Of a stretch of DNA of 35,666 bases, positions 1 through 35,666 are shown in pieces. Source of the DNA: Alphaproteobacteria bacterium (lineage in GTDB: Bacteria > Pseudomonadota > Alphaproteobacteria > UBA828); assembly GCA_022826665.1 (NCBI GenBank), contig JAJDUK010000044.1, forward strand, positions 1 through 35,666, in the 5' to 3' direction. Made by a program: the position numbers and the translations under genes. Within the stretch, counting starts at the first letter, position 1. Every line of letters begins with the position of its first letter. The notes under the pieces were generated by a model. The model worked only from the letters and a program-made list of their open reading frames with translations, was not told the DNA's origin and searched no databases.

Positions 1-1
1 C

Positions 2-505
2 GCGAAGAAGACGACCATGGCGGACATTGCCGAGGCGGCCGGGGTGTCGCGCCAGACCGTCTACGCCTCCTTCGGCGACAAGGACGGGATCATCGTGGCG
101 TGCATCCGCCACGTCTCGGAGGCGTCGCTGGCGGCGATCCGCGCGCGGCTCGGTGGTTGCCGCACCCTGGGCGAACGGCTCGACGTCTATTTCGAGGAGA
201 CGGTGGTGAAGTCCTTCGAGATGCTGCAGGAGGCAGGCGATCCGGAGGACCTGATCAGCGGCCACAACCAGGCGGGCAGGGCGGCGATCGAGGAGGCCCA
301 CGCCCGTCAGGCGGTGCTGATTGCCGAATTGCTGGAGCCCCACGCCGATGCCATCGCCCGCTCCGGCCAGACGCCCGCCCAGTTGGCACGATTCTTGGTC
401 ACCGTTGCGATAGGGCTGAAGTACGGGGCCGGGGATCGAAGCGCGCTCGATGAACTCCTGCATTCGCTCCGAAGCAGTGTGATCGCGTTGACGGAATCAG
501 AGTAG
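2..505 (+). CDS. TetR/AcrR family transcriptional regulator, 5' end cut by window edge
   Basis: DNA-binding repressor of the TetR family. The reading frame is already open at base 2, and the first visible residues (KKTTMADIAEAAGVSRQTVY) are the second and third helices of the TetR N-terminal helix-turn-helix, followed by the conserved ASFGDKDGII. The first helix of the DNA-binding domain therefore lies outside the window, and the ATG at 17 is an internal Met rather than the start. The rest (about 130 residues) is an alpha-helical ligand-binding domain with no motif that reveals its ligand. It ends at TAG 503-505. The regulated gene is probably outside the window; the next feature downstream is a tRNA. 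Family assignment is strong, target unknown. Confidence 0.9.
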   Translation, partial: AKKTTMADIAEAAGVSRQTVYASFGDKDGIIVACIRHVSEASLAAIRARLGGCRTLGERLDVYFEETVVKSFEMLQEAGDPEDLISGHNQAGRAAIEEAHARQAVLIAELLEPHADAIARSGQTPAQLARFLVTVAIGLKYGAGDRSALDELLHSLRSSVIALTESE

Positions 506-523
506 GCCGGCACAGACCCGCTC

Positions 524-540
524 GCCCGGATCGATCGGGC
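524..540. terminator. short GC hairpin after the TetR gene (weak terminator candidate)
   Basis: A GCCCG arm, 7-base loop and CGGGC arm lie 19 bases past the TetR stop codon. There is no following T-run, so intrinsic termination is only a possibility. Confidence 0.25.
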
Positions 541-739
541 CGCCGGCTACGCCGAACTCCGATGAATCGTGTCGGGTCGCAAGCGTCCCGGAAGTTGCCG
601 GGCCGGCAGCTCCGCGTTCGCCGCGCGTCCCGTCACCGCTACCATCCTCTCTCAACAGAGCCAAAGGGTTTTCGCCGGATGCTTACAGTTGACAACCCTG
701 CCCCGCGGCGCGGTGTGCCCGCCCGCTCGAAGGCCGCAG

Positions 740-812
740 GCCCGGACGGCGCGACTGCGCCGCGCGCGAAGCGCGTAGGCAAGCAAGCGCCCGCCGATTG
801 AGGGAAACGAAC
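740..812 (+). repeat. dispersed repeat family B, copy 1
   Basis: The stretch beginning CCCGGACGGCGCGA and ending GATTGAGGGAAACGAA closely matches the reverse complement of 23217-23297, with only scattered substitutions and a small length difference in the middle. The gap between the TetR gene and the tRNA (506-875) holds no convincing gene, and this repeat is its only recognisable content. Function unknown; it resembles a dispersed intergenic repeat. Confidence 0.6.
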
Positions 813-875
813 GGGTCAGTCGCGCCGCTTGCCGGCGGTTGCCGCGCTTCCTATCGTGTGGGGCAGCGTCCCCCG

Positions 876-960
876 GCCCGCGTGGCGGAATTTGGTAGAC
901 GCAACGGACTTAAAATCCGTTTCCCGACAGGGAGTCCCGGTTCGAGTCCGGGCGCGGGCA
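876..960 (+). tRNA. tRNA-Leu, anticodon UAA
   Basis: Class II tRNA with a perfect 7-bp acceptor stem (GCCCGCG at 876-882 with CGCGGGC at 953-959), discriminator A at 960 and an encoded CCA at 961-963. The D-arm region carries GGTAGACGC. The anticodon stem is ACGGA/TCCGT with loop CTTAAAA, giving anticodon TAA, which reads UUA leucine codons. A long variable arm (CCCGACAGGGAG region) and a TTCGAGT T-loop are present. UUA is expected to be a rare codon in so GC-rich a genome. No integrase lies beside the gene. Confidence 0.97.
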
Positions 961-964
961 CCAC

Positions 965-979
965 GGTCCCTTCCGGGGA
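965..979 (+). terminator. small hairpin directly after tRNA-Leu
   Basis: GTCCC-TTCCG-GGGAC forms a perfect 5-bp stem two bases after the encoded CCA. It could help 3'-end formation of the tRNA precursor, but no T-tract follows. Confidence 0.3.
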
Positions 980-1051
980 CTTCCAACGCCTTCCTGGAAA
1001 CTATTCCGCCTCACGTCTCACACTGTTTCGCCTGCTCGAATCCCTGCGCAC

Positions 1052-2773
1052 TTAAGTATTGTGCGAGGTGACAAGTTCAGCCTCCGTCAGATTCTCCTGT
1101 GACTTGGAGCGCGTGACATAGCCGGCTTCGAGATCCTGGCTTCGGCGCTGATCGCAACGTTCTTCTGGGTCGCCCCATCCACCGCCGCCGGCCGTCTGCT
1201 GGCTTACTATATCCCCCATTCTTAGCGGTATCTCGGCTCCCTTGGATGCGAAATTGGGTGATGCAGGTTGGAAGCCATCGCCGCGGTCGATCAGATAGGC
1301 GCCGGGCGCGCCTTCGCCACCGCCATCGAATCCCTTGGCCCCGAACTTACAGCGGTCAGCCACGAAGCTGAGTTCCGCGACATCGGAGAGGATCTCGTAA
1401 TCTCGCCTTGTGCCGAGCCCGCCTCGGTATTTCCCGTCACCTCCAGTATCCGCCCGCAGTTCGTACCGCTTTAGCCTGACCGGAAACTTCAGCTCCAAAG
1501 CCTCTGCAGGCATGTTGCGGCAGTTCCCGACGATCGAGAACAGGGCGCTTTCGCCATCCTTCTCCGGCGTCGCCCCCCAGGCACCTTCGGGATACTGGTA
1601 GAGAATTTGCATTCCAGCCTTGCCGTAGCAGGTTAGCAGCATGTTGTTGGACGACCCTTGGTCGCCAGCAATGAGATGTGGGCCGTTGGGCATGGTCGAA
1701 AGCGCCGCCATCAAGGCGTTGACAATCCGATGCGAGGTCTCGTTGCCAGCCGTGCAGGGAGCCGGAAAGGTTGGATGCACAACCGTGCCCTCACGACTCA
1801 CGATTTTGATCGGCCGATAGCAACCATGGTTGGGTGCTATTTCTGGATCGGTGGCGGCCTGCAGGCAAAGGTAGGTTGCCGATGCGGTCATGTAAGGAAC
1901 GGAATTGATCGGTCCACTCGCCTGCGGATCGGTGTCGCTGTAGTCGATCACCAAAGCGTCGCCGTCGACGACGACCTTGACTCGGATCGTAATCGGCTCG
2001 TCGGTAATGCCGTCGTTGTCCATGATGTCTTCGCCGAAGTACTCTCCATCGGGCCAAGACCTGATTACCGCGCGCATTCGAGCTTCAGAATCCGCGCGCG
2101 ATCGTTCCTCCGCAGATGCAATGGTAGCCCGGCCATACCGCTTGCACAGGGCTTGATATCGCAGGGCGGCACTGCGGTTCGCGGATACCTGCGCCGCGAG
2201 ATCTCCCTTCATGTTTTTTGGTACGCGGACGTTGTTGAGAATGAACTCGTAAACGTCACGCTGCCGCTCGCCCGCGCGGTACAACCAGACCGGCGGAATG
2301 CGCAGCCCTTCCATGAAGTTGTCTTTCGCCCGAGAGTAAAAGCTGCCCGGAACGGCGCCTCCGACGTCGGCATGATGGGCCCGGTTTGCAGCGAAGGCGA
2401 CCAGTTCGCCATCGTAAAAGATTGGGCTGACCATCGTGAGGTCCGGAAGATGAGTCCCGCCGCGATAGGGGTCGTTTGAAATGATAGCGTCACCGGGTTT
2501 GAATTCCCGCAGGGGCGCGAGTTCCTCGATCGCCTGACGCACGGCGTACTGCAAGGCTCCAAGGTGGATCGGCAAGAACTCGCCCTGCGCTGTCAGCCGC
2601 GCCTTCGCATCGAACAGCCCGCAGGAAAAGTCGCTGCCTTCATTGAAGATCTCCGAATAGGCGGTTTGCCGAAGCGTAACCCCCATCTCGCGGGAGACCG
2701 CGACAAGCGAGCTTCTGATGACACTAAACTGGATCGGATCGAAATTTCTGGCGACGGCGCTCGTGTCGGTCAT
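1052..2773 (-). CDS. hyuB: hydantoinase B / oxoprolinase-type subunit (HyuB)
   Basis: Beta subunit of an ATP-dependent hydantoinase/5-oxoprolinase-type enzyme, which opens five-membered lactam or hydantoin rings with its HyuA partner. The 573-residue length fits the family. Residues 100-145 hold the family block NDPYRGGTHLPD followed by ANRAHHADVGG and a PGS motif; the C-terminal third carries the usual glycine-rich KYRGGLGTRRDYEIL. The start overlaps the hyuA stop by four bases (ATGA), indicating translational coupling. It is encoded leftward with hyuA and ends near the oppositely oriented tRNA-Leu. The substrate (hydantoin, N-methylhydantoin, 5-oxoproline or acetophenone-carboxylase-like) cannot be read from sequence. 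The nearby amidase makes N-methylhydantoin or another hydantoin attractive, but that is inference. Confidence 0.92.
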   Translation of the reverse strand: MTDTSAVARNFDPIQFSVIRSSLVAVSREMGVTLRQTAYSEIFNEGSDFSCGLFDAKARLTAQGEFLPIHLGALQYAVRQAIEELAPLREFKPGDAIISNDPYRGGTHLPDLTMVSPIFYDGELVAFAANRAHHADVGGAVPGSFYSRAKDNFMEGLRIPPVWLYRAGERQRDVYEFILNNVRVPKNMKGDLAAQVSANRSAALRYQALCKRYGRATIASAEERSRADSEARMRAVIRSWPDGEYFGEDIMDNDGITDEPITIRVKVVVDGDALVIDYSDTDPQASGPINSVPYMTASATYLCLQAATDPEIAPNHGCYRPIKIVSREGTVVHPTFPAPCTAGNETSHRIVNALMAALSTMPNGPHLIAGDQGSSNNMLLTCYGKAGMQILYQYPEGAWGATPEKDGESALFSIVGNCRNMPAEALELKFPVRLKRYELRADTGGDGKYRGGLGTRRDYEILSDVAELSFVADRCKFGAKGFDGGGEGAPGAYLIDRGDGFQPASPNFASKGAEIPLRMGDIVSQQTAGGGGWGDPEERCDQRRSQDLEAGYVTRSKSQENLTEAELVTSHNT

Positions 2774-4803
2774 TGTTTAAGCCACTTCAGTTCGAGGAAG
2801 CCCGGCTTGACCGCCGAGCAGCTGGCGTCTGGCGGAACGACGATGGTTGCGTCGGACTGTTCGATGATGGCTGGTCCAAGTGTCGTCTCTGTCGTCTCGA
2901 CATCTCTACGCTTGAGAATCCGCGTCTCGAGCCAGCCCTGTTCGGGGCCCCAGTAGACTTTCCGGCTCCGAACGTCAGCCTCCAAGTCTGGCCAACGAGG
3001 ATCGCTGAACTCCTTATTCTCGGCGACGCTCACGGCGGCGACACGAATATTCACAGCTTCGACTGAGCTATCACGAAGCGAATGCCCGTAACGCGCCTCA
3101 TGAGAGTCATGAAAGTTCTCCGCCGCCTTGTCGGTATCGATCTGCCCCAACTCGACTGGAATGGTGATCTCGTGCGTTTGTCCGGCATACCTGATATCCA
3201 GTGCGGCGGAAACAATCACATTGCCATTCTTGGCGTCGTCGTGAAGCTCGGCAAGCGTTTCCTCGCTCAACTGTGTGAACATGTCGTGGAGCGCCATTGC
3301 TTCGAGATCCGCCAACGGCGTAAAGATCGTCTTCAGGCGCTCGCGGCGCCCATCGGCAAGTAACATGCCTTGAGCGGATGCGACGCCTGGGTAGGCGGGA
3401 ACGACCACTGAAGACATCTCCAATTCCGCCGCAACCTCCAGGCCGTGAGCGCCCCCGCCACCACCGAGTGCAACCAGGGCATAGTCGCGCGGATCGCGGG
3501 AGCGTTCGATGGAGACCGACCGTATCGCGTCTGCCATATTGCTATTGACGATGCGCAAGATGCCCCACGCCGTCTCTTCGCGGCTGAGGCCCAGTCGTAC
3601 CGCCAACGCTTCAATGGATTTCCACGCGCGTTCCCGGTCGAGGCGGAGCCCGCCGCCGATGGACAAGCGGGGATTGTAGCGGCCGAGGGCAATCGCCGCG
3701 TCAGTCACCGTCGGCTCCACACCACCCTTCCCATAGCAGGCAGGCCCGGGAACCGCGCCGGCGGAACGAGGGCCAACGAGAATGGTCCCGCCTTGATCGA
3801 CCCAAGCGATGCTGCCACCGCCGGCGCCGACACTGACGATGTCGAGGCAAGGAATCTGGATCGGATATCCCACGAGCTCGATGTAGGTATTGCGATCGGG
3901 CTCACCGTTCGTGACCGCCGCCACGTCGGTGCTCGTGCCCCCCATATCGAAACTGATCACATTGCTTCGCCCGAGAGCCTTGGCGATCTCAAGTGCCAAA
4001 ATCACCCCGCCAGCGGGACCGGAGAGCAGGGACTTCACCGGCACGCGACGCGCTTGAAGCGGATCTGCAAGGCCGCCGGAAGACTCCATGATCCGGAATC
4101 CCCCTTCCGCCAAGGAATGGGGAAGCGACCTTTCCAAGCCCTCCAGATAGTTGCTCATGATGGGACGGGCAATGGCATTGATACAGGTGGTGCTTGTCCG
4201 TTCGAACTCGCGATAGTGAGGCAAAACCTCGTGGGATAGAGACACGAACACTTTGTCGCCCAAGCGTTCCGCGATCGATTTGCCTAGCAAGAGCTCGTGC
4301 GCTGGATTTCTAAACGAGAACAACAGGCAGACCGCGACGCTGCTCACACCCGAAGCCTCGATCTCATCGACAACGCGCTTGATCTCGTCTTCTTGAAGCG
4401 GTTCGATGATACTTCCGTCCGCGGCAATTCGTTCACGCACTTCCAATCGCTGTTTTCGCTTGATCAGCGGTTCCGGCTTCTTTTGCGCGAGATTGAACAG
4501 ATCTTTTCGGTCCCCGCGCATGATCTCCAAAACATCTCTGAAACCATCGGTCGTGATCAGGAGGCAATCGGGACGATCCGAAGTTAGAAGAGCATTCACG
4601 ACGACAGTCGTACCGTGCCTTAACGTCGAAATTTCTGTCGGGTCCTCACAGACGGTGGCCAGCGCGGCCAAGAAGCCCGCTTCCAGCTTTCCCGGTGTGG
4701 TGGCAGACTTCCCCACAAACCAGGAACCATCGGCCCGACGGGTGATGGCGTCCGTAAATGTTCCGCCCATGTCTATTGCAATGTCCATGTGTTCACTCGA
4801 CAT
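2770..4803 (-). CDS. hyuA: hydantoinase A / oxoprolinase-type ATPase subunit (HyuA)
   Basis: ATP-binding subunit of the HyuAB enzyme. It contains two sugar-kinase/Hsp70-type phosphate-binding loops, DMGGTFTD at residues 11-18 and FDMGGTSTD at about 285-293. LLSGPAGG (about 259-266), SVGAGGGS (about 324-331) and the family signature GPRSAGAVPGPACYG (about 344-358) are also present. Length is 677 residues from the chosen ATG at 4803, which has AAGGGG eight bases upstream. In-frame starts further upstream (4854, 4911) lack a ribosome-binding site and would add a non-conserved extension. It is the first gene of the hyuA-hyuB operon and diverges from the glutamine-synthetase-like cluster across about 280-490 bp. 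Expected to hydrolyse ATP while opening a cyclic amide in the cytosol; exact substrate unknown. Confidence 0.92.
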   Translation of the reverse strand: MSSEHMDIAIDMGGTFTDAITRRADGSWFVGKSATTPGKLEAGFLAALATVCEDPTEISTLRHGTTVVVNALLTSDRPDCLLITTDGFRDVLEIMRGDRKDLFNLAQKKPEPLIKRKQRLEVRERIAADGSIIEPLQEDEIKRVVDEIEASGVSSVAVCLLFSFRNPAHELLLGKSIAERLGDKVFVSLSHEVLPHYREFERTSTTCINAIARPIMSNYLEGLERSLPHSLAEGGFRIMESSGGLADPLQARRVPVKSLLSGPAGGVILALEIAKALGRSNVISFDMGGTSTDVAAVTNGEPDRNTYIELVGYPIQIPCLDIVSVGAGGGSIAWVDQGGTILVGPRSAGAVPGPACYGKGGVEPTVTDAAIALGRYNPRLSIGGGLRLDRERAWKSIEALAVRLGLSREETAWGILRIVNSNMADAIRSVSIERSRDPRDYALVALGGGGGAHGLEVAAELEMSSVVVPAYPGVASAQGMLLADGRRERLKTIFTPLADLEAMALHDMFTQLSEETLAELHDDAKNGNVIVSAALDIRYAGQTHEITIPVELGQIDTDKAAENFHDSHEARYGHSLRDSSVEAVNIRVAAVSVAENKEFSDPRWPDLEADVRSRKVYWGPEQGWLETRILKRRDVETTETTLGPAIIEQSDATIVVPPDASCSAVKPGFLELKWLKQ

Positions 4804-5083
4804 GACCTGCGCCCCTTGGCTCCCTCGCTCATAAGGAGAGTCCTGGTTCTGCATAGCGCATTGTCGATGGGTTGGCACGCGCGCCGGTCGCGGAGCCCTC
4901 AACTCGCTCAAGCGCTCGGCGCGCGACCTACGCGGTGAACAACAAGCGTTGGCGTTTGACCCTTCGGCATCCGACAGTCAGTACATTGCTGAGGCGATCG
5001 GTGTTCGATCTGCGCGTTGAACAACACGGCGGGCCGCCTGCAGCACGTGGCGGCGGCGGCGCATCGCGCGAAGGCCGGCAGGA

Positions 5084-5293
5084 TTGTTGCTCACCCTGCT
5101 GATTGAACCCCATCCGCGTGATAACATGTTGAATCTCTTGAACGCCGAGGGGTCGAACGCCGACTCTGAACGGCACTTGGTCGGAGCGGCGGATCACGCC
5201 CGCCGGCGAATCTCGACGCTCGAGCACCTGCGCAAGGGATATACGTGGGACGATCAGGAATTCCTGCGAGGCCCCGAGGAACAAGAAACGTGA
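5084..5293 (+). CDS. small ORF translationally coupled to the GS-like gene
   Basis: A short frame opening at a TTG (5084, with GGCAGGA just upstream) or at the in-frame ATG 5126 (54-55 residues, no clear ribosome-binding site). Its TGA at 5291-5293 overlaps the GTG start of the next gene (GTGA). The product is hydrophilic and charged, with ...DHARRRISTLEHLRKGY and TWDDQEFLRGPEEQE, and has no signal peptide or TM segment. No family recognised. The overlap and the GAGGA inside its last codons argue for a coupled leader or small subunit. It could equally be an untranslated leader that happens to be open, so confidence is moderate. Confidence 0.45.
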   Translation: MLLTLLIEPHPRDNMLNLLNAEGSNADSERHLVGAADHARRRISTLEHLRKGYTWDDQEFLRGPEEQET

Positions 5294-6603
5294 CCAGCGG
5301 CGAGCTGATCTTTCTGGTCTGGAACGACCTCGTCGGGGTCTCGCGCACGCGCGGCGTGCCGGTAGGCGAGTACGAGCGCCGCAAGGCTTACGGGCTCGGC
5401 TGGGCGCTGGCGGGGCAGGCGATGACCCCGTTCGAGGACATTGCCGAGAACCCCTGGGGGCCGATGGACGAAGTGCGGCAAGTCCCCGATGACGAGACGC
5501 GGCGACGGATCGCGCTGCGCCCCGAGCACCCGCCCCTTCATCTGGTCCTCTGCGACAGCCTCAACCCCGACGGCAGCCCCTGGGAATGCTGCACGCGGAG
5601 CTTTCTGGCGGCTGCATTGGCTGACTTGAAGGCGGAAACGGGCCTCGACCTGCACATCGCCTACGAGAACGAGTTCGCGCTCTACGGCGAGGAGCTTCGC
5701 TGGGCGGCGCCGTTCTCGCTGGATGCGGTACGGCGGATTGCGCCGTTCGCCGACCTCTGCGTGGCGGCCCTGATCGACGCTGAGCTGGGGCTCGAGACCT
5801 TCGAGCCCGAATATGGCGTCGGGCAATTCGAGGTAACCAACGGTCCGGCTGCGGGCCTCGCGGGCGCGGACCGTGTCGTGCTCACCCGTGAGATCGTGCG
5901 CGAGGCCGCGCGCCAGAGCGGATTGCGCGCAACCTTCGCCCCCAAGCCGGCCCCCGACGCGGTGGGCAACGGCTGCCACCTTCACTTGAGCCTTTGGGAC
6001 CCCGACGGCAACGCGGCTGCCTACGACGCCGATGCGCCGGGCGAGCTCAGCACGGTTGCCGCGAGCTTCTGCGCGGGCGTGCAGCGGCATCTCGGCGCGC
6101 TTTGCGCCATGACGGCACCGAGCCCCACTTCCTATCTGCGCCTCGGCCCCCATCACTGGAGCTGCGGCTACGACATTGTCGGCGTCCAGAACCGCGAGGC
6201 CGCCATTCGCATCTGCCCGTCGCCCGCCGCCGACCCGGCCGACCGCGGCGAGGCCTTCAACATCGAGTTCCGCTTCACCGATGCCACGGCGAGCCCGTAT
6301 CTGGCCATCGGCGTGATCGTGCGCGCGGGGCTCCAGGGCATCCGCGACGCGCTGCCGCGCCCGACCCTGGTGGAAGGCGAGCCGGACGATCTGAGCGCAG
6401 ACGAGCGAAGCGCGCGCGGCATCAGCCGGCTGCCCACCTCGCTCGAGGAGGCTCTCGATGCGTTCGACGCGGACGAGACCGTGAAGGACTGGTTCACGCC
6501 CACCATGGTGAAGGCCTACACCGCCCTCAAGCGGCACGAGGTTCGGCTCTATGCTGAGTCGAGGCCCCAACACATGTGCGAACGCTACATGCAGGTCTAT
6601 TGA
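5290..6603 (+). CDS. glutamine synthetase family ligase (GlnA-like / gamma-glutamylation type)
   Basis: ATP-dependent amine ligase of the glutamine synthetase fold, 437 residues from GTG 5290. That GTG has GAGGA nine bases upstream, and it leaves the N-terminal beta-grasp strand (ELIFLVWNDLVGVSRTRGVP) intact. Catalytic blocks in order: ENEF (about 126-129, metal ligands), GQFEVTN (about 178-184), GNGCHLHLSL (about 226-235), SYLRLGPHHWS (about 281-291), the Arg-containing RICPSPAADPA (about 307-317) and EFRFTDATASPYLA (about 326-339). Divergence from true GlnA (ENEF, HHWS in place of xxAP) points to a catabolic gamma-glutamyl-amine or related ligase of the PuuA/IpuC/GlnA4 sort. First main gene of a rightward cluster with an amidase 28 bases downstream. 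Substrate unknown. Confidence 0.85.
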   Translation: MTSGELIFLVWNDLVGVSRTRGVPVGEYERRKAYGLGWALAGQAMTPFEDIAENPWGPMDEVRQVPDDETRRRIALRPEHPPLHLVLCDSLNPDGSPWECCTRSFLAAALADLKAETGLDLHIAYENEFALYGEELRWAAPFSLDAVRRIAPFADLCVAALIDAELGLETFEPEYGVGQFEVTNGPAAGLAGADRVVLTREIVREAARQSGLRATFAPKPAPDAVGNGCHLHLSLWDPDGNAAAYDADAPGELSTVAASFCAGVQRHLGALCAMTAPSPTSYLRLGPHHWSCGYDIVGVQNREAAIRICPSPAADPADRGEAFNIEFRFTDATASPYLAIGVIVRAGLQGIRDALPRPTLVEGEPDDLSADERSARGISRLPTSLEEALDAFDADETVKDWFTPTMVKAYTALKRHEVRLYAESRPQHMCERYMQVY

Positions 6604-6631
6604 CCCGGCCTCAATTGGGGAGACGAGAGCC

Positions 6632-7318
6632 ATGCAACGCCGCGAAATCGATGCCATTCCCTTGGAAGGCGATGTGTCGTTCAGGCAGCGGGCGGTCGAG
6701 CCCGAACGCACCGCCCTGCTCGTCGTCGACCTTCAGAAGGGCTACTACAACGACGAGATACGTGCGCGGGAGCCGGAACACCGATACCTCTACGACCGCA
6801 TCCGCGACGTTGCGATCCCGAACGGGCAACGCCTGATCGCCGCTTGCCGCAGCGCCGGCATCGAGGTCGTCTACACGGTGGTCGAGTGCCTCACGAAGGA
6901 CGGCCGCGACCGCGGCCTCGACTACAAGATCTCCGGCATCTTCGCGGCCAAGGGCTCGTGGGAAGCCGAGGTCATCGACGAGCTGGGTCCCGGAGACGAC
7001 GACATCATCATCTCCAAGACCTCCTCCAGCCTCTTCAACTCGACCAACTGCGAGTACGTGCTGCGCAACCTCGGCATCGAGTACGTGATGGTCATGGGGA
7101 TGCTGACCGACCAATGCGTCGAGACCGCCGTGCGCGACGGCTGCGATCGCGGCTTCCTCATGACCCTGGTGGACGACGCGTGCGCCACGCATTCGGACGA
7201 GCGCCACCGCGAGGCCCTGCAGGGCTTCAAGGGCTACTGCCGGATCCGCACCACCGCCGAACTGCTGGAAGAGCTGGAGCACCTGCGCCCCGCGCGTCCC
7301 GCGGCGGTTTCGGCCTGA
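6632..7318 (+). CDS. isochorismatase-fold cysteine hydrolase (N-carbamoyl amidase-like)
   Basis: 228-residue amidohydrolase with the complete isochorismatase-type triad: Asp33 in VVDLQKGY, Lys129 in IISKTSSS and nucleophile Cys162 in MLTDQCVETAVRDG. The chosen ATG has GGGGAG nine bases upstream; longer in-frame options would overlap the previous gene and are not conserved. Members of this superfamily include N-carbamoylsarcosine amidase, ureidoacrylate amidase and nicotinamidase. With divergent hyuAB and a GS-like ligase nearby, hydrolysis of an N-carbamoyl product of hydantoin opening is a reasonable hypothesis, not something the sequence proves. Cytosolic; no signal peptide. Confidence 0.88.
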   Translation: MQRREIDAIPLEGDVSFRQRAVEPERTALLVVDLQKGYYNDEIRAREPEHRYLYDRIRDVAIPNGQRLIAACRSAGIEVVYTVVECLTKDGRDRGLDYKISGIFAAKGSWEAEVIDELGPGDDDIIISKTSSSLFNSTNCEYVLRNLGIEYVMVMGMLTDQCVETAVRDGCDRGFLMTLVDDACATHSDERHREALQGFKGYCRIRTTAELLEELEHLRPARPAAVSA

Positions 7319-7321
7319 CGA

Positions 7322-8215
7322 GTGAGCGAACCCTCCGACAGCTACACGCGGCACGCGGCTCACTTCGAAAGGGTCTACGATCTCGACGATCCGAGCCCCT
7401 ACTTCGCGACGCTGAGGCGGGCCGATTACCGCATGCCGGTGGCGCTGGCCGGCGCGCTGAAGGCAATCCACAGGCCCTTGAGCGCGGCGCGTGGCGCTGG
7501 AGAGACCTTGCGGGTGCTCGACTTCGCCTGCGGCTACGGTGCCATCGGCGCGCTGTTGCGCCACGACGTCTCCATCTCGGCGCTCTATGCCCACTATGCC
7601 GCGCGGCAGTGGCAGCCCGCCGACGGGCGGCGCTACTGGCCGAAGGACATCGCCTTCTTCGCGGCGCGCCGCGCGCAAGGGGTGGCGTTCGATATCGGCG
7701 GCATCGACATCGCCGGGAACGCCCTCGCCTACGCGTCGGCCCTCGGCTTCGTCGACCGGGCCTTCCCCGAGAACCTCGTAGACGATGCGCCCAGCGACGG
7801 GCTGGCCCGCTTCCTTGATGGCGTGCATCTGGTGGTCGAGAGCGGTGCCCTGGGCGTGCTGCTGCCGGCCGCGTTCGCGCGCGTGCTCGATTGCGCCGGC
7901 GGCGAGCGGCCGCCGTGGTTTCTCTACAGCCCGCGTCCCGACGTGAACTGGACCGCGCTGGAGACGCTATGGGCCGCGCGGGGCTACCGCACGGCAAGCT
8001 TTCTCGGCGCGCCGGTCCGTTACCGCAAGCCGCTTGAGGCGCAGGAGGGCGCGGACATGCTTCGGCGTTCACGAGCGTTCGGCAAGTCCGACGACGCGAT
8101 CATGCAGGGCGGCTACTTCCTGGTCGACATGACGCTGGCGCGGCCCGAAGCCGACATCGACAACCCGGCCATCGCCCAGTTGCGAGGCCGCATGGTGGAA
8201 GAGAGTTCGGAGTAG
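7322..8215 (+). CDS. class I SAM-dependent methyltransferase-like protein
   Basis: 297 residues from a GTG start three bases after the amidase stop, so almost certainly co-transcribed. Motif I for SAM binding is clear: RVLDFACGYGAIGALL at about residues 64-79. A second Rossmann strand, VAFDIGGIDIAGNALAYA, places an acidic GID where the SAM ribose is usually bound. The middle LVVESGALGVLLPAAF and the C-terminal GYRTASFLGAPVRY continue an alternating alpha/beta pattern. No family-level substrate motif recognised. It converges on the ABC transporter gene, with three bases between the two stops. Role in the hydantoin/amine cluster unknown. Confidence 0.7.
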   Translation: MSEPSDSYTRHAAHFERVYDLDDPSPYFATLRRADYRMPVALAGALKAIHRPLSAARGAGETLRVLDFACGYGAIGALLRHDVSISALYAHYAARQWQPADGRRYWPKDIAFFAARRAQGVAFDIGGIDIAGNALAYASALGFVDRAFPENLVDDAPSDGLARFLDGVHLVVESGALGVLLPAAFARVLDCAGGERPPWFLYSPRPDVNWTALETLWAARGYRTASFLGAPVRYRKPLEAQEGADMLRRSRAFGKSDDAIMQGGYFLVDMTLARPEADIDNPAIAQLRGRMVEESSE

Positions 8216-8218
8216 CGC

Positions 8219-11200
8219 TCACCGCGCCCCTCCGCCCGCAGCGGCGAGCTGGCGCGTGACCAGCTGGCTATAGAGGCCCGCGCGGGCGAGCAGGGCCTCG
8301 TGGGTGCCGGTCTCGGCGATGCGGCCGTCGTCGAGCACGACGATGGTGTCGGCATCGCGCACGGTTGAGAGGCGATGGGCGATGACGACCGTGGTGCGCT
8401 CGGCCATCAGCTCCGTCAGCGCCCGGCGCAGCATCGCCTCGTTCACCGCATCGAGGTGCGAGGTCGCCTCGTCCAGGATCAGGATCGGCGCGTTCTTGAG
8501 GACCGCACGGGCGACCGCCACGCGCTGGCGCTGCCCGCCCGAGAGCTGCGTGCCCCGCTCGCCGACGCGGGTCTCCAGCCCCTCCGGCAACGCTGCGACG
8601 AAATCGTCCAATGCGGCGCGGCGCACCGCCTCGGCAAGCTCGGCCTCCGAGGCTTCGGGTCGGGCGATCAGGATGTTGGCGCGGAGCGTGTCGTTGAAGA
8701 GGTAGGTGTCCTGCGCCACCAGCGCGATGCGGGCGCGGAGGGCATCGAGCGTCCACTGGCGCACGTCCTCGCCGTCCAGCCGCACCGTGCCCTCCGCCGG
8801 GTCCCAGAAGCGCATGAAGAGGTGGGCGATGGTGGTCTTGCCCGCGCCGGAGGGGCCCACCAGCGCCAGCGTCTCGCCGGGGCGGACCGTGAGCGTGACG
8901 CCCTCTAGCGCAGGCCGCTGCGTGCCCACATAGGTGAAGCTGACTCCCGCCATCTCCAGCGCCGGCGCGCCCGGCGCAGGCGCGGCGCCAGGGCCGTCCG
9001 CCACCGCGACCTGTGCGCTGTGCACGGCGTGCAGCCGCCGTGTCGCGCCCAGGGTGTCGGCAAGCTGGCGGCCGATGTGGGCGATCTCGGAGACCGGCAG
9101 GAAGGTCGCCATGGCGAGGATCGCGAGCAGCGGCAGCATCGCCGCCTCCAGCCAGCCGGCGGCGATCCAGGCGGTGCCGGCCATCACCACGGCAAGCCCG
9201 CCGAGGCCGGTCGCGGTCTCGATCAGCGCCATCTGGAACGTGAGGTCGCGGTAGTAGGGCATCCGCACGCGATGATGGCCCCGCACGAAATCCAGGAACA
9301 CCGCGCGGCGGGCCGCCTGCTGGCCGAAAGCCAAAAGCTCCGTCAGCCCCTGGATGGTGTCCACCGCATGGGCGTTGAGCAGGCCCAGCATCTCGCGCGC
9401 CCGCCCGCCCAGCCGGTCCAGCCGCTTGCGCAAGAAGAAGGGGCTCAGCCCCACCAGCAGGATGAAGGGCGCGAGCGCCGCCGCCGTCGGCCAGCCGTAG
9501 ACCAGCAGCGTCGTCATCACCGCCGCCGGCACCAGGATCGCGACCAGCGCGGGCGCAATCGTGTGCGCGAAGAAGTACTCCACCAGCTCCACGTCCTGCG
9601 TGGCCATACCGACGATGTCGCCAGTGCGCCGGCGCAGCAGGTAGGCGGGCGCGAGCCGGTCCAGCTTGTCGTAGAGCGCGATCCGCATCTCGGTGAGGAG
9701 GCGGAAGGCCATGTCGTGGGCGACCCATGATTCGAGCCAGTGCAACAGGCCGGCGAGCGGTGCGATCGCGTAGAGCGCGATCAGCAGGCCGCCCACCGGC
9801 GTGCCCAGCTTGAGCCCCGCCACCACCAGCGCGCTCAGCACACCGACGCCGATGAAGGCCACCACCCGCGCGACGCCGAGCCCGAAGGCGAGGTTCACGC
9901 GGCTGCGGAAGGGCCGCACCAGGCCGAGCAGCCGCATCCAGGCGCTCCACCAGCCGAGGCCTTCGGCCCGCAGCACCTCGTCGTCGGGCTCGATCGTTGC
10001 GGCGGCGGCGAGGCGGCGGTCCTCGGTGGTGGGCTCGATCGCGGGCTCCGCGCCCGGCGCTGCGGACCGGGGCGCCTCGAGCCCCTCGCGCACCTGGTCC
10101 GCCATCAGGCGATGGTAGACGCCCTGCTTCGCCATCAGCTCCGCGTGGCTGCCGCTCTCCACCACGCGGCCTTCGTCCAGCACGAGGATGCGGTCGGCGT
10201 CGATCACGCTGGAGAGCCGGTGCGCCATGATGAGCACCGTCCGCCCGCCCATGAGGCGCCCGAGCGCGTCCTGGATCACCGCCTCGTTCTCGGCATCGAC
10301 CGACGACAGCGCCTCGTCCAGCAGCAGGATCGGAGCGTCGCGCAGCAGCGCGCGGGCGATGGCGATGCGCTGACGCTGCCCGCCCGAGAGGCGGATGCCG
10401 CGCTCGCCGATCACCGTGTCGTAGCCCTGCGGCAGGCGAGCGATGAAGCCGTGGGCGTTGGCTGCCCTGGCCGCGGCCTCGATCTCGGCATCGCTCGCGT
10501 CCGGCTTGCCGAAGCGGATGTTCTCCGCCGCGGTGCCGTGGAAGAGGTAGGTGTCCTGGTTCACGACGCCGAAGCGCGCGCGCAGGGCCGCGCGATCCAG
10601 CGTGCGCAGGTCCCGGTCGCCGAGCAGGATGCGCCCTTCTTGCGGGTCGTCGAAGCGCATGAGCAGGCGCAGGATCGTGGACTTGCCGGCGCCGCTCGCG
10701 CCGACGATGCCGACCCGCTCGCCCGCGCCCACGGTGAAGGAGAGCCCGGCGTGGGCCGCGCGCCGGCCGCCCGGATAGGCGAAGTGCACGTCCTCGAAAG
10801 CGAGGGTCGGCGCGAGCGGGGCGGCGTCCGCAGCGCCTTCGGCATCCTCGATGGCGGGCCTGGTGTCGAGCAGGCGGAACAGGCTCTCCGCCGCCGATTG
10901 CCCGTGCATGCCCGTGTGCAGCAGCGCGCGCAGGTCGCGCATGGGGCGGAAGACCTCGACCCCCATCATCAGCACGATCAGCAGCACCTCGATGCCGATG
11001 GTGCCGTCGGCGACGCGGGCAGCGCCGACCCCCAGCGCCGCCGCCGCGCCCACCGCGATGCCGGCGTCGGTGATCCCGCGCGAGGCCGAGTTGCTGGCCA
11101 GCACCCACATAGTGCTGCGGAAGAGCTCGTGGGCCTTCCCGGCGAGGAAACGCCCACGCACGCTGCTCTGGCCGAAGGCCTTGAGCGTCGCCAGCCCCTG

Positions 11201-11806
11201 CACGGAGTCCAGCAGCTCGGCGCCATAGGCTGCGTAGGCCGCCTGCCGCGCCTTCGCCGCCCTCATGTCCCAATGGTGGAAGGCCACGGGTGCCACGAGG
11301 GTGAGCAGGGCGAAGCCGAGGAGGACACCGGCGAGCGGCAGGTCGAGGAAGGCCGCGAAGACGAAGATGCCGAAGGGCGTGACCGCGGCGACGACGAGCT
11401 GCGGCAGGTACTGGCCGAAGTAGGTCTCCAGCTGCTCGACGCCGTCGATCACGCTGAGCAGCACTTCGCCCGAGCGCTGACCACCGAACTGGCCGGGGCC
11501 GAGCGCCGCGATCTGGTCGAAGAGTCGGGCGCGAATCTGGTGCTGCACCAGGGCGGCGGTGTGGTGCGCCGCCATGGTGCGCCAATACTCCAGCACACCG
11601 CGCGCCAGCATGGCGGCGGCCACGGCGATGATGGGCAGGATCAGGTCGCCGAAGCTCTCGCCCTGAAAGACCCGCCCCAGCAGCCAGCCGAGCAGCGCAA
11701 GCCGCGCGATTCCCACCGCTGCGGACAGCAGGCCGAGCACGACCGCGCCCGCGATGCGCAGCCGCAGGCCCTCGGTGAACTGCCACAACCTGGGGTCGAA
11801 ATACAT
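8219..11806 (-). CDS. double-length ABC exporter (TMD-NBD-TMD-NBD fusion, CydDC/heterodimer type)
   Basis: 1195-residue single-chain exporter in the inner membrane. First transmembrane domain at about 18-290, first nucleotide-binding domain at about 335-565 (Walker A GASGAGKST 369-377, signature LSGGQ 473-477, Walker B LLLDE 494-498, H-loop His529). An acidic, Ala/Pro-rich linker at about 575-615 follows. The second TMD is at about 625-910 and the second NBD at about 950-1180 (Walker A GPSGAGKTT 984-992, LSGGQ 1088-1092, LILDE, His1144). Both sites keep the catalytic Glu, so both may hydrolyse ATP. The start at 11806 (MYFDPRLWQF) is preferred because earlier in-frame codons encode a low-complexity Arg-rich extension overlapping the divergent hydrolase. 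Usual members are two ~590-residue genes or CydD/CydC pairs; here they are fused. Substrate unknown. Confidence 0.88.
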   Translation of the reverse strand: MYFDPRLWQFTEGLRLRIAGAVVLGLLSAAVGIARLALLGWLLGRVFQGESFGDLILPIIAVAAAMLARGVLEYWRTMAAHHTAALVQHQIRARLFDQIAALGPGQFGGQRSGEVLLSVIDGVEQLETYFGQYLPQLVVAAVTPFGIFVFAAFLDLPLAGVLLGFALLTLVAPVAFHHWDMRAAKARQAAYAAYGAELLDSVQGLATLKAFGQSSVRGRFLAGKAHELFRSTMWVLASNSASRGITDAGIAVGAAAALGVGAARVADGTIGIEVLLIVLMMGVEVFRPMRDLRALLHTGMHGQSAAESLFRLLDTRPAIEDAEGAADAAPLAPTLAFEDVHFAYPGGRRAAHAGLSFTVGAGERVGIVGASGAGKSTILRLLMRFDDPQEGRILLGDRDLRTLDRAALRARFGVVNQDTYLFHGTAAENIRFGKPDASDAEIEAAARAANAHGFIARLPQGYDTVIGERGIRLSGGQRQRIAIARALLRDAPILLLDEALSSVDAENEAVIQDALGRLMGGRTVLIMAHRLSSVIDADRILVLDEGRVVESGSHAELMAKQGVYHRLMADQVREGLEAPRSAAPGAEPAIEPTTEDRRLAAAATIEPDDEVLRAEGLGWWSAWMRLLGLVRPFRSRVNLAFGLGVARVVAFIGVGVLSALVVAGLKLGTPVGGLLIALYAIAPLAGLLHWLESWVAHDMAFRLLTEMRIALYDKLDRLAPAYLLRRRTGDIVGMATQDVELVEYFFAHTIAPALVAILVPAAVMTTLLVYGWPTAAALAPFILLVGLSPFFLRKRLDRLGGRAREMLGLLNAHAVDTIQGLTELLAFGQQAARRAVFLDFVRGHHRVRMPYYRDLTFQMALIETATGLGGLAVVMAGTAWIAAGWLEAAMLPLLAILAMATFLPVSEIAHIGRQLADTLGATRRLHAVHSAQVAVADGPGAAPAPGAPALEMAGVSFTYVGTQRPALEGVTLTVRPGETLALVGPSGAGKTTIAHLFMRFWDPAEGTVRLDGEDVRQWTLDALRARIALVAQDTYLFNDTLRANILIARPEASEAELAEAVRRAALDDFVAALPEGLETRVGERGTQLSGGQRQRVAVARAVLKNAPILILDEATSHLDAVNEAMLRRALTELMAERTTVVIAHRLSTVRDADTIVVLDDGRIAETGTHEALLARAGLYSQLVTRQLAAAGGGAR

Positions 11807-11957
11807 GCGCGCCGTCCGTCGAACCCGCCCCCATCGACCACAAAGGCGCGGCGTTGTCCATGCCGCGAGCCGTGCCCCGCGATCACGCGGAAGTGGGATG
11901 TATGTGATCCGGGCATTGGCATAAGATGCGCGTGGTCCTGCGCTTGGGAGGATTGCC

Positions 11958-12806
11958 ATGGCCGCGCAGCTCGTCGACCGGATGGTTTCCATCGGAGACG
12001 GCATCGACCTGCACTATGTCGAGGCCGGCGAGGGTAGGCCGCTCATCATCATCCCCTCGTGGTCGCTGACCGGCGCGGCCTATCGGCACCAGTTGCAGGA
12101 CTTGTCCCGAACGCGGCGCCTGATGGCCTTCGACATGCGCGGCCACGGCGATTCGACCACGCCGCCGGGCGGCTACCGCGTGAGCCGGCTCGCGGCCGAC
12201 CTGCGCGCCGTGATCGAGCGGCTGGCACTCGACGAAGTCGACCTGATGGGCCACTCCATCGGCTCGTCGATCATCTGGAGCTACATCGACCTGTTCGGCG
12301 AAGACCGCCTGGGGCGCCTGGTCTTCGTGGATCAGGCGCCGTCGGTCACCGCGAAGGCCGACTGGACGGCGGAAGAGCGCGTGACCTACGGCTGCCTGCT
12401 GCCGGACCTGAACGCGCTCGCCGAGTTCTACTTGCAGGTGCTGGCGGCGGAGACGCCTGAGGCCACCGTGCCGGTGATCGCGCGCCTGTTTTCACCGTCG
12501 CTACATGCGGCGGAGCTGCTCTGGTTCGCACGCGAGATATGCAAGCTGCCGCGCCGGCACGCCGCCGACCTGCTCCACGACCACTGCGGGCTCGACTGGC
12601 GCGACGTGATCAAGCGCGTGCGGCGGCCGACGCTGGTGGTGGGGGCGGAGGCCAGCATCTTCTCGGCAGAGTCCCAGGAGTGGATCGCGGCGCAGATCCC
12701 CGGCGCCGAGGTCGAAATCTTCAAGGCCGACGAGGGCGGCTCGCACTTCATGTGCTACGAGAACCCGACCAAGTTCAACGCGCTGGTGGAGGCCTTTCTC
12801 GCCTGA
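11958..12806 (+). CDS. alpha/beta hydrolase
   Basis: 282-residue alpha/beta-hydrolase-fold protein with GHSIGS (nucleophile Ser100) after strand 5, the strand pattern RLMAFDMRGHGDS at about 54-66, and a C-terminal GGSHFM giving the likely catalytic His263. GGGAGGA lies five bases upstream of the ATG, a strong ribosome-binding site. The oxyanion-loop region reads IIPSWSLTG instead of the usual HGxP, and the position where the acid normally follows strand 7 reads VVGAEASIF, so the acid may be Glu231 or lie elsewhere. Divergent from the ABC exporter with about 150 bp between. Could be an esterase, lactonase or ring-cleavage-product hydrolase. Confidence 0.85.
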   Translation: MAAQLVDRMVSIGDGIDLHYVEAGEGRPLIIIPSWSLTGAAYRHQLQDLSRTRRLMAFDMRGHGDSTTPPGGYRVSRLAADLRAVIERLALDEVDLMGHSIGSSIIWSYIDLFGEDRLGRLVFVDQAPSVTAKADWTAEERVTYGCLLPDLNALAEFYLQVLAAETPEATVPVIARLFSPSLHAAELLWFAREICKLPRRHAADLLHDHCGLDWRDVIKRVRRPTLVVGAEASIFSAESQEWIAAQIPGAEVEIFKADEGGSHFMCYENPTKFNALVEAFLA

Positions 12807-12891
12807 TCGTGACTGGTGTTCCGTTTCCGAAGTTCTTTCGCGTGTGGTCGGGTTGGTGCGTGATCTCTCCGACCGCGCCTTCCCCACACGT

Positions 12892-12986
12892 CGTCATGCC
12901 CGGATTTATTCCGGGCATCTCCCTCAGCCAGGCACGCCGGGCGCTGGGCAAACGCGTGGATGGCCGCAACAAGTGCGGCCATGACG
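12892..12986. repeat. dispersed palindrome family A, inverted pair 1
   Basis: Left unit: CGTC then a hairpin with arms ATGCCCGGA/TCCGGGCAT (12896-12918). Right unit: GCGTGG then a hairpin ATGGCCGCA...TGCGGCCAT (12960-12982) followed by GACG. The two units face each other, so the whole element can also fold on itself. It sits in the 341-bp gap before the E1 alpha gene, which otherwise shows no gene. Related units occur at 23036, 23466, 23675, 23851 and 35532-35618. Confidence 0.85.
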
Positions 12987-13147
12987 TATTAAAGGTGACG
13001 CACAAACCAATAGGATGGGTCCAACCGTGACTTGCCGGAGCGAAGCGGTATATTCCGGCCCACGCTGCCGCCCTCCACCGGCCACGCGGCCCGCGAAGAC
13101 GTCTAGGCCTTCCGCCGGAGCGGGCAGCACGAGCAAGGGAGACATTG

Positions 13148-14113
13148 ATGCAACTGAGCAGGGACGAACTGCTGAGCGCGTATCGCACGATGGCGACGGC
13201 CCGGCACTTCGAGGAAAGCGTTTTTCAGAACTTCTCGGACGGCAAGATTCCGGGCTTCGTTCACCTCTCCGCCGGACAGGAGGCAACGGCGGCCGGCGTC
13301 TACATGGCGCTGGACGAGCGGGACTGGATCGCGACGACCCATCGCGCGCACGGCCAGTGCATCGCCCGCGGCCTGGATCTGCAGGAGACCATGGACGAAA
13401 TCTATGGCGCGACCACCGGCGTCTGCGGCGGCAAGGGCGGCTCGATGCACATTGCCGACCTCGACAAGGGAATGCTGGGCGCGAACGGGATCATCGGCGC
13501 GACCGGTCCTCTGGCAGTGGGCGCCGGCCTCTCGGCCAGAGCGAAGGGCGAGAACGGCGTCGCCGTGGCCTTCTACGGCGATGGCGGCTCCAACCAGGGC
13601 TTGATCTTCGAAGCCTACAACCTGGCGAACATCTGGAAGTTGCCCGTGATCTTCATCTGCGAAGACAACGGCTATGCCGAGGCGACTCCCTCGTCCTACT
13701 CGGTGGCGGGCTCGCAGGTGGCCCGCGCGAACGGCTTCGGCATGCCGGCCGTCGAGGTTGACGGCTTCGATTTCTTCGCGGTCTACGACGCGATGAGAGA
13801 GGCGGTCGAACGCGCCCGCAATGGCGAGGGCCCGAGCCTGATCCACATCAAGACCGCCCGCTTCTACGGCCACTTCGTCGGCGATGCGCAGACCTACCGG
13901 GGGGACGGCGAAATCGACAAGCTTCGCGCCGAGAAGGACTGCCTGAACATGTTCCGCGAGAAGGTCGTCGAGACAGGTCTGCTGACCGGCGAACAGCTCG
14001 ATGAGATTTTCGAGGAAGAGAGAGCGCGAGTGGCAGATGCCGCGTCAGCCGCTCAGGTCGCGCCGCGTGCCACCGAGGCCGATCTCATGACCGACGTTTA
14101 CGCCTCTTACTGA
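13148..14113 (+). CDS. TPP-dependent 2-oxo acid/acetoin dehydrogenase E1, alpha subunit
   Basis: 321-residue E1 alpha subunit of the pyruvate/acetoin/branched-chain 2-oxo acid dehydrogenase family. The thiamine-diphosphate motif is intact: GDGGSNQG (Gly144-Asp145-Gly146) through CEDNGY (Asn174). The substrate and cofactor loops THRAHGQCIARG and [11 protein letters not shown] are typical. ATG 13148 is chosen over an adjacent TTG because GGGAG lies eight bases upstream. It is followed after 14 bp by the beta subunit. No E2 lipoyl-acyltransferase or E3 gene lies in the window, so the substrate is unassigned; acetoin-dehydrogenase-like is the closest general label. Confidence 0.9.
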   Translation: MQLSRDELLSAYRTMATARHFEESVFQNFSDGKIPGFVHLSAGQEATAAGVYMALDERDWIATTHRAHGQCIARGLDLQETMDEIYGATTGVCGGKGGSMHIADLDKGMLGANGIIGATGPLAVGAGLSARAKGENGVAVAFYGDGGSNQGLIFEAYNLANIWKLPVIFICEDNGYAEATPSSYSVAGSQVARANGFGMPAVEVDGFDFFAVYDAMREAVERARNGEGPSLIHIKTARFYGHFVGDAQTYRGDGEIDKLRAEKDCLNMFREKVVETGLLTGEQLDEIFEEERARVADAASAAQVAPRATEADLMTDVYASY

Positions 14114-14127
14114 GCGGGGGACCGACA

Positions 14128-15132
14128 ATGCCGATGAAATCATACAGGGCCGCCATCAACGAGGCGATGGCAGGCGAGATGCGGCGCGATTCCTCGGTCA
14201 TCGTGATGGGCGAGGACGTGTCCGGCGGAACCGGCGCTCCCGGCGAGGACGATGCCTGGGGCGGGCCGCTGGGCGTGACCAAGGGTCTTCACACCGAGTT
14301 CGGACCGACGCGGGTGCTGGACACGCCGATCGCGGAAGGCGGCTTCATCGGCGCGGCGGCCGGCGCGGCGGTAACCGGCATGCGCCCCATCGTCGATCTG
14401 ATGTTCGTCGACTTCCTCGGGGTCTGTTTCGATGCGATCTACAATCAGGCGGGGAAGTTTCGCTACATGTTCGGCGGCAAGGCCGAGACCCCGCTGGTGG
14501 TCAGGACGATGTATGGCGCAGGTCTCAGGGCTGCGTCACAGCACAGCCAGGTGCTCTATTCGCTCTTCACCCATGTGCCCGGCGTGAAGGTGGTCGTTCC
14601 CTCGAACCCCTATGACGCCAAGGGGCTGATGATCCAGTCCATTCGCGACAACGATCCCGTCGTCTTCTTCGAGCACAAGGCGATGTACGACGAAGAGGCC
14701 GACGTTCCCGACGAGGCCTACACGGTCCCCTTCGGCGAGGCGAACGTGGTGCGCGAAGGCGAGGACGTCACCATCGTCGCGATCGGCAAGATGGTGCATC
14801 TGGCCAATGAGGCGGCCGACAACCTGGCGAACGACGGCATTTCCTGCACGGTGATCGACCCGCGCACGGTCTCGCCGCTGGACGAGGAAACCATCCTCGA
14901 AGAGGTCGAGGCGACCGGCCGTCTGGTCGTCGTGGACGAGAGCCACCCGCGCTGCTCCATGGCGGCCGATATTTCGTCCATCGTGGCGCAGAAGGCGTTC
15001 AAGTCGCTGAAGGCCGCGATCGAGAAGGTCACGGCGCCGCACTGCCCGGTGCCCTTCGCGCCCGAGCTCGAGGACCTCTACATCCCGAAGGTGGAGGACG
15101 TAGAGGCGGCCGTTCGCCGGACCATGGCCTGA
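14128..15132 (+). CDS. TPP-dependent 2-oxo acid/acetoin dehydrogenase E1, beta subunit
   Basis: 334-residue E1 beta partner of the preceding gene. It shows VIVMGEDVSGGTG near the N-terminus, the conserved RVLDTPIAEGGFIGAAAGAA, the QAGKFRYMFGG dimer-interface block, SQHSQ and the C-terminal transketolase-type domain with CTVIDPRTVSPLDEETI. GGGGGA lies six bases before the ATG. Forms the alpha2-beta2 E1 that decarboxylates a 2-oxo acid or cleaves acetoin and passes the acyl group to a lipoylated E2, which must be encoded elsewhere. The downstream F420 genes have their own promoter and are probably a separate unit. Confidence 0.9.
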   Translation: MPMKSYRAAINEAMAGEMRRDSSVIVMGEDVSGGTGAPGEDDAWGGPLGVTKGLHTEFGPTRVLDTPIAEGGFIGAAAGAAVTGMRPIVDLMFVDFLGVCFDAIYNQAGKFRYMFGGKAETPLVVRTMYGAGLRAASQHSQVLYSLFTHVPGVKVVVPSNPYDAKGLMIQSIRDNDPVVFFEHKAMYDEEADVPDEAYTVPFGEANVVREGEDVTIVAIGKMVHLANEAADNLANDGISCTVIDPRTVSPLDEETILEEVEATGRLVVVDESHPRCSMAADISSIVAQKAFKSLKAAIEKVTAPHCPVPFAPELEDLYIPKVEDVEAAVRRTMA

Positions 15133-15167
15133 GCGGGGGTGTGCCCCGGCCCGGCGGCGCGCTTTGT

Positions 15168-15196
15168 TTGACAGGTTTCGGCCTTTTTCCTAGCGT
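15168..15196 (+). promoter_or_regulatory. sigma-70-type promoter for cofC-fbiC
   Basis: A perfect -35 hexamer TTGACA (15168-15173) is followed after exactly 17 bases by TAGCGT (15191-15196), which keeps three of the six -10 consensus positions. It lies 67 bases upstream of the cofC start, in the gap after the E1 beta stop. Confidence 0.55.
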
Positions 15197-15262
15197 CGCG
15201 CACCGGCACGCGGCTCGCCGGCGCCGGGGGAGGGCCCTGGGGATAGCCCAAGGGATGGCGAT

Positions 15263-15943
15263 GTGACGATCGGGGCAGTCCTTCCGGTCAAGGACACGGG
15301 CGACGCCAAGCAGCGGCTGGCGGGATTTCTTGGCGCGGCCGAGCGCCAGCGCCTCGCCCTCGCGATGGCGGAAGACGTGTTGGAGACCCTCGCGCGCGTG
15401 CCGGGACTGTCGGGCATCGTCGTGGTGACGCGGGACGAGCGGGCGTCCGCGCTTGCCAGGCGCCACGGCGCGCGGGTGCTCACAGAACCCTCCAACGACG
15501 GCCAGAGCGCGGCGGTGGAGAGGGCCGCCGCGGCGCTTGGCCGCGAGGGGGCGGATGGCCTGCTCCAGGTGCCGGGCGACGTGCCCGGCGCGAGCGCGGA
15601 CGAGATCGAGGCGGTGCTGGCGGCGCACGAGAGCGCGGGCAGCGACGGGCCGGCCGTCACCCTGGTGCCGTCGCACGACCGGCGCGGCACCAACTGCGTG
15701 CTCTGTTCACCGCCCGGCGTGTTGCGCTTCGCCTTCGGCCACGACAGTTTTGGGCCGCATTGCGAAGCCGCGCGGGCGCGAGGCATCGCACCGCGGATCC
15801 TGCCGCTGCCGGGTCTCGGCCTCGATATCGACACGCCCGACGACCTGCGCGCCTTCGTCGCGCGGCCGACGGCGGGCCGCACCCTCGACTACCTGCGCGA
15901 GAGCGGGATCGCCGAGCGCCTCCTGGTGACCGACGCGGCCTGA
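15263..15943 (+). CDS. cofC: phospholactate/phosphoglycerate guanylyltransferase (CofC), F420 biosynthesis
   Basis: 226-residue nucleotidyltransferase that activates a three-carbon phospho-acid (2-phospholactate, phosphoenolpyruvate or 3-phosphoglycerate, depending on lineage) with GTP for transfer to the deazaflavin Fo. The N-terminal LPVKDTGDAKQRLAG matches the family nucleotide-binding loop. VVVTRDE, the acidic VPGDVPGAS at about 103-111 and DIDTPDDLRAF near the C-terminus are typical of CofC/MobA-like folds. GTG start with AAGGGA seven bases upstream. It ends five bases before fbiC, and this linkage makes the assignment firm. Which phospho-acid is used cannot be told from sequence by eye. 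Confidence 0.9.
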   Translation: MTIGAVLPVKDTGDAKQRLAGFLGAAERQRLALAMAEDVLETLARVPGLSGIVVVTRDERASALARRHGARVLTEPSNDGQSAAVERAAAALGREGADGLLQVPGDVPGASADEIEAVLAAHESAGSDGPAVTLVPSHDRRGTNCVLCSPPGVLRFAFGHDSFGPHCEAARARGIAPRILPLPGLGLDIDTPDDLRAFVARPTAGRTLDYLRESGIAERLLVTDAA

Positions 15944-15948
15944 AGCGG

Positions 15949-18417
15949 ATGCAAGGCGCAACCCGAGATTTGCTCGAAGCGGTGCAAGGCGGCCGCCGCC
16001 CGGATGCGGCGGAGGCTCTCGCGCTCGCCGCCGAGGATGACCTGGCGCCGCTGCTGGACTGCGCGGCCGCGCTCCGCGACCGGGCGCATCCCGACGTCGT
16101 GACCTATTCGCGCAAGGTCTTCATCCCGCTCACCCATCTCTGCCGCGACGTCTGCCACTACTGCACCTTCGCCCGCCCGCCGCGCCGGGGTGAGACCGCG
16201 TTCATGACGCCGGACGAGGTGCTGCGGGTGGCCGAAGCCGGCGCCGCCGCAGGTTGCAAGGAGGCGCTGTTCACCCTCGGCGACAAGCCGGAGCTGCGCT
16301 ACCGCGCGGCGCGCGAGGGCCTGGAGGCACTCGGCTACGACAGCACGCTCGCCTACCTCGCCGACATGGCCAAGCTGGTGCTGGAGAAGACACCGCTGCT
16401 GCCGCATCTCAATCCCGGCGTGCTGGGCCGCGAGGACCTGCGTGCGCTGCGCGAGGTCTCCGCCTCACAGGGCATGATGCTGGAGAGCGCGTCGGAACGG
16501 CTCTCCGCCAAGGGCGGGCCGCACTACGGCTCACCCGACAAGCGCCCGGCTGCGCGGCTGGAGACGCTGCGCCTCGCCGGCGAGGAAGCGGTGCCCTTCA
16601 CCTCCGGCATCCTCATCGGCATCGGCGAGACCCGCGAGGAGCGGATCGAGGCGCTGCTCGCGCTGCGCGATGCCCACGACGCCCACGGGCACATTCAGGA
16701 GATCATCGTCCAGAATTTCCGGGCCAAGCCTGGGACGCGCATGGCCGATGCGCCCGAGCCGAGCCTCGACGAGCTGCTCTGGACCATCGCGACCGCGCGC
16801 ATCCTCTTCGGCGCGCACGCGAACATCCAGGCGCCCCCCAACCTGAGCCCCGGCGCGCTGCCGCAGCTTGTCGCGGCCGGGATCAACGACTGGGGCGGCG
16901 TCTCGCCGGTGACGCAGGACTACGTCAATCCCGAGGCGCCGTGGCCCCATCTCGACGCGCTCGCGCACGAGACCGCAGCCGCCGGCAAGACCCTGGCCGA
17001 GCGGCTCACCATCTATCCGTCATACGTGCGTGCGGGCGAACGCTGGCTCGATCCGGTGCTGCAAACGCGCGTGCTGAAGCTGGTCGACTCCGAGGGCTAT
17101 CCTCGCACCGAGGCCTGGATCACCGGCGCGGGCGAGCCGCCGCCGGAGGACCGCGCGCCAGCGCCGGCCGTCATCGCGCCCGACATCGAGCGCGTTCTGG
17201 TCCGCGCCGAGGCGGGGGAAGGGCTCGGCGAGGACGCGCTGGTACGGCTCTTCGGCGCGCGCGGCGGCGCGTTCGACGCGGTCTGCGCCGCCGCCGACGC
17301 GCTGCGCGCGGGCGTCAGCGGGCCGCAGGTCAGCTACGTGGTGAACCGCAACATCAACTACACCAACGTCTGCTACTTCCGCTGCCAGTTCTGCGCCTTC
17401 TCCAAGGGCAAGCTGAGCGAGAACCTGCGCGGCCGGCCCTACGACCTGACGACCGACGAGATCGTGCGCCGGGTGCGGGAGGCGTGGGAGCGCGGCGCGA
17501 CCGAGGTCTGCCTGCAGGGCGGCATCCATCCCGACTACACCGGCGAGACCTATCTCGCGATCTGCCGCGCCATCAAGGAAGCCGAGCCCGCGATCCACGT
17601 CCACGCCTTCTCGCCGCTGGAGATCTGGCAAGGCGCGGCCACGCTCGGCCGGACCGTGCCCGACTTCCTCGCCGCGCTGCACGAGGCCGGGCTGGGCTCG
17701 CTCCCCGGCACGGCGGCGGAAATCCTCGACGACGAGGTGCGGGCCGTCATCTGCCCCGACAAGATCATGACCGACCAGTGGCTCTCGGTGATGGAAGCGG
17801 CGCACGCGCTGGGGTTGCGCAGCACCGCCACCATCATGTTCGGCCACGTGGACGGGCCGCGCCACTGGGCGCGGCACCTCGCCCGCGTTCGCGCCTTGCA
17901 GGAGCGCACCGGCGGCTTCACCGAGTTCGTGCCGCTCCCCTTCGTGGCATTGGAGGCGCCGCTCTACCTCAAGGGGCGCGCCCGGCGGGGGCCGACCTGG
18001 CGCGAGGCGGTGCTCATGCACGCGGTGGCGCGGCTTGCGCTGCACCCGATCATCCCCAACATCCAGACCTCGTGGGTCAAGATGGGGCGGGAAGGCGCCG
18101 CCGCCTGCCTCCGTGCCGGCGCCAACGACATCGGCGGCACGCTGATGAACGAATCGATCACTCGCGCCGCCGGCGCGAGCCACGGGCAGGAATTCCCGGC
18201 CGACGAGATCGAGACGCTGGTCGAGCGGCTGGGGCGCACGCCAGTGCATCGGACGACACTCTACGAGCCCGCGCCCGCTACACGCCGTGCCGCGGCCCGC
18301 GCTGCGGCGCCGCTTGCCCAGGTCGTGAACGCGCCGGCCCGGCGCTACGAGCGGCGCGCCGCCACACGCGATCTGGTCCGGCCGGGGCTCGACGCCGCCG
18401 CACCGCCGGGAGAGTGA
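15949..18417 (+). CDS. fbiC: FbiC: fused CofG-CofH, 7,8-didemethyl-8-hydroxy-5-deazariboflavin (Fo) synthase
   Basis: 822-residue bifunctional radical-SAM enzyme that makes Fo, the chromophore of cofactor F420, from tyrosine and a ribityl-uracil precursor. The N-terminal half (CofG-like) has the 4Fe-4S motif C65-x3-C69-x2-C72 in LTHLCRDVCHYCTF. The C-terminal half (CofH-like) has C475-x3-C479-x2-C482 in TNVCYFRCQFCAFSKGK. Length fits fused FbiC (about 840-860) rather than separate CofG and CofH. The start ATG lies five bases after the cofC stop; earlier in-frame codons belong to the cofC region in another frame. The CofD and CofE homologues needed to finish F420 are not in the window. The fused form is usual in actinobacteria and is also reported in some proteobacteria. 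Confidence 0.95.
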   Translation: MQGATRDLLEAVQGGRRPDAAEALALAAEDDLAPLLDCAAALRDRAHPDVVTYSRKVFIPLTHLCRDVCHYCTFARPPRRGETAFMTPDEVLRVAEAGAAAGCKEALFTLGDKPELRYRAAREGLEALGYDSTLAYLADMAKLVLEKTPLLPHLNPGVLGREDLRALREVSASQGMMLESASERLSAKGGPHYGSPDKRPAARLETLRLAGEEAVPFTSGILIGIGETREERIEALLALRDAHDAHGHIQEIIVQNFRAKPGTRMADAPEPSLDELLWTIATARILFGAHANIQAPPNLSPGALPQLVAAGINDWGGVSPVTQDYVNPEAPWPHLDALAHETAAAGKTLAERLTIYPSYVRAGERWLDPVLQTRVLKLVDSEGYPRTEAWITGAGEPPPEDRAPAPAVIAPDIERVLVRAEAGEGLGEDALVRLFGARGGAFDAVCAAADALRAGVSGPQVSYVVNRNINYTNVCYFRCQFCAFSKGKLSENLRGRPYDLTTDEIVRRVREAWERGATEVCLQGGIHPDYTGETYLAICRAIKEAEPAIHVHAFSPLEIWQGAATLGRTVPDFLAALHEAGLGSLPGTAAEILDDEVRAVICPDKIMTDQWLSVMEAAHALGLRSTATIMFGHVDGPRHWARHLARVRALQERTGGFTEFVPLPFVALEAPLYLKGRARRGPTWREAVLMHAVARLALHPIIPNIQTSWVKMGREGAAACLRAGANDIGGTLMNESITRAAGASHGQEFPADEIETLVERLGRTPVHRTTLYEPAPATRRAAARAAAPLAQVVNAPARRYERRAATRDLVRPGLDAAAPPGE

Positions 18418-18472
18418 GGGGCGGCGTCAACGGACCTGCGTGGGATTCGATCCGTTGCACCATTTGCGCCCC
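18418..18472. other. compound stem-loop between convergent genes
   Basis: Outer arms GGGGCG (18418-18423) and CGCCCC (18467-18472) enclose inner arms AACGGA (18429-18434) and TCCGTT (18451-18456). It sits between the fbiC stop and the stop of the leftward proline-rich gene, where a bidirectional terminator would be expected. It has no T-run. Confidence 0.35.
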
Positions 18473-18500
18473 GAGCCGAATTCCCTGAAACCACCCTTGA

Positions 18501-18596
18501 TCAGGGCTTAGGTCGGGGAGGAGGTGGAGGAGGCGGCGGCTTCGGCGGTCTTGGCGGTGGTCCTAGTTTCTCGATTGGATCGGATTCATGCGGCAT
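18501..18596 (-). CDS. 31-residue proline-rich small protein overlapping the SLATT-like gene
   Basis: A 31-codon frame: an acidic head (MPHESDPIEKLG) followed by a tail of 17 prolines in total, including a run of eight, broken only by Arg and Lys, ending PRPKP. Its ATG (18596-18594) lies inside the last codons of the upstream gene, overlapping its end by 11 bases; GAGG is present about nine bases upstream. Proline codons are CCG, CCT, CCA and CCC mixed, so this is not a simple DNA repeat. The tail could bind SH3-like or other modules or form a polyproline helix. No named family recognised. The coupled overlap is the main evidence that it is real. Confidence 0.6.
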   Translation of the reverse strand: MPHESDPIEKLGPPPRPPKPPPPPPPPRPKP

Positions 18597-19077
18597 ACCT
18601 ACTTGCCTCGGCCTCATATGCAGCCACTGCGCAACGCTCGTTCGTCTTGTTGTCGGTGTGGATATCCAATCGGTTGGCGGCCGCGGCGGCCCGCCGCATC
18701 ATGACTTCGGATTGGCTCACCGCTTCATCCTCGTCAATCCGATCCGCGTAAACGCTCTCCCACAGGTTGCGATACTCCGTCTCAAGGTCGCTGAACTCCT
18801 TGCTGACGGAGCCCAGCATCGCAGCCGTCCTGCCCGGATCTACGACCAGGTCCCAGATCGTCACGGCAAGTATGGCCAGACCGGGCGCGACGACGAAACT
18901 CGTCGGAATCACGTCGATCAGCGTGACCCCTGTCGCAATTCCCAGGAATGCCAATAGAATTCTCAGGATGTTTCGGTGCAACCGGTAACGTCTTGCCGTG
19001 GCGTCGTAATACCTGGACCAGCGCGCCATATCGAGCAGACCCTGCCAGATCGCGCCTCTCGTCTGGTCAGAGATCAT
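18586..19077 (-). CDS. SLATT-like two-TM membrane protein
   Basis: 163-residue protein. An N-terminal helix with conserved-looking aromatic/basic residues (ARWSRYYDATARRYRLHRN) precedes two closely spaced TM segments (about 38-58 and 60-80). A cytoplasmic helical tail follows (SVSKEFSDLETEYRNLWESV, then DNKTNERCAVAAYE). This two-TM-plus-helices layout resembles SLATT domains, predicted membrane effectors often linked to nucleotide-second-messenger or other defence genes, but no sensor or nucleotide cyclase is adjacent. ATG 19077 is chosen because GGAGA lies six bases upstream; the longer alternative adds an Arg-rich extension. G+C looks somewhat below the neighbours. It is coupled to the proline-rich gene. 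The SLATT label is by pattern only. Confidence 0.65.
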   Translation of the reverse strand: MISDQTRGAIWQGLLDMARWSRYYDATARRYRLHRNILRILLAFLGIATGVTLIDVIPTSFVVAPGLAILAVTIWDLVVDPGRTAAMLGSVSKEFSDLETEYRNLWESVYADRIDEDEAVSQSEVMMRRAAAAANRLDIHTDNKTNERCAVAAYEAEASRYAA

Positions 19078-19294
19078 GGCTCTTCTCCGTGCTCGGCGAC
19101 CGAACCGCCACTCCACGATACTACCGCCCCGGTGTCCCGTCGATGAGCATGAATCGGAGTGGGTTCAATGCAATCATTTGATGTTCCGTGGTGAGGGCGT
19201 CAACCAGAAGGCTGTCTACGCTCGGGAGAGAGGCCGCGCCCTGTGATAGGCTCGGCGCGCGCGCAGGCGCGGCCACAGGGGAGGAGCAGCGACG

Positions 19295-19750
19295 ATGGCG
19301 GGGTTCACGATCACGGCGACCAATCACACCAGCTTCACTGTCTCCAGCCTGGACCGGGCGATCGGCCTGTTCCAGGGCGCGCTCGGCTTCACGCTGCTCA
19401 ACCGCTCGCCGCGCGATCCCAAGTTCATCGAGCAGGTGGTCGGCGTCGACGGCGCAGACATCGAGGTCGCCTACCTGCAGGCGCCCGGCCATCGCCTGGA
19501 GCTGATCGAGTATCGCGGCCCCGCCGACCGCGGCCGGGTGGAGTCGCGCCCTTGCGATGCAGGCTTCGCCCATATCGCCTTCGACGTGGACGACATCCAC
19601 GAGGCGATCGCGGCGGTGCGGGACGCGGGCTCCGAGCCGCTGGGCGATCCCATCACAGTCAACGCCGGGCCCAACAAGGGCGGCCTCGTGGTCTACACGC
19701 GCGATCCCGACGGCATCACGGTCGAGTTCATCCAGCGGCCGAAGGCGTAG
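19295..19750 (+). CDS. VOC (glyoxalase/bleomycin resistance/dioxygenase fold) protein
   Basis: 151-residue protein of the vicinal oxygen chelate superfamily, built of two beta-alpha-beta-beta-beta repeats. Candidate metal ligands are His in TNHTSFTV (first strand), His in FAHIAFDVDD (second repeat) and Glu in GITVEFIQ (last strand), which is the usual ligand pattern. The C-terminal YTRDPDGITVEF is characteristic. AGGGGAGGAG lies upstream of the ATG. Seven bases separate it from the flavin-reductase-like gene, so the pair is probably an operon. Reaction (lyase, epimerase or dioxygenase) unknown. Confidence 0.85.
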   Translation: MAGFTITATNHTSFTVSSLDRAIGLFQGALGFTLLNRSPRDPKFIEQVVGVDGADIEVAYLQAPGHRLELIEYRGPADRGRVESRPCDAGFAHIAFDVDDIHEAIAAVRDAGSEPLGDPITVNAGPNKGGLVVYTRDPDGITVEFIQRPKA

Positions 19751-19757
19751 GCGCCGG

Positions 19758-20378
19758 ATGTTCTACGAGACCGCGCGCAACGATCACGGCCTGCCGCACG
19801 ACCCCTTCAAGTCCTGCGTGGTGCCACGCCCGATCGGCTGGATCACCACGATCGATGCGGCCGGCGGGCTCAACCTCGCGCCCTTCAGCTACTTCAACGC
19901 ATGCGGCGACCATCCGCCGCAGGTGATGTACGCGCCGAGCGGGCCGCACGCGGCCGAGGGCGGCGCCAAGGACAGCCTGCACAACGTGCAGGAGACCGGC
20001 GAGTTCGTCGCCAACCTCGCCACCTGGGAGCAGCGCGAGGCGATGCGCCTCTCGTCGAGCGGGGTGCCGAGCAGCGTGGACGAGTTCGCGCTGACCGGGC
20101 TCGAGACCGAGCCCGCGCGGCTGGTGCGCCCGCCCAGGGTGAAGGGCGCGCCGATCCACCTCGAATGCCGGCTCCACAAGGTGATCGAGCTGCTGGCCGA
20201 CGACCCTGGGCGCTTCCGCAACTGGCTCGTGCTGGGCGAGGTGGTCGGCGTTCACATCGACGATTCGATCATCACCGACGGGCGCGTGGACCAGTCGAAG
20301 TTCCGGCCCATCGCGCGCCTCGGCTACGCCGACTACACCACGGTGGACAGCCACTTCGCGATGCCCTTCCCGGACTGA
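19758..20378 (+). CDS. flavin reductase-like / FMN-binding split-barrel protein
   Basis: 206-residue protein of the flavin reductase-like split-barrel family. It has the typical opening VVPRPIGWITTIDAAGGLNLAPFSYFN (split here as VVPRPIGWITT and NLAPFSYFN), then KDSLHNVQETGEFVANLAT, a GAPIHLECRL strand and the C-terminal RLGYADY. These proteins bind FMN and are reductases or oxidoreductases for another partner. Starts at ATG 19758, after the VOC gene stop. Proximity to F420 genes invites the idea of a deazaflavin enzyme, but the motifs fit the FMN-binding family and give no direct evidence for F420. Confidence 0.85.
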   Translation: MFYETARNDHGLPHDPFKSCVVPRPIGWITTIDAAGGLNLAPFSYFNACGDHPPQVMYAPSGPHAAEGGAKDSLHNVQETGEFVANLATWEQREAMRLSSSGVPSSVDEFALTGLETEPARLVRPPRVKGAPIHLECRLHKVIELLADDPGRFRNWLVLGEVVGVHIDDSIITDGRVDQSKFRPIARLGYADYTTVDSHFAMPFPD

Positions 20379-20406
20379 GGCGAGACTCCGGGGTTGAAGC
20401 GGCAGC

Positions 20407-20508
20407 TTAGGAGTCGCGTGGGAATTCGTTGCTCGTGTCGACCGTGAGCGCCATAACCGTCCCCTCAGATAGCAACGCCCGGAGCTTGAAGTCATCAAGT
20501 AGTGGCAT
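20407..20508 (-). CDS. possible 33-residue ORF or gene remnant
   Basis: A short leftward frame MPLLDDFKLRALLSEG...NEFPRDS between the flavin-reductase gene and the end of the ATPase-nuclease gene. Composition looks protein-like, but there is no clear ribosome-binding site and an in-frame stop lies 24 bases before the ATG. It could be the tail of a degraded gene at the islet boundary. The remaining bases of this 200-bp gap show nothing else. Confidence 0.25.
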   Translation of the reverse strand: MPLLDDFKLRALLSEGTVMALTVDTSNEFPRDS

Positions 20509-20584
20509 AAAGTGGAGCGCTTCGTCGCAAGTCTAGGCACAGGAACTGGTTAAGAGTAGCGCCTGAACCCAATCTCGATCCACA

Positions 20585-22576
20585 TCATTCGGCTGCTTGC
20601 TGTGTTTCACCCAGCTCACTTATCCTCTTTCGAACCTCTGGGCTCAGCAAGTCAGCGTTCACTGATCTCAAGTAAGCAAGCGCTTGTTCGTCGTTTGCTT
20701 GATAATCTAGCCGGCGCCTATAAAATGTGAGCCGGCCTTCGGCCTCTTGTACTATTTGGCCCCACGTCTTTACCCATACTCTTACATTCGGGCCGGTGTA
20801 CTCTGCCACTAGGCCAGGTTTTCGATCTCGTTGATTTGCGTCAAGGCGCGCGCCTTCCGACAGACTGTTAGACACCGCCACGAAGTCCCATTCCACTTCA
20901 TTGTCTTTGAATCGAGTATCATTGGCGACCGCTTGCGCGTATCGCTTTATCTGCGACATTGCGTTCTCATTAACCGGTTGAGACGGGCGTTTGAGCTCGA
21001 CAACGAGATGCTGGCGTTTCTGGTCATCCGGCAACGGGATGCGCTGAGACAACATAAGATCAACGATTGCATTCTTTCCTTCAGTGTCGAGTACCTTTTC
21101 ATTCACTTCTGGTGAGAGTTCGCTCCTGTCCTCGCCTAAGAGGTTAAGGTGTGCGCGGAGAACTGAAGTTAGATCCTCATCATCGTTAACAAGATTATAT
21201 TGCTCACCAAAGAGCCAACAATTGCGCGCTATTATTCGGTGAAGCTGAGAGCGTTCTAGGAGCTGCCGTTTGGATTTCGGATCGTAGATAAGTATTTGCA
21301 GGGCTTTAATGAAATCCAACCTAGACGTAACCTCTTTGGCTGCCTCGATTATGGCACTTAGAGTCGTCTTTTGCAGCAGATTTGCCATCTCCTCCTGTCG
21401 CTCTGGAGGAAGGTTGATCACCTCGGAAAGCAAGTTTGGTAGAACGCTGGGCCCAGTTTCGACAGTTGATTTCAACAATTGAAAAACCAGCTTCTGTGTT
21501 TTCTCGGGCGAGCTTTCAAATTCTGTGCTGTAGTCTGACAAATTTAGCGCCACAACGTCAAAGACCTGACGTTCGTTTCGCTCAATGGGATTGGCCGCTG
21601 CGCCCGAGTATGGATATATTCCCGCTGCCTGCCACTCCTCAATCTTCACCCTCGATCGCTCAGCTTCCCGTTCCCGAAAATGCGACCGCATAGCATCTTT
21701 CGCGGCATCGATCAGCGTTAGCGAAGGAGGATCAAGTTCGATAAGGCCTTCTCTGTTCTCCTCTGCGAGTTGCCCAAAATGATCCGCAGTCAGATAGGCC
21801 GTAAAGTAGAAACCTCGCGCCTGAATGCCTGGAGCAATTTCGTGGAAGCTGAATCGTCCGGGAAGACAGAGCAATAGCTTTCGTTGTACCCGCTTGCGCC
21901 ATTCGACGATCTCAAGCTTGGCGGAGTACTCGACTCCATCCTCGGTCTGGGTTGAGAGGGTGACCGGCGTTACTGACTCAATCGCTTCAGAGGCATCAAT
22001 GTCCACCCCGTCATAGATCAACGTAAATGAATTATCCTCGTAAAGTTGCAAGGCGAAGATGTCACGGATTAGGTCAGCGAAACCATGCTCCGACCGAATC
22101 TGAAAATCCTTTGCGATATTGGTAATTTCCACCGTACAGCCACGGCTAGGTGTTGTGATTGTTTCACTAACGTGGAATTGCTTTAAGTTGTCTACAGAGC
22201 CGACGACAGTGAACCTCTTTCCCTCGCAATGGGATATCCAGGAAACAGTTGTTCCGAGAGCAAAGGCTTTCATGCGGCCCTGGCCCTTAGTGCCGTGGAT
22301 ACTTCTTCCTTGGTCGGTGCGACGTTTCATGCGCTTCCAAGAGCCACCGATACTCTTGAAAAGTCGCGCAGCATCCCCGTAAGGAATACCGGTGCCGTTA
22401 TCAATTACACGGATGAGGCTCAGTTTCGTAAGTATTCCCTCTTCAAATTCAATCCGCACTTCATTCGCGTCCGCGTCGTAGGCATTCCAAATTAGCTCCG
22501 AGATAGCATTGATGGGTTTGGCCTTTGCGAGGCTCTCAATGTGGTCTTTTTCAACAACGACTTCAAAAGTTTCCAT
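20585..22576 (-). CDS. GHKL (MORC/Hsp90-type) ATPase fused to C-terminal PD-(D/E)XK nuclease, candidate defence protein
   Basis: 663-residue two-part protein. The N-terminal GHKL ATPase has the N-box ISELIWNAYDADANEV (Glu27, Asn31, Asp34), the G1 box VIDNGTGIP (Asp59-Gly63) and the G2 box HGTKGQGRMKAFALG (about 94-108). The C-terminal region has a helix QLHRIIARNCWLFGEQY (about 444-460), Asp506 in AIVDLML, Glu527-x-Lys529 in HLVVELKRP and Gln542 in SQIKRYAQAV. Together this is a PD-(D/E)XK layout like Shedu/DUF4263-type nucleases. Start ATG 22576 has GGGGG upstream; a GTG at 22591 is the alternative. Sampled lines are 40-53% G+C against about 80% in a housekeeping line, so it was acquired horizontally. 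Likely cytoplasmic, DNA-directed and ATP-gated. The defence role is inference. Confidence 0.8.
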   Translation of the reverse strand: METFEVVVEKDHIESLAKAKPINAISELIWNAYDADANEVRIEFEEGILTKLSLIRVIDNGTGIPYGDAARLFKSIGGSWKRMKRRTDQGRSIHGTKGQGRMKAFALGTTVSWISHCEGKRFTVVGSVDNLKQFHVSETITTPSRGCTVEITNIAKDFQIRSEHGFADLIRDIFALQLYEDNSFTLIYDGVDIDASEAIESVTPVTLSTQTEDGVEYSAKLEIVEWRKRVQRKLLLCLPGRFSFHEIAPGIQARGFYFTAYLTADHFGQLAEENREGLIELDPPSLTLIDAAKDAMRSHFREREAERSRVKIEEWQAAGIYPYSGAAANPIERNERQVFDVVALNLSDYSTEFESSPEKTQKLVFQLLKSTVETGPSVLPNLLSEVINLPPERQEEMANLLQKTTLSAIIEAAKEVTSRLDFIKALQILIYDPKSKRQLLERSQLHRIIARNCWLFGEQYNLVNDDEDLTSVLRAHLNLLGEDRSELSPEVNEKVLDTEGKNAIVDLMLSQRIPLPDDQKRQHLVVELKRPSQPVNENAMSQIKRYAQAVANDTRFKDNEVEWDFVAVSNSLSEGARLDANQRDRKPGLVAEYTGPNVRVWVKTWGQIVQEAEGRLTFYRRRLDYQANDEQALAYLRSVNADLLSPEVRKRISELGETQQAAE

Positions 22577-22600
22577 TCGGCACCCCCACACGGTTTCTGG

Positions 22601-22813
22601 TCAGCAAGCTGGAAGAGAAATTATGTCATTGTTAAGGTCGACAGCCGGAAACAGGCCTGTGACTTCAGCTTTGGAAATCTCCGTTATTGGAAGCAAGACT
22701 TGGTGATGTCCGCATTTGATGCAATGAAATTGGTCATGCCATCCTCTCCGCGGCTCCGAAGGACCGTCCCACGATACCGAGCGCTTCTCCCAGTTCTTGC
22801 AAATCAATATCAC
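22601..22813 (-). CDS. small Cys/His protein upstream of the ATPase-nuclease
   Basis: A 70-residue frame from GTG 22813 with AGAGG six bases upstream, ending 24 bases before the ATPase-nuclease start in the same direction and with the same AT-rich composition. It contains WHDQFHCIKCGHHQ (Cys31-x2-Cys34 with His26, His30, His36, His37), suggesting a zinc knuckle or half zinc ribbon; Cys5 and C-terminal Cys70 may add ligands. No family recognised. A partly overlapping rightward frame (22541-23110) also reads open, so the strand call rests on the motif, ribosome-binding site and operon position. Confidence 0.5.
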   Translation of the reverse strand: MILICKNWEKRSVSWDGPSEPRRGWHDQFHCIKCGHHQVLLPITEISKAEVTGLFPAVDLNNDIISLPAC

Positions 22814-23035
22814 GAATTGCCTCTGGTCGCGATGTCCGCAAACGGCGGTCGGATGCCTCGTCCTTGCCCATCTAGGAGGTCTTCCCGGCGCCGAGCTCGG
22901 GGTCAAGATCGACGCCGGCATCGGGGAAGGCTGCCGTTGACTCGGCAGGTTCCCGCCTTGTCCCGGCGAATTCCGGTTCCCGCGCGGCCTGCGCCTCGCC
23001 CTAGCGCGCTGGTAGCCGCCGCGCGGGGCGCATGG

Positions 23036-23062
23036 ATGGCCGCAACAAGTGCGGCCATGACG
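23036..23062. repeat. dispersed palindrome family A, single unit
   Basis: Hairpin with arms ATGGCCGCA and TGCGGCCAT around ACAAG, followed by GACG; the 23-base core is identical to the right unit at 12960-12982. From about 22,830 to 23,920 there is no convincing gene, only repeats such as this one. Confidence 0.85.
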
Positions 23063-23216
23063 ATTCAGGGGGTCGCAGAGATGAATGGGAACTTCTCGGA
23101 CGGGGAGTAATTCGGCTGGCTTCGTCTCACCTCGCTGGCTCGCGGTGTTGGCGAAGAGCGGCGGCGTGAGGATGCGCGGGCAGTCGATCCGCACCTTCCC
23201 CTGTCCCTCCCAACTT

Positions 23217-23297
23217 ATTCATTTCCCTCAATCGCCGGGCGCTCACTCCGTTCGCTTGGCTCCGCGCTACGCGCGCGGCGCATTCGCGCCGTCCGGG
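23217..23297 (-). repeat. dispersed repeat family B, copy 2 (inverted)
   Basis: Reverse-complement match to 740-812, sharing the blocks CCCGGACGGCGCGA, GCGCCGCGCGCG and GATTGAGGGAAA. The ends of both copies can pair internally (GCGCCG/CGGCGC). Confidence 0.6.
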
Positions 23298-23355
23298 CTG
23301 CTTCGCAGCCCGGCTCTCTACACGGCAGACACCTCGTCTGTTGCCGGGAACGCAC

Positions 23356-23377
23356 CCCGGACCATGGTGCGGTGCAC
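23356..23377 (+). repeat. dispersed repeat family C, copy 1
   Basis: A 22-base stretch beginning CCCGGACCATGG and ending GGTGCAC. It is identical to the reverse complement of 29100-29121 and contains the palindromes CCATGG and GTGCAC. Confidence 0.7.
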
Positions 23378-23465
23378 CGGGCGCGGCGACGGTGCCAGGA
23401 TCGCGCCACGATGCGCGAGCGAGTCAGCGAAGTCGGCCCGTGGGTGATCGGTCTCGAGGATGGCC

Positions 23466-23503
23466 GGATGCCCGGAACGAGTCCAGGCATGTGCGGGCAT
23501 GAC
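23466..23503. repeat. dispersed palindrome family A, degraded unit
   Basis: GGATGCCCGGAACGAGTCC-A-GGCATG followed by CGGGCATGACG: an imperfect hairpin related to the other family A units. Confidence 0.6.
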
Positions 23504-23674
23504 GGGACGGGACACGAGGCAGATGTGGAGGAGCTTCTTGAGACGAAAATCCCGCCGTGGAATGCCACCCATCCCAGCCATCCCGCCTAATCCCGGCGCG
23601 TTCCGCATGAAATTAAGTTGTCGCATCCCACTTTCGCCACGGGGCGTTCTCTCGGCCCACCCGTTCTCTCACAT

Positions 23675-23713
23675 CGTCATGCCCGCACTTGTTGCGGGCA
23701 TCCACGCGTTTTT
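23675..23713. repeat. dispersed palindrome family A, left unit
   Basis: CGTCATGCCCGCA-CTTGT-TGCGGGCATCCACGCG followed by a T-run. Arms ATGCCCGCA/TGCGGGCAT are perfect. It faces the inverted unit at 23851. Confidence 0.85.
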
Positions 23714-23850
23714 CTGAGTACGGCGGGTTTTGCTGAGGAAGATGGCTCGATACACGAAACGAGTGGGGGCAAGTCCAGGCTTGACGCGAGAACACCGTGT
23801 AAGCGTGCGCGACTCCTCTTGTGCGCGCGAGACCTTTCAGGCTCGCGCGG

Positions 23851-23882
23851 CGTGGATGGCCGGAACAAGTCCGGCCATGACG
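23851..23882. repeat. dispersed palindrome family A, right unit
   Basis: CGTGGATGGCCGGA-ACAAG-TCCGGCCATGACG with perfect arms, inverted relative to the unit at 23675. It lies just past the end of the fused E1 gene. Confidence 0.85.
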
Positions 23883-23922
23883 AAAAGGAGTATTGGTCCC
23901 GCCCTAGCCGAGACTGCAGGCC

Positions 23923-25917
23923 CTACAGCAGCTCGCGGATCGCCTCGACGATGCGGTCCTGCGAGGGGATGACCTCCAATTCGAGCCGGTCGTTGTAAGG
24001 CATCGGCGTGTGCGGCGCGCCGAGGCGGGCGACGGGCGCATCGAGATAATCGAAGGCCTTGTCCACCACCATGGCCGCCACCTCGGCGCCGAAGCCGCCG
24101 CGCACCCAGGCCTCGTGCACGATCAGCAGCCGGTTGGTCTTGCGCACGGAGGCGAGGATGGTCTCCTCGTCCAGCGGCTGCAGGGTGCGAGGGTCGATCA
24201 CCTCGACGCTGATGCCGTCGCGCTCCAGCACCGTGGCCGCGCTCAGCGCGCGCGGCACCATGGCGGACGTCGCCACCACGGTCACGTCCGTGCCCGCGCG
24301 CTTGATGTCGGCCTTGCCGAGGGGGATGGCGTAGAGCTCTTCCGGCACCGGGCCGTTGCCGCCGAGGTAGAGCAGCTTCTGCTCCAGGAAGACCACGGGG
24401 TTCTCGTCGCGGATCGCGGCGACCAGCAGCCCCTTCGCGTCGTAAGGAGTGGACGGCGCCGCCACCACCAGCCCCGGCACGTGGGTGAACCAGGCCTCCA
24501 GGCTCTGGCTGTGCTGGGCCGCGAGCCGGATGCCGCCGCCCTGCGGCCCGCGCACCACCATCGGCACGCTGGGCTTGCCGCCCAGCATGAAGCGGAACTT
24601 GGCCGCCTGGTTGACCAGCATGTCCATGGTGAGCGCCACGAAGTCGAAGATCTGGATCTCCACCACAGGCCGCATGCCGGCGATGGCGGCGCCGACGCCG
24701 CAGCCGACGAAGGTGGCCTCGGAGATCGGCGTGTCGCGCACGCGCTCAGGCCCGTAGCGGTCCATCAGCCCCTTGGAGACGCCGAAGATGCCGCCGGTGG
24801 CGCCGACATCCTCGCCCATGAGGAAGACCCGGTCGTCGCGCAGCATCTCCTGGTCCAGCGCCTCGTTGAGCGCCTCGGGGTAGGAGAGCTCGCGCTCGGT
24901 CTCAGGCCCCGGCTCCGTGTGCGCCGCGTGGGGGGCGTAGACGGCATCGAGCATGACGTGCACCGGCGGCTCCGGGCTCTCGCGGCCGTAGGAGACGGCG
25001 GTCTCGATCTCATCGTCCACGGCCTGCGTGGTCTCGTCGAACTGCTCATCGGAGAAGCTGGCCTCGGAGGTGAGCCGCTTCTCCATGCGCGCGATGGGGT
25101 CGCGGTCGAGCCAGGATTCGAGCTCGTCCTCGGGCCGCGGGTCGCGCAGGTTGACGCGGAGAGAGTGCTGGCCGTGGCGGTAGGTCATGGCCTCGATCAG
25201 GGTCGGGCCTTCGCCGGCGCGGGCGCGGTCCACCGCCTCGCGCAGCACGAGGTAGACCTCGACGCCGTCGTTGCCGTCCACGGTGATGCCGGGGATCTCG
25301 TAGGAGGCCGCGCGGTTCGAGACCTGGGAGACGGCTGTGGTGTTCCGATAGGAGGTGGAGAGCGCGTACTGGTTGTTCTCGCAGACGAAGATCACCGGCA
25401 GCTTCCATACCGCCGCCAGGTTGAGCGATTCGTGGAAGACGCCCTGGTTGGACGCACCGTCGCCGAAGAAGGCCACCGCCACCCGATCCGTCCCCTGCAG
25501 CTTGGCGGCGAGGCCCGCGCCGGTGGCGAGCGGCATGGCGGCGCCCACGATGCCGTTCGCGCCCATGATGTTGAGCTCCATGTCGGCGATGTGCATGGAG
25601 CCGCCGAGGCCCTGGCAGTAGCCGGTCTGGCGGCCCATCAGCTCCGCCATCATGCGGTCGATGCGGGCGCCCTTGGCGATGCAGTGGCCGTGGCCGCGGT
25701 GGTAGGAGGCGATGATGTCGTCATCGCGCAGCGCCGCGCAGACGCCGGCGGCGATCGCCTCCTCGCCCTTGTAGCTGTGGGCCGTGCCCTTGACGACGCC
25801 CTCCTGGAAGAGGTCGGCGGTCTTGTCCTCGAAGGCGCGGATGCGGCGCATGGTGACATAGAGGTCGCGGAGGGTCTCCGCCTCAACGGTAATGTTGCTG
25901 GTCGCGCTCTCGTTCAT
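23923..25917 (-). CDS. fused TPP-dependent dehydrogenase E1 alpha-beta
   Basis: 664-residue protein joining both E1 subunits of an acetoin/branched-chain/pyruvate-type dehydrogenase. The alpha part (about 1-320) has [21 protein letters not shown] and the TPP motif GDGASNQG (Gly152-Asp153-Gly154) to CENNQY (Asn181/182). The beta part (from about 338) opens [14 protein letters not shown] and continues with [43 protein letters not shown] and [18 protein letters not shown] 25917 is chosen because the upstream extension is Arg-rich and AGGGAGG precedes this ATG. No E2 or E3 gene is nearby. It resembles the separate pair at 13148-15132 but is clearly not a recent copy. Divergent from the MFS gene. 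Confidence 0.92.
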
Positions 25918-26138
25918 CGCCCTTCGCCTCCCTGGCGTGCCGCTCTGGCCCCGGCGCATTGTTCACGACTGCGCTTCGGGGCGCTACCCCAAGTCTTAAG
26001 GCCGCTCGTTCCTCCCCTCTGCTGCCAGTTCACGGTCGTCCGGACGGAACAAAATGATTTGACCGGCGTGCCCGGCATTCGAAGGATCGACGCCAATGGC
26101 GCCCTGGCGGGCGCGAGAGGTGCGATGGACCGGATGCC

Positions 26139-27374
26139 GTGATCGCTCAGGCCATACTGCGGAGGCCGCCGGCGTTGATCGCCGTGATGTGCCTCGCCGA
26201 GGTGCTCGCGATGACCGGCTTCGCGGCCTACTGGTCGCTGCTGCCGGTACTCCAGGTCGAGTGGCACATGAGCAACGCCCTGGCCGGCTGGCTCTCGGGC
26301 GCATTCTTCGGCGGCTATGTCCTCGTGGTCGCGTTTCTGACCGCGATGACCGACCGGGTCGATGCACGCTACGTCTTCATCCTGGGTGCCGCGCTGTCTG
26401 CCGCCGGCCTGGTCGGGCTGGCGCTGCTGGCAACGGGATTCTGGTCGGCGTTGCCTTGGCGCGTGATCGCAGGCGCCGGCCTCGCCGGCACCTACATGCC
26501 GGGCCTCAAGGTGCTCACCGACCGCCTTCCCGAGGGGCGACAGGCACGCGCGGTGGCCTTCTACACGTCCTCCTTCAGCATCGGCACGGCGGTGTCCTAT
26601 TCCCTCGCGGGCGGCGCGCTGGAGTGGTTCGGCTGGCGCGGCGCCCTGCTGTTCACGGCCGCCGGCCCGGTCCTTGCCGGCATCGCGCTTGCGACGATCG
26701 TCGCGCCAAAGCAACCGGAAGCGGCCGCCGAGGAACGCGGTCACGTGCTCGACTTCCGCCCGGTGCTGCGCTCGCGGGAGACGATGGCCTACATCATGGC
26801 CTACGCCGGCCACGGGGCCGAACTCTTCGCCATGCGCTCCTGGATCGTGCCCTTCCTGGTGTTCTGCCTGGGCAGCGGCAGCGGACGCGAGCTCAACGCC
26901 ACGCTCTTCGCCACGGCGATCGCCCTCGTCGCCGTCGTGTCGAGCATCGGCGGAGCGGAGCTCGCGTTGCGCATCGGCCGCGTGCGTCTGCTCACGTGGG
27001 TGATGCTGGCGACCTTTGCGATCAGTGTCGCGGTCGGCTTTTCCTCCCCGCTGCCCTTCGCCGCAGTGGTGGTGCTTTGCCTGATTTATTCCGCCGCGAT
27101 TCAGGCCGATTCTGCGGCGCTTACCGCCGGTGCCGTCGCTACTTCGCCGGTGGGTCATCGCGGCGCGACGCTGGCGGTGCATTCGACGCTGGGCTTCGGC
27201 GGCTCGCTGTTCGCGCCGGCGCTTGTGGGCGTGGTGCTCGACGTTGCCGCGCCACTGGGCGGCACGACCGCGTGGGGTCTCGCTTTCCTTTCAATGGGAT
27301 CGATGGCGCTGCTCGGCTACGTTTTTTTCCTGCTGGTGCGCCGACGCCCGGCTCATGGGTCGACCTGGGGATAG
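26139..27374 (+). CDS. major facilitator superfamily transporter
   Basis: 411-residue hydrophobic protein with about 12 predicted TM helices in two halves. The cytoplasmic loop after helix 2 is TAMTDRVDARYV, which corresponds to the MFS motif A position in degenerate form. ILGAALSAAGL and RVIAGAGLAGTYMPGLKVLTDRL form helices 3-4. A central loop follows (QPEAAAEERGHVLDFRPVLR), then the second half. GTG 26139 is the likely start, though its ribosome-binding site is weak. Encoded divergently from the fused E1, about 220 bp apart; it might import or export a related organic acid, but that is guesswork. Confidence 0.85.
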   Translation: MIAQAILRRPPALIAVMCLAEVLAMTGFAAYWSLLPVLQVEWHMSNALAGWLSGAFFGGYVLVVAFLTAMTDRVDARYVFILGAALSAAGLVGLALLATGFWSALPWRVIAGAGLAGTYMPGLKVLTDRLPEGRQARAVAFYTSSFSIGTAVSYSLAGGALEWFGWRGALLFTAAGPVLAGIALATIVAPKQPEAAAEERGHVLDFRPVLRSRETMAYIMAYAGHGAELFAMRSWIVPFLVFCLGSGSGRELNATLFATAIALVAVVSSIGGAELALRIGRVRLLTWVMLATFAISVAVGFSSPLPFAAVVVLCLIYSAAIQADSAALTAGAVATSPVGHRGATLAVHSTLGFGGSLFAPALVGVVLDVAAPLGGTTAWGLAFLSMGSMALLGYVFFLLVRRRPAHGSTWG

Positions 27375-27433
27375 ATCGCGACCAAACTCGCCGCTCCAAT
27401 CCGAACCAGGATTTCGCGAAAGCGTGAGGCGCT

Positions 27434-27497
27434 ATGTCGATTTGGACATACCATTTTATCTGTTCTATATGGCTTATTTACATGATAATGGAGTGTT
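27434..27497. other. AT-rich patch with inverted repeat between MFS gene and prophage genes
   Basis: About 60 bases of unusually AT-rich sequence, including ATGTC-GATTTG-GACAT. The rest of the 27375-27689 gap is GC-rich with no convincing gene. It may mark one edge of the prophage remnant. Confidence 0.35.
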
Positions 27498-27689
27498 CTG
27501 CCGCCGGTATCCCTGTCCTCGCTGGGCCGGTCGCAGCGTAGTCGCGGCGCCGCGTCCGATCCCGGGCCGGCGGCGGACAAGGCCCCGGTGCCGCTGGCGG
27601 CCACTGTTTGCCTCCTGGGCTCTCGGCGGTCCGGTGGCGCCGGGGCCGGCTTTACTTGCTGGGGACATGGACCGCGCCCGCGACTCCGT

Positions 27690-28076
27690 TCAGGCGCCAC
27701 TTCCCAGCAGATGTGCGTTGATCTGATCGAGCTGCTTGTCGAGCCCGGCGATCATCTTGTCCATGCCGTCGAGGGTCGCGCGGAGCGCCGCGATCTCCCC
27801 CTGAACCGCCGTGACCGAGCGTCCGAGAGTTGCGAACTCACGGGCGTCGGGAAGGGATTCGAGCGCCGTGGAAAGCTTGACCAGGCCGCGCTCGACGGTC
27901 TCCATGCGCGCGCCCAGGGCGCCGACGCCGGTGTCGCGCCTCTCCAGGTCGCTGACGCTCTTGGTGGTAACGGCACCAGCGGATTCGAGCCGGCGCACGC
28001 GCACGAAGAGGCCGACGCAGGCGGCGACGATGGCGCCGACCACGCCGCGCGCGACCCACGTCTCGAGATCGCTCAT
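27690..28076 (-). CDS. DUF2730-like Mu-type prophage protein
   Basis: 128-residue protein with one N-terminal TM helix (about 9-27), followed by a long coiled-coil region (DLERRD, ARMETVERGLVKLS, LRATLDGMDKMIAGLDKQL). This matches the DUF2730 layout found near lysis and packaging genes of Mu-like phages. Its ATG overlaps the stop of the preceding TM protein (ATGA). The upstream in-frame extension is an Arg/Pro-rich shadow. It is the last recognisable phage gene on this side; the DUF and terminase genes that usually follow in Mu-like phages are absent. Confidence 0.7.
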   Translation of the reverse strand: MSDLETWVARGVVGAIVAACVGLFVRVRRLESAGAVTTKSVSDLERRDTGVGALGARMETVERGLVKLSTALESLPDAREFATLGRSVTAVQGEIAALRATLDGMDKMIAGLDKQLDQINAHLLGSGA

Positions 28077-28603
28077 CGACCGGCCGCCCCGCCCTCGCGC
28101 GAACGCCGCTTCTCGATCTGACGGGCGCCGAACCACCAGAGGATCGCGGCGGTGAAGAGGTAGAGCACGGTCTCCACGATGCGGGGCCGGAGGCTTACCG
28201 CCGCGAGATTGGAGGCGCCGAGCAGGAAGTAGATCGCGCCCACGAGGGCGAAGAGGCTCCAGGTGAGCGCCGGCCGGGTGAGGCCCCGCACCACGTCGAC
28301 GAGCTGCATGGCCCAGCCCTCGCCGGGTTTGGACCAGCGCCGGGCAGCCTCGCGGTAGGAAGCCTCCATGGCCTCCCACTCGGCCCGCTCGCGGGTGGCC
28401 TGAGCCTCGATGGCGGCATGCGCCGCAGCGCCCTCTGCCTCGGCCTTGGCGAGCTCGATGTCGAGGCGACGCAGGTCCAGCTCCTGGGCGTGCCGCTGGC
28501 GCGACTGGAAGAAGTCGACCACGGCGGACAGCGCCGTGCCCAGAAGCCCGGTCGCGCCGCCGGTGAGCACCGAGACGCCGAAGTTGAAAAGCGTTTCAAG
28601 CAT
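28073..28603 (-). CDS. prophage membrane protein, holin-like
   Basis: 176 residues: a hydrophobic N-terminus (about 5-29), a long charged helix (RQRHAQELDLRRLDIELAKAEA and further), then two C-terminal TM segments (about 113-133 and 142-160). Such proteins sit in the lysis region of Mu-like phages and are often called holin-like, but no experimentally defined family is recognised. Its start overlaps the end of the DUF5675 gene by eight bases and its stop overlaps the DUF2730 start, so the three genes are translated as a coupled set. Confidence 0.65.
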   Translation of the reverse strand: MLETLFNFGVSVLTGGATGLLGTALSAVVDFFQSRQRHAQELDLRRLDIELAKAEAEGAAAHAAIEAQATRERAEWEAMEASYREAARRWSKPGEGWAMQLVDVVRGLTRPALTWSLFALVGAIYFLLGASNLAAVSLRPRIVETVLYLFTAAILWWFGARQIEKRRSREGGAAGR

Positions 28604-29069
28604 GGGACTCTCCTATGCGCCCTACCGCTTCGCTACTTGAGGGCGGGTTGATCTCCAGTTCGAAGGGTTGGTCCGCGGCCCAGTCCATGAGGTGACGGAA
28701 GGCCGTGCGCGAGGCGAGCACCGCCTCCTGTTGGCGCCCCGCCACGCGCAACCGGCCCCGGCGGAGGCCGGGAAGCAGGCAGCCCTGGGTGTGGGTATGC
28801 CAGCCGCGCTCGACGTCGCCGCCGAGGTTGCCGGCGTGGAAGAGGATGTGGCTGCGGCCCGGCACCTGAGTCACCAGCAGGCAGCGCCGGTGGCGCGGCG
28901 AAAGGTGCGGCACAACATCGTAGAGCCCGGCCGGGATGCAGGAGCGGTTGCGCCGGTTGCCGCGCCAGGGCGGCTCCATGATCCAGGTGGGCGAGAGGCC
29001 CGGGCCGCTCAGGACCCCCAGGGTGCCCTGGTCGCTTTCGTGCCGCCGCGTGAGGATCGCCCGTTGCAT
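28596..29069 (-). CDS. DUF5675 family prophage protein
   Basis: 157-residue soluble protein. Features of DUF5675 are visible: MEPPWRGNRRNRSCIPAGLY (about 31-50), HILFHAGN (about 74-81) and TQGCLLPG (about 94-101), a His/Cys arrangement that could form an active or metal site. The family occurs in phage lysis regions and its activity is not established. ATG 29069 is chosen because the upstream codons read as a non-conserved extension. It is separated by 83 bases from the lipoprotein gene, and that gap contains repeat family C. Confidence 0.75.
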   Translation of the reverse strand: MQRAILTRRHESDQGTLGVLSGPGLSPTWIMEPPWRGNRRNRSCIPAGLYDVVPHLSPRHRRCLLVTQVPGRSHILFHAGNLGGDVERGWHTHTQGCLLPGLRRGRLRVAGRQQEAVLASRTAFRHLMDWAADQPFELEINPPSSSEAVGRIGESHA

Positions 29070-29099
29070 GGGGCGATCATGGCGGGGCGCGCCCCGCCC

Positions 29100-29121
29100 G
29101 TGCACCGCACCATGGTCCGGG
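29100..29121 (-). repeat. dispersed repeat family C, copy 2 (inverted)
   Basis: 22 bases identical to the reverse complement of 23356-23377. They lie in the gap between the lipoprotein and DUF5675 genes and include the potential hairpin GGTGC/GCACC on one strand. Confidence 0.7.
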
Positions 29122-29152
29122 TTCTACTGACTGCGCGCGCGTCTGGTCGGGG

Positions 29153-29707
29153 TCAGTCCACCAACCACTTGATGCGCCAGAATGCGATCGCGTCGAGCGC
29201 CATATTGGGGCCGACGAGGTCGGGCGTGGCGCCGACCGCGGCGCGGCGCGTGGGGCGTGCCGTGGCGTCTTCAGCGCCCTCCCAAGGAAGCGGACCCTGC
29301 CAGATGATCTTGTCCTTGATAGCGTAGAGGGCGCAGTCGGGCCGGTCTGCGGGGTGAGCCTCCGCAACCGCCTCGCGGCAGCGTTCGAGCGCCCGGTACG
29401 TGTAGTGGACGTCTTTGACCGATCGGGCGAACGGATTGTCCAGAACGTGGCAGCCGCCCGTCGCGCAATAGACGTACCAGCCGCCCCGCCCGTTTCGGTC
29501 GAGCGCGAGCACAGCGTAGCCGCCGGGCCGCGCATGGCGCAGGTAGTCGCCCCACCACGCCCCGAACCAGGCAGGCGCCCCTTCGTGCAGCGCGTCGGCT
29601 GACGCTGCGGTGGCGCGAATCTTGTGGCCCTCGACGTGCGTGATCGGCGTGCAGGCGGCGAGCGCGACGGCCGCCAGAACGCCGATCAGCGCCGCGCGAA
29701 GCATCAT
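29153..29707 (-). CDS. predicted lipoprotein coupled to the S24 repressor
   Basis: 184 residues. A lipoprotein signal peptide is clear: hydrophobic LRAALIGVLAAVALAAC with lipobox LAAC and lipidated Cys19. The mature part has paired Cys residues (YCATGGC), aromatic-rich WFGAWWGDY and a C-terminal WRIKWLVD, and matches no family I recognise. The ATG at 29707 overlaps the TGA of the repressor gene (ATGA), so it is translated from the repressor message. Likely anchored in the inner or outer membrane facing the periplasm. Possibly a superinfection-exclusion or lysis-related lipoprotein; that is inference from position. Confidence 0.7.
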   Translation of the reverse strand: MMLRAALIGVLAAVALAACTPITHVEGHKIRATAASADALHEGAPAWFGAWWGDYLRHARPGGYAVLALDRNGRGGWYVYCATGGCHVLDNPFARSVKDVHYTYRALERCREAVAEAHPADRPDCALYAIKDKIIWQGPLPWEGAEDATARPTRRAAVGATPDLVGPNMALDAIAFWRIKWLVD

Positions 29708-30606
29708 TCGAAGGTGCGGGAGGCCCAGCGCACCTCGCCGATCACCTCCGCCTCCCGCGGCCACGGCACCGGCTGCCAGGACGGGTGATCGCTGGCGAGG
29801 AACCACTGCCGGCCGCGCCGCTCCAGCCGCTTCACGACCAGACCCTCGCCGGTGGTGACCACGAAGATGCGCCCGGAACGGCGGCGGGTGCGGTCGCGGT
29901 CCACCAGGATCTTGGAGCCGGCCGGCAGCGTGGGCTCCATCGACTCGCCCCGCACCGAAATCACCACGCAGCGCGTCGGGTCGATGCCTTGGCCATCGAG
30001 CCAGTCGCGGCGGAACCAGACCGGGCCCTTGACCGGTGCATCGTCGAGATTGACCGTGCCGCCGCCCGCCGCCGCTGCGACCTCGCGCGTCCCCACCGAG
30101 CGCGCGCCGGGCGGCACGCCGTTCTCGTTCGCTGCAGCGACCGGCCGGGCGTCGGAGTCGGCGAAGCCCGCCACAGGGGGCGCGCCCAGCTCCTCCGGAA
30201 TCGGGTCGCCGCCAGCGTCTGCGACGAGCCCCACCAGCGCCCGGACCGGCCCCTCCAGGCTGAATATCGGCACAGCCGGCGGGGCTGCCGGCAATGCACC
30301 GCCCCACTCCGTACCCGCCAATTCCGACAGTGCTGCCGCTCCCTCCAGGCCGACCTCGTCGTCCTCACCATCGGCGCGCGGATCGGCAGGCGGGCCGATC
30401 GAAAGCGTGAGTCCGAGCGCGGCGCAGATTTCGGCCGCGCGGTCCACCGACGGCGCCTGTTGGCGGGTCGGGTCCAGAATTCCCCGCAGCGTCCAGGGCC
30501 GGAGCCCGCGGGCCGCCTCGAAGCGCCGCGCGCCCACGCCCGCGGCCGCCAGCGCCTCGCGCACAGCACGGCGGATCTGCTCGCTCGGTCGAGTCGATTC
30601 GTTCAT
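29704..30606 (-). CDS. S24-family (LexA/CI-like) prophage repressor
   Basis: 300 residues. The N-terminal region (about 8-65) is a helix-turn-helix-like domain with RPWTLRGILD and a PSVDRAAEICAALGL segment. A long Ala/Pro/Gly-rich linker follows, and the C-terminal S24 peptidase domain has Ser222 in RGESMEPTL and Lys259 in GLVVKRLERR, the autoproteolysis dyad. Ala-Gly dipeptides in the linker (for example 146-147) could be cleavage sites. ATG 30606 is chosen over an upstream start because the operator/promoter region occupies those bases. No ribosome-binding site is seen: a -10-like TATATT ends six bases before the ATG, suggesting a leaderless message. Probably RecA/SOS-responsive. Confidence 0.85.
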   Translation of the reverse strand: MNESTRPSEQIRRAVREALAAAGVGARRFEAARGLRPWTLRGILDPTRQQAPSVDRAAEICAALGLTLSIGPPADPRADGEDDEVGLEGAAALSELAGTEWGGALPAAPPAVPIFSLEGPVRALVGLVADAGGDPIPEELGAPPVAGFADSDARPVAAANENGVPPGARSVGTREVAAAAGGGTVNLDDAPVKGPVWFRRDWLDGQGIDPTRCVVISVRGESMEPTLPAGSKILVDRDRTRRRSGRIFVVTTGEGLVVKRLERRGRQWFLASDHPSWQPVPWPREAEVIGEVRWASRTFE

Positions 30607-30689
30607 GTGCACAATATAGCACAAACGATCGTGCATAAAAGTGCTTGATATCGTCATGTGTGATCGTGCATATATGTCTTATGATGCAC
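30606..30689. promoter_or_regulatory. divergent operator/promoter region of the repressor and Cro-like genes
   Basis: AT-rich 75-bp control region. TGTGC-N8-GCACA at 30606-30623 is a perfect inverted repeat. GATCGTGCAT occurs twice (30627-30636 and 30662-30671), and GTGCAT (30666-30671) pairs with ATGCAC (30684-30689). GTGCT also occurs at 30641. Rightward promoter: TTGATA (30645-30650), 18 bases, CATATA (30669-30674). Leftward -10: TATATT at 30618-30613. These are probable repressor/Cro binding sites. Confidence 0.7.
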
Positions 30690-30932
30690 AGTGACCAACT
30701 GCTCGTTACCCTCATCCACGCCTTTGCGGACGCCCGCAGCCTCTCCGTCTCCTACGCCTCGCGCCTCTTGACCGGCAGCGGCGACACGGTCGACCGCGTC
30801 ACCGCCGGCGCGAGCATCACCGCGCGCCGTGCCGAGACCATCCTCCGCCGCGCCTCGCAGAATTGGCCCGCCGATTGCGACTGGCCGGCGGACATCCCCC
30901 GTCCTGCGCCCGCGCCGAAAACCAATAAGTAA
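30681..30932 (+). CDS. small Cro-like HTH protein of Mu-like prophage
   Basis: 83 residues. The helical N-terminal half (DQLLVTLIHAFADARSLSVS, YASRLLTGSGDTVDRV) followed by TARRAETILRRASQNWPADCDWP reads as a short DNA-binding protein like those found opposite the repressor in alphaproteobacterial Mu-like phages. The C-terminus is Pro/Lys-rich (IPRPAPAPKTNK). Two adjacent ATGs (30681, 30684) are possible. Neither has a ribosome-binding site, and the predicted transcription start falls at 30681. Likely a Ner/Cro-type regulator of the early genes. Confidence 0.6.
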   Translation: MMHSDQLLVTLIHAFADARSLSVSYASRLLTGSGDTVDRVTAGASITARRAETILRRASQNWPADCDWPADIPRPAPAPKTNK

Positions 30933-30954
30933 TGGATTTGAAAGGGAGAACCCG

Positions 30955-31500
30955 ATGGCCGGAACCCATGCGCCACCAGTGACCTCTATGGAGGACATCG
31001 TCGCCTTTGCCCGGAGCTTCGCCGCTGCGCGGGCGACGACCGAGGCGCTGGCCGAAGACATCAAGGCGTTGCAACGCAAGGCCCTAGCCGGCCGGCTTCG
31101 TGCGCTGCGCAGCCGCATTGCCGAGCAGTCGGCAACGGAAGACACGCTCCGTGCCGCGATCCTGGCCCGGCCCGACCTCTTCGTCAGCCCGCGCACGATC
31201 ACTGTGGACGGCATCAGACTCGGGCTTCGCAAGCAGCCCGGCGCCATTGCGCTGGACGACGAGGCGCTGACCATCGAACGGCTGCGCGCGCGCTTCCCCG
31301 ACCGAGCCGAAGCGCTGATCCGGGTCAAGGAGACGCTCGACCGCAGCGCGCTCCGCAAGCTCCCGGCGGGCGAGCTCGCGCAGATCGGCGTCACCATCGC
31401 GAAGGCGACGGACGACGTGGTTATCGCGGCGGCATCGAGCGATCTCGACCGTGTCGTCGCCGCCCTGCTGGACGACCACGCACCGGCGGAGGCGGCATGA
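30955..31500 (+). CDS. Mu-like prophage early-region protein (Gam-neighbourhood type)
   Basis: 181 residues with AAAGGGAG upstream of ATG 30955. Central region RAAILARPDLFVSPRTITVDG, then ALTIERLRARFPDRAEALIRV, LDRSALRKLPAGELAQIGV and a C-terminal SDLDRVVAALLDD. I recognise this as a conserved early protein of alphaproteobacterial Mu-like phages, but I cannot name its function with confidence. A nuclease-inhibitor (Gam-like) role is one option because of the long helical N-terminal half. Its TGA overlaps the ATG of the next frame (ATGA at 31497), showing that the early operon continued rightward before the IS insertion. Confidence 0.6.
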   Translation: MAGTHAPPVTSMEDIVAFARSFAAARATTEALAEDIKALQRKALAGRLRALRSRIAEQSATEDTLRAAILARPDLFVSPRTITVDGIRLGLRKQPGAIALDDEALTIERLRARFPDRAEALIRVKETLDRSALRKLPAGELAQIGVTIAKATDDVVIAAASSDLDRVVAALLDDHAPAEAA

Positions 31501-31651
31501 GGAGCGGACGCCTGCGTACCATACGGCGGGAGGAGGCGCGGCCGGCGGCAGTGCCGGGCGCCCGCGCCCGCGCCGAGCGACTGTGGAACGAGACTGTCGC
31601 GAGTCCTCGCGAGCCTACGGCGGACGATGCAAACGGATCGAACTCGGCCCA
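31497..31651 (+). pseudogene. 5' fragment of an early prophage gene interrupted by the IS
   Basis: An ATG coupled to the previous stop (ATGA) opens an Arg/Ala-rich frame of about 50 residues, then runs into the C-rich left end of the insertion sequence. No matching downstream half is recognisable after the IS. It is either a truncated gene or a leftover start region of the GemA-like gene. Confidence 0.35.
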
Positions 31652-31677
31652 CCTCCCCCTGTCCCCCTCCCCCCAGA

Positions 31678-31697
31678 GGATTCCTCTGCGAAAGGGG
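31678..31697. repeat. left inverted repeat of the IS
   Basis: 20 bases, exactly complementary to 32827-32846. Confidence 0.85.
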
Positions 31698-31753
31698 GTT
31701 TGCGGATTTCGTTGCATGTGATTCGTTGCTGCAGCGATGGGGAGGTCGAGTCG

Positions 31754-32710
31754 ATGAGTGGCACGGGTCAGCTGGGATTTGCGGAAGCGTTCATGTCTCC
31801 GGGGCTGGGTACGAACCGGAGGCTGGAGCGTCTGGACGCGTTGATCGACTGGTCTGCTCTCGAGCGTCTGGCTTCGGGCGTGCGCGAGGGGCGGCGGGGG
31901 CGTCCGCCCTATGCGCCGCTTTCGATGCTGAAGGCGCTCTATCTTCAGGCGCTTTACGATCTCTCGGACCCCGGTCTGGAGGAGGCGCTGCTGGACCGGC
32001 TCTCGTTTCGTCGCTTCTGCGGCTTTGCGCTGGACGGGGGCACGCCGGACGAGACCACGATCTGCCGCTTCCGCGCGGACGCGGGCGCGGTTCTGGAGGC
32101 GGCGTTCGAGGAGATCAACCGCCAGCTGGATGCCGCCGGGCTGATCCTGCGCAAGGGCACGCTGATGGACGCGACCTTGGTGGCCTCGACCTCGCGGCCT
32201 CCGCCCTACAAGGCAGGCGCGGGCGCCAGGCACCCACGAGAGCCGGGCGCGGGCTGGACCCGGAAGAAGGGCCGCGCGGTCTTCGGCTACAAGGCGCATC
32301 TGGGTGTCGACCAGGGCTCGGGGCTGATCCGTCGCCTGGTTCTGAGTTCGGCCAAGACTTACGAGAGCGAGGTTGCGGATCGTCTGGTCTGCGGCGACGA
32401 GGGGGCGGTCTATGGCGATCGCGCCTACGAAAGCAAGCCGAGACGGGCCAGGCTCAGGGCCGCAGGCATCAAGGACCGCATCATGCACCGGCGGAACAAA
32501 CACATGGCCTCGCTGCCGCCCTGGCAGCAGCGCCGCAACGACCTGATTGCGAGGCGCCGGGCGCCGGTGGAAGCGGTCTTTTCGGCGCTGAAGCGCCTCT
32601 ACGGGCTGAGGCGGGCGAAGAGCCTCACGCTTGAGAGGAACACCGCCCGCCTCTACGCCGCTGCCACCGCCTACAACCTGCGCCGCGCCAGCCTGATTGC
32701 GGGCTGCTGA
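31754..32710 (+). CDS. IS5 family transposase
   Basis: 318-residue DDE transposase. The N-terminal domain (SMLKALYLQALYDLSDPGLEEAL, then RLSFRRFCGFAL and TPDETTICRFR) is typical of IS5/IS1182-like enzymes. The catalytic residues are Asp in GTLMDATLVAS, Asp in AVYGDRAYES and Glu in PVEAVFSALKRLYGLRRA. Y(2)R(3)E(6)-type spacing around the Glu is visible. ATG 31754 has GGGGAGG about 10 bases upstream. The frame is intact, so the element may be active or recently arrived. G+C matches the host. Confidence 0.93.
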   Translation: MSGTGQLGFAEAFMSPGLGTNRRLERLDALIDWSALERLASGVREGRRGRPPYAPLSMLKALYLQALYDLSDPGLEEALLDRLSFRRFCGFALDGGTPDETTICRFRADAGAVLEAAFEEINRQLDAAGLILRKGTLMDATLVASTSRPPPYKAGAGARHPREPGAGWTRKKGRAVFGYKAHLGVDQGSGLIRRLVLSSAKTYESEVADRLVCGDEGAVYGDRAYESKPRRARLRAAGIKDRIMHRRNKHMASLPPWQQRRNDLIARRRAPVEAVFSALKRLYGLRRAKSLTLERNTARLYAAATAYNLRRASLIAGC

Positions 32711-32826
32711 CCGACCAGTGCGCCCGCAAACCGCCGTTTCAGACACAAGATCGTCCAACGACGGCGACACACCCGCCTCCATCAACACCGCCCAGCGCCA
32801 CAAGCCTTCCCCAACACCCTGTCGAG

Positions 32827-32846
32827 CCCCTTTCGCAGAGGAATCC
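32827..32846. repeat. right inverted repeat of the IS
   Basis: 20 bases, exactly complementary to 31678-31697; 117 bases past the transposase stop. Confidence 0.85.
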
Positions 32847-32880
32847 AGAGGGCGGAGGGGGGACGGGGTGGCACTGCCCG

Positions 32881-32992
32881 TGCTCCTTCTCCTTCCCCCG
32901 GCGCAGGTGAGGAAGAAAAGGATGTCGCCGCCTGCTCTCCCTCTCCTCCCCTCGGGGAGAAGAGGGCCGGGGTGAGGAGGGGGACTGCGATT
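32881..32992. repeat. intergenic polypyrimidine/polypurine repeat with hairpin
   Basis: Directly right of the IS end lies a C/T-rich then G/A-rich stretch. At its centre is CTCCCC-TC-GGGGAG (32946-32959), followed by AAGAGGGCCGGGGTGAGGAGGGG. It resembles a dispersed intergenic element common in GC-rich proteobacteria and contributes the only available start codon of the next gene. Confidence 0.5.
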
Positions 32993-33517
32993 TCAGAGGC
33001 ACGGTGCCAACCGGAAGAAGGAGCGTCGAACGGCGCTTCCCTCCCTTCCGGGCCGGCGACGCGCAAGCTGCGGGCGCTCTGGCACAGCGCGTATCACCTG
33101 GGCCTGATCCACGATCGTTCAGACGAAGCACTCGGCGCCTGGCTCCGTCGCCTCACGCACCTCGATGGGAACGCCTGCGCCGAACCGGCCGGCCTCGACC
33201 GCCCCATCCAGGCACTCAAGGCCTGGCTCACGCGCGCCGCCGGCGTGGACTGGCGGCCGCATGTCTCCCTCGGGCAGGACGGGCGGGTGCGGGAGACGCG
33301 CCGCCCGCGGGCGCGCGTGCTGGAGGCGCAATGGCGCCTGCTCCACCGCCGGGGCCGGGTGCGGATCGGAAGCGACGCGGCTCTCGGCGCCTACGCCGCC
33401 CGCCTTGTCGGCCTGGGCCGCGCTGATTCGCATCTCGCTCTCAGCAACGCTCAGACCGATGCCCTGATCCGCCACTTCGGCAAGTGCATCCGCGCGGCGA
33501 GCGAACGCCATGACTGA
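32972..33517 (+). CDS. GemA-like (Mu gp16, DUF1018-type) protein, 5' end probably altered
   Basis: Up to 181 residues. The conserved part starts at ATRKLRALWHSAYHLGLI and continues with SDEALGAWLRRLTHL and IQALKAWLTRAAGVDW. This is the GemA-type arrangement of Mu-like phages, whose GemA/gp16 modulates host gene expression. The C-terminal half (RARVLEAQWRLLHRRGRV, HLALSNAQTDALIRHFGK) fits the longer members. The only in-frame start before the domain is GTG 32972, inside a repeat, so the native start was probably removed by the IS event. The TGA overlaps the start of the Mor-like gene by eight bases. Confidence 0.6.
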   Translation: MRRGTAISEARCQPEEGASNGASLPSGPATRKLRALWHSAYHLGLIHDRSDEALGAWLRRLTHLDGNACAEPAGLDRPIQALKAWLTRAAGVDWRPHVSLGQDGRVRETRRPRARVLEAQWRLLHRRGRVRIGSDAALGAYAARLVGLGRADSHLALSNAQTDALIRHFGKCIRAASERHD

Positions 33518-33857
33518 TGCCGCGCCTCTCCCCGGCGTTCTGGAGGAGATTGCGGATATCGCGGGCAGGCCGACGGCGATCGCCATGGCGCTTGCCTGGG
33601 GCGGGCGGGAGGTTCACATCCCCAAACCGCACTATCTGGCGCGCCACCCCGACCACCCCCTCGCCCGCCTGCTGGAGGCCGAGGGGACCGCGTTCCAGGT
33701 CGCCGATTATCTCGGCGGTTCCGGCGTCTACCTGCCGCGGGCGCGCCGTGCCTGCGCCGTCCACCTCGCCGCCGCCGGCGCAACGGCCGTCGAGATCGCG
33801 GCACGCCTCTCCCTCTCCCCCAGCGCGGCCCGGCGCTACATCAGGGGCGTGTCCTGA
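33510..33857 (+). CDS. Mor/C-like transcriptional activator of Mu-type prophage
   Basis: 115 residues. The N-terminal part (LPGVLEEIADIAGRPTAIAMALAWGG) matches the dimerisation region of Mor-family activators, HIPKPHYLARHPDHPLARLL the middle, and TAVEIAARLSLSPSAARRYIRG is the C-terminal helix-turn-helix. Mor activates middle transcription in Mu. The ATG overlaps the GemA-like gene stop. No middle or late genes follow it here; the next gene is dps. Confidence 0.75.
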   Translation: MTDAAPLPGVLEEIADIAGRPTAIAMALAWGGREVHIPKPHYLARHPDHPLARLLEAEGTAFQVADYLGGSGVYLPRARRACAVHLAAAGATAVEIAARLSLSPSAARRYIRGVS

Positions 33858-34071
33858 GGCAGCCGCCCCGCGCATGAGTGCTATGCTTGAGAGGTAGCCC
33901 GTCCGGCGTTGCACATTAGTCGCGTCGTAACCACATCACGGGTGGCGACGCAGTGCCCACATTCCCGCGTGGGAGCGGGCCGTGCCGCCACAGAGTCAAC
34001 AAGGGCCACGCACCAGCGAGAGGTCCATCGAGCGGCAGCCACCGCAGCCCGGTCAGAAAAGGAACGTCGTC

Positions 34072-34566
34072 ATGTCCCAGACATTGCATCCCACGAAGAT
34101 CGACATTGCCGACAACACGCGCGCCGCAATGGTCGCGCTGCTCAACGCCCGCCTGGCCGACGCGGTGGACCTCTCCACCCAGATGAAGCAGGCCCACTGG
34201 AACGTGAAAGGCCCCTCTTTCATCGCGCTGCACGAGCTCTTCGACGCGATCCACGTGGCGGTTCAGGGCCATGTCGACAACCTGGCGGAGCGCATCACGG
34301 TGCTGGGCGGCACCGCGCGGGGAACCGCCGCCGTGGCCGCGGCGGACTCAGGGCTTCCCGCCTATCCGCTGGAGATCACGGCGGGCACCGACCACGTGGA
34401 GGCGGTGAGCGTGGCGCTTGCGACCTTCGGCAAGGGCATCCGCGCCGCCATCGCCGAAGCGGGCGAGGCCGGTGATGCCGACACCGAAGACCTCTTCGTC
34501 GAGGTCTCGCGCGATATCGACAAGAACCTCTGGCTGGTCGAGGCCCACGCCCAGGCGTCTCGCTAG
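34072..34566 (+). CDS. dps: Dps-type ferritin, DNA-protecting protein
   Basis: 164-residue Dps subunit. The inter-subunit ferroxidase ligands are all present at canonical spacing: His42, His54, Asp58, Asp69 and Glu73 (compare H51, H63, D67, D78 and E82 of the E. coli protein), in KQAHWNVKGPSF, LHELFD and GHVDNLAERI. Forms a 12-mer that oxidises Fe(II) with peroxide and protects DNA; the N-terminus is short with one Lys, so DNA binding may be weak. ATG 34072 has AAGGA eight bases upstream. It stands alone, with a hairpin 34 bases after the stop. Expected to be peroxide- or stationary-phase-regulated; no operator identified. Confidence 0.95.
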   Translation: MSQTLHPTKIDIADNTRAAMVALLNARLADAVDLSTQMKQAHWNVKGPSFIALHELFDAIHVAVQGHVDNLAERITVLGGTARGTAAVAAADSGLPAYPLEITAGTDHVEAVSVALATFGKGIRAAIAEAGEAGDADTEDLFVEVSRDIDKNLWLVEAHAQASR

Positions 34567-34599
34567 CAAGTGGTCGCTCACGGCAGCCGGCCGTCTTGA

Positions 34600-34654
34600 G
34601 ATTCCGCGCGCCTGTCGGCGCGACCGGCCGGCGCCTGGGCGGGCGCGCGGAATC
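34600..34654. terminator. long hairpin after dps
   Basis: Perfect 13-bp arms GATTCCGCGCGCC (34600-34612) and GGCGCGCGGAATC (34642-34654), with a GC-rich loop that can itself pair. No T-run follows, so it may be a transcript-stabilising or factor-assisted end rather than a classic terminator. The rest of the 34567-34863 gap shows no gene. Confidence 0.5.
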
Positions 34655-34863
34655 CCACCTGTCTCACCGTATCCCGGCGAATCCCGCCTGAATTTTTGGC
34701 GTGACCGTCTCACGCGGGAGCGCGAGATACCGCGCGGGACGCGACCGTCTTCCCTCGCTGACGCTGCCGGCGGCGATCCCGTCGCCGGCGAAGAGCGGTT
34801 GACTTGGCGCCGCCCGATGCGTCAGGATTTTACTCAGAGTGAAATCAGGGGGCGCCTCGGGAG

Positions 34864-35484
34864 ATGGTCAAGAGTTCGGCGAAGGCACAGTCGGCGGAGG
34901 CGGATGCCCCCTTGGGAAAGCGGCTGCGCGACCGCCGCCAGCAGCTCGGGCTGACGCTCAAGCAGGTCGCCGACGGGGCCGGGCTTTCGGTCGGCTTCAT
35001 CTCCCAAATTGAACGAGGACTGAACGCGCCCTCGCTTTCGTCGCTTGCCGCCATCTCCGGCGTGCTGGGCACGCACGTCACCGAGTTTCTCGCCCCGCCG
35101 CGCCCCGATGCGCCGTTTACGCTGATGGGCGAGCGGCCGAGCTTCACCATCGAGAAGCTCGCGCTCCGCTACGAGCGGATTTCGGCGTCCTTCCCCGGCA
35201 GCGTTCTCAACTGCGTCATCATCCACAAGCCGCCGGGGCATCGCTCGGAGTGGATACGGCACGAGGGCGAGGAGCTGTTCTACATCCTGGAAGGAGCCAT
35301 CACGGTGGAGACCGAGGACGAGAGCACGGTGCTCGAGGCCGGCTCCTCCATCCATTTCAAGTCAACGCGGCGGCATTCGAGCTGGAACCACGGCACGTCG
35401 ACGGCCGTGATTCTGCATGTGTGCACATCGGACATTTTTGGCGACCACAGCAAGCGGCCACAGGCGGCCGAGATCGAAGAGTGA
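34864..35484 (+). CDS. XRE-family regulator with C-terminal cupin domain
   Basis: 206 residues. HTH at about 17-72: GKRLRDRRQQLGLTLKQVA, then LSVGFISQIERGLNAPSLSSL. Cupin domain at about 115-190 with HEGEELFYILEGAITVE and a second His in RRHSSWNHG. PuuR-like and other members of this family regulate amine, amino-acid or other small-molecule catabolism by binding the ligand or a metal in the cupin. GGGAG directly abuts the ATG and AGGGGG lies about 12 bases upstream, so the start is slightly uncertain. The target gene is not evident; the downstream gene is outside the window. Confidence 0.88.
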   Translation: MVKSSAKAQSAEADAPLGKRLRDRRQQLGLTLKQVADGAGLSVGFISQIERGLNAPSLSSLAAISGVLGTHVTEFLAPPRPDAPFTLMGERPSFTIEKLALRYERISASFPGSVLNCVIIHKPPGHRSEWIRHEGEELFYILEGAITVETEDESTVLEAGSSIHFKSTRRHSSWNHGTSTAVILHVCTSDIFGDHSKRPQAAEIEE

Positions 35485-35531
35485 GACTAGTGACCCGTTC
35501 GAGAAGTTTCTATTTGTCCACGCCGCCCCAC

Positions 35532-35618
35532 ACGTCATGGCCGGGCTTGTCCCGGCCATCCACGTGTTTTTCGTGCGGCAGGCGCAAAGAACGTGGATGC
35601 CCGGATCAAGTCCGATGG
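35532..35618. repeat. dispersed palindrome family A, inverted pair
   Basis: Left unit ACGTCATGGCCGGG-CTTGT-CCCGGCCATCCACGTG (35532-35565). After 25 bases comes an inverted, partly degraded unit CGTGGATGCCCGGATCAAGTCC (35592 onward). Same organisation as 12892-12986. Nothing else is seen after 35485. Confidence 0.8.
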
Positions 35619-35666
35619 GGTGGACGCCCCCTCCCGACGGCATCGCAATGTGCCAAGGTTGTGTTT

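Follow-up and report, generated by a model that had tools for sequence, protein, structure and literature searches.

The window, by which we mean the whole 35,666-nucleotide stretch of alphaproteobacterial DNA analysed here (contig JAJDUK010000044.1), carries a single-gene locus whose product joins a GHKL ATPase and an S5-like domain to a C-terminal PD-(D/E)XK nuclease (Table 1). A sequence-only reading had placed a candidate undescribed defence system at 20585-22813; this span does contain the gene, but its right end adds about 240 bases upstream of it. The longest frame, 20585-22591(-), is opened by a GTG at 22591 and would give 668 residues, yet we prefer the ATG at 22576 because the nearest homologue, L054 (68% identity), begins at this same place (METFE...). 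With this start, all residue numbers given earlier are correct (E27, N31, D34, D59-G63, D506, E527-x-K529 and Q542), and the glycine box, here at 94-101, and the W454-L-F-G motif fit as well; the list of nuclease-site residues was right as far as it went, but left out E441, with which the E-D-ExK signature begins. A frame of 663 codons is not a product of chance: in 500 shuffles, no stop-free run exceeded 214 codons. The gene is present in a single copy in its own genome. No known RNA family was found in 20000-24500, and a promoter and terminator scan scored no better than shuffles.

Table 1. Features of the locus, in window coordinates.
Feature	Position	Strand	Basis or remark
CDS, 663 aa, GHKL ATPase-S5 + PD-(D/E)XK nuclease	20585..22576	-	ATG start
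GHKL ATPase domain, ~residues 1-160	22097..22576	-	E27, N31, D34; D59-G63; glycine box 94-101
S5-like transducer domain, ~residues 161-305	21662..22096	-	VIA-align to MORC/TRAP1 up to residues 303-308; boundary approximate
Helical middle segment, ~residues 306-427	21296..21661	-	AF2 model, helices 283-431
PD-(D/E)XK nuclease domain, residues 428-628	20693..21295	-	Conserved site, fold model, hhalign to SduA proteins
Active-site E441	21254-21256	-	Nuclease domain
Active-site D506	21059-21061	-	Nuclease domain
Active-site E527	20996-20998	-	Nuclease domain
Active-site K529	20990-20992	-	Nuclease domain; Q542 accompanies the active site
Islet outside genus synteny: gene + ~1.3 kb of repeat-rich non-coding DNA	20396..23916	.	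Congener synteny blocks
Upstream non-coding DNA of dispersed genomic repeats	22600..23920	.	58 further matches in own genome; 36-nt palindromic repeats

The gene had been called compositionally foreign, and this description holds. Its ORF contains 50% G+C whereas the flanks reach 69-70%, GC3 is 52% compared with 96% in the dehydrogenase-type gene next to it, and nowhere in the window does the tetranucleotide profile deviate more. The hand counts of G+C offered earlier (24/60 and 48/60) were exact; the term "AT-rich" applies relative to the genome, the ORF having 50% G+C. The gene is absent from 7 further genomes of the genus. Among 13 genomes of other genera of the family, there were just two weak matches, both shorter than 100 residues and confined to the GHKL region. 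Collinearity with congeners stops on the left at 20376-20395 and begins again on the right at 23917-23923; in the two congeners which have both flanks on one contig, these are separated by tens of kilobases and oriented differently to each other, which places the islet at a point of rearrangement. Horizontal acquisition of the gene is supported. The genes of the left flank are metabolic (glyoxalase, flavin reductase), and the right flank holds a long dehydrogenase-type ORF, a family name which is a reading of its sequence and not a profile match. The gene has no defence neighbours in the window, which also holds no integrase or satellite genes. As to the non-coding DNA upstream, a repeat element of about 100 nt near 23190-23410 occurs in more than 30 places of the same genome, and a 36-nt palindromic repeat is found at 23029, 23673 and 23850. 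Elsewhere in the window (1052-4911), hydantoinase/oxoprolinase A and B genes lie in a stretch of lower G+C beside a tRNA-Leu (876-963) and may form an island.

The N-terminal half had been described as an intact GHKL ATPase, and a search by profile and by structure agrees with this. HATPase_c_3 of Pfam matches the protein at 1.1e-14, and in the alignment of 53 homologues (A3) the ATP-binding motifs are invariant (E27, N31, D34, D59, G61, G63, H94, G95, G98, G100 and R101). In an AlphaFold2 (AF2) model of the whole protein as a monomer (mean pLDDT 86), residues 7-307 align with MORC3 (5ix2; Z 18.3, rmsd 4.0, 278 residues), and the same stretch also aligns with TRAP1, MORC2 and SMCHD1, which points to a GHKL domain followed by S5. 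Two more specific identities were rejected: full-length MutL scored 35 bits against a cut-off of 180, in the GHKL region only, and the BbrUII/HgiDII GHKL restriction enzymes scored 58.1 bits against a curated cut-off of 550, the best stretch being limited to 30-140.

At the C-terminus, Pfam gave nothing but sub-threshold matches (HSDR_N_2 and NucS_C). The PD-(D/E)XK site proposed there is nevertheless well founded, as E441, W454, D506, E527 and K529 are invariant in the 53 homologues and Q542 is conserved in at least 90%. When this domain was modelled alone (pLDDT 90.5), a structure search matched it best to EndoMS/NucS (Z 10.1, 112 residues), then to AF1548 and N.BspD6I (both 9.1) and FokI (8.3), while E. 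coli SduA (8ps4) followed at Z 7.9 over 144 residues and B. cereus Shedu at 7.8 over 135 residues. The modelled structure thus establishes the PD-(D/E)XK fold class, within which Shedu is not singled out.

Profile comparisons say more about the link to Shedu. The curated SduA_C profile (DUF4263, PF14082) matched neither the protein of the window nor 10 further homologues from the clade and its sister clade at E up to 1, and formal Shedu membership by this profile is therefore not given. On the other hand, A3 aligns with classical SduA over the W-x-F-G helix and the ExK core (hhalign 81.8%, E 1.1e-5), and the nuclease alone does so at 93.3%, whereas control domain pairs gave 0.2 and 2.0%; these matches span about 70-80 columns. 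Intermediates exist as well: GHKL proteins bearing SduA_C (A5; L052 at 27.0 bits, exactly the cut-off, and L053 at 21.6) match A3 between residue 20 and about residue 620 (99.6%, E 1.5e-24), and the sister clade A4 aligns with A3 over its full length (E 3.6e-58, 22% identity). All these E-values apply to one pair comparison each. Both groups share the two-domain plan, but at about 18-24% identity they are separate clades. Remote homology of the clade's nuclease with SduA is thus likely. What had been called "Shedu-like" stands as far as the W454-L-F-G motif and the profile match are concerned, but not as a direct SduA_C match or a Shedu-specific fold; unlike classical Shedu, the protein carries a GHKL-S5 ATPase at its N-terminus, and other PD-(D/E)XK enzymes fit its nuclease fold equally.

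The architecture was considered undescribed in the sequence-only reading, which could not match it to a named system. This part of the reading was mistaken. Iyer, Abhiman and Aravind (2008, PMC2292703) defined paraMORC3 as a GHKL-S5 protein with a C-terminal restriction-endonuclease fold and an E-D-ExK signature, partly standalone and mobile. The gene of the window fits this family, as it has a GHKL domain with all ATP-binding motifs, S5 after it, a restriction-endonuclease fold with E441/D506/E527-x-K529, and the standalone, patchy and laterally mobile occurrence of a family common in proteobacteria. It needs to be mentioned that the 2008 work was a prediction only, and that our clade is matched to it by description and not by sequence. 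What lacks a name is this particular clade, for which the searched copies of Pfam, NCBIfam and PADLOC hold no dedicated model.

An anti-phage role of such an architecture is, moreover, already proven. VcSduA, a GHKL-DUF4263 protein and the type I-D Shedu of V. cholerae VSP-II, shields both E. coli and V. cholerae from phages, and either E27A or K557A abolishes defence; the host remains viable and cultures are protected at all tested MOIs (Adams et al. 2025, PMC12137116). Like the gene of the window, it is a single gene combining a GHKL ATPase with a PD-(D/E)XK nuclease and is carried on a mobile island; in VcSduA, both active sites are needed for defence. However, by published residue numbers its Glu-Lys spacing is 530 (E27/K557) against 497-519 in our clade, and therefore VcSduA probably represents another branch. 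A search of Gammaproteobacteria for GHKL-SduA_C proteins returned analogues (L239, L245), none of which was identified as VcSduA. What is new here is the lead from P4-like satellites described below, the GHKL-nuclease fusion being known already as a family.

Relatives of the gene are widespread. In the genome collection, 494 stretches encode one, a pattern-based count that is neither complete nor made up of close relatives only; in genome contigs, a single-protein query found nothing while an alignment query did. Further relatives were found in 46 plasmid records, 2 phage records and at 55 IMG/VR loci, a large part of the latter belonging to the distant sister clade. Such relatives are carried as stand-alone cargo by plasmids, prophages and phages. 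A tree of 39 members shows Pseudomonadota interspersed with nine other phyla, and its well-supported branches force at least 4 label changes, a mixture compatible with transfer between phyla but not proof of it. Some plasmid copies are truncated beside IS elements, as expected of a dispensable gene.

The most telling location is that of the E. coli homologue (WP_021536577, 34% identical), which is flanked by psu on one side and int on the other in P4-like satellites and is present in 11 of 5,426 complete genomes. The same slot holds the Salmonella copy and that of an IMG/VR contig (L142) (psu-int loci: L281, L282, L036 and L142), and it has been shown to be a hotspot of antiviral systems (Rousset et al. 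2022, PMC9122126). Slot exchange is seen in Pasteurella phages, where Pmp14 and Pmp3 carry the gene in a slot occupied in Pmp1 by two other small genes. Both the psu-int slot and the Pasteurella exchange indicate the behaviour of defence cargo. The two Pmp1 genes (L283:3592-4259) have no Pfam match and are a candidate defence or anti-defence pair in their own right.

Among typical neighbourhoods, one relative is surrounded by a conjugation operon (L031), one adjoins a type ISP restriction enzyme (L032), another Drt2 and a cytosine methylase/LlaMI pair (L033), and a fourth an abortive-infection family gene (L275). The enrichment in defence islands for which a neighbourhood analysis had been proposed did not emerge clearly: when PADLOC was run on 150 near and 150 far neighbour proteins, defence matches near the homologues were not clearly richer than those 8-10 kb away. 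Strong systems were present in both sets (Gabija, type I RM, type IV REase, DarG and HmaC near; Qat, HerA-SIR2 and AbiLi far), and therefore this comparison is no clean enrichment test.

We consider it probable that the gene serves in anti-phage or anti-MGE defence of some kind, and the role proposed in the sequence-only reading gains support from where such genes reside: on phages, on plasmids and in satellites, the psu-int slot among them. In favour of this, and of the more specific reading given next, we count the invariance of both active sites, the two folds, the profile link to SduA, the behaviour of VcSduA, the mobile carriers, the psu-int slot, the slot exchange in Pasteurella phages, the defence-gene neighbours of relatives and the absence from seven congeners. 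Against them we count that the clade has no known phage phenotype, that it is identified by none of SduA_C, PADLOC and NCBIfam, that the window has no defence neighbours, that near/far enrichment is unclear, and that the best nuclease fold match is EndoMS/NucS, a repair enzyme. The more specific reading which we favour, and think likely, is a horizontally acquired single-gene defence of the paraMORC3 (GHKL-Shedu-like) type, acting as a direct ATP-gated DNA nuclease. By analogy with MutL, MORC and VcSduA, two subunits would dimerise via their ATP-bound GHKL domains, as in MutL, MORC and TRAP1, to form a DNA clamp; this clamp may engage some feature of invading DNA, such as its ends, an intermediate of replication or recombination, or a protein bound to it; and engagement would alter the ATP state, releasing the C-terminal nuclease to nick or cut the invading DNA.

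A variant to which we give a smaller chance, clearly short of even, is that the clade stands apart from Shedu as a separate defence family, whose MORC-like, ATP-closed DNA clamp senses a feature that is not a free DNA end (topology, replication/recombination intermediates or a phage protein) and licenses the nuclease.

Single-gene nuclease systems commonly have an abortive outcome, and RNA or tRNA can be a substrate of PD-(D/E)XK nucleases. The nuclease might respond to a sensed infection by attacking the DNA or RNA of the host, a scenario we find unlikely: among tested proteins VcSduA is the closest in architecture, and it protects cultures at every MOI tried, which argues for direct restriction (PMC12137116). 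Since VcSduA, of the same architecture, behaves so, we prefer direct restriction of phage DNA over suicide.

A role in DNA repair, with a MutL-like ATPase and a NucS/EndoMS-like nuclease acting on mismatched or branched DNA, be it cellular or that of mobile elements, seems to us quite improbable. The GHKL profile is close to MutL, a GHKL-S5 ATPase coupled to a DNA nuclease is common to both cases, EndoMS is the best fold match, and recruitment of standalone versions to mismatch repair was allowed for by Iyer et al. (PMC2292703). However, MutL and EndoMS/NucS are housekeeping repair proteins, whereas the gene studied here is sporadic cargo, missing from all 7 congeners, found on phages and plasmids and in the defence slot of P4 satellites, and in part truncated on plasmids. 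Least probable of all is the nuclease subunit of a type II BbrUII/HgiDII-like restriction-modification system, which would cut unmodified sites and need a methyltransferase: despite weak matches to BbrUII/HgiDII (6e-16) and PADLOC REase_II, and methylases or RM genes adjoining some relatives, these matches are confined to the GHKL domain, no methyltransferase adjoins the gene in the window, P4 satellites or phages, and the homologues have no conserved partner.

MutL, MORC and topoisomerase ATPases share one common engine that moves or clamps DNA, and the clade offers a compact one-protein model that contains both such an engine and an attached nuclease which it may control. Its natural E. coli copy in the psu-int slot makes it directly testable in laboratory K-12. 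If it proves active, GHKL-nuclease defence would be a class that, VcSduA aside, is present across many phyla in hundreds of bacterial genomes, and defence databases would be shown to miss the clade.

A constant partner gene was considered and rejected: a convergent pPIWI-associating nuclease gene (pP_pnuc_1/2) about 20 bases after the homologue (L031:10030-10824, L055, L057, L059, L065 and L066) is shared by no more than 6 of some 19 close relatives, and the window lacks it. It is possibly an accessory gene or part of a shared cassette. In genome G031 (L041:814-2067; L004), a paraMORC3 homologue has a classical Shedu gene as its near neighbour, at a distance of a few hundred bases, so that two PD-(D/E)XK defence genes stand side by side.
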